Shown here one piece after another: positions 1 to 64,000 of a DNA stretch of 64,000 nt (positions are counted from its first letter, which is position 1; every line of letters starts with the position of its first letter). Source of the stretch: Catenaria anguillulae PL171 (lineage: Eukaryota; Blastocladiomycota; Blastocladiomycetes; Blastocladiales; Catenariaceae); assembly GCA_002102555.1 (NCBI GenBank), contig MCFL01000019.1, forward strand, positions 248,001-312,000. Direction: 5' to 3'. The notes under the pieces are model-generated. The model worked only from the letters and a program-made list of their open reading frames with translations. It ran no database searches and had not been told where the DNA came from. A program made the position numbers and the translations under genes.

Positions 1-1407
1 TGCCCCACAGGCTGTGTTGGTACAAACATCATTGACGAGGCATACGCTTGTCTGTGGCGTGGACCCGGCGCGCACGGGCGGGACGAGTGGAGCGGGGGTC
101 TTGGGCATTATGGGAAGCATGCTCGGATTGCATGGGATCATGCTGGTTGCGGCATGTGTGTACAGTTTCAAGGTATGCCTACGGTCCCCACGGAGTGAGT
201 CCGGCACAAGTTGATGTTCACGTTATGAGTTGCTTTTGCGCAGGTGCGAAAAGTAGCAACCGAGTACAACGAGTCCAGGTTCATTGCGCTCTCGTCATAC
301 AACATCTTTCTTGCTGTCGTCATTGTGTTTGCCATCGAGTACTCGGCCGTTTCCTTTCGAGTTTGTTGCCCTTTCTTTCCACTGTGTCCAACCCAATCCA
401 ATCCCTAGCCGACTCTCACTGTGTCCTTCAATTTTACCTGTAGGCCCAATACGCGATCCGCTCACTCGTCACGCTCTTTTCCATCTCTGGCGTCTATGCA
501 CTCATGGTCTTGCGCCCCGTTGCCGAATCCATCTTGACCACACGCCGGTCCGTGACTGGCGATGGAGCGCCCGTTTCGCCCAGTGTCATTCGCAATGCCA
601 TTATGAGCAACGTAGCCAAACAGCCAGAAAATGGACTCGTGTCGTTGAATTCATTCATGCCGAGCAACGGAACAGCACCGGCCACGGGTGGAGCAGGCGG
701 CAAGGAGCAGAGAGACGTCGGCAAATCGACCGTGGCGTGTGTACGGCTCTCTCTCGTTTCTTTTTTTCCCTCACAACTTGATCGGAATGGAAACAAGGCT
801 GATTGTCGCCCTTGGACTCTGCAGTCCATGAATGTCAGCACCGCATTTGCGATGCGTAAAGCTGGTCTGTTCCGGCGCTGGAGACCAGTGACGCTGTGTT
901 TGATTCACGGCGCCAAACGTGTCCTGCTCCTTGTCCAATACGATGACGAACTGGTCCGTCACTTCCATGAGAGTCTTTTTTTCTGCTTTTATTTTTGGTT
1001 CTTCATGCTGACCTGGGAGAAGGGAGAAAACACAGACTGGCACAACCTACTCAGCCAACGTGGCCGCGTCCCTCCTCACGCGCGGGGCGCCAAGCAACTC
1101 GTCACCTGCCTCTTCCTCGGATTCGCATGCGTGCCAGTTCCAGTTGTTCCTCAATACCCAATCGTATGTTGTGCAAGCATCGACCCATGCGCAGGCCGAG
1201 CAATGGGCCAGAGATATCAACTTGGCGTTTACGGGCGATGCGACCGTGTCCGGGTTACCGAGAATTGTGTCGGTGCGAGCAGTTTGGGCAAGCATGGGCC
1301 GGTCGGCGGCTGGGAGTACAAGTGAAAGAAAAAGTCGCGAAAGAGGCGAGAGCTCTGGAGGGCAACAGCAGCATAGAGCCGTCAAGGGAAAGGCTGGGTT
1401 GGAATAA
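1..1407 (+). CDS. Class C (GABA-B/mGlu-like) GPCR with C-terminal PH-like domain, 5'-truncated
   Basis: Only the 3' end lies in the window. Proposed exons are 2-172, 244-348, 444-740, 825-about 982 and about 1055-1407. The first three exons encode the last transmembrane helices: a Gly/Met/Leu-rich helix ending in ACVYSFK, a loop with VRKVATEYNESRF (the NE-x-[KR] loop typical of class C receptors), a helix SYNIFLAVVIVFAIEYSA, then a last helix around LVTLFSISGVYALMVLRP. The tail then has a PH-like module: GLFRRWRPVTLCLI strands in exon 4, and QFQLFLNTQSYVVQAS followed by the EQWARDI helix in exon 5. The same plan, 7TM plus PH-like tail, is seen in the receptors at 48304 and 57715. The donor near 982 is weak (gagagtcttt), so the exon 4/5 join is the least certain. 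The ligand domain, if present, lies left of the window. Confidence 0.75.
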
Positions 1408-1481
1408 TGTTGTCAATGTCCTTCTGTGCCTCTTTTCTTCTGGTATCTGCACACTTCAGCTATTCATGTGAATAAACAAGG

Positions 1482-3788
1482 CTAAACATGAACCCATCCA
1501 ACCTTTGCCGGATACACAACATTCCCGCTCGTCTTCCTAACCAAGACCCAGCCAGCCCGCTTGCCCACCACGTCGCTCAACTTGACCACGGCCATGACCC
1601 TGGTCCTTCCCTCGCTCAACGCGAACCTCCCCGTGGTCACATACCCAACGACGTCGCGAAGCTCACCCGTTTGATCCACGTATGCGCCCGCATTCACCTC
1701 GGCAGCCTCGTCCCACGCCTCTTGCGTAACAATCCGCATCCACTTTGCACGCTGCACATCGGGCATGGCGTATACAATCGCGTGCTCGCCCGCAGCCCCA
1801 CGACCGGGCAACGTCAGCGACACGTGCACCAAGGCCTCATTGAAATCCCCCTCAATCATCTCCCGCACGCGCGCCACATTGTCCCTGACCTCGCCCACTT
1901 GCGCGGCCATGGCACCCGACACGAGCCACGCGCGCTTTCCCCACTGTGGCATAAACGGGGCATCCACCATCAGCTTTTCATAATTCACACGTTTCCCACT
2001 TGGCCTGCTCATCCACTTTTGCTTTTGCTCGTCTGCCTCGTGACTCACCACGCCAATGTACCCCGAGGTCGTCGGATAATCCCAGGGGAAGTACGCGCGG
2101 CCGGCCTCGTGCGCGAGCGACCTCATGCACGCCAGGCCTGCGGGCCGCGCGCCCGCCCACACGAGCGTGCGCCACACGGGCAGCGACCATCCGCGTGGCA
2201 GCACGAGATCCAAGGCCCCGTCGCCTGTGGCCGAGGCAATCAGCAGTAAGGGAATGGTCGAGTCACGATCGGGGTTGGGCTGCAGGCGTGTCCCCGGAAC
2301 AAGCTGCGCGTGCTTGCGCGCATGCAGCTCGTGGTCGCGCACCTTGCCTTGACGTGCGTGCAAGCGTGACGTCGCGTTCCAAAGCGTGGATTCCGGCGCG
2401 GTGGCAGTCGCTGACGCCATGTGGAGCAGCGTCGCGTGTGCACCTTGTTGCTGGTCGCTCGTGCGGGTATATGTTGGGCGGGCGGGCGGATAACTCAGCC
2501 TTGGGTCCCAAATGTCCACGGCCAGCACCCCACCCTTGGGCAACGTGCTCGGGTCCGTGAGTCCTGCGAGCGACCGCCACTGAGCTTGTTGGTCGGCGCT
2601 GGTCGTGGGCGCGAGCTTGAGTGTCGAGTGCACCAGGCCAAACGATTTGGGGCCCACGAGTGTCAGCTTGCATAGGTCGGTGAGTTGGGTCACGTTGACG
2701 GTTGTGATGCCGCGAGTGTCCATGATGTGCGCGAGTGAGGCGAGCAAGCGTTCGTCAATGAGCGGATGCGTCCACAGCCACAGTGTGCGAGTTGGCTGGT
2801 GGTTGTCCGTGTCCATGGCCGACGACGACGAGGCCGTGTTCGCGAGCGGTTGCCAGAGCGCAGTGGCGGGGCCTAGCAGTTGCGCGCGCGTGCTGCTACC
2901 GCCGAAGGTGTCGGTCGCCGCACATGCAACGTCAAACACTTCAACGGATACACTGCGTTTCCCGGCCATGTACCTTGCCGCACCCACCCGAGGCCCCGCC
3001 GGATCAATGACAGCCTGCACCAACTGTGCAACATGTTCCTGCGGCCCGGAAAACTCGTACACGCTCTGGTACGACGCATCGTGCACCACGCTCGCATACT
3101 TTGCGGCGCGATACATGGACCGCGCGCCCTTTTGCGTGGGTCGCAAGGCCACCTTGAACCCCCACATGGCACGCATATGAAAGCGTTTGGCCATCCACAA
3201 GTGCGTCTCGAGCCACGTGCCATTGCGCACTTGCCGAGACAAGTAATCGGACCGGGGCTTGCGGCGGAGCGCCTTTGGCTTGCGCTTCTTTGGCGTCACG
3301 GGATCGTTTTCGAGCTCGCGCATGGCCCGTTCGCGCAGCCGCCGGGGCACCTTGCGCGGGTTGTGCGAGGCAGCACGCCGGCGCAGGTACCGCGGGGTCT
3401 TTTGAAAGGCGCGCGACTTGGACAGGTCCAGGGTACGCTTGAGCGTGGCTTGGAGGGCTACGAGCTCAAAGGCGCGGGACTGGGCAAAGCGAGGCGGGTG
3501 GATGGTGCGCAGGATGTTTGGCGGGTGCACATCCCTTGGGGTACTGGCAGAGGAGCCAGAGGAGGAGGGCAAGGTGAAGGTGGGCGTCTGCTGAGCGAGC
3601 TTGCGCTGCTTGTTGCGGTTGTGGAGAGTGTCCCTGTCCTTGGAGTTGGAGTTGGAGTGGGACCCATCAGCAAGAGTAGACCCAGGCCCGGACCCAGAAT
3701 CAGGCGCGGGCCGCTTCTTCGGGTTCCTGGCGCTCTTGCTGTCGGCCGATGCTGGAGCAGAAGATGAAGATGACGATGATGGATCCAT
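1482..3788 (-). CDS. POP1: Ribonuclease P/MRP protein subunit POP1
   Basis: Single-exon gene of 768 residues with its ATG at 3788. After a Ser-rich, basic N-terminus of about 90 residues, the Pop1 N-terminal region is clear: FQKTPRYLRRRAASHNPRKV followed by PRRLRER, then a Lys/Arg block and TWLETHLWMAKRFHMRAMWG, which is diagnostic of the family. The POPLD domain follows in the C-terminal half (LVLPRGWSLPVWRTLVWAGARP and GRAYFPWDYPTTSGY). Pop1 is the large scaffold protein of RNase P and RNase MRP, needed for tRNA 5' maturation and rRNA processing in the nucleus and nucleolus. The stop codon lies 75 bases from the stop of the convergent receptor gene. The start faces the uL16m gene across about 205 bases, a likely shared promoter region. 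Confidence 0.93.
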   Translation of the reverse strand: MDPSSSSSSSAPASADSKSARNPKKRPAPDSGSGPGSTLADGSHSNSNSKDRDTLHNRNKQRKLAQQTPTFTLPSSSGSSASTPRDVHPPNILRTIHPPRFAQSRAFELVALQATLKRTLDLSKSRAFQKTPRYLRRRAASHNPRKVPRRLRERAMRELENDPVTPKKRKPKALRRKPRSDYLSRQVRNGTWLETHLWMAKRFHMRAMWGFKVALRPTQKGARSMYRAAKYASVVHDASYQSVYEFSGPQEHVAQLVQAVIDPAGPRVGAARYMAGKRSVSVEVFDVACAATDTFGGSSTRAQLLGPATALWQPLANTASSSSAMDTDNHQPTRTLWLWTHPLIDERLLASLAHIMDTRGITTVNVTQLTDLCKLTLVGPKSFGLVHSTLKLAPTTSADQQAQWRSLAGLTDPSTLPKGGVLAVDIWDPRLSYPPARPTYTRTSDQQQGAHATLLHMASATATAPESTLWNATSRLHARQGKVRDHELHARKHAQLVPGTRLQPNPDRDSTIPLLLIASATGDGALDLVLPRGWSLPVWRTLVWAGARPAGLACMRSLAHEAGRAYFPWDYPTTSGYIGVVSHEADEQKQKWMSRPSGKRVNYEKLMVDAPFMPQWGKRAWLVSGAMAAQVGEVRDNVARVREMIEGDFNEALVHVSLTLPGRGAAGEHAIVYAMPDVQRAKWMRIVTQEAWDEAAEVNAGAYVDQTGELRDVVGYVTTGRFALSEGRTRVMAVVKLSDVVGKRAGWVLVRKTSGNVVYPAKVGWVHV

Positions 3789-3993
3789 CCTGGCTGTTTA
3801 TTTTATGTTAATACATGAGACTATGTATGTCATGTAGCAATTCATATTGGTGTTGGAACAGTGCTTCGATCGGATGCAACATGAAAAGATGGATCGGCGG
3901 CCCATCAGGTCCTTGAAGTAACACTTCTCAAACAGCTCATCGAGTAAGGTATTTAATAGTCATTGACCAATGGACAAGTAAAGTAAAATCACA
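3789..3993. promoter_or_regulatory. Bidirectional promoter region POP1 / mitochondrial uL16
   Basis: This 205-base gap separates two divergent start codons, so it must hold both core promoters. It is more AT-rich than the flanking coding DNA. It contains tattttatgttaata near 3798 and gtatttaatagtc near 3949, which could serve as AT-rich core elements for the left and right gene. No consensus TATAAA is evident. The call rests on gene arrangement. Confidence 0.5.
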
Positions 3994-4686
3994 ATGCTCT
4001 CGCTCGCCCGTGCATTCTCCCGCCTTCAAGTCTCCGCGGCCCCGACCGCCGGTCCGACTGCCGTCCCTTCCGCCCTTGTCGCGGCACCAAAGCCCCACAT
4101 CCAGCGCCGCTTTGCTGGTGAAATCGTCCACCCGCGCAAGACTCGCTTCCGCAAGGCTCACAAGGGCCGTGTCCCGCTGCCCATTGGCGGATCCATCTCG
4201 GGCACCACCCTGCAACACGGCGACTATGCCCTTGTTGTTCGCGAGGGCGGCCGGCTTTCTGCCGCCCAGCTCGAGGCCGCCCGCCGCATCATTCGCCGCA
4301 AGATCCGGCCTGTCAAGGGATGCGAAATGTGGCTGCGTGTGTTCCCCGACATTCCAGTCACCAGCAAGGGCAACGAGACCAGGATGGGTAAGGGCAAGGG
4401 AACACTCGAGTATTACATGTGCCGTGTGCCGATGAACAGGGTCGTCTTTGAGATTGGCGGTGGTGGATTGAGGTGGGAAGTGGCCAAGGATGCGTTGAGG
4501 CAAGCGGGCATGCGGTTGCCCGTGGCAACCACCATCGTCACCAAGCAGATGCAGGAGCGGGAAAAGAGGGAGGCCACGTTGGCGGCAGCAGCTGCTGTAT
4601 CAAGCGCAAGTGCTGTGTCACAAGAGGTTGTGGCGGAAGCAACTGCGGCCGTCCCAAAGGCCGCCCAGCAGCCCTTGTCATCGTGA
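3994..4686 (+). CDS. MRPL16: Mitochondrial large-subunit ribosomal protein uL16m (MRPL16)
   Basis: Intronless, 230 residues. The first ~35 residues are rich in Ala, Ser and Arg, with few acidic residues (MLSLARAFSRLQVSA...), as expected of a mitochondrial targeting sequence. The L16/L10e core follows from about residue 37: PRKTRFRKAHKGRVP, then the FGxYG-like segment replaced by LQHGDYALVV, LEAARRIIRRKIRPVKG, MWLRVFPDIPVTSKG, and the signature ETRMGKGKGTLEYY followed by VVFEIGG and ALRQAGMRLPVATTIV. Bacterial L16 is about 136 residues, so the extra length is the leader and an Ala/Val-rich tail of about 50 residues. It binds 23S-like rRNA near the peptidyl-transferase centre of the mitoribosome. 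Confidence 0.94.
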   Translation: MLSLARAFSRLQVSAAPTAGPTAVPSALVAAPKPHIQRRFAGEIVHPRKTRFRKAHKGRVPLPIGGSISGTTLQHGDYALVVREGGRLSAAQLEAARRIIRRKIRPVKGCEMWLRVFPDIPVTSKGNETRMGKGKGTLEYYMCRVPMNRVVFEIGGGGLRWEVAKDALRQAGMRLPVATTIVTKQMQEREKREATLAAAAAVSSASAVSQEVVAEATAAVPKAAQQPLSS

Positions 4687-5429
4687 ATCGCAATGCAGCG
4701 AGCTGGTGTCAAGTCGTTTCGTTTGATCATTTCGTCTTGACCTACTCTCATACACACACATGCCCCCTAGGTTCCCTTGTATACTGTTCAATCAAAGATG
4801 GCTACCATTCAATGACGGCGCCGACGAATTCACATGCAACGAGAACTCCATCTGCTGCAATATGAGTCCATGTGGCCTGATGATGGAAGTTGAATCGACA
4901 GCCCAACGCAGCCAACTCTCAACAACAGAAAATTGAACAGAAAATTATAACTCCTCTATCGATACTTATTAAGCCAGCATCACGAACCAGCAACAGCAAC
5001 CCCGTGCATTTCGCCTCACCATGTCCGTCCCTCACGCTGCCGCATTCAGCCTGTCATTCCCGGCTTCCGACCCCAAGATTCACGCCGGCCGTGGTCGTGG
5101 CCTTCTTGATCAAATCGATGCCTAGAACAATTTTTTCCGTGCCGCCACCAACAGCAACTCGTTTACGATCACTGGAACCAAGCTCCCCACTGCCTTTGAC
5201 TCGCCGGGACGCCAACGGCGCCCCTCACCCTTGGCGACTGGCACCAGCTGTTGAACCCGCCTCTTCTGTCCACTTGATCAAGCCAAGACAAACTGAATCG
5301 CAACCCATTCACTTTCCTCAACACTCAAACGTACTCTCCATGTATGAACTATTGTTCCCACCAAATCCACCACGCGCTGCCCACATGAGCATTTAACCCG
5401 TCCACATCCACCCTCTTCGCGGTCCCACA
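4687..5429. other. Intergenic, no gene seen
   Basis: About 740 bases between uL16m and the frameshifted coiled-coil gene. The first part is 3' flank of uL16m. From about 4900 the sequence becomes C- and A-rich with CCA-rich tracts. I see no open frame with family features, no tRNA and no long repeat. Confidence 0.5.
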
Positions 5430-6948
5430 ATGCAGTCATCCGCCATGCCCCGCGTTGAATCCATCACAATCCGCATCAACGGCGTGGATACCGACCTCGC
5501 TGATTGCGACCACATCCTCTTCAAGTTCAACAACAGAAGGTGATGGCGGCTTTCATCACGAGTCTGCATATGACCCTCCCGCTCAAGCTCGCAGAAGAAT
5601 CTGTCTCCCAATCAAGTGTCCAGCCCGGCTCCGTCCCCATCCTTGACGCCGATCCCCAATTTGGTAACCTCACAGTATCACATTGCCCCCGCCGCCGCGG
5701 AAGACGTACACAATTGCCCGAACGAGACCGCTACCTCTGCAGCGCCCAAGCGCTCGATAACGCCCATTGATCCCGTCCCCAAAGGGCTCGAGGGTCCCGC
5801 CGAATAAGGATGAGTATGCTGCCCAGGCGGCGTCGACTCTTTCGGCATATACGCTTTATGATCTCGTCACGCCTGCTGAGCTCCAGGGGGGGCCATCAAC
5901 CGGGCTCTCAACGGCGGCGGCCCTGCGTCCCTTCGTACTCGAAGCGACCGTAGCAACTGCCAATCTCCAACTCGCAAACCACTTCGAACAAGGTTTGGCG
6001 CCAATCATCGACACACTGACGCGATTGGAGGAAAGGATGCATGTGCACCACGCCGCGGTGCGTGCAGAGTTGACCACTATCAAGGAAACTTTGGGGACCG
6101 TCAGGGCAGATATATACGCATTGTCAAGGAGGATTTGAGGACCGTCAAGGCAGATGTACGCAGTGCCAAGCAGGATTCACGCAGCGCCAAGCAAGATTTG
6201 GCCACAGTCAAGGTCGATTTACGCAACGCCAAGCACGATTTGGGCAAGGTCAAGATCGATTTCTATGCCCTCAAGACCGATTTACTTGACCTGCGTGCTC
6301 AACTGACGTTGCTTGGTGCCCAAGTCAACACATTTGGTCATCGCGCATTCAACTTGGTCTCTGGCCAAGGATGGCAAGAACGCAAGGGGGTGTGTCGCCA
6401 GATGGCCGGTGAGGAGGTGCCGGCGGAATGGCTGTGCATGGTCCAGGTGTGTGCGGTTGGGTTTGGCGCCGAGAGTGCGGCGCAGCCGTGGTTTGCGGCG
6501 GACGTGTGGCAAGCGGCCAAGGATCGAGTTGCTGCCGGGGCTGCCGCGGGGCTGGGGCTGTCGAACGATGAGGCAGAGGAGGAATTTGGCGAGGCCTCGT
6601 TGCGGTCCGTGCGGCTCGACGTTGCCCGGATCGTGGTTCAGGTTCAGCGCGGGCGGACGGTGGATCGTCGGGCCGTGGATTGGGTTTTTGGATGGAGGGC
6701 GAATGGGACGCGGTTCCAGGTTGAGTCGACCGAGACGGAGACGGGCGAGCAGCTGGTGGCAAGGTTTGCCCAAGCGTTGGAGGACGGCCGGCATCTTGAG
6801 TATGTAAAAAGAACATTGATTGCTGAATTCATTGCATTGCGCCTACTTTTCTTTGTGTATTTGTTGTTTTTCACTGAAAATAACGTCCTTCCTTAGCCAC
6901 CCGCCGGCGCGGTTGCGGCCACGCGGCCGGAGTCGAGTCGCTGGTTGA
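5430..6948 (+). pseudogene. Frameshifted gene for a coiled-coil protein of unknown family
   Basis: An ATG at 5430 opens MQSSAMPRVESITIRINGVD..., which stops at about 5542 after FNNRR. Protein-like sequence continues in other frames: AAFITSLHMTLPLKLAEESV (about 5540-5650), SQYHIAPAAAEDVHNCPNET (to about 5806), then DEYAAQAASTLSAYTLYDLV through ERMHVHHAAVRAELTTIKET (5815-6138). After one more shift near 6125 the frame runs to 6799. That last part has about eight near-exact seven-residue repeats (DLRTVKA, DVRSAKQ, DSRSAKQ, DLATVKV...), an ideal coiled coil, then a folded-looking domain with the Trp-rich segments GWQERKG and AVDWVFGWRAN. A plausible last intron is 6799-6896 (gtatgt..ccttag), giving a stop at 6948. 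Four shifts in about 700 bases point to decay. Unrecognised small introns or sequence errors are alternatives. Confidence 0.5.
6120..6300 (+). repeat. In-frame 21-base tandem repeat encoding coiled-coil heptads
   Basis: Units built on gatttgaggaccgtcaaggc recur about eight times with substitutions but no indels. Each unit encodes exactly one heptad with Asp at its start and Lys near its end (D-L-x-x-V/A-K-x). The period of 21 bases preserves both frame and coiled-coil register. Confidence 0.75.
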
Positions 6949-8316
6949 GCCCGGACTTGCACGCGTGTGTACTCCGTGTGTGCGTGTGGCCCCAGACAGA
7001 TGTTCCCACTACATAGGGATGTAAACCGTGCACATGCCATGCACATGCCAAAACTTATGTCCGCTAAATCATTTTTACCCCCTAGCACCCTTGCCCAATC
7101 GCGCACACGTGGTCTCCATCTGTATTGGATTAAAATCGACAGATCTTGGCCCACCTGTCATCACAGCAACGCGCCTGTTTCTCGTTTTGACCCAACGCGG
7201 CAATGTTGTCTAGCGCCAAGGAGAAGCCTGGTGCTGCCAGCAACTCGAAGTTGCATACGTACGGGCGGACAAAAGTCATTTGGCTTGAATCGTTACTGCT
7301 CGGTCATCCATCGTTGTCTTTCGACGTCATTCTTGGACCGTGGCACCAAAGCCAGGGCCTTGTACTTTGTGTCGGCACCCCTGACGTTTCGCTCAGCGAT
7401 ATTTTCACCATCAAGTTGCCCTTCATCATGTACCCACCATACGTGCAACAGAGTATCTACTTATGGCAGCAATGCGGCTTTGGCCGCGATTTTTCATCAG
7501 TCAACTCCATGATGACTGCCCTTTCTTCTTCAGCGCCATCTTTCCTTCCGCCACTCCGAGTCGCAGTCGTAGAAAGAAAGAAAGTTGACCTGTGGCCTTC
7601 ACAGTGGCGGAGTGGCCTGATGGTCCGGATCCACTTCAATTTGCTTTGCATTTCATGGCTGTAGCTACACATCCACTTCAATCTATTAGCATCGATTCGA
7701 ATCCTTGGTTTCCACAATCTCTCGTGCTCCTCCGTTGCTGTGTCGTTGCCTTATTTCACGCAACCTTGGACCTTGCAGACACATTGTCTCGCACATCAAA
7801 CCTCGGTACTGCTTATTCACTAGCACGATCGCCATTACTTTGTTTGCTAAGCACACGTAAGTTGTTACATGGTATTTGGAAAATTGCACATCTTTCTCTA
7901 GGATTGCTACTCGTCATCCAGTCCGAGTCCTCTAGTTGACCACACATCGCTTGACTCGATGACTCCACTCTAGGCTAAATGACACTTTCACTTGCCGGAA
8001 GATAAGTACAACGTATGTTAAGCATTTTTCTGTCCATTCCTCTTGAAAAGCCATCACCCGGCCGAGGTGTGGGAGGAGAGGGGGAGGGGGGGGGGGAGTG
8101 GTGATCCAGGCACATGGCATCGCTACTGCCTTCCTGACCGACCTGACTGTCGCATTGCCTCTCACATTGCCCGTCAAACAGTTCGTTGTCTCATATTGTC
8201 TCGCGTCCTTATCCGCTGTGTTGTCTCTCTGGTCTATTGTCCCCGCGTGTTCCCAAGTCAGAGTTACGCCCTCGAGCACACGGCTGGCCAGCTCCTCCTC
8301 GACACCTCCTTCCTCC
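6949..8316. other. Intergenic, probable promoter and leader of the first Cys-rich paralogue
   Basis: About 1.37 kb with no gene I can support. A G-run (gggaggggggggggga) lies near 8085. Open frames here (for example 7203-7664 and 8098-8316) have no recognisable features. The open frame that reaches the paralogue start extends upstream to 8098, so a longer N-terminus cannot be excluded. Confidence 0.45.
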
Positions 8317-11120
8317 ATGTCTCACGATTTCGCAAGTACTTCCGCCTCGTACTCGCCGTTCCGTTCTCGGCCCAGTGTGCCGCCGGCAACCACAGCGGCA
8401 GTAAACATTGACGCGCATCTTGCAGCCCGTGCATCTGGTGGAGGATCGTCGGCGGCGTTGATTGGCCAATCGGGTGACGGGTCTGCCTGCACCTGCACTG
8501 GCAGCAACCCATCAGCATCGACGTCGACGACGCCGATGTGTGTACCAAGTCCCGGGCATCGATGCACCAGCTCGTTATCGTCACTCTATGCATGTTCGCC
8601 TTCATCAAGCGCAAACCCAACCTCGTCACCGTCGCTAGCACTCAGCGCCCGTTCTCGATTGCAATTGCCCCGCCCCACTGACACTCCAACCCAAGCTCTC
8701 GACACTGCAATTGCATCAACTGCAGTTCCGTCAACGACAGACACTTCTCGCTTGCCGTATTCGCAGCCGTATTTGGTTGGCACGCGCTTGGCGCCAACAA
8801 TTTTCCCGAACCAAGAGGCGCAAAAGCAGGCCCAGCGCCGCCATTCCGTCCATCACTTGCCTTTTCAGCACCAAGCTTACTCCCTGGCGCCGCCGTCAAG
8901 GTCACAGCTCGAGCGGCAAGTCACGCCAACGTCGATTGATTGGATTTTTGAGAAGCAGAAGCAGACTCACCAAAGTCAGCAAGGCCAGTGTCTCACAGAG
9001 CCGATTGCATCGCAAGTTCAACATCAGACTGCAGCCGGGTACGTTTGTGACAATCGTGGCACACTAGTGGCCTCGCGTGCATGTGCAAATCGAGTTCATG
9101 TACCCATTCTGCCGCCCATTGGCCATAGATTGACCGTTGCCTCGACGGGATACATCAGTCTCAACGCGAGTACTATCATGTCGCCACCACCACTTTTTGC
9201 TTGCCCACAGTCCTCAGTGTCGTCGTCGACATTGTCAACGGCATTAGCATTGGTTTCACCTGAGGCTGTGCACCAATTCACTGTCGACCCACCATCCTCG
9301 ACTGACATCAGTGGTCCGTCGCACATGCTCTTGGGCACGGCAGCTACCCATGCTGGTTCGTTTTCGCCATTAGTAGCCCATGCCGCTCGTTGAGACTCAC
9401 CGCACATCCTTGTCGCACAGAGGCACTGCTCAACTCGCTCGACGTCGCATCTTCCCCATCCCACCATGCAGATGCCAGTCCGCAACAACCACCACCAACC
9501 GACAACTCGTTTGATATTGACGCGCTGCTCGCTCAAGCCGCTGTAGACGCACATGTCAACCTAGCACACCGGTCTCGCCACCAGGACCAGCAACAGCACT
9601 CGCACTCACATGCGCTCATTCCTGTGACCGAGCCCCTCATGTTTGATCGCCTGTCGCCAATACCAGCCTCATTAAGCCGAAAGCGCAAACGATCAGCGGC
9701 TGCCGTCAACTCGAGCTTATGCTTATTGACATCGCCATCGTCCTTGCCACCCGACACGGCAGTACACTGGCACCCACCCTCCGGACCTGTTCCCCAGCTC
9801 CCATCGCCAATTACCAGCACGTTTGATCCGCTCGCGACCTTGTCGCATGTGATTTGTTCGCCACCACACACGGGAGCATCAGGATCCACGCACGCATTTC
9901 TGGTCCAGGGGCCCAGCAGCGCCGCCAGCCTGTTTGACAACAGGCCAGGCGACGCAGGCGTTCCCATCCCAGCGCTGTCCATGACCAACCCAAGTGCACC
10001 CGCCGCGGGCCAGATTAGCGAAACGGTGATTGGACGGCTGCGTGTCGGCCAGCGCCGCGACTACACCGTCTCGCGCACGCCTCGACTGCTTTTGGGCGCG
10101 CCAAGTCCGCCGCTGTGTGCGAGCGATGATGACAACGACAATCACCCGCTTGCCGCCGACATTGATGCACTCACAACAGCGGCGGGCCGCCGGCGGCCAT
10201 CGTTACCTGCGCGAGTTGAAGGGCGCACCTCGACGGCGAGGGCAAGCATGGACTCTGGGCATGTACCCGATCCTGACTTGGAACACGACGCGCGCGCCAT
10301 CTTGTCGCTGGGTCACGTCGCCAAGGTGCCTATGCGCGGATTTGCATTGCCCGACTCGGTGGTACACGGTGAACACGTTCGGTCTATGCCTGACTATGGC
10401 GCAGCAGCGCCGGAGGCCGAACCGCCAGTCCTTGAGATCAAGTTTGCGTGTGAGGTCGGTGGCATGGAGCCCGTCAAGCGTCGCAAGATGCGCAAGGGTA
10501 AGGGCGGGCGAAAGGTGCCGACCGCATCGGATGCGGCCACAGGTGACGCCGAGACCGAGTGCACTAGCGCCGACGAGGGGGATGGCGATGGCCGCCAGCA
10601 GGTGTTCCGGCGTCGTGGGTCAACGTCGTCCGAGTCGTCGGTCGACCACGTGGCACGCGCTGCGGCGGATGGCGACAACAAGTGTCCTGCGTGTGACTTG
10701 CCCGAGGGCACGCTCATGCGATCAAGCCCGTTGCTGTGCCAAGCATGCGTTGCCAAACGCAAGCGGGCAGTCGAGGCGGCAACAAGGGCCTTCTTGGACA
10801 AGCACAGGGGAAAGATGTCTGAGTGTATTGCGTGTCATGAAGTCAAGTCGGTGGTCCATGAGTGCGTCACTTTTCATCTTTTTACTTTCGCTGTTCGCGT
10901 CCTTTCAAGACGACACAATGGCTGACCTTCTCAATGTTCCCGAATATTTAGTTTCAGTCGCCTGGGCATGGAGTACCGGCGCATTTGCAAGCGTTGCGAT
11001 TACAAGGCGCAAAAGGAGCGCAAAAAGAAGCAGATGGCGGCCAAGGAGGCCGACGTCCTGGCACAAGTTCCAGACGCTGCTGCCGCAGCACAAGATACCC
11101 CCGAGGCGGACCCCGAGTAA
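8317..11120 (+). CDS. Cys-rich putative zinc-binding protein, tandem paralogue A
   Basis: Proposed exons are 8317-9038, 9128-9355, 9421-10861 and about 10920-11120. The protein is mostly disordered (Ser, Thr, Pro, Gln) with short conserved islands shared with paralogue B: RRHSVHHLPFQ, PTSIDWIFE, LLNSLDV, NSFDIDALLAQAA, RKRKR, and IGRLRVGQRRDYTVSR. The C-terminal region carries four CxxC pairs (CPAC, CQAC, CIAC, CKRC) spaced about 20-50 residues apart, ending in a basic KAQKERKKK tail. It is probably a nuclear zinc-binding protein. The last part (ECIACHEVKSVVHDFSRLG...CKRC) recalls Stc1-type or GATA-like ribbons, but I cannot assign a family. The final intron can end at either of two AG sites six bases apart, adding or dropping two residues (Phe-Ser). 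Confidence 0.7.
10473..11050 (+). repeat. 578-base block identical to 16174-16751 (copy A)
   Basis: From 10473 to 11050 this copy matches the block at a constant offset of +5701 with no mismatch that I can find, through coding sequence, the whole last intron and the start of the last exon. The first differences are at 10472 (c against t) and 11051 (c against t). Outside the block the paralogues diverge heavily. Confidence 0.9.
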
Positions 11121-13790
11121 TCGTCCTGAGTTTTGTTTTGTTTGGAGTCCATTGTATATCTTCTCATTCATGATGCGCTTTCTTTGAGTTATCCCGACCT
11201 GCACTCTTGCTTTTCCCGCACTTCCATTTGCGCCTCCATGCCCACACACTTGAACTCCTCCCCAGTTTTCTCGGTTTTGGCATTTTTCTTTTCGTTTTGG
11301 CGAATCATCCCCGAAACTTGATTTCATCTCCGAAGGGCTGTCGGTCGTTTGGTGCGTCCGTTGTTCTTCAGTCCACGAACTTGGTACTCCTGTACATACA
11401 TCCTCCTCCTTCTCCCTGCTTGAGAATTGCGCTTAACTGTCTCTTGCAAGATTTATGGTCCTCGAAAATGCCAGAAGGATGAGTGTACCGCGACAACATG
11501 ACATGGAGAGCTTTCTGTCGTCGGGCAGACTCATGCACCTGAGAATGGAGATGACGGGCTCAACCGCACAGGACGAGGACGCGGTGTCCATGTCAACGGA
11601 GGCCGGGTACATTCATTTTTCATCAGCATTCAACAGCCAACAGCCACGAACAGACGTCACTTTTCATTTCAAATGAACGCCGCATTCAATGCAGCGGCGC
11701 TATCATGTATACCAATCCGAGCCCGCGACCCTTGTCATGACGATTGAGATTGATCGATCGAAACTCAATGGCACAGTGTGCTTGATTTCCCCAGTCGCCA
11801 AGATGTGGCCAGCCTAGCATGGCCGCTGCTTGCCATCCTTGTGACTCTTGCTGACAAAGTCCTCCACGTACGGAAAATCAGTGCATCAGGCACTTCCCTT
11901 CTCCACGTGCGAGGAAATGCTTGACAAGTAGGCGAGGTCAGCGTGCTAAATCGAGTTTGTTTACACTTTTTGTGGGCAAGTGCACGAGGTTTTCGCCGAG
12001 AATGGCTGCTGAATTGTGCGCGATTAAGTGGTCTTGAATGTGGCGGCAGGCAACGGTTGAGGATGAATGGGGCTTTTCCTTGTGGTTGGGACACAGGCAA
12101 TGGTCAAAGAGACAAAAACAACCGGCGCGCGATCAAAATCCAAAGTGAAGCCGCGGCTTGTCTCACTCCAAAGTCATGATCAACAGCGCTCACAAAAAAC
12201 GACCAACAAGCATGCCGCCGGACGCGGCTCTTGCCGGCCATCATCTCATCAGTGCACTGGTTTCACTTCAGGGTTACCAGAATCCGAACAGATATCAACG
12301 TGGGCTGCTGCGGCTTTCCACACCATTGAAAACCCGAGCTCATACCCTCCTTCAGCGATCGTATTTGTTCTCATTACAGCTCATTGCCTCCCCCGGACGC
12401 TCTCACCGTTCATCCCTGCCCCATTGACACACTCGATTCGCACATACTGAGCCTGCGCCAACGGCATTCCTTGGCCCGTCCAGACTCCTTTGCTCACCAC
12501 TGCAATTTGTCCGTCTCCTGCCATTTTTCTTTCTCGTTATTGATCAGACTTGTGGGACATGCGAGAACGATTGCTAACCAAACTCCCGCAGACGAGCTCG
12601 CGGTAAGCGAGCGGACAATTAGTCGAATTGATACTGCTTAGGCACTCGATCCAGCTGCCGCCGACGTCACTCTGGGTCCTCCACACAGTTTGCCAGCGAC
12701 TACCTGTGCATCACCGCTGCGACACCAGCTCCCCCCGATTGCATTTACCGTTTCTCCCCGCAGAATAATTCACTGGTTGCAAGTCGTGCATGGTCCAGGC
12801 AATGTACTCTGACGTATTGAGCTGATATTGTGTACGTAATCCATCCATCCAGGACGAGATGAGACTTGGCCTGTCCATGCGCTCGCATCATGCTGGCACC
12901 AGTTGCTTGCCTCACTGCGACCTGCTTCTCGTACACACCTGACTCGCATCTGCATCACCCTTGTCCGTATAAAGCTGACCTGTGACCCGTCCCGTGGCCC
13001 AGGTTTATTCTCAAATCACCGACGCTGGTGTTTACCGTACCAACATTCCTATCCGCAACTCACACTGAGTTTCAATTGATCTCACTTGACCTGCAACCAT
13101 CCATCCATCGGCCGCTCCGTCGTTGTGTATCCTCATCGGGTACGTACCTGCCCATTGCTCCTTCTTGTCTCACATGATGATGTTGGCTGCCCCAAGTTAG
13201 GCAGGCACATGCACACTCACGTTTCAATACTCATGGACTCACTCCCACACGCAGCACTTTGCATCCATCGATTCCCAGAGCTTACCCATCTCTCGTCCCG
13301 TTTCGCGTCATCGGCAGATTTTCCATCCTGCCCAGTGCGACTCGACCCCTCATTACTTGCCAATTTTCTCCATTCCCACGGAATCAATCACACAGGACTC
13401 TTCCCTTGTGTCCCACGTGTGCGTGCTTGGGATCTACGTGCCATATCCACACCCTTCATTGCCCGATCCCTCCGCAATCAATCTCGGGACGGGTGTGCCG
13501 TTGCATCAAGCTTGCCAGCTGTCGTTGTTGTCATCCGCTGGCGTTGTGTGTCTCGCAACATCGTCTCTCGCAACAACGCCCATCATTGCTATTGTTGATC
13601 GCTTCCGTCCATTGTCAGCCAGCGAGCGTCGTTTCTCGATCCCATATCCCGTCCACTGTCTTGGGCCCGTCCCCCTCTGTGACTGTACAAATCCCCCGCC
13701 CCTTCCGTCCCAGCCGTGAGCGTTCTCGTCTGGACCGACATTCGCCACATTCTCGGCGCTCGTACGCACACACTCTCGTTCCCATCCGTC
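11121..13790. other. Intergenic between the tandem paralogues
   Basis: About 2.7 kb with no supported gene. Short frames here lack family features and are shorter than those in real genes nearby. A TATA-like element lies at 12968. A possible 5'-UTR intron donor (gtacgtacc) lies near 13140. C/T-rich sequence precedes the paralogue B start, as expected of a leader. Confidence 0.45.
12968..12974 (+). promoter_or_regulatory. TATA-like element upstream of paralogue B
   Basis: The sequence tataaag stands in a GC-moderate context about 820 bases before the B start codon. If used, the leader would be long and probably contain an intron, for which gtacgt near 13140 is a candidate donor. It is suggestive only. 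Confidence 0.3.
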
Positions 13791-16700
13791 ATGTCTGCCT
13801 TGACCATGTCGTCGTCAGCTTCCACAAGCACCCCATTGTCATCGCAGCACGGTGGCGGTGGCCGCAGTACCCAAGTTCAAAGCCATCTATTTATTGACGC
13901 AGTGCTTGCCTCGCCCGCTGCGTTTGGCTATGGCACCGGCGCAAGCGTCTCGGTTGTGGATCAACATGCTGATCAGCAACATCAAGCGTCTGCTTCGCTG
14001 CTGACGCCTGACCTCGCATCGCTGTCCATGTCATCGCACCGCCGCGGAAGCACCTCGTCGGCACTCTATGCATACTCGTCCGCAAGCTCGTCGCCCAGTC
14101 TTGTTGCCACGGCCTCGCACCCAACGGTGACGACCCTGCCCGCCGCCGCGAGTCACCATGATCTTGCAAAAGTACCTGTGCCATCGTCGCCGCCGTCCGG
14201 GCAATTTTTGGAGACGAGCGATTGGTTGACAAGGGCGAGTGTGCAGCAGAATCAAGATCAAGGTTTTGGTCAGCAGCAGCACCATCAGCGCCGCCATTCC
14301 GTGCATCACTTGCCGTTTCAGTACCAGGCGTCGTCGCTGCCATCGCCAGCAAGGCCGCGGCATGACAATCAGGCCACGCCAACGCCAACGCCAACGCCAA
14401 CGCCAACGTCGATTGATTGGATTTTCGAGCAGCAGCAGCAGCAAGGTCAGTGTCTCGCAGACCCAATTGCAACCCAATCTCAATCTCAAACTCAAAATCA
14501 AAATCAGCAGACTGCAGCAGCTGGGTATGTTTGACCAAAGTGTCTCACTCCTCATGATCAATTCAACTCAACCGGTGGCCCGACTCACCGCTTGGTCCCC
14601 TCCCCCTCCCCTCCCCTCTCTATACATACCATTCCTTGTATGACTGTGAATGTGACTGTGGCGCATCCTTGGTTCCTTTCATTTCTGTATCTTTCCCTGT
14701 TGCTTGTTGCTTGCATACTGGTTACTCCCCAACATTCAAATTGCGGCCACCTCACGCCCTCCGTTCCCTCGCTCTCACGTGTGATGATTGCCGAATCACA
14801 CACAGCTCATCCGATGCGTTCAATTTCAACATGCCTCCCTTCTTCACGACGCTCGACTCTGCATCGGTCCCGTCGGCTGCGGCCGCCGACCAGCACGAGC
14901 TTGTCCACACGTCCGTCCTCAATCCAGCTTCATCTGCCGCGCAAGCTCCTCTGCCTCTGCCGGTCGAATCGACGCAAATGCTTCTGGGATCGGGTGCTGC
15001 TCATTCTACTGGTGCATTCATGTTTTCCCGCTTTTCTCGCATTTTCCACGCATTCACACTGGTGACTCACAACAACGCCGCTCATTCGCAGAAGGCCTAC
15101 TCAACTCGCTTGACGTTTCAGCGCCAATGCCAATGCCTCAATCGCAGCCGCAGGGCAACTCGTTTGACATTGATGCATTGCTTGCCCAAGCCGCCGCCGA
15201 CGCGCACTTTGAATTGGCGCAACAACAACAACAGCAGCAGCACCAATCGCAATCGCAATCGCAATCGCAATCACAAGTGCTTATTCCAGTGACTTGCGTC
15301 ACGGATCCATCCGCTTTTGCCGTCCAAGACAGTGTCCCGTTCGCACTTGACTGTCACCAGGCAGCTGCGAGCCGCAAACGCAAGCGGTGTGTGGGGGCCA
15401 ACCCAGGGGGTCCATCTTGCTCGTCCGCGTCTACCTCGACTTCCTCGTCGCCCGATCTGGTCGCCGTCACCTGGCACCACCAGCCGCCGCCCGCGGCACC
15501 CCTGCTCGCCTCGCACGCTCATGTACCCGTCATGGATCCCTCGACAGCGCCTTCAATGGCGGCCTTGACTTTCCCGATTCCATCGCCCGGGTTGGCCACG
15601 AGCCACACGGTTACTGATCCCATGGTCGCCGCGCACACCTCGCCAACCATGATGGCGACCACAGTCGACTCCAGCGCGCCTGGCCCGATTCCGGCCCTGT
15701 GCAAGTCCATGCCCAACCCAACGGCGCCAGCGGCCGGTGCAGGTGTGATTGCTGACACAGTGCTTGGCCGGTTGCGTGTGGGCCAGCGCCGCGATTACAC
15801 CGTGTCGCGGTCGCCAGCAACTAGTCCATCGATGCGCGCTAGCGACATGATGGGTGAGGAGGCGACACGCTTGGGGGCGTGTTCAAGGCGCAGGCCTTCG
15901 TTGCCGACCATTGTCGAAGGACACACTGTGTCGGCGAGGACCAGGATGGATTCGGGCTACGTGCCCGACCTTGACTTGCACCCGTATGCGCATGTGCGCG
16001 GGTTCTCGTTGCCAGAGTTGGCTGAGCCCATTGGACCCGCAAGTGCGCACGTGCGCACCATGTCCATGCCCAACATGCCCATCATGCCCATCATGGCCGA
16101 TGGCGCCGAACACGATTCGCAGCCACAAGTGCTCGAGATCAAGTTTGCGTGCGAGGTCGGTGGCATGGAGCCTGTCAAGCGTCGCAAGATGCGCAAGGGT
16201 AAGGGCGGGCGAAAGGTGCCGACCGCATCGGATGCGGCCACAGGTGACGCCGAGACCGAGTGCACTAGCGCCGACGAGGGGGATGGCGATGGCCGCCAGC
16301 AGGTGTTCCGGCGTCGTGGGTCAACGTCGTCCGAGTCGTCGGTCGACCACGTGGCACGCGCTGCGGCGGATGGCGACAACAAGTGTCCTGCGTGTGACTT
16401 GCCCGAGGGCACGCTCATGCGATCAAGCCCGTTGCTGTGCCAAGCATGCGTTGCCAAACGCAAGCGGGCAGTCGAGGCGGCAACAAGGGCCTTCTTGGAC
16501 AAGCACAGGGGAAAGATGTCTGAGTGTATTGCGTGTCATGAAGTCAAGTCGGTGGTCCATGAGTGCGTCACTTTTCATCTTTTTACTTTCGCTGTTCGCG
16601 TCCTTTCAAGACGACACAATGGCTGACCTTCTCAATGTTCCCGAATATTTAGTTTCAGTCGCCTGGGCATGGAGTACCGGCGCATTTGCAAGCGTTGCGA

Positions 16701-16818
16701 TTACAAGGCGCAAAAGGAGCGCAAAAAGAAGCAGATGGCGGCCAAGGAGGCTGACCTCACGCCGCAAGTACTGGACGCTGCTGCCGCAGCACAAGATACC
16801 CCTCAGGTTGCTGCATAA
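13791..16818 (+). CDS. Cys-rich putative zinc-binding protein, tandem paralogue B
   Basis: Proposed exons are 13791-14524, 14806-15011, 15092-16562 and about 16621-16818, with the same intron positions and phases as paralogue A. The shared islands are RRHSVHHLPFQ, IDWIFE, LLNSLDV, NSFDIDALLAQAA, RLRVGQRRDYTVSRS and VEGHTVSARTRMDSG. It also shares the complete C-terminal region with four CxxC pairs (CPAC, CQAC, CIAC, CKRC). Differences from A lie in low-complexity parts: an expanded Thr-Pro run before IDWIFE, a QQQQQQQQ plus Ser-Gln run after AHFELA, and a Met-Pro-Ile-Met run near 16070. The C-terminus differs after the identical block (LTPQVLDAAA...QVAA against VLAQVPDAAA...PEADPE). Function is unknown; a DNA- or RNA-associated role is likely from the zinc ribbons and basic tail. 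Confidence 0.7.
14376..14405 (+). repeat. Hexanucleotide microsatellite (acgcca)x5
   Basis: Five exact copies of acgcca encode Thr-Pro repeats just before the conserved STOP-free motif SIDWIFE. Paralogue A has a single acgcca at the matching place, so this is a length change since duplication, or a reduction in A. Confidence 0.85.
16174..16751 (+). repeat. 578-base block identical to 10473-11050 (copy B)
   Basis: Second copy of the identical tract, in paralogue B. It covers the zinc-binding region, the last intron and the start of the last exon. The same predicted peptides appear in more than one frame of both copies, which independently shows nucleotide identity. Confidence 0.9.
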
Positions 16819-17407
16819 GCGTTCCCCAAGAGTGTTCGTCAGTCGTTGACGAAGCATGCCCAATATTGTATATACCTTTTTTTGATCCGTTTCTGGTTTT
16901 TCATATTCATATCACCTGCACTCTCAATTCCATTGTTGTCGTTCCTTTTTCCCAGTGTTTTGCCTCCTGTGTCGCCGCTGCGCACCCTCACTGTCACCCT
17001 TTCTATCCGTCTTCCCTTTGCATTTTCTCGTTGCGTCCAATGTGTGTACCATTTCGCAAAGGACAACAGTACCAAGCCCAAGTACCTCGCAATTCTCACT
17101 CCCATCCCATTTCATTCTCCGGCTTCGTTTGGATGAGCAGCCCCTTTGTACATATCATATGTGAGCAATAAAGTTATGTCTGCGTGTCCCTCACCCTTCA
17201 TAGGTTATTTTTGTCATCCCGCACAGACTTTCTTTCGAGGCAGACCAGTCGCAAGCCCCGGTAAGCCACATGTGCGTCCGTCGTCAACATGCATGTCCTG
17301 TCCAAGCCATGATCATGACAAACACCGGCCCGCGAGACGCTCCGATCTGACCTGAGCAGACAGCAGACTTACGCGACATGACGTGATCCGAGCAAAATCT
17401 CGCGGGA

Positions 17408-17415
17408 TATAAATA
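17408..17415 (+). promoter_or_regulatory. TATA box of the aldo-keto reductase gene
   Basis: A clean tataaata lies 119 bases before the proposed ATG at 17534, followed by a GC-rich start region and a short leader. It is the best TATA box in the window and fits an inducible metabolic gene. Confidence 0.65.
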
Positions 17416-17533
17416 GGTTCGCCCGTCCCGTGCGCGTGCGGAGGGCAGCTCTCCTTACCACCGTTCTGTCCCACAGCAAGAGTACCGCCTGCACATGCAA
17501 TCCATCTCACGCAACCGCCACTCAATCATCATC

Positions 17534-18487
17534 ATGTCGTCCGCCATCCGCACCTTTACCCTCAACACTGGCGCAAAGCTCCCCGCCGTGGGCCTCGGCA
17601 CCTGGCAATCGGCGCCGGGCGAGGTCGGCACCGCCGTGCAAGCCGCCCTCGACGCCGGGTACCGCCACCTGGACCTTGCCTACGTGTACTGCAACGAAAA
17701 AGAAATCGGCCAAGCACTGTCGTCGTGGTTTGCGTCCCACCCGAATGTGAAGCGGTCCGATGTGTTCATCACCAGCAAGCTGTGGAATACCTTCCACCGG
17801 CCAGCAGACGTGCCAAAGGCCCTGGAAACATCGCTCAAGGACTTGCAGCTCGAGTACCTCGACTTGTACCTGGTGCACTGGCCTATTGCCTTTGCGCCCA
17901 ATGCCGCAGGCGACCTGTCGCCCAAGCGTGCCGACGGCACGTTTGACGAAGAGACCGCTCAAGTCAAGGTGCTCGACACGTGGCTTGCCATGGAAAAGTT
18001 GCTCGCCTCAGGCAAAGTCAAGGCCATTGGTGTGTCCAACTTTAACGCGGCCACGCTCGAGTACATTGTGGCCAACTCGCGTGTGGTGCCTGCCGTCAAC
18101 CAGGTCGAGCTGCACCCGTACTTGCCGCAGGACGACTTGTTGGCCGTTGCAACCAAGTTGGGCGTGCACTTGTCTGCGTACTCGCCGCTCGGGTCCACGG
18201 CGTCCAAGCCATTGATTCGCGAGGATCCCGTGGTCGTGGAGATTGCCAACAAGCACAAGGTCGAGCCCGCACAGGTGCTCATTTCCTGGGCAGTCAAGCG
18301 CGGAACAAGTGTGTTGCCAAAGTCGGTGACGCCCAGCCGCATTGCATCCAACTTGAAGGTCGTGGACTTGGACGCTGAGGATATGGACAAGTTGAAGGCT
18401 TTGGGCAAGCGCGCGTTGAGGACCTGTGACCCAAAGGGGTTCTGGGGCATTGACGTGTTTGGCGAGTCGGTGGGCGTGATTCATTAG
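17534..18487 (+). CDS. Aldo-keto reductase (AKR superfamily)
   Basis: Intronless, 317 residues from the ATG at 17534 (MSSAIRTFTLNTG). An in-frame ATG at 17495 would add 13 residues with no family counterpart. Family marks in order: AVGLGTWQ at the N-terminus, catalytic Asp and Tyr in AGYRHLDLAYVYCNEKEIG, Lys in DVFITSKLW, His in YLDLYLVHWP, then GVSNF, VNQVELHPYLPQ, LSAYSPLGS and the NADP-binding end LPKSVTPSRIASNLKV. Such enzymes reduce aldehydes, aldoses or glycerol-type carbonyls with NADPH in the cytosol. The substrate cannot be told from sequence; xylose reductase or glycerol dehydrogenase-like activity is possible. The length matches the family norm of about 315-325. Confidence 0.93.
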   Translation: MSSAIRTFTLNTGAKLPAVGLGTWQSAPGEVGTAVQAALDAGYRHLDLAYVYCNEKEIGQALSSWFASHPNVKRSDVFITSKLWNTFHRPADVPKALETSLKDLQLEYLDLYLVHWPIAFAPNAAGDLSPKRADGTFDEETAQVKVLDTWLAMEKLLASGKVKAIGVSNFNAATLEYIVANSRVVPAVNQVELHPYLPQDDLLAVATKLGVHLSAYSPLGSTASKPLIREDPVVVEIANKHKVEPAQVLISWAVKRGTSVLPKSVTPSRIASNLKVVDLDAEDMDKLKALGKRALRTCDPKGFWGIDVFGESVGVIH

Positions 18488-19007
18488 GGATTGTATCGTT
18501 GGGACCCGCAGTATTGTGAATTGTGGTTGTCATTTTCTTCATACTTCGGTTTTATCGTACATGAATGCTCGGTTGTTGAATTTTTCCGTTTTCAGTGCAT
18601 CAAGATACAGCTGGAGCGACTGAGGACAACGAATCTGGGTGGCAACGAATGGTGTCGGAAACGGTAGTTGCTCAAGCAGACACCCGGGTATTCGTTGATA
18701 TCTTTTCATTCAACTTCGTTCACATCGTACCTCCTGTGTGAACCTTGCCGGGTCGGAACGGTGATGCAAGTTTGAAGCAAATGTCATGATTCAGAATCAA
18801 CAATCGACAACAGGACAGACATGTGTATAAACGAGAGCAATGAGGAGTTTGTTTGATTTGTTGCCTCTGGAACTGGCACAAGCAACAATAACAAGAAACG
18901 AAAAGAAGATGGTGACTGGAATACGACAGCCGCAGCTGCTGCAACGACCACAAGCACCAGCAAGCTTGACCAAGGCTGGAAACATTGACCGAATTGGAAT
19001 TCCCATT
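18488..19007. other. Intergenic between convergent genes
   Basis: About 520 bases shared by the 3' flanks of the aldo-keto reductase (+) and the myosin light chain gene (-). No gene, repeat or RNA is evident. Confidence 0.5.
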
Positions 19008-19726
19008 CTAACCCGAAATAATCGCGCGCACAAAATCTGAACCAGGTCATCAACGTTGGTAAGCCAACTGATCCGACTGTCTTGTCTCAAATATCCGCCA
19101 AACCCCATCGGAATTTTCAACATACCTTCATACCGAACGGTTCCATCCTTTGTCTGCTCAACATACTTCAGCAACTCGTCAACATCGGCATCCGACAACT
19201 TCTCGCCCAAGCTCGTCAGAACATAACGCAGCTCGCCCGTGGAAATGTATCCCGTCTGGTCCTTGTCAAACACGTGGAACCCTTGCAAAAACTCTTCCAT
19301 GGTCGCCTGCAGCTTGAACGTGTCTGGCTTGGCCAAGATGTCGACAAACATGTCAAATGTCACGCCCGATTTGCCACCACCGGGCAGATTGGCCGTGATG
19401 GCACGCACTTGAGCTTCGGTTGGGTTTTCGCCAATGGCGCGCAGCAGGTCGCCAATCACTGTAGTATCAATAAGCAGGTGGGTCAGGGGGTTGGTGTTGC
19501 GGCTGGCGAACGTGATGGGATCACGATCATGACACGGACCGGAAACGTCAACTTGGCCCGAGCCCTTCTTGTCAAACAAGGAAAAGAGCTCCTTGAAGTC
19601 TGTGCACACGTTGGTTTGGTCAGTGGAGGTTGAAGTTGGTTGACGCGTGCTCGCTGAGCCAGGCACTTGACTTCATGAGGGAAGATGCCCTCGACCCATA
19701 CCGTTGAGTTGTTCCTCCGTGTACAT
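19008..19726 (-). CDS. Essential myosin light chain / calmodulin-like EF-hand protein (Mlc1/Cdc4 type)
   Basis: Exons on the minus strand are 19726-19702, 19599-19540, 19458-19126 and 19036-19008, a total of 447 bases or 148 residues, matching the ~149 residues usual for the family. The first exon is only 25 bases (MYTEEQLN plus one base) and the last only 29 bases (ending [11 protein letters not shown]). The core reads [84 protein letters not shown]. Only the third EF-hand keeps a good Ca-binding loop ([12 protein letters not shown]); the first loop ([10 protein letters not shown]) is shortened, as in essential light chains. It should bind IQ motifs of class II and V myosins at the cytokinetic ring and on cargo motors. 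Confidence 0.88.
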
Positions 19727-20138
19727 GATTGCAGCAGTTTGAGAGAGTTCGTTGCCGGGAGTAGTGTGAATCGGCTAATACCAGTATCATTCTGTGTTGC
19801 CGGAGATATCCGATCCGTTAAATACTCGTGACAGTGGGAAGTACTGTACGTATCTTTAGCCGTTCCGCTGATCGCACTTTGAAGAATTTCTGATTGCCTC
19901 GTGGCAAGCAAAGAGAATGAAAGAGTAGAATCTATGCGACTGTATTGAACTTCATGTGAAAAAGTTTGGAACCAACATGACGAGAAATCCAACTGGGGAA
20001 GAGAAATGACTCGAAAAAATGTGTGTGCCGGGGATCCAAAAAGAACAAAAGAAAAACGAAAAATCCAAAACTGCAAAGATGTACGACAAGGACAAAAGAA
20101 AAAAAAAGAAAAAAGACAGCAACTCACACAGACATGAT
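19727..20138. other. Intergenic, promoter of light chain and 3' flank of the PDE gene
   Basis: About 410 bases. The part next to 20138 is A-rich with purine tracts (aaaagaaaaacgaaaaatcc), the likely 3' flank of the minus-strand PDE gene. No gene is seen. Confidence 0.5.
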
Positions 20139-23100
20139 CTACCGGTCCCTGCGGCCAGGAGGTGCCGGCTGCAACGCCACCATCCCAGCCCCAGACGTCG
20201 TCCCGGGCACTGCCACTGGCGGCGGTTGCGACAAGACCTGCTCATCGGCCGCACCAGTGGTAGCACCAAACTGCACTTGAGCCTCGCCCAACAATGGCGG
20301 ATGCTGGTGCACCGTGGGCGACACGGCAAGTGTGCCGCCCCCAGAAACACTTGTGCCCACGGACCGTGCGCTCGACCTACGCGACGTTGGGCCCAAATGC
20401 ACCACGGACGCGCCCGAATCCGTTGGTTCGGTTTCCGAGGGAATGGCGCTAAGCGGACGAGGCGGTAGCAATGGATCCGAAAGCGCTTCTTCGGACGAAA
20501 CCGATTCGTCGGCCTCATCGGCGGCGGCGGCGGCGGCGGCCTCTTGCTCGGCTTGCATGCCCGCCCAATAGTCACGCGTCACGGCAATGTTCTTGAGGTA
20601 CATTTCCATGCCCGAGATGGCGCGGCCCATGGTGCGAAACAGCGGCGCGCACATAAACTCGGAAAACGTCAATCCGAGCCGCGCACTCTGTGCATTCAAC
20701 CGATCGCCAAACCCACTCACAGGCAAACCCAACTCGCGCTCCACGTCGCCTTGACAAAACATTTCCTCCTGAATGCAATCTGCCCACCCTTTGGCCAAAT
20801 GCAGCGGGCGGATCACATTGGACACGTCGGCGCACTTGATGAGCATCTCGAGTGACCGCGCGCGGTGTTCCTTGTCGAGGTGGTTAAAGTTGGTTGAAAT
20901 CTCGTTAAACTTGGCCAAGATGTCAACGTGCTTTGCCAAGTCGGTCGACAAGATACACCGCACCATGAGCGTACGGATCTCGGCTTGCAGCGTGCGCGGG
21001 TGGTGCGCCAACAACTTGTGATGAGTGATGAGCCGGTAGGCTTCGTGCATGTGCCTGTTTTCGAGCGGCGACTGGTCATTGTAAAGCAGGGCCAGCGGCG
21101 ATTGCGTTTGGATGTGGTAGTTGTTGGTCTTGCCATCGTGCTCGAGGTCGTGGCACACGCACGCGAGCATGAACGAAAGTTGTTCAGAGAGCGGGAACAT
21201 GAGGCGAGGGATCTTGCGCTTTTGCGGAAGCGGCGGCGACGGGAACGGGTCGAGCGGGTCCACAGCGGGGGCAGCACCAGAAGAGGCGGCGGCCGCGGCC
21301 GCTGCAACGGCATAGCTGATGGATGTGGGGGTGGGAGGGACCGCAGCGCCAAATTCGTCGTGAGCCTCGCTCGGGGGCGTGTACGATTCGTCGGACGCAC
21401 ATACACAGCACGTGCGCAAAAACAGGTAGGCCGCTTGCGTGACGTCGAATGCGTGGCGGAAGTTGTGGTACGGGTTGGGCTTGTACCCGCGCTCAATGTC
21501 CTTGAGAAAGTCGAGAAACTGGGCCGGGTTGATCATAAAGTGGTCGAGCAAACCCAGGTCGGCAAACATGTCGACGAGGAAAACAAGCAGCTCGGCGTGC
21601 GTGTAGGACCACACGTCAAAGTTCCACGAGTTGAGCAAGGGCAAGTGTGTGGGTTCGGGCAGCTGCGCCGGGAGCGTGACTGACGCAATCGGGTCGGCGT
21701 CTTGTGGGTCTTCCATTGCGGGCGGGAGCACAGAGAGAATGGATGACGTGGACGAGGTCCGCTCACGGTCGATTTTGCGGCGGTGCATCTCGGAAAGCCG
21801 GCGAAGTCGTGGTCCAGACGGGGACGAGCCGCCCGCGGCCGTGGCTGGCGAACCGCCGGCGCCGCCCGGTGTAGGACTGGTCAATGTGGATGTAACATCC
21901 CTCAACACCTCGCTCGCCAACCAACTCTTTGTCTCTGCATCCACGTCAGTCCGACTCAACACGCGCTCAAACGCGGGGCGATACAAATTGCTCGTGCGCA
22001 AGCCTTCAAGAACCTGCCGCAAACTTGCCTTTGCCGCATCCGACATGCCTTCCTCGGAACTCAGCAGCGTTGAAACAGCCTGCGTGATCAAGTTGAGTGG
22101 GGTTTCGACTGCAGCCGACACTTGGTGCTCGAGCGACTCGACCTTGACTTCGAGCGTCTTGCGCTTGTTGCGTTCTTCCTCGAGCAGCTGCAGCACTTTT
22201 TTCTCCTTGCGCTTGCGCCAAACGGATCGCCACACGCCCTTGACGGCCTCATGCTTGACGGGTTTCACGAGATAATCGTCGGCGCCCGCACGCAGGCAAG
22301 AGTAGGCAAGTTCCATTTCATCAACCGAGGCCATCACTGCGTCAACGTTTGGGGAATGTGCATGTTAAGTTATTTTGGATATCACGAGAGTGACGAGGAA
22401 GAGCAGCGAAAGAGAAAGAGAAGAAGAAAAAAAAAAAAAAGACGCACTGATGACGGGCACGAGCAACAAGTCCAAATCGGACCGAATCGATCGCAGCAGT
22501 TCAATCCCTTGAACAGTTGAAATATCGCAAATGACAAGCGAATACTCTGGACACACTGGCGGTGGCGGTGGCACGTGCCTGGCCACACTTGAACTGCCCG
22601 CGCTGGGTGATACTTGGCCCGATTCTTCTTCTTCGTCCACACAAGCACCATTTTGTGGATGCCATCCGCCCAACAAGCCCATGGGCGGCGGGCGGCGGAG
22701 GCGAGTGAGCGCGGCGCTAGTGGAATCGACCACGTCGACCGGGTATCCGGCATTGGCCAGTTGCGCAACAACGAGGCGCGCGTGGCGGAAATCGCCATCG
22801 ACAACAAGCACGCGGACTTCGGAGGGGGTCACACTGAGCTTGCGCGAAAAGAAGCGGTGGAAGCTCGGGTCGGTCGGTGACAGGTCAGAGACAAATGAGT
22901 TTGTGGACCCGCGTCGGGACATGACGAGTGCGGGCAAAGGGTTGGAGTTTGGGGTCGAGGACGAGAGCGGGATGGGCAAGGTCAGCGAGGCAGAGCGCGA
23001 GTGTGGGGCCGAAATTGGGCCTGACGACGAGGAGGCCGAGGGGAAAGGTTCGAGCGGCTGCTGGTGGGACAGGGAAGACCGTCGCAGGATGGCTCCGCGG

Positions 23101-23216
23101 GCAAGCGACTGGGTCTGGAGCTGGTTTGGGTTTTGCATTTGCGGGGAGGCAGGTGAGGGCGACGGGGATGACGAGGGTGAGTGCCCTGGTGAGTGTTGAG
23201 ATTGCGACGGATACAT
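20139..23216 (-). CDS. Receiver domain-cyclic nucleotide phosphodiesterase fusion (RegA-like)
   Basis: Exons 23216-22448 and 22336-20139 encode 988 residues from the first in-frame ATG; the frame is open further upstream without an ATG. After a Pro/Ser-rich N-terminus, a receiver domain begins with VRVLVVDGDF (acidic pocket), then the phospho-acceptor Asp in YSLVICDIS, then PVIMMASVDE across the intron, and AGADDYLVKPVK with the conserved Lys-Pro. A 50-residue insertion with polyproline sits before the phospho-Asp strand. A Lys/Glu-rich coiled coil (VWRKRKEKKVLQLLEEERNK) follows. The class I PDE domain then has PYHNFRHAFDVTQ, the metal signature HDLEHDGKTNNY, SPLENRHM, KCADVSN and LGLTFSEFM. 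Expected job: hydrolysis of cAMP or cGMP gated by phosphorelay input, as in Dictyostelium RegA. Substrate specificity is not readable. Confidence 0.9.
22426..22440 (-). repeat. Homopolymer A/T run in the PDE gene intron
   Basis: A run of about 15 adenines on the plus strand reads as a poly-T tract just after the 5' splice donor (gtgcgtc) of the receiver-domain intron. It is a mutable tract and a likely place for assembly or read errors. Confidence 0.7.
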
Positions 23217-24099
23217 GGTTGTTCTACTTGCGTGTAGTGTGGTGGTCCTTGAGGGTGGACCTGAACCTGGACCCGGACCTGGACCTGGACGATGGCCAAT
23301 GTCAATGTGGCCGTTGGCTTGAGTTGAGGTTGGGCTTGAGGTTTGTGCGAGGGCTTGGGCTGGCCGGTGGCCTGGGCCAGGGCGTGGGCAGGGAAAGGCA
23401 GAGAGACGGGGGCGAGGAGGGGACGGCGATGGGTCCGGGGGGTGAGCAGCAAAGAGTCGGCGGGCTGGCCCAATGGATGAGCGATGAGTGCTTGGGAGCG
23501 ATTGCGTCAAGTGCTGGCGGTCGTCAATGTCGGGTCCATTCGCATTTCGGTGTGTTTGTGCATGTCAATTCGTATACGGTCACATTGGGTATTTAGTGTC
23601 AGTGTCCGGTCTGGTGCTATGTAATGCGCACGCCGATCCCCTCTCTCTCTGTCTCTCCTGATGGCTATGGCGTATATGTGCGTGCGCCAAAAACGCCAAT
23701 ATTAATATGTATACACTCCAACGTTAAACAAAACACAGCCGGTCGGCCGTTTGCACGGCAAACGCACGCACCCAACCGCTGCATCGTTTCAATGTTTTAC
23801 CCACGTGCATCGTACATTCTGTATGTGTACGTACGTACCAGTACCACTGACACACCGTTTCACAATCCACTCTGTGGGTGTGACTCATGGGATGTGGCTG
23901 GAATGATGACATTGCTTGGCAACACTTGTGTGTTTGGCGGATTTCAACTGGGGCAAGAAATCAACAAAAGAAACAAACGAAAAGAAAAACAGAAACAACA
24001 AGAATCAAAAGAAGCAACAACCAAAAAGCTATTGGGTCAATCCAGCTCCATACACAACCTCTCCCTCTCCTCATGAAAGCAATCATGGCGCGCGGACCA
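23217..24099. other. Intergenic, upstream of the PDE gene and 3' flank of the coiled-coil gene
   Basis: The part from 23217 to about 23510 is open in the PDE frame but has no ATG; it holds a Gly/Pro-type ggacct repeat near 23265-23295. It may be leader or an upstream coding exon. From about 23600 the sequence is gene-free. Confidence 0.4.
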
Positions 24100-26482
24100 C
24101 TACTTGCCCACCGTCAACCCAGGCGCCAACGGCGGCATGCTCGTCGTCAAGTAATCCAGCGCCTTCTTGTACGTGTTCTCGGCACCCTTGAGCTTGTCGT
24201 GTAACTTGTTCTTGAGCGTACGCACATCGGCCAAGTTTTTACCGCCGCCCGCCAACGCAAGCTGCGTATCGGACCCTTCGAGCTCGCGCTCGAGCCATTG
24301 TCGAAGCTGCACAACGTCTCTGAAATCCGTCTTGAACAAGGCCATGCGCAAGCTCACTTGGTTGGACCGCTTGAAGCGGTTGCTGTGGTATCAGTGGGTG
24401 AGAAAAAGCAAAAGAAAAATTGGACAAGAGGTAAGTATTGGCGCGACCCCTTGACGGACGGGCAATGGCAAATCAAAGAGAAATTCGGTCAACGTACTCG
24501 GACATGATGAACGAGTTCAAGAACCGGATCCGTTGTAAAATACGCAGCGCGTTCAAAATGTCTCGAAGCGGAGCCACTTGCTTGACCATGTGCGACTGCA
24601 CGACTTGCTCGAGAGCATTGTAAAACTCGCGCGGCTCATTGGCCATGGCGTACTCGTGCAATTGAGCAATCAGTTGGACCCAGGCGTGCTGGTAACGTAC
24701 ATCGGGCAGCGACTCGACCACGTTTTGCACGTGGGCATCTACGCACATACAAGGCGGTCAAACACAGCGAAACAAAATAAAAATCAACCTCGAATCAAAG
24801 AGCAATGAAGCAACGTACGGCCATGGCAATCGCCCGCAAGCGCAATCAACCACAAGGCGCCAATCGCCAACGCATTCCAATCATTGACCTGCTGAGCGTG
24901 CTCGTGCGTCACCAAATGCGCCACGTTGGAACAAAAGCCCGCATAATCCTTGAGCTCCAAGCTGCGCAAAAAGTCACGCGCAAGGTCATTGTACGACTTT
25001 TCCTGTTCCTCGTCGTCCTCGTCGTCTTCATGATCCCCCTCATCGTCCTCTGCATCCTCCTCATCGCCCTCGTCGTCCTCTCCGTCATCTTCTTCGTCCT
25101 CATCATCCTCGTCTTCTTCCCCATCGTCTTCCTCATCCGACATGTCGTCGTCATCGGCCTCGTCGTCCGAATGCCCGACGTGATTTGCGGCGCCATCCGC
25201 GGCGGCCTGTGCAATGGATGCAGCGGAACGTGCATTGGCATCGTGGGGCGCCGGGACTGCCGCTGCCATCGGGGCAGGAACGGCATGCGCGTTGGCGGCG
25301 GTGGTTGAGCGTGCAGACTGTGCATGTGCGTACGCCGCGGTTCCGTTGGGCGTTGCGCCGGCAGCAGGCACGGGTGCGGGGACATTGGTCTTTGGTGCTT
25401 GTGTACGTTGTTGTTGCGACTGTTGCGCTTGTTTCGGGGCCACGTGATTCCCACCACCGGCTCCACTACTTCCTCCCTTGGCCGCTTGTTGTTGTTGCTG
25501 TTGCTGTTGAGCCTGTGGCGGCTTGCCGGCCGCGGCTTGCGCGGCACCCTGCTGGACTTGGTGCTGCTGTTGCTGTTGCTGCTGAGCCTGAGCTTGTGCC
25601 TGTGCCTGCTGCGCGGCCTGTCGACTCAACGTCTTTTCGGCATTCTCGAGCGTCTTTTTCGCCGCCTTCAACTGGCTCAACAACTGCTCATTCTGCTCCT
25701 TGAGCTTTGCACACTCCTTGCGCAACTTGTCACACTCCTTTTCCATGCCCTCCATGCACGCGGCAAACTTGACCTTGGTGGCCTTGAGATCGCCCTCCAT
25801 GGCACGACGCAGCTTGAGCTCGTCCCTGGCCTGCGCGAGCTCGGACCGCATGGACCCAAGCGTGGACCGGCAGTCCTTGCACGCCTTGCGCAGCTCAACG
25901 GCCTCGGCATCGAGCAGCGTGACGCGATGCGACGTGGCCGCAAGTGTGCGGTCAACAGAGTGTTTGGACGCCTCAAGCCGCGTGCCAACGTCCACGAGCT
26001 GATGCCCGGCTTTGCGTGTCAGCGACAGCGTCATGGATATGTTGAAGATTTCGCGCTGCAGGCGAGAGATGGCTTGGCGGATGTCGGCGGGAATGGTCGG
26101 CGATGTCAGGTCGGGGAGCGACAGTTCGGTGGCCAACGACCGAGAGAATTGTTCAAAGGTGGGGGTCGGGGCCGACGGTAAAGTGGTGGCCAGGGCCGAC
26201 GGGTCCGTGGTCGAGGTCGACGACGGCGACGCGGATGACGATGGGTCTTGGAGCGGCGCGGGCGTCGAGGTAGAAGTGTTGGGCGAGGTTGCGCGACCCG
26301 TGGTGCCAGAGCCGGACCCAGAGCCGGCGGCACCGGTGCCCGAGCCTGAGCCCGAGCTGGCTGTGCTGGCGTTGCGGCGGACCTTTGCCTGAGGAGGGCC
26401 AACACACAAGAAGAAGGAGTTAGTTGGACTGGTGGAGCCGAGGAGGCTCTGGCACAAGAGGCAGGGACCCGGTGCATACCAT
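24100..26482 (-). CDS. Coiled-coil protein with polyQ and acidic tracts, unknown family
   Basis: Exons on the minus strand are 26482-26480 (the ATG alone), 26388-24819, 24738-24498 and 24382-24100, giving 698 residues. The start is chosen because an ATG followed directly by gtatgc, with acceptor cctcag 91 bases on, restores frame to AKVRRNAST. Order: Ser/Thr/Gly-rich N-terminus; helical region IRQAISRLQREIFNISMTLS; long coiled coil (ELRKACKDCRSTLGSM to KTLENAEKTLSR, about residues 200-300); polyQ and Ala/Gln runs; a strongly acidic run of Asp and Glu about 60 residues long; and a folded helical C-terminus (SYNDLARDFLRSLELKDYAG, LPDVRYQHAWVQLIAQLHEY, TDFRDVVQLRQWLERELEGS, LDYLTTSMPPLAPGL). The C-terminal helices look like a structured interaction domain. 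I do not recognise the family. Confidence 0.75.
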
Positions 26483-27320
26483 GACGACAAAAGCCTACGA
26501 CGATCTGCTCCCGCACAAAAGAAAATCGATCAGTCAATGGCGAAATCCCGAAACCGAAACGAGAAGACGCGAAGCCAAACAGGGGGAAAATTGGCACAAG
26601 TTGTGGGCCAAGCAGGGAAAAGGGCGCTCTTTCCAGAATGGCCTTCAGCAAAAGATGGCCAGTACGGCCAGTTCAAACAGCGGTTGGCTTGTGTTGGGTT
26701 GGCGGAGGCCCCGGTGCTTGCGGGACGGACTGCGATCGGCGGGCGCGGACTAAAATCGTACGGGGGTGCCGAGTAGACGGTGGGTGGAAAGGATTGCTTT
26801 GGGTCGTATCGTGCGTTACAGTGCGGATACGGGCGTGGGTGCACTCGCGTTGCCGGGCGATTGGTGCTGTTGGGTCGAGTGAGTGGAGTGATTTGGCAAT
26901 GTTTAATGTTTGGGTTGTATGTGCCCGACAGATCGGCGGCCCACTGCCGCTGACTGTCACGCGCCATCTGCAGCATGAACGCGTCAGCACAAACCCACGT
27001 TCCTGATCTCCAGATTCGGTTCGGAGCAACTTTGCTTTCCTACTCAGTTCACTGCACTTGCAGCGTACATAGCGTGAATCGACGGTGGGTGCTGTTGTCC
27101 GCACCGGCAGAGACTTGCCATCACCAACAGCAACAAAATCGCCATGATTTGAGGTTTTAAATACACCAATGATTTCATGACTGAATCACGCTCATTACTT
27201 GCCGCAATACCGGGCTCAATTCTCTTCATTCCCACGCACTCAGCTCGCCTGCCCACTGCGACGTGATCCTTCCAGCTCTCGTGAATGTAGACAACATTTC
27301 AAGCGAAATTCATCACCATC
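26483..27320. other. Divergent intergenic region
   Basis: About 840 bases between the start of the coiled-coil gene (-) and the start of the RA-PH gene (+), so it holds both promoters. An AT-rich segment (gaggttttaaatacaccaatg near 27153) is a candidate core promoter for the RA-PH gene. No coding sequence is supported. Confidence 0.5.
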
Positions 27321-30300
27321 ATGCCTGGCCGCATTGACACCTCGGGTCGGCCACCGGGCGGTGCCTCGGCAGCCGCTCCTCTCAGTCCTCTCAGCGCCTT
27401 TTCGCTGTCGAGCCCGACTTCGGCAACAGGCGGCATGATACCGCCACGCAAAATCGACGACTTGCTGTCACAGCTCGAAGAGTTTGAGATGCAGCTGGAA
27501 ATCGACGGCAGCGATAAGCTTAGCAGCGCCAACGACAGCACAAAGACCAATCGCGGATCCTCGTCCTCGGCGTCATCACCAACAGCCACCACGTCTCTCG
27601 ATGCGGCTCTCATGTCTCCTCTGCTTTCACCCATGTCGCCCGTGGGAAGCGGCGGTGGGAATCCGTTTGTTGCGAGTGCATTGGGAAGTGGCGTACAACA
27701 TTCCTTGACGAGTACAACGACAGCCAATTCGTCGCCAGCAACGCCTGCAGCAAACATTGATTTGACAAAGTACATGCCCATGACCAAATCCTCGTCGTTT
27801 GGTCACAACAAGAGTGTTCAGTCACCGCTGACGGCACGCAATCCGGCCATGATGGGTGGGATGCAGCCAAGTGCACTGTCCAATCCTCCTCAGGTATGCT
27901 TTATCATGAATTCCCACGAGACTGCGTACACTTTGTCGTCTATCAATTCACTTTCGACATTTTGAACCATTTCAGTCAAGCCAATACGCCGACACGGAAG
28001 ACGATGACGATATCGCGCCGCCGCCGCCTCCTCCGCCCGCCATCTCCACATCTTCTCCCCGCCGTGCAAGTGCATCGGCCACCGTCTCGCCGGGCGGCAC
28101 GCGCCGTCCAAGCCAACAAGCGCAACCTCCACATGCATCTTCCGTTCCCGCACCGGCAAGTACGGGCGCCATCCGCCGTGCATCGTCACCACACGCAGGC
28201 CCGCCACTCGCCATCAGCACCAACCCGACGGTCCAACGTGTTGCCGTCGGAGCCAATACCAACGATGCAGCGCAGTCACCCACCATCATCATGGATCCCA
28301 TTGCAAAAGTGAGTAATCTCAGGTCAAAGTTTGACCAGCCCGCAGGCACTGCCATCAAGCCCACTGGATACCATCCAGCGAGCGCTCCTCGATCGTATGC
28401 ATATCAGCAGCATCAGCACCAGAATCCGGTCAAGGCAAGTCACATTACCACAACCACCGTGACAGCTCCCACGCCGTATCGGGTCCCGCTCGAAACACAC
28501 GCCGTGGACTCTGACGATGATGGAGATGATGAGGGTAGAGACTTGGGACACGCAAACGATGATGAAGAGGATGACCCGACGTTTGGCGGGCTTGGCAGTG
28601 GCAAAGTGCGGTCGCTCAAGAGCTTGTTTGAATCCGGTGGGGTGGCAACGTCCTTGTCCAACTTGCACTCCGTGTCGCCGGCGAGCGCAGGGCAGCACGA
28701 CGCGGTCGCAAGCAAGTATTTTGCACCAGATTCGCAGCATGCTGTAGACACGGATGTCGACACTGAAGTGGATGACGACGATGACGACATTCCACCACCG
28801 CCACCGCCGCCACGTTCGCATCAACAGCAACAGCCCACGACGGTAGAAGCAAACAAGCGCGTCTCGTTTTCGGCGACAAACTCGGTGCAGCAGGTTTCGA
28901 GTGTGTCGCTCATGAGCGAGTCGGAGAACTCGTCTCCTAAAGCCGCAGCACTTTCTCTGCTCACGGAGCCGCCCCGTCGTGCGTCAGGTTCAGGACCTGG
29001 GTCGGCGACTGCACGTGCCGCATCGGCTGCCTTGCCGCCGTCATCGCCAACGGCCGCCGCACATCCATCCGATCTGTCGCACATCTACGAGACCATTGTC
29101 CAAGAAGCCAACGTGGTGTTGAGCAGAAAATCGAGTCGCGTCGACCCAGGACAACTTGCTCAAGCCGCTGGCTCATCCGCTTCACAACAACAACCACTGG
29201 CGCAAACGCGCGCCGCCGCACCCCTTGCACTGGCCCCGCTGCAGGTTCCCTCAGCGCAGCTCCAGGCCACCGCCACGGCCGAATCCATGCTTTTGAGCCG
29301 CCAGCAGTCACTCACGGAACTGTTCCGCCTGCTCGATCTTCCGCTCGACTCGACCACCCCTGGCGGCCCGCTTGCTCCCGGCGGCGACTCGTCCACACTT
29401 ACAAGCCCGCACAAGACGAGTTCACGCAACGGTTCGCAACGTGGGACGCTCACGAGACAAATCGAGCTGGCCAAGGCGTCTGCGGGCGCTGCCGCGCCCA
29501 CTGGTGCATGGACTCCGTCGGTCGGTGAGGGCGTATCTCCCGGATCGGGCCAAGCTGCAGGCGCGTCGCCATCGCAAGTCATTTCTGACGCGTACCAGTG
29601 GCTCAACAGCCAGCGCACGGCCGAGGTCAATGTAGGTCCGGTGCCCCAGTTGCCGCATCCGGATCTCGTGTCTCCGATTGTCCCCCCACCACCGCCGCAA
29701 GCAAGAGGTGGTCCCACGGGACAGTCGCAGAGACCAGTGTCGACGACCAGCAGCATGTTTGCGCAACGTGCAACGCAGGTGTTGGAGATGGAATGGGGCG
29801 ACGAGGTGAGCATGCTTGCCGACTTGCTGTATGGTACAGGGGATGGAGAGGATGCAGGAGCCGCGACCAAGCTGCCAGAGGTGGAACTTGCCGTAGACCA
29901 TCGGCCGCGGCCGCAGCCTCCCAGGATGGCTGTGGATACAACGCCCGCGCCGCCGAGGAGTGCAGCGGTGCAGACGTCGCCGCCAAAGAGTCCAGTGACG
30001 GTGTCTTCGTCATCAAACTCGACAGTGAACCGCGACCGAGCCTTGACGGACGCGCCGCCCCCAGTTGCCGCCAGCTTCGTCAACACCACTGGCACGGGAT
30101 TGCCCAATTCTCAGTCTGTTCCCAATGCCCTCACATCCCGTGGCGCTCCTCTTCAGCCGCAGAACGCTCAGCAACTACCCGCATCCGCCGCGAACGGCGC
30201 AACACGCCTGTCGGCAACCGAAATGGCCGAACGCTTACGGCAAGCTGAAGAGCGCCGTGCTGCGCAACGTGCGGCGGCTGCTGTCTCGCTGTCCAACTCG

Positions 30301-32045
30301 CACCCGACACATGCCCCAGCCCCAAACCAGCGATCCGCGGCGCACGGACTCGATGCGGCCGACCCAAGGGTTGCCGAAGCACTCGCCAAGCTTGCCGCCG
30401 CGCAGGTGCAAAAGATGCCGATTCGCGTTTACATCAACGACATGGCCGTGTTCAAAACGGTGGAAATCACGAGCGTTATGGCGGCGGGCGTGGTTGCCGA
30501 GGCAGTGGCCGAGCGCGCCGTGTTGGCGGGCATGGTGCCCAATTCGCCGAATGCGCCGGGCGGCGGGACAGGATCCAGTAGCAACAATAACTCGAGTGGT
30601 GGCGGGTGGACACTGTTTGAGGTGTTTGCCGATGTAGGCATTGAGCGGCCGTTGCGCGACTGGGAACGTGTCACGGACGTCATGCGGTCGTGGGAGCGCG
30701 ACACAAAGAATGCATTTTTGCTCAGGAGGTATGGGTACAAGTCGAGTTTGACGGTGGATGCGCTCAAGATGTTTTATCCGGGCGTAAAGGACTATTTGCA
30801 CATTGAGACAAAGCCGGGCACGTTTAAGCGCAAGTACTTTGAGTTGAGATTGGGAATCGAGCAGAATTACACGGGGGCGACTGGGCAGGGGGCTCTGAAT
30901 CCAAAGAGTGCATTGGTGGAGAGGGAAGTGGCGGGTCTGTACATGAGCAACGCCGAGGATAAGCAAGCCGTGTTACTGTGCAGTCTGGCACATTACGACG
31001 TACGATTTCTTGAGCTTTTATTCTTCACTTTTCGCATGAGCTGACTGTGAGTTGTCTGCAGGTGTACACACCCATCAATGGCCCACGCAAACGCGCGCCG
31101 ACAAAGTACGGATTCGCTCTCAAATCACAACAACGCATGTCGCTGTTTGAGGACCCCAACGATGGCTTCGTGTTTTATCTGTACACGTACTCGATGGAGA
31201 AGATGAAGGAATGGGTCTTGGCGCTGCGCAACGCAAAGGCACATGTGGATCGGGTGCTGCGGCCAGAGTGGTTGTCGCCGTTTGAGGAGTTGCAGATGCA
31301 GCAGCAACAACAGTTGGCCACGTCGACGTCGACATCTTCCACAGCGCCACGGCCAACGGTGCCTTCCGTTGCCACAGTAATGTATGCAACAGCAGAGCCT
31401 TCAGTCGAAGAGAGCAACATGCCGCCTCCGCAGCAGCAGCAGCAATCGTCGATTTATCAGACGGTGAACTCGAATGTCGCGATTGCTGCTCACCAGGCAC
31501 AACCCCAACATGGCTCACCGCCTCGTCAACAGCAGCAACAGCAGCAACAGCAGCCGGCCTTGCCTCGCGGTGTTGTGGCATCCAACTCTTCGGAGTATCG
31601 CGCTCCGCAACAGGCTCCAACAGCCGACTTTGCAGCACAGAGCTCAGGAGCATCTCGCCCACCTCCCGCCGCAGCAATGGGAACTTCGGCCGCCGCAAGT
31701 TATCCAAACTCGAGTGCAACCTACAACATCTCATCTTCGTCAACCGCCGCTCAGCGCCCGCTCCCCAACCCTCCAGCAGCCATAGTTCCCGCAGCAGTCG
31801 CCACCGGCGGCAGCAACAGCATTCCGCGCTCCACAAGTAGCAGTCTTCGCGATCCGCCATTTCCCACGTCCTCGTCCAACAAGTCCAGCTCGTTGACGCG
31901 CCCCGTTGCGCCCGGCGAGACGTACATGGACCGCATTGAGACTCAGCGCGTGCAGCTGGCCACGGCGGTTGCTCAGGCAAAGAAGGCACCCGGGAGTAAT
32001 GGGCCCCTGGTCGATATCATTCCCGAGGGGCACGGGAGGCGATGA
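27321..32045 (+). CDS. RA-PH scaffold protein, MRL (RIAM/lamellipodin)-like
   Basis: Exons 27321-27893, 27976-30999 and 31062-32045 give 1526 residues. Near residue 45 is a short amphipathic helix, KIDDLLSQLEEFEMQLEIDG, like the talin-binding helix of RIAM. Proline runs with acidic flanks follow (DDDDIAPPPPPPP, DDDDDIPPPPPPP), as in Ena/VASP-EVH1 ligands. A helix with MAERLRQAEERRAAQR then leads to a Ras-associating domain (MPIRVYINDMAVFKTVEITS ... WTLFEVFADVGIERPLRDWE) and, directly after, a PH domain (YLHIETKPGTFKRKYFELR ... YGFALKSQQRMSLFEDP ... FVFYLYTYSMEKMKEWVLAL). The RA-PH tandem is typical of MRL and Grb7/10/14 proteins, which link Ras-family GTPases and phosphoinositides to actin. 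The tail is rich in Gln and Ser. The family assignment rests on motif order read by eye. Confidence 0.8.
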
Positions 32046-32548
32046 GAAGATGACTGCTTGGAAGGATGTAGTGACTCTTTCACCGTTTAGTGGTTCTTGT
32101 GGAAGTTGTTTGTTCACGTTTAGTACCCGTGCTGATGAAAGCTGTGACCAACCGATCCAGCCCATGTGGACAGCATATGGCTTCAACGCTTCCAGGGAAA
32201 TAGGAAGCGAGTGACTCTGACGGTTGTGTACGTCGCTGAGGGTCACACATGGCGTCAAGTGCTTTCGAATGACAAGCCGGCCTGGCCTGCATGTGAGGCT
32301 CCGACCAGGCGCCCTGCTCCGCCACGTGTCATGACATGACATACTCAAACTCTGATTTCCTCCTCTGCCATGACGGACATAAACATGGCTGAAAACTATA
32401 AGGCAAGGGGATACAGACAACGAGAAATCACAAAAGGCAGATGTGGAGCAAATGCAAGCAAAGCAAAAGCGAAAACAATAAATTACGACAAAAAGCAAAA
32501 AGTGATGCAAACTGAAGAATGCAACAAAAACACACAACAAGAAAGTGA
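32046..32548. other. Intergenic between convergent genes
   Basis: About 500 bases of 3' flank for the RA-PH gene (+) and the large disordered-protein gene (-). The right half is A-rich. No gene seen. Confidence 0.5.
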
Positions 32549-35500
32549 TTACAGCCGGCGATCCTGGAAGACCACATGCGGGTCTGGTGGCGGGTCGCTA
32601 AACAACGGATCATGCTGCTGGCTTCCAATCTCGCCGTCGCTCTCACCATCTACGAGCATCCGCTGCGATGCGCCCGAGCTGGGCGGCGACAATGGTTGCT
32701 GCTGGACATGGTCGGGCGCAAGATGCGTCGGATCGATCGACAATCCAGGGAGATACGAGAATGATAGGTAGGCAGGGGCCGGTGGCGAAGTAGGTGGAAC
32801 CTGCTGCGCGAGCGCAAGTGCTGGCTGCTGTTGCTGGTCCCGTGGCGAGTGCGGGGAATGAAGGACGGCCATGTCAGCGTCTTGGCTTGATGGGTGACTT
32901 GCGCTTGCCGTTGCCGTTGCCGCTGCCGGCGCCGTCGTGGATGGAGCCGGCCGTTGACCAGTTGCGCCCGCCTCCTCGCTCTCGCCACCCTGCGTCTGCG
33001 ACTGGTGCCCAATCGTAATCTTGCCCTTGGCCTTGCTGATGATCTTTGCCCCATCCTCGCCACCCGCACAATGTGGACACATGGCCAACAACTGCGCAAT
33101 ATACTCGATAAAGATGCCACACCGCGACCGACGGGTCTGGTAGAGCCGCCCAAGCATGCGTGCCGTTTTGGCGACCGTGTTGCACTCTGCGACGCCCGGT
33201 TGACCGTTGGAGTAATGGTACTCCCAAATGAGCTGGTCCCAGTCCTCGTGCGGGATAATCCACAGCGGGCACTGTTTCCATGTGAGCGACTGATACGTGG
33301 GCTGGCCAGGATGTTCGACGAGCAGGTTCATGAGCCGTTTCCACCGGCGGCGGTCCGTGATGTGCGGGGCGAGCGGCTCGTTGGGACGACGCAGGCATTC
33401 AATCATTTCCGTGTAGGTGGCACGGGTGAACGTGAGGTAATCGCGGCGCTGGACAGAGGGACCGAAGAGAGCAGGTCAGTGATGGTGCAGAAAAGAACGT
33501 TGCCATGCATGGAACAGAAGACCAAACCTTTCCAATATCTCCCTCGTCAATCGCCGCCATAATGGCCAGCCCAACCGACGTGGTGCCCATGTTGGGTCCG
33601 AGTTGCAACAACGGCGTGTCAGGCAATGAATGTGGCACAGCTGCTGTCGAGGTTGAGGGTGCTGGCGCTTGAGCTGCACTTGACGGCTGCGATTGAGGAT
33701 GGGGGCGGTGAGCACCAGAGGAGAGGTTGTTGGCTAATCGGTCGTCGCGAGCAACTTTCTCTTGCCGATGTGGGCTTGTACTGGCGCTCGCGTGCGCGGT
33801 TTGCGAGCCAGCACTCGTTGACCGAGTGTGAATCGGCGGCAAACGACTCGGGTGGCGCCAGCCGTCGGGCCGCAAACCATAGTGACCAGAGTCAACAGAT
33901 CCTGTAACCCAGTACGTTTCGAGTGAGAACACGAGAACACATGGAGACTTGACAGCTTTAAACGTACCCAAGGCCCGGCCAACAGCTCTTCCCCTTTGCG
34001 GCGACCCTCGCCACGACCCCACATCATACGGCGGCGGTCCCTCGGACGGCGCATCAGAAGCACGCGGCGCTGACCACTCTGACGGCTCCGCACGGCCCAA
34101 TCCCATAATCGGTGGCGAAGGGCCGACGGGCATTGCTGGCGGTGGCGGTGGTGGCGGCTGGGGCATCATCCCACGATCCATCCGGTCATACCCGCCGCGC
34201 CCGCGGTCCATCATGGCCGATGAATACTCGCGCTCGCGTTGCTCGTACATGTACTCCTCATACGACCGATAGTATCCCGCCGGGTGCTGATGATATCTTG
34301 TCGATGTGGACGAGTACACTTCATGCGGCGAGCCGCCGCCCCAATACCGCCCTCGGCCTGCTGGCATGAACGACCGGTACCTGTCAAGGCGGGTATCCAC
34401 TGGGGGCATGCCCTCGTACCGCACACGATCGCGCTCATCCGCGCCATCGCCCAACCCGTCACACGGCTTGCCCATGGCCCACGTGCGCCGCTCGTACTCG
34501 TCCATGGACGGTGACAATCCAGATGCCGATGGGTATGGTGGTGGCATGCGCGGCGGGTACTCGGCCGCCGTCATGTGTCTGACCTCCACATCATATTGCC
34601 CGCCACGCGCAGGAGCAAGTAGAGGGGGCGGCGGCGGGTACGGCGACGAGTACTGCCCAGCGCCCGGTGCTGGCGGGTACCCAGAATAGTACCGGTCTCG
34701 GTCCGCATGGGCATGGTCGCGGTCCAACATGAGCATCCTACGTTCGCGGTCCGACCAGTACGCGCGGGAGGCCGGGCCCATGCCCGTTGGCGGGAGCCGG
34801 TCGTCATCAAAGTAGCCGCCGCCACCGCCACCGCCACGTCGGTTGCCAAAGTAGACGCTGGCGCTATTGCTGCCAGGCCCAGCCGGCCCCGGGCCGGGCG
34901 GTGGAGCAGGACCGCTGCGGCGGCCAAGCGTGGAGGACGACGCCATGTGGTACGCTTGCGGCAAGGGCGGTGGTGGGGGAATCGCGCCATCGTAGTAGGG
35001 CGAAGGTGCGGGCATTTCCCGCTCGCGATCGCGCGACCTTGCCGTCCTACCATGTGTATCGGCGGCCAAGGCGTGAGTAAATGAACGCTTTTCGTCATCC
35101 TGAGCAACGGGAATGGAGTCCTCATCAACGGCAGCGTTGGGCGACCCAATGGCGTGGCCGTGGGGTGCTTGGTCAACAGGATGGCCGTGGGAATGAGCGT
35201 GAGCGCGAGAGGGGTGGTGGTGCTGAGGTGCGCGGCGCTTGGTCGTTTTATGCGTTACAGTCGTCTTGCACTCGCTCCAATCATCCTCGGAAACATCCAT
35301 ATCTGACTGGAGGTGCTGGTGATGCTGATGCGGCTGCTGCCGCTCATCTGCGGTCGGGGACGTCACGTCCAGCGGATCGCTCGTTGCTGCATTTGCCATC
35401 GTACTGCTGCCTCCAACACTTGGCGGCCCAAGGAAATGCTCCTGGGCATCCTGCGATCGGTGGTGATGATGGTGATGATGGGTGACCGTGTGCGTCGTCG

Positions 35501-36851
35501 ACGTGAACGCCCTGCGCACTGTGCCCAACGGGCCCTTTGTCACCGATTCGGAATCGTATTCGTTGTGCTCGGACGTTGTCCAATCCGACGTGTTTGCACT
35601 ATTGAACCCGCCTCCGGCCTTGCTGGCTGCCCCTTTTGCGCTTGCACCGCTCGATCCCACGGGCGACCGCACCAACCCATCCATGTCCACATTCCGGTGC
35701 TGCTTGTCCCCATCCACTCCAGGGCGCTCGACGCTCAAGTACCGCTTTGGCGGCGACGCCGGCTGCACTCTGCCACCGTCAAACAAGGGTCTCTTGCGCA
35801 TCATCTCGCGCACGTGCGCGGGTGGACCCTGCGGGCCCCAGGCGTCCACAGGCACATGGCCCGGCGGAATCCCTTCCACATCGAAATCGTCATTGTCGCC
35901 ATCGACGCCTTCATTGGCAGCGCCATCCACTTGTTGTTGGCCCATGTGCTCGTGTTGTGCAGGCGTCGGCCCCGCAGTGGACGCCCTCGTTGACAAATGC
36001 CCCGCATCTGCCGCGCGCCCGCCAGATCCAACGCCGCCGACACTTGCCCCGACACCTGCGGGTGTATTTGGGTACGACGAAAACACAGAATTTGGCGTGT
36101 AACTTGCTTGCGTTTGCCAATTGGGCGTTTGCGTTACGCCGCGCACAGTGTGGAAATCGTGCAATCCGGCCGAATGCGGCGCAGACTGTGCGGGCGACGG
36201 GCCCGACGACACGGTGGGTGCATACGGACTTGGGTGGAACCGGTCGATTGGAGAAAAGGGCGAGGCGTAGCTCGGGAGCGTTGGCGTTGTACCGCTGGGC
36301 AGTGGTGGGCGCGCAGACGAGTAGCTTGGAAACTGTTTTCGCTGCTGCGGCGGCGGGAGTGGCGGCGATGCGGTCGGGTTGGACGGATATGCGGAATGAA
36401 CGCGGGCTGATGCGGGCATAAGTGCGCTCGAGTAAGCATGGTGGTACCGCACCCCATGTTGCTGGTGCTGGTGCCCTGAAGCAAAGTCATGGCTGCGATA
36501 CGATGACGACGGATGCCGATGCGGCCCGCCCCGCTCGCCAACGCCACCCGCCGCCGGCTCTTGGTAGCCCACCAGGGTTTCGTAATCGTAGTTGTTGCCG
36601 AAATTGGGGCGCCGACTTGGGGCAGACATCGAAAGCGAGTTGTCGGCAGAGCCGAGAGCGTTGCTGCCGCCTGGGCCGCCGGCGCCGGGCATCGGATGAT
36701 GCGCCAGCTGTCGGGCCGGTCTGGCACCACCAAAGGGCGGTTGTTGGTGTTGGCCATGGTGCGGCAAGTCATCGAAAGGAGCCGTTGTCGTCGGATACGG
36801 CCGCGAACTGTTGCTTGGCGACAGCGCCTTTTTGGGATTGGTTGCTTCCAT
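32549..36851 (-). CDS. Large, mostly disordered protein with a conserved-looking C-terminal domain
   Basis: Exons 36851-33968, 33901-33528 and 33448-32549 give 1385 residues. The first ~960 residues are low-complexity: Pro/Tyr/Ser-rich repeats, a His-rich run (TVTHHHHHHHRSQ), Gly runs and many Arg-Asp/Arg-Glu dipeptides, like RNA-associated proteins. The first intron splits ALG-SVDSG; the second joins DIGK to RRDYLTFTRATYTEMIECLR. After that a folded domain of about 120 residues is rich in Trp, Arg and Leu: RRRWKRLMNLLVEHPGQPTY, CPLWIIPHEDWDQLIWEYHY, TARMLGRLYQTRRSRCGIFI, and ending MCPHC. It is weakly reminiscent of H2C2 integrase-type zinc domains found in NOL4-like proteins, with the second His missing. 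The tail is again disordered. Function unknown. Confidence 0.75.
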
Positions 36852-39800
36852 AGCGTCAACAATGATGGACTAGTGAGGTCACGGCCTTGTGCGAGAAGTC
36901 AGCCGCGGTGATCACAGATTGTCACTCGCCATTGTGATCACACTTTGCAGATCTCGTTGAGGGAGCCAAGTTTGCAAAAAAAATGCAAAGAGGCCCCGAA
37001 AGCAAAGCGATGACTGGCGGCCAAAACACGGAAACGAATCACATACACTTTGGGCAGTTGCTCGATGGCAATGAGTGGACGATGTCGACGAAATGCGGTT
37101 GCCAATGTGTCGATGGGCTCGATAACAAGGACCTTACACACGCCGCTGAAGCTTGTTGGTTGCGGGTCGGGCGGCTGCTCGATGGCAAGAGTTAGGAGCA
37201 ACAGCGTTGGTTGCGTCCAAAGGGATCGTTCTACACGAATGCAAGCCAAACACAGCGCCAGCTGTCCAAGTCAGTCTACTAAATCCGCACATCCCTGCGA
37301 AGCAGCATCGGCCAACGACAGCAAGGAGGCGACAACGGATCCGGATCCGCCATGAATACGCGCGTGCTGAGGAGCATGGCGGTCGCTCAAGTCAAGGGCA
37401 GGGACGAGGAGAGGAGGGTGATACCAAAGGTGCCGTGATACGTGGTCGCTGAAGTAAAGCTGGTCCGAGGCTTTGTCGTTACATACACCAACTCGGATTC
37501 CAAGCAAAAGTGGAGATGGGGGCGCTGGTGCAATATGAAGAATACATGAGGTCAGGAGAGATGAATTGGCGACAGGCGAGATGCGAAAAGAAGATGGTAA
37601 CAGATTGCGGCCAACTCTATCGAAAGGAGGCGGCGAGAATCGACGTGGAATGACGGGGAGGAAGGAGGATTCGGGGAACATAAGGGCCCAGTGGAAACTG
37701 GCATCGAATATCTGACACTGAGAAGTGAACAGATGTAGGTAATTCAAACATGGGCAACAGCAAACGGGGAAAGATGGGTTGGGAAAAAATGCCTAAAAAA
37801 TCACAGGCATCAAAGTCGCGAACACATCGGTTTGGCTGGCTCACCATGCTCGGCGGGCTAGACGGTCGGCCCCAAAGTATCCAAGCTGGTGACAAACTTG
37901 CTTGCCTTCATCCAAACCAGCCAATAAGCGCGCACGAATAGAACCAAGGCATGTAGAAGGAAAAACAGTCAAAAGGATGCCGTGTGAGGCAGAACTCGAG
38001 CAAGCAAGCCCGTATGTGCAAAGGAAGATGTGCAAAATGCACACCATCCATAACACGGAATCGCAAGACAGGGATGATAGGGCTTGGCTTGGAAGGAGAT
38101 CATATCATGGAGGAAAACCAAGGGATAGGACCATGCCGGACAGTGATGGATGGCAAAGCAAGTCGCCATCATGACACGGAAGTTGGAGAGGCAGTTGAGG
38201 AGTGGCTGTCGGGCCAGCAATAGGACGTATCGGAAGAAATGTGCAAGGCTTTAAGGCGGGACATACATTGCGTAGATAGGCTATGGTTATCTTGGCGACT
38301 TGGTCATATCCTCATTCAGTTGTTGAAGGAGAAACGAGGAGATGATCAGAGAGCGAGAAGGTGGGCGGCAGGGGGTGTGGCACTGGAAAAGTGAGGAATA
38401 GGGAGTGAGATGAGTCGCTGGAAATTAATCAACTGTGTGAATGGGGGCGAAAGCTGAGGGATGAGTGGATTGGATTTCTTTGTGACGGGACGCTGTCACC
38501 GAATTTGGTAGGCTTGCTCGATGATTTGGGATTGGGGAAATTGGACATGAATCGGGGTGGTGGATGGGTGTCTGGATTTGTGGATTTGACAAGGTTTTCA
38601 ATACTAAACCGCAGAACATGGATGCTTGCCGTCAGCCGAAAGCGTGGAAGGGGCGAGATTTGCGGTTGGCGTAAGTCTGCACAGCCCGATCGTGGCAGCC
38701 GTGGATCAGGGCTCATGTCAAGGGGCAACATGTGGACCATGCGTGTGCTCGTTCCCTTGTTCCAATCAGACCAACGAACGTCCAACGACTGGGAAGATAC
38801 GAAAGGAAGGCGGAAGGCAACTGGTACTGCCAGGGCATTGCAGAGATTGCATTGTGGTGGGAAAAGGGCGACGTACACTCTCTCAAGGACGCAATAACGA
38901 AGTTGAAGGCGTATGGAAAGAGGTTTGGGAAGTAAAGTTGCGCGATGATAGAGAGGAACGGTGGCAGATTTTGACCTAAGGCAATGTCAATACAATAAAG
39001 GTCATGGCACAGACGAAAGATGTAAGCACTGGCATGATCTCTTTATTGGCAGGCATGTGGGAAGTCTGGTATGGTTCAAGCTCAAGACTTGAGCTCAATC
39101 AACACAGGGGAACACAACAAGCAGAAAGGAGATCATTGGGCTCGGCAAGTACAGATTTGTCCAGCCCAGCCGAAAAGAAACCTTTGGATCTCGTGCCATG
39201 CAACAAGCATTTATACGTACGAGGAACCGTGGTCGTCGAACAACGAGCAAAGGCTTGTGAATTGGATAATTGGACAAGAGGTGATGCAGCCAATGCAGTG
39301 GAAAGAAGGCCGGCGGTTGTGAGGTCGAGGATGATGGTATGCGAACGAACTGTTGTGAGTACCATGTCTTCTATTGGCCTACTCCAGCAGTAGATTTGAC
39401 GGGATGGAGGACGATATCTCCGTTCGAGCGAGCGACCGTCTGCCAGGAGGGAAGTGGCAATCGGAATGGCGGCCGCCCTTACTCGATGCTCGCGGCAGGC
39501 CTCAGCCCAAAAAATAAAGTTTTGGTCATGTGGGGCTTGACGTGTCTCCTTGCGCCAAACAATGTGGTCCAATGTAGGGTGGCCGATGGCCACCGATTCA
39601 GGCTCTATCTTGATTGCCATCTTCTTGTCATAATCGATGGAAGCGTCATGGAAGCCACAAATGATCGAGGTCGGCATTTAATTTTCCGCAAAACTTGACT
39701 GATCACCGGACAGATCGACAGGCCAATCGCTCATTTTCAGAGATCGGTTTATGACTTGATAATCAATCCATGCAGCCAATGTACTGAAGGGCACCAAGTC

Positions 39801-39901
39801 ACCCACCGCAACGCAACGCACGCGTTCCATACTACCTCCCACGTAGCGCGAAACCCGTGACGTTTTGATCCACCCGACCTGTTTGCTCGATCCTCGCCAG
39901 A
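36852..39901. other. Gene-poor 3-kb region
   Basis: This is the longest stretch without a supported gene. The left end is the promoter side of the disordered-protein gene and the right end is the promoter side of Iws1. Base composition is less GC-rich than the coding flanks. The best frame inside is the minus-strand ORF listed at 39099-39677. I saw no tRNA, rRNA or transposon open frame. A non-coding RNA or lineage-specific gene with many introns could be missed by eye. Confidence 0.45.
39099..39677 (-). CDS. Hypothetical ORF of 192 residues, doubtful
   Basis: A true ATG at 39677 opens MPTSIICGFHDASIDYDKKM and the frame stays open for 192 codons in a region of moderate GC, which is longer than most chance frames there. 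There is no family motif, no signal peptide and no clear splice structure. It may be a real lineage-specific gene or chance. Confidence 0.22.
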   Translation of the reverse strand: MPTSIICGFHDASIDYDKKMAIKIEPESVAIGHPTLDHIVWRKETRQAPHDQNFIFWAEACREHRVRAAAIPIATSLLADGRSLERRYRPPSRQIYCWSRPIEDMVLTTVRSHTIILDLTTAGLLSTALAASPLVQLSNSQAFARCSTTTVPRTYKCLLHGTRSKGFFSAGLDKSVLAEPNDLLSACCVPLC

Positions 39902-41560
39902 ATGTCGTCCCCATCTCACGACGAAGACCAAGCGTCTCCCTTCTCCTCTGCCGCCGACGCTGGCATCACAGCTATGCTCCCTCCCCCACCCACCATCGCC
40001 CACACCCATCGCCCGCCAACGCCGGGCTCCCCCTCGGGCGATGATTTGTCGTCCCTGAACCCAGGTGATCCCGAAGACGACGACGAGGATGCCGGGTACG
40101 AGGACATGTCGGCCAGCGTGCGCCGGCCGGGTGCAGGCGACGATGGCGATGCTGACGCATACGCCCCGGCAGGTCAAGCTGGTGCGTATGCTCCACACGG
40201 CGCGCCACGCGAGGACGACGACGATGTGGACGATGACGATTTGGATTACAGCGGCGAGGATTTGGGCGACGAGGGCAAGGGAGCCAAGGGCGGCAAGCGC
40301 AAGGCGGCGGGACGCAAGGGGAAGAAAAAAAGTCGCAAGAGTGTGTCCGACGGGGACGACGGGCGGCCAAAGAAGAAGCAAAAGAAGGCGGGGCCATCGT
40401 CGGCTTGGTTGGATTCGTTGGATGACGATGCTCGCGGTATGCTGGCTACTTGTCCACTTGTCCGTTTGCACGTGATTTCTTTTTGCACGTGCAGCTCATC
40501 TGACCGAGACTTGCTTTCCTCCTTTTGCAGAGCGAGTGTTGGAAATGAACAAGGAAATGGACAAGGTCCTCAAGTCTGGTAACCGCGGATCCAAAAACAA
40601 CGACAACCCTCAAGTACGCTTTCTTCCATTCTTGCCTTGTCTTCGTTTCCGTTTTCGGGTCGAGCTTACACGCCTTCGCTGTGCCTGCTCGCTCGACCAC
40701 ACAGATCCTTGAAGAGATTGCCACGCGCTTCCTCGCACGCATGAAAGATGCTGCTGCCCGCGACGTGGACGCCCACGAGCGCAACGAGCCCGCCCTCCAC
40801 AAACTGCGCCTGCTCCCAATCCTTGTCCAGCACCTCGAGCGCAAGGAGCTTTGCGACACGATGCTTGACCACCACATTCTCGAAGGATTCATGGCCTGGC
40901 TCGAACCGTTTCCAGCCGACGGCAGTTTGCCGCTGTACGAGATTCGCAAGACCTTGTTTGAGTTGCTGCTCAAGCTGCCCATTCACGCCGACCATTTGCG
41001 TGAGGACCGCATTGGCCCGTTGGTCCGGTTCTACGAGAGCTTTCCTAGGGAGACGAGCGAGATTCGTCGGTTGGCAAAAGATTGTGCCGGTATGGTGTTT
41101 TCTTTTTCGCTCTGCTTTGCCTCGTTCCGACACGCCACAGATGCCAACTCAACTCGCCCAATTATCAGAGAAATGGATGCGCCCGCTTATGAACCTGCCC
41201 TCGTCCATGCGCAACGCCGGCGAAACGGCCACGCGTGTGCGTGTCATTGAAGATCTCGAGGCTCAGACGCGCCGGCGCGTGCTCAACCGCCCGTCCTCCT
41301 CGGGTGACGGCGGCGCAAGCAGCCAATCCGGCTTTGGCAGTGGCGCCTCGCAACTCGTCACGTCGCAGGGCAGCGGCATGTCGCAATCCGGTTCGCAGCC
41401 TGGCCAACGTCTGCGGTTGCCGCCCACGCGTGGTGTCGGGTACACCGTTCGGCCAGAGGATAATGTCCCCGAGAGTCATGCGGCAAATCGCAGGAAGGAG
41501 CAGGGTGGGTTGGCCAAGGTGGTGGCAAAGTTGAAGGGGCCCACATCCAAGCGAGGATAG
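39902..41560 (+). CDS. IWS1: Transcription elongation factor Iws1/Spn1
   Basis: Exons 39902-40436, 40531-40613, 40705-41089 and 41169-41560 give 464 residues. The N-terminal ~150 residues are acidic then very basic (GRKGKKKSRKSVSDGDDG, RPKKKQKK), as in Iws1. The core domain (TFIIS N-terminal/LW type) starts with ILEEIATRFLARMKDAAARD and continues with ALHKLRLLPILVQHLERKEL, HHILEGFMAWLEPFPADGSL, LYEIRKTLFELLLKLPIHAD and SEIRRLAKDCA. The last exon must begin at the acceptor ttatcag (41162-41168), not the earlier ccacag, because only that join gives DCAEKWMRPLMNLPSSMR. Iws1/Spn1 binds Spt6 and elongating RNA polymerase II and acts in histone handling and mRNA maturation in the nucleus. Confidence 0.92.
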
Positions 41561-41965
41561 GTGATTTATTGTGTTCGTCCATAGGTGAAGTTGTCTTGAC
41601 ACGTGGCATAGTTTATACACGGCCCGGTTGAATGTCGCAATCTGGTGCCTTGCAAACATGCACCTCGCATTTCTCGGCTCGGCTCGATGCAGATGCAGAC
41701 AGCGCATCCGGCATTGTATGCACGAGATCGAGGGCTTTTCAGGGCCGAGTGAGCCGGTATGCAAATTCCATGTGGGACGGTTTCGTTGCTGTATGCATTT
41801 GGTCGGTTCAGCTGGCTTATTGGCAGGGTTCACCAGTGAACTTGAACGCAGGCAGGGCGAACGTGTCGCGTGTTTCGCGTCATCTTTCCTGCAAATGTCT
41901 CACAAGAGTATCCAATTGAAGTGAACAACAGAAGGAAATCATCACACAGGACGATTGAAAGAGGC
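41561..41965. other. 3' flank of Iws1, no gene seen
   Basis: About 400 bases. An open frame on the minus strand crosses here but is antisense to Iws1 and is rejected. A possible donor/acceptor pair (gtgagcc at about 41967; tttgcag at about 41890, minus strand) could extend the microprotein gene into this stretch. Confidence 0.4.
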
Positions 41966-42184
41966 TCACCCGCCGACCTTTTCGTGCGGATACTTGACTG
42001 TGGTTTTGAAGTCGCCCGCCAGCATACCAGATGCCGTCCATGTGGCCGGCAAGTTGGGCGTGGGCGACACATACTTCGCCTCCGTCTGTGTTGGCGGCGC
42101 TGTTGTGCGGAGAGAACCGATGCATCACAGGTTCCTTGGTAAACTTCATATGAAAGACTCGCCACTCACTGCTTGTGCGGCCAT
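41966..42184 (-). CDS. Candidate two-exon microprotein gene, 44 residues
   Basis: On the minus strand ATG at 42184 opens MAAQA (exon 42184-42170), followed by a consensus donor gtgagt, an 84-base intron and acceptor aacacag. The second exon, 42085-41966, reads TEAKYVSPTPNLPATWTASG and then 19 more residues ending HEKVGG and TGA. Both splice sites are strong and phase 0. Composition is protein-like, with Trp, Tyr, Phe and charged residues well spread and no low complexity. The stop overlaps a gtgagc that could be a further donor. No family recognised; a small mitochondrial membrane-complex subunit is one guess. It is too short for standard gene finders. Confidence 0.35.
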
Positions 42185-42981
42185 CAAATGGGCTCAGAAA
42201 CGAGCCGCTCGCCCAGTTGCAACTCGAGTTCCCGAATCTCTCTTCGTAGTCTCAGGCATGTACGACTCAATCTGTGCTCCCTTGCAAACACAAACCGCAC
42301 AGCATCATCCAACATGCGACGGTGCAGAGCAATTCCTCTCAACGCCTTGGCGTGGCATCTGGCAGTAGCCGAGACCGTCGGACAAGGGCCACTAATGTCG
42401 GTCGGTTTGTGCTGCGCCGAAACAGGTTGTGCGATACCATTGACTTCAAACCAACATTCTGCATTTCCACTGTATTGGACTTGACACATTTGAATCAACT
42501 CGAGTCTGTTCCGCGGCCCCTTTGTGACCTCTGCCTCGAATGCAGACTTTTCGTGGCTTCCGAGCCGACCCGGCACCCACCAACAAAGATCAAGTGCGCC
42601 GCAGTGACGGCGCTATAGTGGCCTTCGGGTGCTGTTAAGCGAGGGCATGCCACATCGATAGATTCCGCGTTAGTCGCAGATTTGGCAGGTCGATCAAAGG
42701 GTGTACATTTATATGCAGGGCAACACCCGTTCGCGGCTTGTGATCAAATGTCTCACATTTCATGTCATTTCCTGAATAGAGAAAAGTAATGAAACAAGGA
42801 TACTCGTTTGTATTGACATGAAAAAGAAATCATCGGATGATTCGACGACAGGGGTTGTTGAAGAAAAACAGAAACAGCAGGTGCATGATCATCAAAGACG
42901 CGCAACTTTCAACGAGGGCGACTCTTGTCTATTCTTCTCATCGTCGCGAAATATTACGTCAACCATGAACCATGTAGCAAC
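42185..42981. other. Intergenic, one doubtful minus-strand frame
   Basis: About 800 bases between the microprotein candidate and the subtilisin stop. A minus-strand frame of 130 codons (42184-42576, starting MPGRLGSHEKSAFEAEVTKG) overlaps the candidate's start and lacks family features. The rest shows nothing recognisable. Confidence 0.35.
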
Positions 42982-44481
42982 TTATTGAGGGGCGACGTAG
43001 AGCAAGCGGTTCGGCGTGTTGCGGAGAGTTCCAGTAATTGCATTGCGAGTAGACCGGTTGATGATTTCCGCCGTGAGTTGAGCAGGAGTCAGGCTCGGGT
43101 TGGACGCGAGAATAAGCGCAGCGGCACCGGCAACGTGAGGGCTATGTCAAGAAACATGTAGGTGTGTCAATGAAGGTGCTTGTGGGTAGTGTCTTGCGGA
43201 GAAGAGGAAAGAACATACGCCGCCATCGACGTGCCTGAATCGGCAGCAGAGCCGCCATTTGGCGTCGCACTCACAATGTTACCGCCGGGTGCAATGACTG
43301 CGAATCATGAAGAAAAACATTGTCGGTGAGATCAAGGCACTGCAATTATGTGGAAGATTCTGTAAAGAAAAAGACGCACTATCCACACAGCGGCCAAAGT
43401 TGGAGTACCAGTCGAGACGATCGCCTGATGTGGAAGCAGCAACCGTGAGCGCACTCGGGGCGCTGGCCGGACTGACGTTACAGGCATCTTGCGTCTCATT
43501 GCCTGCGGCGGCGACGATGAGAAGGCCGGCGCGAGTGGCGGCTTCAATAGCCCGGTTTTCCGACTCGGAACGGTCACCGCCGAGACTACAAGCAGGAGAA
43601 TGGTTGGTCAGCATTGGTCCGTGGCACCAACCGGATAGGAATTGGCAGCCGGAGGCGAACCTCATGTTGACGATGGTGGTGCCACCGTTGGCGCGCGCTT
43701 GCTGGACAACCCATTCCAGCGCCGCAAGCACTCCAGAAGAAGGACCCGAGCCGCTAGCGTCAAACACCTTGAGACCGACAACGCGACTTTGCTTGGCAAC
43801 ACCAAACGTGCGGCCAGCGATGGTGCCAGCAACATGGGTTCCTAAATCGCGCGAGACATAGGTACTCAACATTAGTCCTGGGGCCTGGGCCGTACAATTC
43901 GCTTCGAGGGAAAACACCCATGTACCATGACCATTCTCATCCAAGTTGTTCCAAGATGGGTCTGCCTTCCACACCTGTGCCGCGCGGCCACCAAAGTCTG
44001 GATGGTTGGCCGCAATACCCGAATCAATCACATACACAGTCACGCCAGAACCTGCCAAGTCGGGAAACGTGTACGATCCAGGCAACGAGCGCGTGCGCTG
44101 CGACACCCTCGTGAGTCCCCAGCTCGGCGGGTTGGCCTGCGTAGCCTTAATGGAAACAATGCGGTCGGGTTCCACAGATGCAACACGCGGGTTGGACTTG
44201 AGCTTTTCAATCAGACCTTGCGAAAAGGTACCCGTGTAGCCTTTGAACGAATCGGCAATGGAGAGTTGGCGATCGATGGCGTTGTCAACGCCGCCACGGC
44301 CGTTTTCGCGCTCGACCTCGGAGCGGAGCGCACGAGTGAATTGGGATTGGTCGGCGTCGGGTTTGAGCGTGATAATGTAGCGGTTGGGAATGATGGCGTT
44401 CTTGGTCGACGGGTTTGGGGCGGCGTTGGAGGTGATGGAAAGAGTGGCAATGGCCAGGAGCGAGAGGAGCGAAAACTTCAT
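42982..44481 (-). CDS. Secreted subtilisin-like serine protease (S8A, proteinase K family)
   Basis: Five exons on the minus strand, 44481-43926, 43841-43661, 43585-43380, 43297-43219 and 43141-42982, give 393 residues. Order: signal peptide MKFSLLSLLAIATLSITSNA; inhibitor I9 propeptide (NRYIITLKPDADQSQFTRAL ... YTGTFSQGLIEKL ... VASVEPDR); peptidase S8 domain with catalytic Asp in VYVIDSGIAANH, His in GHGTHVAGTIAG (formed across intron 1), oxyanion Asn in LIVAAAGNE and Ser in DSGTSMAAPHVAG (formed across intron 4). The proteinase K marks QARANGGTTIVNMSLGG and NFGRCVDIIAPGGNIVSATP are also restored only after splicing. It is predicted to be an extracellular endopeptidase used in saprotrophic or parasitic nutrition. 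All catalytic residues are present. Confidence 0.93.
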
Positions 44482-45063
44482 CTTGAGTGCGTGTGTGTGG
44501 GAACTTGGAGGACGAGGAAGGAATTGAGGTTGGGGTTCTTGTGCATGTCTGAATGTACTTTTTGGTTGATTTCAGCGGTGGGGCCGGGTGTCCCTTTTGT
44601 ACCTGTGAATTCTGGCATGAATGGAATCAAGAAAAGCAATACGCATATCCAACCTACATCAAGTTCGGCCGTCTCTCTTGTGTCTTCTCGTGAGTGTGAG
44701 TGTCGCAATGAAAATCATGGGACATACCGCGACAAGGCAGAAGCATCACGTTGAAGCGGCGGATAAGTCATACCAGATGCACCCGCCTCAACCGCCTTTC
44801 GGATTCCAGCTCGGGGTGAGTCGCAGAAGTAAGAACAAAGAGATCGCCGAAATCCAAACAAGCGCTCTATATAGCTAGGTATTTCGCAATGGGGCATCGG
44901 CAGCTGGCTCGCAACGTACACGCACATGGAGCTAGGATGGGCCAAGTCCACTGATCGCTCAATGTGCAACACATGAACAGCAAGCACGTCACCAATAGTC
45001 ACGCGAACATGGCGGAGACCAAGATAGGTGATTGAGGCAAGGCAGGAGTAGCACATGACTTTT
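44482..45063. other. Promoter side of the subtilisin gene
   Basis: About 580 bases upstream of the protease start. A tatata element lies at 44868-44873, some 390 bases from the ATG. It is distant, so its use is doubtful. No gene is supported. Confidence 0.4.
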
Positions 45064-45708
45064 TCATCGCGGCTCAACAATGGGGTACTCTACATCGCAC
45101 ATTCCCACTTGCGCTTCCCGATTGGTCATCGAGACGGTTAAGGTGTTCTCGAATTCAGACACGTGAAGCGAGGTGGCGTTGCTGACTATCCGAGACAATG
45201 TCGGCTGACTCTGAGATTCGTACATATCACAACGACGTACTTGCAGGAAGTAGGGTAGGGCGGTACGCATACCTAATGTCACTACTGAGCTCTGAATCCA
45301 CATGATTTTGAAGAATCGGCTTGTGATTTTCGGCACCCAGCAGGCGGCCGTTCTGCCAAGTCTTGATCTGCACCCAATGGCGACATTGGCTCCAACAACG
45401 GGCTCGATTGCTTCAGAAAGGTCACGTCCCGCGAAGTCATCCCCCTGGTTGAACGAGCACCTTTGCTTTGGCATCGGTATGCCAGTCGACCGTCTTCCCG
45501 ATTGGTACATAACTGTCTTGCCTTCAATATGGCTTCCTCGCGTCGACCCATCGATGAGCTTGCTGGAGAGGAAATGAATGCGCATGCCCGAGTTTTGGTC
45601 GCGTAAATCTTGGTTCAAAGAGTATACATTCGCCCGTTGCCCGTTTGAATTGAGCTTATCCACACAAATCCAAGTATTTGTATACTCCGCCAGCCGTTTG
45701 GCGCCCAT
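45064..45708 (-). CDS. Hypothetical protein
   Basis: From the first ATG (45708, MGAKRLAEYTNTWICVDKLN) the frame runs 214 codons to TGA at 45064; it is open upstream to 45828 without an ATG, so a first exon may be missing. Composition is that of a folded globular protein (mixed hydrophobic, Trp, Cys, charged residues; no low complexity): RIHFLSSKLIDGSTRGSHIE, RDLSEAIEPVVGANVAIGCR, GRTAACWVPKITSRFFKIMW. An intron near 45270-45210 is possible. The gene would be divergent from the F-box gene at 45929. I do not recognise the family. Confidence 0.45.
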   Translation of the reverse strand: MGAKRLAEYTNTWICVDKLNSNGQRANVYSLNQDLRDQNSGMRIHFLSSKLIDGSTRGSHIEGKTVMYQSGRRSTGIPMPKQRCSFNQGDDFAGRDLSEAIEPVVGANVAIGCRSRLGRTAACWVPKITSRFFKIMWIQSSVVTLGMRTALPYFLQVRRCDMYESQSQPTLSRIVSNATSLHVSEFENTLTVSMTNREAQVGMCDVEYPIVEPR

Positions 45709-45928
45709 TCCCGGCCCGCCGACAGCTGAGGACGCGACATACGTGATGACGTCGATGGATGGCGCAGGCCGTCGGACGGCCGGACGCGGCAAGGGCGTGA
45801 ACGAGTGAATTGGCCGGATCCGAAGCAAAAATCCAGGCGACAGCGAGCGAGCTCCACTGCCATGCTCACGTCCGCCCTACACTTGCGGCAATCACCGCTA
45901 CATGCACCGGCCGCTGAGATAGATATCA

Positions 45929-48016
45929 ATGTCGTCTGCCGCTCCTCTGCCAACTGGCGCCGCTTGTGACGAAACCGCCGCCGCCGACGTCACGAGCGCC
46001 TCGATCACCTCGCCAGCAACATCAATGTCGCTCATCGACCGCCTCGCAGAAGAAACATGGCTCGCAATTCTCCACTGGGTTGCACTCGACCCTGCCACTG
46101 GCCGCGGACCCACTTGGCTCGCGCGATGCTCGGCAACCTGCTCCATGCTCCACCGCATTTGCAACGATCCGAGCTTATGGAGAGCAGCCTTCGTGTCCAT
46201 CAACGGCAAGCTTGGCCTTGATCCCAAAGGCCGCTGGCCCGAGTTGCACGAGCTCTCGTCGTCTGCCGCTCATCATCTCCACCATGGCCGTAATTCGCCA
46301 TCAACGCCGGCCTCACCGACGTGCCAGTGGAGAACGGTGGTCAAGGAGCAGGTCGTGTTCAACCAAACGTGGAGAGGTGCTCACAAGAAGCTTGCCTCGA
46401 CCTCGCTTGGCGCAACTGCACTGCAGAACAATGTCGAGGAGGACGCACCGTCTTCACTGTCCATTCAACCCGCGCCATTCTCAACAACTGTCCTTGGACT
46501 CTGTTTCCCGCCTTCCTACCACGAATCCCCACATGTTGGCAAATCGCCTCGGCGACTCAGCAAAATCGACACCGTGCGCATTTACACGCCGCCGCCAGAC
46601 AAGCCGCACCACCAACCGCTCATCGCCATCGTCGCCGACTGGGCGCGCGCATCGACCGATGCCAACCCTTTCCCCAGCTCCAACGACGATTCCGACGACT
46701 CGGATGATTCCGACGATGAGCAAGACCCTCACGACCCGCTACCAAACGAGCTGTTCCGCATCGCACACGTGCTCGACGCCAACACGTACCAGCCGCTGTT
46801 GACGTACCCGCTCACGTACAGACACCCACAGTCGCATCAGCTCGATCATTACAACTTGCTGGCGCTCGATCACCAGTCGCTTATCATTTTGTTCCAAGAC
46901 GACGACGAGTGCGAGGCGCACTTAATCAATTACCGAGATGCGGACAAGGATGTCGTGCATTCATTTCAAGACCCGCCACCAGCCGAATTGACCGACACAC
47001 CCATCATTCTGCCTGGATCGCCGTCATGTACGCCACTTGCTCTGCCTTTAACCTTCTGGTCACCACCATTTCACACTTTTCTGCATGTAGTCGCCCCCGT
47101 CCAAGCACACCTGCACCCCGACGGCAACTACCGCTTCATCATCCGCGCTACGTGGCTTCCGCAACTCGTCATCCAACGTCGATCGCCCACGACCCTCGCG
47201 CACCTGTTTGGTGGCGACACCCACATCAACACACGCTGCATTTGCTTCTTTTACCAGGCCGACCTACCCGATGTGATTGTGACTGGCGACCGGCGCGGGG
47301 CCGTCCACGTGTGGTCGGTCGAAACAGGCAACTTGCTGTACGCATATCAAGCAGGCACAATGACTTTTGTCACCTTCACCATGTTCCGGCCTTGGCTGCG
47401 GCCTGCGCTTGCGCCTGCCGTGGTCCGGAAGCACAAGTGGCTGCAGGTGTTTTCGCTCGTGCGCGGAATGCCGTTGGATTTCACCAATCCCCCGGGCACA
47501 ACGTTGCACAGTGTGCCAGCGGCCGCAATCGAGGCGCCAGTGGAGGATGTGACAAAGTCGATGACGGGTGATGCCGCGTCAGAGGCTGCTGAAGAGTTTG
47601 ATGCGTTTGCGGCCATGATGGATGCGGCATTGCAGGGAGGAACCACACCGGCACGAGGTGTTGCGTGGGTTGGCGGCGACTCGGGCGTCACCGAGGCCCA
47701 GGACAATCGCCCGTGCTACTTGTTTCGCGAGAGGCCAGAGCCCATGTATCGGAGGAAGGCGTATGTCGCGGCGTGGAACTTGATGCTTGTCATTGATGTT
47801 GCGGGCAGGGCGTTTGCTTTGGATTTGGTCTCGGGTGAGGAGGCCGAGATGTTTGCGTCGGTTGGGGTCACGGTGGACGCCGTGGAGCGGTTGCTGGCCA
47901 GCCAGGACGAGGGTCTGGGAGGACGCGAGGGCCGGCAAGACCTACCCAAAGTCTCTTGTCATGAATTGAACGGCCAGCAATTGTACTTATCCGACCGTCC
48001 CCACCTCCTCGATTGA
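45929..48016 (+). CDS. F-box protein with WD-like C-terminal segments
   Basis: Intronless, 695 residues. The F-box is near residues 33-85: MSLIDRLAEETWLAILHWVA, then SATCSMLHRICNDPSLWRAA. The middle has a Ser/Asp acidic patch (SSNDDSDDSDDSDDEQDP). A beta-propeller-like part follows, for example CFFYQADLPDVIVTGDRRGA followed by VHVWSVETGNLLYAYQAG, which is a good WD-like blade; other blades are weak. F-box proteins bind Skp1 and present substrates to SCF ubiquitin ligases; the C-terminal half would choose the substrate. The target is unknown. Confidence 0.78.
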   Translation: MSSAAPLPTGAACDETAAADVTSASITSPATSMSLIDRLAEETWLAILHWVALDPATGRGPTWLARCSATCSMLHRICNDPSLWRAAFVSINGKLGLDPKGRWPELHELSSSAAHHLHHGRNSPSTPASPTCQWRTVVKEQVVFNQTWRGAHKKLASTSLGATALQNNVEEDAPSSLSIQPAPFSTTVLGLCFPPSYHESPHVGKSPRRLSKIDTVRIYTPPPDKPHHQPLIAIVADWARASTDANPFPSSNDDSDDSDDSDDEQDPHDPLPNELFRIAHVLDANTYQPLLTYPLTYRHPQSHQLDHYNLLALDHQSLIILFQDDDECEAHLINYRDADKDVVHSFQDPPPAELTDTPIILPGSPSCTPLALPLTFWSPPFHTFLHVVAPVQAHLHPDGNYRFIIRATWLPQLVIQRRSPTTLAHLFGGDTHINTRCICFFYQADLPDVIVTGDRRGAVHVWSVETGNLLYAYQAGTMTFVTFTMFRPWLRPALAPAVVRKHKWLQVFSLVRGMPLDFTNPPGTTLHSVPAAAIEAPVEDVTKSMTGDAASEAAEEFDAFAAMMDAALQGGTTPARGVAWVGGDSGVTEAQDNRPCYLFRERPEPMYRRKAYVAAWNLMLVIDVAGRAFALDLVSGEEAEMFASVGVTVDAVERLLASQDEGLGGREGRQDLPKVSCHELNGQQLYLSDRPHLLD

Positions 48017-48303
48017 ATTCTACACTCTCTCACGTTCTCGCTCCTTTTTCCTTGATAGGGTCCGATCTATCACGCTATCGAATGCAAAGATTCTCGATAG
48101 TAAGCCCAAGGTCCAACCCCGAGTGCGCTGCGACCTCATGTTTCTCGATGCAAATTGGGACAGGCTCTTGATGTATCGAGGCAACACTGTCCTCATTTGC
48201 TCGCCGTCCACCCCATTGGCCAATTGATACCTGGTATCCTGGTTTCCATTTTGTATATTTGTACAAACCTCAATTTGATCCATCCTCGAGATTTTCTTCA
48301 TGA
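48017..48303. other. Intergenic between convergent F-box and receptor genes
   Basis: About 290 bases of shared 3' flank with no gene seen. Confidence 0.5.
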
Positions 48304-51300
48304 CTATTTGCAACTCCCAAAACTCGCACTATTTCTGGCATTTCCCGCTACGACACCTGTTCTCGTCTGCAGCAACCGAATGTCGGCAATCCACTGGGCT
48401 GCTGCTTGCGGCGAGTCGCCCTGAACCAAGTAGCTTCCGCCGCCAGCGCTACCCAAGACGAGCACAAAACAACCCGATTCCTCAGCACCACTGCTTTCGC
48501 CCACTTGCTGGGCGGTGATGTTGCGTGCAAAGAACCGGCCAGTTCCATTCTGTCCCAAGTCCAAATGAGTAAGTGTCAGCGGACGGAAAAGGTTCATGTC
48601 AATTTAACACATGCGTACTTCGGACTCGGCTGGGGAGGATATCAACAGTCCCGGAATGGGTTGGATCACGAGAGCTATTGTGACGGCTTCCCATCGAGAA
48701 AGAATGGATCCGAGTCGCTTCATGGACAACTTGGCATCTACCCGTGCCTACATGTACAACACACAAGGCAAAGGTCAGTCACTGCGAGCAGAGATCTTGG
48801 TCCACAAAGCAAGTATACTTGCACTCACGTTGACCATGGACGTATCCGATCCAGACGGGACCGATCCCGGCCCTGACGATGCCGCCACCGACCCGCGCCG
48901 GCCGCGTTGACCACCTCCTGCTGCCGCAGCCTGTGGCTGTTGTGCGCCACCCGCAGGTACCGGCACAGCGGCAGACGCGATAAACGTCTGTAATCCTGGG
49001 GGCATCCCAGACGGCCCCAACGTGGACCCTGACGGCAACGTTCCCAAAGACAATCGCCCGTCGCCTTGCAGCAATTGCACGGCCACGCTGACGACTGACC
49101 GGCCCACCAGCATGAACATACTGACGGCTGCGGCAAACAGAATGCCCAAGCACTTGATGACGGACTGTGTGAGCGGGTTCAGAGGCAGGTACACGATGGG
49201 CAGCAGGAACACGGAAACAAGAAGAATGTTGTAGGCCGAGATCCCGATCCACTTGCTGTCATTGAAGATGGTTGCCGTCTTGCGAATACAATAGCTCATG
49301 ATGCATGATGCAACGAGCAGGAGAAGGTGAAACAGGAAAATGATCCACGTTGCAACCACAACTGCCGACGAGCTAAAGTTGGCCGAGCACGCCTTCATGG
49401 TGTTGGTATTGTCAATCGGGTAGAAAACGACCTGGGACTCGGCCAGCACGGACCAGAAGACGAGGAGGATGGCATTGATGCCGACAAGAATGAGAACACC
49501 GACAAACAAGTGCTTGTCTTCAGTGTTCTTGGCAATCTTGTTGGGCCGAAACACAAAGTAGATGCGCGACGTTTTCACCAACGTGCTGCTCACAATGGTG
49601 GTGAATCCCAGCGAGAGAAACCACAGTTTGATATCGCAATGGACTGGCCGCGGTACGAAGCCCGCTTCCATGATCACCGAGGTGATGACAAGAGTTTGCC
49701 CAAGGAGAATCAGGAGCATGAACCGTGGCGACTGGGCCTTGACAAGGGTGTGCTGGCGGAAGGCAATGACGCCTATGCTCGACGCTAGGGTGAGCAGCAG
49801 AAGGATTCCTGCAAGAATGAGAATGCCAGTATATACGGGGACAGCCGTTCCCACACCCAAGACGTATTGGACTGAGAGGAGCAGGGCCAAGTTGGTGAGC
49901 CATAGCAAACATGGGACCCACTCCAATCGCTCGCAATGAGGACCCAACATACTATAGTCCGTAGGAGGCTTTTGGATCCATCTAGACCAAATCGACTTGC
50001 TCTTTTTGATCCAGTTGCACGCTGCCACCTCGGTTGCATTTGACCCGCCAATTATAGAGTAATCCTTGAGCAGGTCCATGATATCGTACTCGCTCAATGA
50101 GAAGTATCGCATGAGCGTGAAGGCTTGTGGGAACAACTTTGCCACTCGAGGCGACCCGACCTTGATGAGCAGCTCGGAGGGCAATCCGCATGCATGAGAC
50201 GTTAAGTTGGTGCCTGCAAGAGAAACGTTAAACCCGAGACCACAGTCGGGGCTCCATTTTGGGAACACAATGGGCGAAAAGCTTCCTTGTGCAGTTAAGA
50301 GTTCCGGTTGCCAGTAATAGTGGAGACAAATCTCGTTGGACTGCTGCGAGCAAGCCAACACCCGTTGTGCCAGACCATCGCCAAGGTAGACGATGACCAG
50401 AGGGAGGTTGAGCGAAACAATGACTTGCTCAAAGATGCCGGTGCTGTAATCTGGTTTGACATGATAGATTTCTCGGCAGCCATTTGGATTCGCTCGACAG
50501 TGGGGTGGGATGAATCGTCCACTTGTGCAAAAGGAAAATACGGCCGAGTCACAAAGGAACTTTCCAGTGTTGGGATGAACCGCCGGCTGAGTCGTGTTAA
50601 ACGGCGGCATGTGTGCGAGGACTTCGGGCCGCCGATAGCTTTGCCACGACGTCAATGCCCAGTCTGGAAATGCATCCACGGCACGCCCGTTGACAAAGAT
50701 GTTGGTTTCTGCTGTATACCCCATGAGGCCGAGATCATAGACGAGGCCTTTTTGAATGACCAAGTCGTTGATGGCGGCCTTTTGATATGAAGGCCAAATT
50801 TCAACGCTCAAGTCAGACTGTCCCTGGGCGATGCGTTGAAGCGCTTGGGCATTGTTGACAGCCTCAAGCAGTGTAACATTTGCTCCAAGAACATCGGTCA
50901 GCAAAGTGGCCAGAACGTAGCCCGTTACGTTTGCCCTGGTGTACTTGCAGAAATTGGTATGAGCTGCATTCGATCCGACGTAACCATGATGATGACAAAC
51001 TTACGATAGCCATGGTCCATATTCGACACGGATCGCGCCAGCTGGTCGCTGAATGACAGCCTCCCTCGTCAATTTGGGAATGACCCATCCAAACTCTTGC
51101 ACTTCCTCCAGTTCCAGGCACGTTGTCAATTGTCTACGGGTTTGGGCCGCCTGTTGTTGTTGTTGACCACAGCATTGGAGCACAAGAGTCAGGAACACAC
51201 TGATGAGGAGTAATCGGAGGGATATCGGGCAGATCTGGCGCCTTTCCGACTCGGATAATGAACACTTGCTCTGCCTTAACTTGAGGCCTTGACATGTCGC

Positions 51301-51351
51301 CATAGTGCTCAAAGCGGTTGGATCTGTGTTGCATAGTTTGTAGATGACCAT
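48304..51351 (-). CDS. OpuAC-type ligand-binding class C GPCR with C-terminal PH-like domain
   Basis: Exons 51351-51005, 50935-48829, 48747-48619 and 48549-48304 give 942 residues (an ATG at 51303 is an alternative start). A hydrophobic leader, LRLLLISVFLTLVLQCCG, precedes a glycine-betaine-type binding domain: NVTGYVLATLLTDVLGANVT, QGQSDLSVEIWPSYQKAAIN, TNIFVNGRAVDAFPDWALTS and the closing FSLSEYDIMDLL ... ACNWIKKSKSIWSRWI, which match the ProX/OpuAC plan. An extra Cys-rich loop is inserted (GRFIPPHCRANPNGCREIYH). The 7TM part is class C: KAQSPRFMLLILLGQTLVIT, CDIKLWFLSLGFTTIVSSTL, VKTSRIYFVF. The tail ends in a PH-like module (LSRWEAVTIALVIQ ... CFVLVLGSAGGGSYLVQ ... AAAQWIADI). Expected at the plasma membrane as a sensor for a quaternary-amine-like ligand coupled to G proteins; the ligand is inferred. 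Confidence 0.88.
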
Positions 51352-51655
51352 TGTCTCTGACACGGAGCAGAAATGAGACTTGGATTTTGCCTACCCTCCT
51401 TGCTGGTGTCGCCCAGAAGTTGCGATTCTGCACTCAGTCGTGTCCGCAGAACCCAAATGTGACCGAAATGTGCAAAGTGGCAGGAAGCGTCACTGACGCG
51501 AGGAACGCGACGAATCATCAATCGAACGGCCGCCGATTGTCATTGGTCTTTGGTGCCTTGATCCCTTTATGGATTGCATGCTCGCCCTTTGGTCAATTGC
51601 ATGATATTTCAGTGTGCTATCCTATGTGTTTATGGAGTACTCAATGCAACCAACC

Positions 51656-53879
51656 ATGTCCTCCAAGCCAACCCCAAAAGCCTTCCTGGCGCAACTCGCC
51701 GCGGCAATCGACGCCGAACACCAGGCCGAGCTTGCCGAATGCGACGACCTGCTGACCCGATGCACGCCCAAGCAGCTCCAGGACGCTGGCCTCGCACTCA
51801 TCAACCTCAAGATTGCCGCGACGCGCACGGGCCTTGGCGGAAAATGCCTCGTGGACCTCGACCCGGCCGTCCCCGGGGTGCTGTCGTTGCCGCCGCACAA
51901 GTTGCGCAACGGCGACATTGTTGCCATTGAAACGCACGATTCGGCGTCGTTTGCGGCTGCGTCTCGGAGCACGCAAGCCGCCAACGACGGCAAAAGTGCT
52001 CCGGCAGCGGCCGCGGGTAGTTCCGGTGTCGTGTTCCGTGTGACAGATGCGAAAATCACATTGGTGTGTGACGAGGACCCGACAGACGATTTGAACGGTG
52101 GAAATGAAGTGAGGGTAGTCAAGTTGGTGAACGAAATCTCGCACAAGCGCTTGTCGGGCGTGATCAAGTCGCTGCTGTCGTTGGTGGATGACGGCAAGGC
52201 GTTGCCGACGCGGCTCATGGATGTGTTGCTGAATGGAGCAGTACCTCAATTTGATGAGGGCATGCTACGGCCAAAGTCGGCGGGAGCGGGCAAGGGTGGG
52301 GCAAAGAAGGGCAAGTCTGGAACATCAACGGCGTCATCCATCAAGTGGTTCAATCCAGACCTCAACCCGAGTCAGAAGGCGGCCGTCGAGTTGGCGTTGG
52401 CGGCACAAGACGTTGCTCTCATTCACGGACCGGTATGCGTCATTGGCTTCATTTTCACCATCAGTCCCACCTACTTACCCATTCCCCTGGCCACACGTCT
52501 TAGCCAGGCACAGGCAAGACACACACGCTCATCGAAATCATCCGCCATCTTGTCTCGCAAAACCTACGCATCCTCGTCTGCGGCCCATCCAACATTTCTG
52601 TCGACAACATTGTCGAGCGCCTCGCACCTCACCGCCTGCCCATGCTGCGCATTGGACACCCAGCGCGCCTGCTTCCAAGCGTCCTCGCCCACTCTCTTGA
52701 CGTGCGCGTGCGCACGTGTGACGAAGGCCAGCTCGTTGCCGACATTGTTCGCGAAATGGACCAGTTGCACGGCAATGCACGGAAAGCCAAATCACGAAGC
52801 GAGCGGAGAGGGATTTATGATGAGATCAAGGTGCTGCGCAAGGAGTTGAAGCAGCGGGAGGCGGCCGTGGTCAGAAACTTGATCCGAGGAGCAAAGGTGG
52901 TGTTGACCACTTTGAATGGGGCGGGAGGCAAGAAGCTGGACAAGGAGGAGTTTGACGTGGTGGTGATTGATGAGTGTGCTCAAGCGCTCGGTATGTCCAC
53001 GCTCTTTTCCTCGTCCAAGGCCATGACATTCAATTGACAGCGCCCGCTTCGTACTTAGAACCCGAATGCTGGCTCGCTCTTCTCAAGTCTCGTCGCGCTA
53101 TCCTCGCCGGCGACCATCTTCAGCTGCCACCCACCATCAAATCCACCGCCTCATCAAATCCGCTATCCACAACTCTCTTCGAACGCCTCATCAACCGCCC
53201 CGACGGCGCCGACCTGTCTCGCCTCCTCAACGTTCAATACCGCATGCACACGGATATCATGACCTATCCGTCAACGCACCTGTACCAATCGCAACTGGTC
53301 GCCCACGACTCGGTTGCGAGCCATACCTTACTCGACGTGGCCAATGTCAAGGACACGGATGACACGCGCCACGTGCTTCTGCTTATTGACACGGCGGGCG
53401 CAGACATGTGGGAGTCTGTTCCCGACACGGACGGCTCAAAGTCCTCGGTGCTTGCCGAATCCAAGTGCAACGAGCACGAAGCCGACATTGCGGCCGCACA
53501 CGTGCAAGCGCTTGTTGTTGAGGGTGGCGTCAGCCCCAAAGAAATTGTTGTGCTGACTCCGTACAATGCCCAAGTCGCGCTCATCAAGTCAAAGTTGCGG
53601 TTCATGGACGGCTCGTGGGCCGCCGATGTGGAGGTTGGGTCTGTGGACGGCATGCAGGGAAGGGAAAAGGATGCCGTTGTCTTGTCGCTCGTTCGGAGCA
53701 ATGATCAGCGCGAGGTCGGGTTTTTGGCTGAGGAGCGCAGGTTGAATGTGGCAGTGACCAGGGCGAGGCGCCACTTGTGTGTGGTTTGTGACAGTGAAAC
53801 GGTCTCGGCAAGCAAGTTTTGTCAAGGGCTGGTCGAGTACATGACCGAGCACGGCGAGCTGAGGTATCCTGGGTACTGA
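51656..53879 (+). CDS. SF1B DNA/RNA helicase, IGHMBP2/Hcs1 (SMUBP-2) type
   Basis: Exons 51656-52432, 52504-52990 and 53059-53879 give 694 residues. An N-terminal beta-barrel region (LINLKIAATRTGLGGKCLVD, LRNGDIVAIETHD) precedes the helicase: Q-motif LNPSQKAAVELALA, motif I IHGPPGTGKTHTLIE (formed across intron 1), Ia VCGPSNISVDNIVERL, II VVVIDECAQALEPECWLALL (across intron 2), III ILAGDHLQLPPTI, IV LLNVQYRMHTDIM, V VGSVDGMQGREKDAVVLS and VI LNVAVTRARRHL. Intron ends were chosen to restore these motifs; ttagcca and tacttag are the acceptors. There is no R3H or AN1 zinc finger after motif VI, so it resembles yeast Hcs1 rather than human IGHMBP2. It should be a 5'-3' helicase acting in translation or DNA metabolism. 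Confidence 0.92.
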
Positions 53880-54176
53880 ATGTGTGTACAAATAAATGTT
53901 TGGGAACTAATGATTCTTGTATTGGCTTTCCCATCGGCGGTGGGTTCGCGAGCACTTGGTTAGATTGAGTAAATACGTCAACGGATGAGGGAGCAAGGAA
54001 GAAAAGTGCGATGAGAACAAGCGAGTCTTGTCGCAAATGTGGACGAGGGGGTCACATGCAAACCAATCATATCTTGGAAGCGCAATGCAATGAAGAAGGA
54101 GAAGGAGAGATGTGGCTACAGATGGGTACAACGATCAAACATAGATGGAGAGCAATCGATTCGCGATCACCGACGA
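53880..54176. other. Intergenic between convergent genes
   Basis: About 300 bases between the helicase stop (+) and the kelch gene stop (-). It includes an aataaa-like signal (aaataaatg) at about 53889, the likely polyadenylation signal of the helicase gene. Confidence 0.5.
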
Positions 54177-56461
54177 CTATTGTTGCCGACGGCTAGCCGC
54201 GTCCGCCAGATCCTGCTCACCGGGGACCTGCTGTTCTTGGGTCTCCAAAGGATAGTACTGTGCTTGCACCTGAGCCGGTGCAGCAAACCCGACGAAATAC
54301 TGCTGTTGTTGTTGCTGCTGTTGCTGGGCACCAAATGCTTGGTTGGCCGAATCGCCCTCGCCCGGCAAGTACAAGGTGCCCGTGCCCGGAACACCGCCGC
54401 CATTGTGCGCAAGCATTGCACTTGCTTGCTGCTGCTGCATCATCAAGACGCTTTGCCTGCGCGCGGCCTCCTCGTGATTCACGAGGAACACGCCATTGTT
54501 GGATGGCTGTGGCTGAGGTGGGATCGGTGCACTGCCAGAGTAGCCCGTCACAAACTGGTGCTGCGGCTGTTGCGCGGGAGTTGATGAAAGAGCATAGTGC
54601 TGCTCTGGCGACATGACGTAGGGCATGAGTACCGGCTGTTGCTGGAACATGTGTGGGTTTTGCTGCTGCTGGTAGGCCATCATGACGTTGACATCTGGGT
54701 ATCGCTCCGTGGCGTCAGATGAAGGGACAGACTGCGGGTAGTAGGCATATTGATACTGCTGCTGTTGCTGCTGCTGCTGGCTTGCGGCAGAAATCATGGA
54801 CATGCGATGCTGATGGTCCATGGACGATGCTGCCGCGCCCGAGTTGTTGTCGAAATAAACGACTTGGTGTGATGGTTGAGGCGGTTGCGGGGAGGAATAC
54901 GAGCTGACTTGAGAGAAGCGATAGTCGTTGCTTGCTGGTTGAGCCGAGTTCAGTGGCGGTGGAGGTGGCGGCAACGAGGAGGAAGACATGGGTGCCATTG
55001 TGCTAGACGTGCTAGGGCCGGTACTTTGAGCGACGAGCGGTGTATCGGCCGCAGCGCCGGGTTCTGCTCGCGGGGGAATGGAAATGGCGCGAGGTGATTT
55101 GCTTGCCTGAGAGCGACGACGAACAAACATGAAGGCAAGTCCGGCAAATACAACGAGACCAATTCCCGCGCCGATTGCGGCCCAGAGCCAACTCGGTGAC
55201 GAGGAAGAGTTTCCGGATTCGGACCCTGTGGATGCGCCAGAGGCGGGCACGCCAGTTGGACCAAAGTCGGATTGCCATTGGCCCGAGATAGTATCGCCGT
55301 TGGTCGATAACTTGGCCATGTACAGTTGCTTGACATGACTGAAGGGTTCCGTGTTGGCGTCCCAGTTGGCGAAGCCACCAAATAGCATCTTGAGGTCAGT
55401 AAACAAGCAAATGTCAGATCGGAAACAGAACTGGATGCAGACACAAGCGTTTAATGGGTGCATACCAAATGGTCATCGACAAGGATGGCATTGTGGCGAG
55501 TGAGATAAGTTGGAGCAGGAGCCGAGCCAGAAAGCGACAATGGCGATACATTGCCGGTTGCCAAATCAATGACTTCTATGAGCGTTGCGGGCGCAGAGTC
55601 TGTCCAACCGCCTGATGCGATGGCATATCGATTGTTGTCTGTGTGGGATTGACGAGAAGAAGGGTCAGAGATGGACAACAATCAATGAACGGCGTAACCA
55701 ACAAAAGGGGTTGCATGAGCAAACGTACAGAGAGTGACACGATGCGAGTACCGGGGCACAGCCAGCGGTTTTGCGCCCTTGGCCCACGCATTCTTGGGAA
55801 TGTCGTAGGTCCACCAATCTGCAAGAGATCGGCTGATGTTGTTTGGATCACGACCACCAGACAAGAGCAAATGGGTTTCGTTGAGGGGGACCAGCACGCC
55901 AGCAGCACGGGCATCGGGCCATACGGGTGCAGCAGGGTTGCGAGAAATGGCGGGCGAGACGGCAACTGGATCCTTAATGGAAATCCGTTTGAGGTCGCCA
56001 TTGAAGCGCTCTGGCGTTGAATTGTACTCTACTCCACCATAAACAAACACAGAATCGCCGGTGGCCGAGCCCGTCACTGCCGGCGAAATGCAAGCCTGAC
56101 CGAGGACATCGATGGGATTGGGTACTGCCAACGAAATCCAGGCATTCCGCTCGACATCCAGTTCAAAGGCTTCCTTATTACTAGCCCACTTTGTGGTTGA
56201 TCCGCCCATGACACGAATGCGGCCGTTGACCGTGGCGGCAGCAATGGGGTCCGAAATAGGGATTGGCAAGCTGGCGACCTGGGTCATCTTTGGACCGCCC
56301 GTAGCATTGAATGGCGAGCGCAGATCAATTGCGTAGACGGCATTTCGTGGGCCGTCTTCCATGCTGGAGCCGCCAATGACGATGACGGACTGAGCCTGGC
56401 CTTTTGCCGTGCGGACGACGGCGGCCGAGCCGGCCAATGAAGGGATTGGCGAGGTCGACAT
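54177..56461 (-). CDS. Kelch-repeat single-pass membrane protein with polyQ tail
   Basis: Exons 56461-55729, 55638-55466 and 55388-54177 give 705 residues. The N-terminal half is a kelch beta-propeller: SVIVIGGSSMEDGPRNAVYA, GRIRVMGGSTTKWASNKEAF, DSVFVYGGVEYNSTPERFNG, THLLLSGGRDPNNISRSLAD, RYAIASGGWTDSAPATLIEV, LMLFGGFANWDANTEPFSHV; each blade has the hydrophobic-GG pattern. A single helix, WLWAAIGAGIGLVVFAGLAF, followed by MFVRRRSQ, fixes the topology with the kelch domain outside. The cytosolic tail has proline runs and several Gln runs. No signal peptide follows the chosen ATG; the frame is open upstream with an acceptor (gtccag) near 56521, so a first exon with a signal peptide is probably missed. 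Role is perhaps cell-surface adhesion or sensing. Confidence 0.82.
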
Positions 56462-56908
56462 GGCGGCGGCGTGGGAACTGTGACGTGGGAGGGAAGCGGA
56501 TCCTGGTGGGTTGCGGAGCCACGGCTGGACGGAGAGTGGGAGAAGGGTGGGTAGGTTGGGCCTAGGGTGTGTGTGCAATTCTAGGCGGACAAGTCTACAT
56601 TCATGTCATTCATCCATTCAATCTTTTTTCGTTTTTGGCAGAGCGAAAAGTTTGCAACCAAATGCAAATCGTCTGCCGCCATCAAAGTTGCTTCAAGGTG
56701 AACCGCATTCAGATTCCCGATTGTGATCATGCAGGCCGCTCCGGTTGATCAAGAAACCACACACAAAATGTCCATTGAAGTCTGAATCTTCAAATGGAGC
56801 CTCCCCCTCTCTGCTATTCAGTTGCTTCTGAGGCAGACCCCCCGTGTACTGACATGATCCTTTGGACGGCAACCCCGACACAGCGGTCAGTGCGTACACA
56901 CCCACACC
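56462..56908. other. Upstream region of the kelch gene
   Basis: About 450 bases. The part up to 56521 may be coding in an unannotated upstream exon join. A run of T and A (aatcttttttcgtttttggc near 56620) is seen. No complete gene. Confidence 0.4.
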
Positions 56909-57370
56909 GTCCAACAAAAGATTTTGGAGTCAAGTTTGGCTGGCATTTCGGCACTTGCAAACACTGCTCCACGAGTGGTAGAAGCCGATCGCCCAAGAGA
57001 CGACGACCAAGGGCAGATCCGAGTCAAAGATGCGCTGCTCATTTACGCCTACCGAGTAGTCAGGTGTGACATGCCACAGCTCACGACACCGTCCAAACCA
57101 CCTCCCATTGGGCATGCATTGGGGCGGGACGTAAATCCCATTCGTACAGTACTGTCTGGTGCATGTGCTCACCCGAAGCCTGACGCTCAGTCATCCCCTG
57201 GATGGGCAACTACTGCAACACATCTGGCCGGTGTTAAGTGTTTGATTGACCCGACTTCTGGACGGGGACGCGCACAATGTCGCGCAGCAAGTACAAGCGA
57301 CGGAACACGTGGTCACATTGACACTGGACCATGCCGACGGAGTATTCAACCACAATGGTTGGATAGTGGC
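56909..57370 (-). pseudogene. Relic of the OpuAC-GPCR ligand domain
   Basis: Minus-strand sequence resembles the adjacent complete receptor (57715-61162) piece by piece but in broken frames. The pieces are YPTIVVEYS (receptor: VYPTLTLEYSAW), AWSSVNVTTCSVA, YLLRDIVRVPV...GQSNT (receptor: YLLRDVMGIPI...GQTNT), a jump that loses roughly 80-90 residues, RPDVLQ followed by an in-frame stop, YCTNGIYVPPQCMPNG...WFGRCRELWHVTPDYSVGVN, and LLPLVEQCLQ after a frameshift. It ends at gttggacg, the same place as the receptor's exon 2. The intron that splits the receptor between TGG-TCC-AG and T-TCC-AAC is absent here, the join reading tggtccagtgtcaatg. This looks like a decayed tandem duplicate, and no product is expected. 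Confidence 0.85.
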
Positions 57371-57714
57371 GGTGACGGACGTTGTCGGCGTCGTCGGCCG
57401 ACACTTCTGAGCTTCATTGCTCAAGAACTTGGATATCAAGGAAGTATGCAGCGGTGTTTGCGTAGGGTCCTCCAAAAAGTTGTCCCGCATGTAATGATGG
57501 GACCAATTCAAACAATGCACCGTTCACTGTGTCTGCGGACTTGCAATGCGAACAAAACTTGCTGACTGCTCCTGTCTTTGAAACATATTGAGTTGCACTA
57601 GGGAACATGAAAGGCACATAGGACTGGACGCGCAAAACACGAACTGTCAACACAATGCTCGGAAACCCGAGTCATTCAAAACCCGCCAACGGCAAGAGAA
57701 AACACATGAAGGAG
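57371..57714. other. Spacer between receptor relic and receptor gene
   Basis: About 340 bases. It may hold unrecognisable remains of the relic's signal-peptide region and the 3' flank of the complete receptor. No open frame of interest. Confidence 0.4.
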
Positions 57715-60700
57715 TTACTTGGGCACGCCACCCAGCGTCGACGACCTCACAAGCGAAGAGCTTGGACTCGCCGCAGAACTTGACTCTGCTACTGACCCGC
57801 GCTTGAGCGATGCCTGGCCTCGGACAACCAATGGACTGCTTGGATCCACATTAGACTGTAAAGATGGCGTGCGCTTGACTTGAGCAAGCGGTAATTTGGG
57901 GAGTTTGGGACTGCCGCCACTTGGCTTGCCGCTGGAGGAGCGGCTGTTGGGCTTGGTGCGAGTCAGTTGCTGACCTCCGATTCCAAATGCTGAGGACAAG
58001 AAGGCAATCCATGAAACGATGGACGCCGCGTCGTTCATGTGAATGAGCCAAGACGTCATGCCTGCATCTTTTCCCTTTGGCTTGGGTTCTTGGTCGATTG
58101 CAGGGTTTGTCTTGGGTCCCAGTTGAAGCACAGCTGCGCCGGTATTTTGCAGTGGACACAATGTCGAGTCGCCTGAGACGTCTGCCAGCGCCATTTGGAA
58201 CTGCGTGTTTGCGCCTCGATGCACGATCCCACGACAGTCTCGACCACACAACAGCACCGACTTGGATACGGAGGGGAGCGCAAGAAACAAGGGAACATCG
58301 GCAAACGTGACGAGTTGAACAGGCAGCCAATGCGGTCGCAGAAGCGACCAGCGATGACGAGGTAGTTGGCGCATGTTGACATTGCTTGACACATGGACCG
58401 TTACGCGAGCGACGAGCATTTCCTTTGGCTTCAATATGCCCAGTGTTCCTGTCAACGGGACGGCCATGGCAGACATGGAGCGCAGCTCCTCGGGTGAAAA
58501 GTATCCAGCACAGTCATAAGTTGCCGCGATTCCGCTCGTGACGGTCAGACTCCGTGCAGCGACACTCGCCCCTCCGCCAACCAGGCCCGTTGCCGATGTG
58601 ACACCAACAGCCGACGTCCCACCTCGTGTCGCAGGATCCGCGGCACCAGCATCCAAGTCGGCCGACATTGACCCAGTTTGATCCAACATCATGGTGATTG
58701 CCCCAGGTGCTGCGGAACCACCGCCGCCGCCGAAGCTCGCGCCTTGCTGTGATCTACCACCTGCTCCGCCTGCACGAGACGCAGCTTGGGAAAACGCTTG
58801 TCTCATGCTCTGTGTATGTGCTCGCATTTGTTGCACATTACCTTGCGCCAATGCATTCAAGACCTCGGTGATAGCCGACCACGTTGAGATGGGAACCACC
58901 GTTGTTGTGGCAAGCACCGCAACGGCTCCAATGGACCCGAGCAAGATGAGCAACGTCGTGACGATAACGAGGACGTGCGGATCCACTGCCTCGCCCAGCA
59001 CCGTCAGCATGTTCAATGCAACCATGACTGCAGATTGACACAGTGTCGCATACGTGACTGGGCCATGCTCATTGTACAGCGATACGACACCCTTTGTCTT
59101 GTGCGACATCCACAGCGCACCGCCGGCAATGTGCAGCTGGAACATGACCCAGCTCCATTCGCCAAAGATGCCCAAGGGTGTAATGCGCATGGTGCACGCA
59201 TTGGTAAACTGAGTCGCACTCAATGCCCGCATCTCTGGCGTGAGCGGGGCCATGAGAAACTTGATGATGACGTTGCCTAGGACCGCCACAAGCAGAACGG
59301 CGCCCGTTGCCAGCAAGTGCTTTGTTGTCACCTTGAGCGTAAACAGCCGGCCATAGATGACAGTCGAGATGCGCAGGTTGAAAAAGATGTAGTACGTGCG
59401 CCACACCTTGAGCAGGATGGCTACTTGGACCAGGCACCAGCCAATGGCGATAAAGTGCGGCGCGACGCTGCAGTTGGATGGCGCCCATTGCTTGAGCATG
59501 ACGGCAGTGCTTTGAATGAATGCACCAGCTAGAGCAGCACTCAGGAGAATGGGCGACTGGATGCGGACTTTGGCGTCGCGGCGAAACAGGTACAGTGCAA
59601 TACTGGTGATGGCGAGCTGGACAAGAAGGATGCCGTACAGTGCATGGAGACCAATCGACACTTGGTTGGGCGGCAGCAATGGTGTGTATCGGCTCACTGT
59701 ACAAACCAACAAGAGATTCGTTGTGTGTTCATTCTTCCTCCATCTTGACGGAGGCATTGACAGAACTTGAGCGTACCAAGATCGGTAGGCGCGGGCGGAA
59801 TCCATGTTTTCCAAACAGCCTCATTCTTCTTGACCCAATCACAAGCAATCATGTCCAAGTTATCCGTGGACGTCACGGATGCGAGCATTTGCAAAATGTC
59901 GGCGTCGGAAAAGATGACCGAGCGAAACATTGACCAAGCTGGGGGAACCGTTTCGCGCACAGACTTGTGTGCAATTTTGTGAAGCAAGTCCGTGTCCCAG
60001 TCGACGGTGAGCTTGACATCAGGTCCAACGGCAAGAGCATTGTTCCAAGACGCCCAAGAGCCGGGGCGAGGGGGGTCAAAGTTGACTCGTTCCACTGGAT
60101 ACATGCCAATCAGAGTCTCTGGCTATATACACATGCGAAAAAAAAAAACAATGATGAGGCTCCTTGAGGTGAGGTACACATTGGTGGACCAACAGAGCGT
60201 ACCGTCCAGTAAAAGAATAGACACGTCCTCGTTGGATCCTGCCTCTGCAAACACTGCTCGACCAAGGGCAAAAACCGATTGCCCAAGTACACGACCACCA
60301 ACGGCAGTCCCAAATCAAAGATGCGCTGCTCATTTACACCAATCGAGTAATCGGGCGTCACATGCCACATTTCTCGGCATCGACCAAACCAAGCTCCGTT
60401 CGGCATACACTGCGGAGGCACATAGATTCCATTGGTGCAGTACCGCTTGGTGCACATAAACTCGCCGCTTGCCAGCCTCTCTGTGGGCGTGGTCCCTTGT
60501 GCGGGCAAGTACTGCAGTACATCTGGTTGCAGCAGCGACCGCCACGAAGTAAAGATTTTGTCTGGGTGAGCATCAATGATGAATCGTGGAAAGTAGATGG
60601 CGATGCGGCCGGCGTAGCCAAGAAGCCCCATGTAATCGACCTTGGCCTCTTCGATAATGTACTTTCGGAACTGCGGTGCCTGTGTGAGTGGCCACAGCTC

Positions 60701-61162
60701 CGTGTACATTTGTGTCATGCCTTCCGCGATCCGGTCGTAGGTGTTGGTTTGGCCCGACGACTCGGCCATGCGAATGGGAATGCCCATCACGTCACGTAAA
60801 AGGTACGCGACCGCGTAGGTTGTGAGGTTGGAACTATGTATTACAAATGTCAACGCTCGTTAGTTCAAGGGATCACGTCAAAGAAAAAAGTGTACACACC
60901 TGGACCACGCAGAATACTCGAGCGTCAGCGTCGGATATACCTTGCGCTGCACCAAACTTGAGTCTTCCCCTGGTGGCGCGATCCACCCATAACTCAATGA
61001 GCGGCTCGCCGGCAAGCAGTTGGGCACATGGCGGAATGTGATATCGTCCATGGTCGCCTTTCCCTCAACGTGAGTTGCCAAGAAAGTTGCCGCGGCAAAC
61101 ACCGCCAATAGCAAGGCGGCCATACCGCGCGCAACGATGGAGCGAGGGTCGCTTGCAAACAT
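57715..61162 (-). CDS. OpuAC-type ligand-binding class C GPCR, long C-terminal tail
   Basis: Exons 61162-60900, 60833-60203, 60122-59777 and 59696-57715 give 1073 residues (an ATG at 61228 would add 22). Signal peptide ARGMAALLLAVFAAATFLAT. Binding domain: NLTTYAVAYLLRDVMGIPIR, GMTQMYTELWPLTQAPQFRK, GRIAIYFPRFIIDAHPDKIF, then a Cys-rich insertion (YCTNGIYVPPQCMPNGAWFG, RCREMWHV) and the closing FSDADILQMLASV ... ACDWVKKNEAVWKTWI. Seven helices span about residues 420-690 (for example IQSPILLSAALAGAFIQSTA, WCLVQVAILLKVWRTYYIF). The tail has a Gly/Ala-rich linker and a PH-like region (RHRWSLLRPHWLPVQLVTF ... QFQMALADV ... MTSWLIHMNDAASIVSW). The exon 3 acceptor must be tatatag, four bases before a second AG, to keep frame. 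Predicted plasma-membrane chemoreceptor, same family as the gene at 48304. Confidence 0.88.
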
Positions 61163-61713
61163 GCCGTCGGTGGTCCTCGTGTCAACAGTAGTGGGTGAAC
61201 GGGCTTGTTCCCGATAGGTTATGTGCATGTGTTACTTTCATTCACTTGGCTGATTGCGTCGGCTCATTTTCAGCACAAGTATGTAGGTACACCTGAGAGC
61301 GCATGCATTCGAGGGCCCAACAATATTGACGGGATCGAACGTGAACACGTAGAGTGTACAATTACAGTGGCTCCTATTGTGCGAACAAGTTTCTCCTCGC
61401 GACCACAGTCACGCCATGACAGCAGAATCAGTTGGATGTAATAAGATAAAAGTGAAGAACACATGGAATTCAAGCGAAGCGGGTAATCAAAGGTGAAATT
61501 GGAATGAACGAGAGACAGACTTTGGATGGCGTGAAGCACGCGGGAAACGTGAACGGAACAAGAAGCGATAAAGTCAAATCATGGGAAACGTAGGGTGGGA
61601 AAAAGAATAAAGTAAGGCAAACGTGCATCGGCGAGGATCAGGGTGCACTTGAGGGTTGGCCGAAAAGAACAAAAACAAGGCACAAGCCATCCCACAACGT
61701 CAAGTGTCGGTCC
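61163..61713. other. Receptor promoter side and 3' flank of the right-edge gene
   Basis: About 550 bases, A- and G-rich toward 61600 (gggtgggaaaaagaataaagtaagg). No gene is seen. Confidence 0.45.
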
Positions 61714-64000
61714 TTACACTTGGGCCTCCTCACCCCACGCCAACCCAATTCCACCTGCCTGCTGCTGACCAGGCTCCTCGTCATCATGATCCCCTGCCCG
61801 CTCGGCCTTCCCAGCACTCGCCTCGCTGTCGTCACCGAACACAAAGGACGGGCCGACCACCTCCACCATGCGCACCTGCTCAACAAGCTCCTGGTGCACT
61901 TGCTCCTCAATCGCCTGCTCCAGCTCATCCGCGCTGGCCGAGTCCGATTGCTCCTCGTCCACATGCCCGTTCCCATTTGTCACTCTCGCCCCAACGGCCT
62001 CGTCCTCCTCCTCATCCCCGGACTCGTCCCACTCCAAATCATCGGCAATCTGCACCAAGCCAGATGCCCGCCTCACTTGCACCTCCTCTTCCTCCCCATC
62101 CTGCTCCACTTGCTCCTCACCGACCGCCTCCTTTTCCTCTTCGTCCTCGCCCATCATTGCGCGTGCATTGAACACGCGCCTGGCCGCCTCAACGGCGACC
62201 CGCGGCTCCACACCGACGGCGTCCCTTGCCCTTCCCGCAACCCTTGCGCCCGCCACAGGCGTCGACACAGGCGCGCGCGGCATCCCGGCGCTCATGGGCG
62301 TGTCGGGTGCGGCGCCTTGCATGCTCATGACGCGCGTTGGGGTGATGGGCACAGGTGTGGACGGCGGGGCAATGATGACACCACTGCCGGACGCGTATCC
62401 AGGGCCAGATGAAGCGGCGGCCGCAAGGTTGGGGATGAGGCGAAGCCCTTTGCGGTTGCGGTCGGGCTTGGGCATGGCGAGCGTCACACCGGCCGCCGCC
62501 GCCGCCGAGTGCGCGTGTGCCGGGAAAGCAGGCCGTCCGTGGTCGCCCTGGTCAAGAACCGGCGTTCCCACACGCACGGGCACGTCATTGTCGCCCGCGT
62601 CGTCGCCTTGCACATACGTCGATGCGCTCGACACACTGGACGAGGCCGTGGACCGGCGCCCAGAACTGCCTACTTGCACCGCAACCGATCCCAAATCGCT
62701 GTCTTGCTCCTGGTCGCCTTCGTTGCCGCCGCCGCCACCGATATCCTCGGGATCCAACGTCATGGCCAGCGGCGATGACATGCCGCTCGAGCTCGAGCTC
62801 CACGCGTCGGGCGTGAGCGCCGGACTGCCCAGCACCTTGCGCAGTAATCTCGACGAGCTCTGGCGGCGTGTCGGCGTGGGTGGCCCTCCGGCAGCCATGG
62901 GCCCCAAGCTAAGGGGCGAGAAACACTCAGACACGGGTGTGGATTGGGGCGCCCTGATCCCACCGGATTCCAGTGGTGACCCGCTGCCGCCAAGTTCCGA
63001 CCACACGCTGCTGGCCGATACGCCCGCAAACGCCGAGGCAGGGAACGATTCGCACACGGGTGTCGAGTATGGGGCGCGTGGAACGGCTTCGCTGAGGGGC
63101 GACGCAAGTGCCTCAGAGGTTGGCGTGATTGCCGCCGATGCTGCCGGTGTGCCGGGAGGCGCAAGTGTGCCTGAGGCCATGGGTGTGGGCGTGCTGGGAC
63201 ATTGCGGCGGCGCATTGAATGCGGCGTGTGCGGGTGGCAGCGAAATGCGAAGGTTGGGCAGTGCGTGTTTGCGCGACGACAAGGAAGGGGCTGTTGGAAT
63301 ACCTGCGCGAATGGCGCGCGGGATGTGGATGGTTGTGGGTGTAGCGTCAAATGATGAGGCTGGAGGCATCGTGTCGTTGGGCAGACCAGCCAGTGCGGGC
63401 GTGGATGCGGGTGCCGGTGGACACTCTGGTGAGAGGAGCGGTGTGAGCATGGATGACGCGGACGATGACGACGTGGACGTGGGAGGCAGATCGATAGGCT
63501 CCAGTTGCTCTTGGGCCAACACTGGTGCGGGTTGGGCGGCAAGTGTCACGTCGGCAATGTCCGTTTCGTCTTGAGGTTGTACGCGAGCTTGGGTCGTGGG
63601 CATGCGGTCTTGTTGCTTTTGCTGGCGGCGGCGGAAAGCGTGAATCTTGTACGGGTCATTTCCCAGATCTTGTTCGTCGTCATTATCGTCGTCAGAGTCG
63701 GAATCCTCCTCGGCAGGCTCGTCATGTGCTGGGACTGGTTCGTCGGGCAACTCTTCGATCCACGCACGACGCGCTGGCGGCTGTGAGCTGGATGTAAACA
63801 GCGGACGCAAGGGCTCGTCATCGCCATCATCATTGTCATCCAGTTGCTGTTGTTGCGCATTGTCCTTGCCTTGGTCGCTTGTTGAGATGTTTAACAGCGA
63901 TTCGATCCCCGACTTGATTGGTTCGGCTGGGATATCGCCCATGTTGTCGTTCTGGTCGCTGTCGTCAAGCAAGTCGGCCAAGGGCGTAAACGACGACGGC
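61714..64000 (-). CDS. Disordered acidic/Ser-Pro-rich protein, 5'-truncated at the window edge
   Basis: One open frame runs from the right edge (reading PSSFTPLADLLDDSDQND at about 63999-63946) to a stop at 61714, about 760 residues, with no ATG near the start, so the N-terminus lies outside. It has acidic clusters (DEPAEEDSDSDDDNDDEQDL; EEDEEEKEAVGEEQVEQDGE), a basic helix (YKIHAFRRRQQKQQDR), and several short Ser/Thr-Pro repeats of the form RAP-x-STPV (APYSTPVCES, APQSTPVSEC, APVSTPVAGA) that could be phosphorylation sites for proline-directed kinases. The C-terminus is a Glu-rich predicted helix (DELEQAIEEQVHQELVEQVR). I do not recognise the family; the STPV repeats may be docking or kinase motifs. 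Confidence 0.72.
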   Translation of the reverse strand, partial: PSSFTPLADLLDDSDQNDNMGDIPAEPIKSGIESLLNISTSDQGKDNAQQQQLDDNDDGDDEPLRPLFTSSSQPPARRAWIEELPDEPVPAHDEPAEEDSDSDDDNDDEQDLGNDPYKIHAFRRRQQKQQDRMPTTQARVQPQDETDIADVTLAAQPAPVLAQEQLEPIDLPPTSTSSSSASSMLTPLLSPECPPAPASTPALAGLPNDTMPPASSFDATPTTIHIPRAIRAGIPTAPSLSSRKHALPNLRISLPPAHAAFNAPPQCPSTPTPMASGTLAPPGTPAASAAITPTSEALASPLSEAVPRAPYSTPVCESFPASAFAGVSASSVWSELGGSGSPLESGGIRAPQSTPVSECFSPLSLGPMAAGGPPTPTRRQSSSRLLRKVLGSPALTPDAWSSSSSGMSSPLAMTLDPEDIGGGGGNEGDQEQDSDLGSVAVQVGSSGRRSTASSSVSSASTYVQGDDAGDNDVPVRVGTPVLDQGDHGRPAFPAHAHSAAAAAGVTLAMPKPDRNRKGLRLIPNLAAAASSGPGYASGSGVIIAPPSTPVPITPTRVMSMQGAAPDTPMSAGMPRAPVSTPVAGARVAGRARDAVGVEPRVAVEAARRVFNARAMMGEDEEEKEAVGEEQVEQDGEEEEVQVRRASGLVQIADDLEWDESGDEEEDEAVGARVTNGNGHVDEEQSDSASADELEQAIEEQVHQELVEQVRMVEVVGPSFVFGDDSEASAGKAERAGDHDDEEPGQQQAGGIGLAWGEEAQV

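Follow-up and report, generated by a model that had tools for sequence, protein, structure and literature searches.

Class C receptors of Catenaria anguillulae with an OpuAC-family ectodomain, a largely conserved aromatic box, and a PH-like tail

RESULTS

Two complete receptor genes and a relic lie in the window

Catenaria anguillulae is a zoosporic blastocladiomycete. We analyzed one 64,000-nucleotide stretch (the window, G000:C101:248001-312000) of its 41.07-Mb draft genome, which is in 457 contigs. We found that the window holds two complete genes, A and B, each of which joins an OpuAC-type ectodomain to a class C seven-helix (7TM) domain, with outer ends at 48304 and 61162, as a preliminary description of the locus had reported (Table 1). 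In both genes, Pfam matched OpuAC (PF04069) and 7tm_3 above the curated cut-offs of 21.2 and 33.5 bits. Gene A scored 29.6 bits (6.9e-7) for OpuAC and 126.6 bits (1.7e-36) for 7tm_3, and gene B scored 34.1 bits (2.8e-8) and 40.3 bits (3.9e-10), respectively. The scores for gene A were obtained with a 926-residue model in which an 81-base intron was read through, and the matched stretches lie outside those 27 residues (after residue 427). This intron (49952-49872) is also present in the public C. anguillulae protein model P0001, which equals gene A apart from splicing differences, and it has a counterpart in gene B at the corresponding place, the boundary between ectodomain and 7TM domain. We judged the other intron of P0001 to be wrong because it would delete a "PPQC...CRE" segment that the other aligned relatives keep. 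The ProX-like terminal pattern noted earlier can be read directly in both proteins (AACNWIKKSKSIWSRWI in A and IACDWVKKNEAVWKTWI in B). By eye, the N terminus is hydrophobic in both, which would place the large bilobed domain ahead of the 7TM domain on the extracellular side.

Table 1. Receptor genes, their parts, and neighboring features. Positions are those of the window unless a contig is given.
Feature	Position	Strand	Basis or remark
Gene A, class C receptor, 899 aa, five exons	48304..51303	-	spliced model
Gene A exons	51303-51005, 50935-49953, 49871-48829, 48747-48619, 48549-48304	-	GT..AG introns
Gene A ectodomain, OpuAC/TmoX type (exon 1 from residue 56, and exon 2)	49954..51138	-	Pfam, predicted structure, alignment
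Gene A predicted box residues W98, W147, Y263, W308	51012-51010, 50796-50794, 50448-50446, 50313-50311	-	alignment
Gene A seven-helix domain, 7tm_3	49105..49839	-	Pfam
Gene A C-terminal PH-like domain, residues 776-883, last two exons	48355..48747	-	Pfam PH, piece alone; position kept in paralogs
Gene B, class C receptor, 1073 aa, four exons	57715..61162	-	spliced model
Gene B exons	61162-60900, 60833-60203, 60122-59777, 59696-57715	-	GT..AG introns
Gene B ectodomain, OpuAC/TmoX type, residues 41-413	59778..61042	-	Pfam, alignment
Gene B predicted box residues W86, W135, Y250, W297	60907-60905, 60694-60692, 60349-60347, 60208-60206	-	alignment
Gene B seven-helix domain, 7tm_3	58924..59664	-	Pfam
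Gene B divergent PH-like domain, residues 840-987	57976..58419	-	aligned with PH-like tails of relatives
Tract I, gene B residues 343-686 (last part of ectodomain, and 7TM)	58880..59990	-	1084/1111 positions identical to paralog, intron 3 included
Tract II, PH-like part, gene B residues 813-976	58010..58499	-	477/490 identical to paralog
Gene B paralog, right of window	G000:C101:335335 to ~338480	+	opposite orientation to gene B, same contig
Decayed copy, ectodomain fragments of a gene B-like receptor, with stops	56955..57398	-	DNA and protein matches
Third receptor, 3' part (end of 7TM, linker, PH-like tail)	1..1407	+	stop codon 1405-1407 read in one frame
Third receptor, upstream parts (straddles left window edge)	ectodomain G000:C101:246438-247478; 7tm_3 G000:C101:247591-248175	+	
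Kelch-repeat frame (55682-56578) and frame with hydrophobic stretch and glutamine-rich tail (54177-55463), between the receptors	54177-56578	-	
SMUBP-2-type helicase across several frames	51614-53879	+	
F-box-like protein	45929-48016	+	
Subtilase with I9 propeptide	43279-44481	-	

The Kelch-repeat frame and the glutamine-rich frame between the receptors are possibly one gene. A decayed copy had also been described beside the receptors. We found that it is real, that it lies between genes A and B, and that it consists of ectodomain fragments, not a receptor-wide copy: one DNA match reached 77% over 209 bases, the protein pieces correspond to gene B residues 65-119 and 190-284 with stops, and there was no 7tm_3 match within 600 bases behind. 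We therefore rejected it as a further full receptor. Together with a third receptor at the left window edge and a fourth, the paralog of gene B, which starts about 23 kb to the right of the window, genes A and B and this relic occupy about 92 kb of the contig. In the third receptor, one of the ectodomain matches runs through a TGA, which may reflect an intron or mark a broken gene.

When we searched the genome with the A and B ectodomains, we obtained at least 17 merged loci, at least 14 of which have a 7tm_3 match 28 to 132 bases downstream on the same strand; one of these 14 (on C6) rests on a 25-residue ectodomain match, and the loci on C198 and C290 may be duplicates of a single one. This supports a family of many loci; an expanding family had been suggested earlier. 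The merged loci were built from 150 7tm_3 places, 53 PH places, and 38 ectodomain places plus 7 of a further 36, the other 29 of which overlapped loci already included. The three ectodomain loci without 7tm_3 are the decayed copy and partial matches on C24 and C417, which look like copies of each other. Genome-wide, we counted at least 121 merged loci with a 7tm_3 match, along with 72 matches to ANF_receptor. For a fungus, this is a large class C repertoire, though these tallies are no gene count, since genes are split by introns and some contigs look duplicated. SBP_bac_1 matched at 5 places in this genome.

The ectodomain is nearest to TmoX and DmpX

We found that the predicted structure of the gene A ectodomain (pLDDT, 90.2) is matched by Foldseek to TmoX (E = 1.1e-14). 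Pfam and the fold search thus both support the OpuAC/ProX-type ectodomain on a class C 7TM domain that had been proposed. The solved relatives nearest in sequence and fold are not ProX but TmoX, which binds trimethylamine N-oxide (TMAO), and DmpX, which binds dimethylsulfoniopropionate (DMSP). A phmmer search of the PDB with the N-terminal part of gene A as a single sequence reached a best E value of only 0.1. TmoX and DmpX are free periplasmic transport proteins, whereas here the sensor is joined to a 7TM domain. In addition, a segment of the receptors with four invariant cysteines ("YVPPQC...CRE") sits in a gap of the TmoX alignment.

In profile comparison, the 7TM domain came closest to GABA-B receptors, and the class C 7TM fold is common to our receptors, GABA-B, and mGlu. 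As in GABA-B, the flytrap is joined to the 7TM domain without a cysteine-rich domain; the linker is about 20 residues in the model of P0002. In contrast to the mGlu/CaSR/T1R subgroup, neither A nor B gave a Pfam match to NCD3G between flytrap and 7TM domain. The flytrap of animal class C receptors differs as well, being of the ANF_receptor type (PMC3251606, partial text).

We considered whether the pairing itself is new and rejected this. Homolog searches led to blastocladiomycete receptors of Catenaria, Allomyces, and Blastocladiella, and Krishnan et al. reported OpuAC domains in six class C receptors of Allomyces macrogynus, likewise a blastocladiomycete, in 2012 (PMC3251606, partial text). 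One of the six, AMAG_04252, is P0009 among our homologs. PF00003 and PF04069 are also already annotated together in the public records P0001 and P0002. AMAG_04246 (P0011), labeled LysR_substrate in PMC3251606, fell into the OpuAC-type family here; it is 45% identical to gene B across 73% of the region used as query. Ligand residues and other transducers are not mentioned in the part of the 2012 text covered, and the portion of the Catenaria anguillulae GPCR literature covered yielded nothing on these receptors.

The receptors end in a PH-like tail

Both genes continue behind the 7TM domain into a tail that we call PH-like only, because gene A falls below the Pfam PH cut-off and gene B has no match. 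Searched alone, the piece from gene A matched Pfam PH (PF00169) at 4e-4 and 21.3 bits and the piece from P0010 at 24.1 bits, against a curated cut-off of 25.1 bits; the tail piece of gene B gave no Pfam PH match. We found a PH match at the receptor end in 10 of 10 paralog loci. Genome-wide, 15 PH matches were seen behind class C receptors versus 0.15 expected, and 4 of these 15 loci passed the cut-off. In the model of P0002 (neither A nor B), the tail forms seven strands within residues 711-794 and a helix at 798-818, with block pLDDT values of 57 to 87. A fold search with the whole-receptor model returned no PH chain among the best 50 rows, all of which were 7TM or binding-protein chains. To our knowledge, GABA-B and mGlu receptors have no C-terminal PH domain. 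In the open-access literature, we found no paper on a class C GPCR with a PH domain in fungi or in Allomyces; the words "PH domain" are absent from the text of PMC3251606, and a term search of PMC12716839 did not find a PH tail on such receptors.

The predicted pocket keeps most of the TmoX aromatic box

The TmoX pocket comprises W55, W102, F106, E131, W177, F220, and W222 (PMC8918994, partial text), and that of DmpX comprises W35, T64, W84, E113, W152, A153, Y200, and W202 (PMC10030565, partial text). In our alignment, the four-tryptophan box of TmoX reads W, W, Y, W in both A and B, and the F220 position is Y306 in gene A and F295 in gene B. The aromatic ligand cage anticipated for these receptors is thus largely kept, with four aromatic positions in each gene, and the box is largely common to the receptors and TmoX/DmpX. 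Among rows with a residue, we found aromatics at W55 in 14 of 15, at W102 in 16 of 16, at W177 in 17 of 20, at F220 in 19 of 20, and at W222 in 20 of 20, compared with a mean aromatic share of 12% over the 329 columns with at least 14 rows. These counts are not independent, because P0012/P0013 and P0002/P0003 are near-duplicates. The table left out P0001 (gene A itself) and P0018 (which lacks such an ectodomain), P0004 entered as its first 180 residues, and TmoX sequences were drawn from 10 of 80 loci. Sixteen ectodomain columns are at least 85% aromatic, 5 in the box and 11 outside it; aromatic conservation is therefore not confined to the box, which counts against the cage reading.

Where W177 falls varies with the alignment method. 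Of two MAFFT modes, one equates it with Tyr 263 of gene A, and in the other it faces a gap. The equivalence is backed by hhalign with the cyclase profile (see below), but the two hhalign runs led by gene A and by gene B show a gap. At this position, the GPCR rows have Tyr in 9 and Leu in 3, and Trp is found in 8 rows (the cyclase-type rows and P0020). Of ten more Catenaria loci, all have Trp at W55 and at W222 in one match or more, and 9 have it at W102; the W177 position is Tyr in 8 and Leu in 2. At F220, a clear aromatic is seen in only 7 of the ten: L125 has Gly, L132 has His, and L127 is mixed. Several top matches in this reading cross introns or gaps (W55 of L123 and L124, W102 of L128, W222 of L127 and L128). 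At W55, L123 has a gap in two matches and Trp in a third, and L124 has His in one of three. L130 has Cys at W102 in its sole match, and no E-x-W motif was found there.

Not all of the TmoX pocket is kept. Glu131 (DmpX Glu113), which forms a hydrogen bond to TMAO in TmoX, is absent from 20 of 20 rows; T, I, V, or S stands in its place, with T177 in gene A and I165 in gene B. None of the 9 eukaryotic rows shown has an aromatic residue opposite F106. Together, these changes make a TmoX-style TMAO site unlikely, and we dropped the idea of TMAO held as in TmoX on the loss of Glu131. Since the aromatic box is largely kept and Glu131 is not, the ligand is probably a methylated onium compound. The same two losses also favor an alternative, in which fold and box are kept and the ligand is no classical osmolyte but another cation, such as ergothioneine, a biogenic amine, or a host-derived choline ester. 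Consistently with this, ergothioneine binders and engineered acetylcholine and nicotine sensors appear in the fold list. However, the nearest structures in that list bind TMAO, DMSP, or betaine, and both genes keep all four aromatic box positions. We consider such a ligand unlikely, at perhaps one chance in a handful or slightly better, and we prefer a methylated onium solute.

A related sensor occurs on receptor cyclases

Searching with the gene B ectodomain, we found P0012 (7.0e-13) and P0013 (3.1e-11), which are 24 to 25% identical to it over 93% of the ectodomain. A profile led by P0012 found P0014 to P0019 and, weakly, P0020 (1.3e-4). P0012 to P0015 and P0017 carry a Guanylate_cyc domain behind one membrane helix (identified by eye). 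P0016 has no Pfam domain, and P0018 has no ectodomain; OpuAC was below the Pfam cut-off in P0015, P0017, and P0020, the last of which combines its weak OpuAC match with cysteine-rich repeats and a weak TRP-like match. P0016 is labeled PhM_4, which we take to be the prokinetoplastid Papus ankaliazontas. A profile that includes the cyclase parts of P0012 to P0017 matched trypanosome GRESAG 4.3 (6.2e-13), so these proteins resemble the kinetoplastid receptor-type adenylate cyclases (GRESAG4) in their cyclase part, while their ectodomain is related to that of gene B. Unlike the trypanosome cyclases, which are described as having two flytrap domains (PMC6027212, partial text), they show one OpuAC-like ectodomain.

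The Catenaria genome also encodes a second type of protein: at two loci, L011 (G000:C24:429375) and L013 (G000:C442:93673), an OpuAC-like ectodomain is followed by cysteine-rich and hydrophobic segments, and the cysteine-rich segment of L013 has weak NCD3G and ephrin-receptor-like matches. There was no 7tm_3 on the contigs of L011 and L013 among the matches listed.

Gene B and its paralog form a mosaic

We compared gene B with its right-hand paralog and found two tracts of near-identity, whose ends we placed by eye from 100-base windows. Between them lies a linker with 231 of 392 columns identical. Near-identity starts at gene B residue 343, so the last 70 or so residues of the ectodomain fall within tract I. 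Intron 3 is identical at 73 of 80 positions, compared with 30 of 83 columns for intron 1 and 39 of 91 for intron 2. In the ectodomain, dS is 1.08, which is near saturation, and dN is 0.082. In contrast, dS and dN are 0.049 and 0.004 in the 7TM part and 0.063 and 0.006 in the PH-like part. That an intron and the silent sites are highly identical argues for recent copying, not selection on the protein. In this single pair, in which an assembly fault is possible, the pattern is as expected from gene conversion and points to it. An assembly artefact would suit a draft in several hundred contigs; against it, the tracts are 97 to 98% identical rather than 100%, and they lie on one contig in opposite orientation, split by the divergent linker. 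We regard an artefact as improbable and take gene conversion as the better account.

DISCUSSION

We think it reasonably likely, by something like two chances in three, that these proteins are class C GPCRs that hold an onium ligand in the aromatic box of an OpuAC-family flytrap nearest to TmoX and DmpX, signal to a G protein, and are anchored by their PH-like tail. According to this model, a methylated onium (betaine, choline, carnitine, TMAO, DMSP, or a similar solute) would be clamped between the lobes by the box. The linker is short and lacks the cysteine-rich domain found in mGlu/CaSR; through it, lobe closure would be relayed to the 7TM bundle and from there to a heterotrimeric G protein. 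G-alpha genes are present in the genome. The C-terminal domain may hold the tail at phosphoinositides or G-beta-gamma. Such receptors could serve chemosensing in zoospores. In chytrids, which belong to another phylum, glycine betaine and homarine were among 22 compounds tested on zoospores and all standards attracted them, yet for most osmolytes the authors ruled out a major role, which counts against an osmolyte-sensing reading (PMC5334607, partial text).

Two other possibilities concern binding itself. The GABA-B-like 7TM profile raises a heterodimer model. GABA-B2 partners GABA-B1 in a heterodimer, and some members of the present family might likewise act as partners without binding a ligand of their own; Leu at the W177 position in P0002, P0003, P0007, and two paralog loci would fit this. 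Genes A and B are aromatic at all four positions, however, and we give the idea a small probability, a little below that of the assembly artefact. It is very unlikely that the aromatics are structural and that the domain has lost small-molecule binding and serves adhesion or osmotic or mechanical sensing: the 11 strongly aromatic columns outside the box favor this, but the box columns are ligand contacts in TmoX and DmpX (PMC8918994 and PMC10030565, partial texts), and the ectodomains of gene B and its paralog are under purifying selection (dN/dS, 0.075, with dS near saturation).

More tentatively, and with somewhat less than an even chance of being right, we suggest that one eukaryotic onium-sensing module nearest to TmoX/DmpX has been fitted to at least three transducers: the class C GPCRs of blastocladiomycetes, which end in a PH-like domain; receptor cyclases that cross the membrane once, in protists resembling kinetoplastids; and multi-helix proteins rich in cysteine, found in Catenaria and beyond. 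In the GPCRs, gene conversion would keep the transducer halves alike while the sensors diverge. If true, this would be a way to diversify chemoreceptors without changing their coupling.

In the open-access literature covered, we did not meet an analysis of the pocket, a PH-like tail on these receptors, a related sensor joined to cyclases, or domain-wise homogenization. Our analysis turns a published domain listing into a concrete hypothesis with pocket residues, a ligand panel, a tail with a predicted class of partner, and a paralog pair with a common transducer and differing sensors. Should ligands be found, the receptors would be GPCRs with which eukaryotes sense betaine-like solutes, and related sensors that drive a GPCR in one case and a cyclase in the other could be compared.
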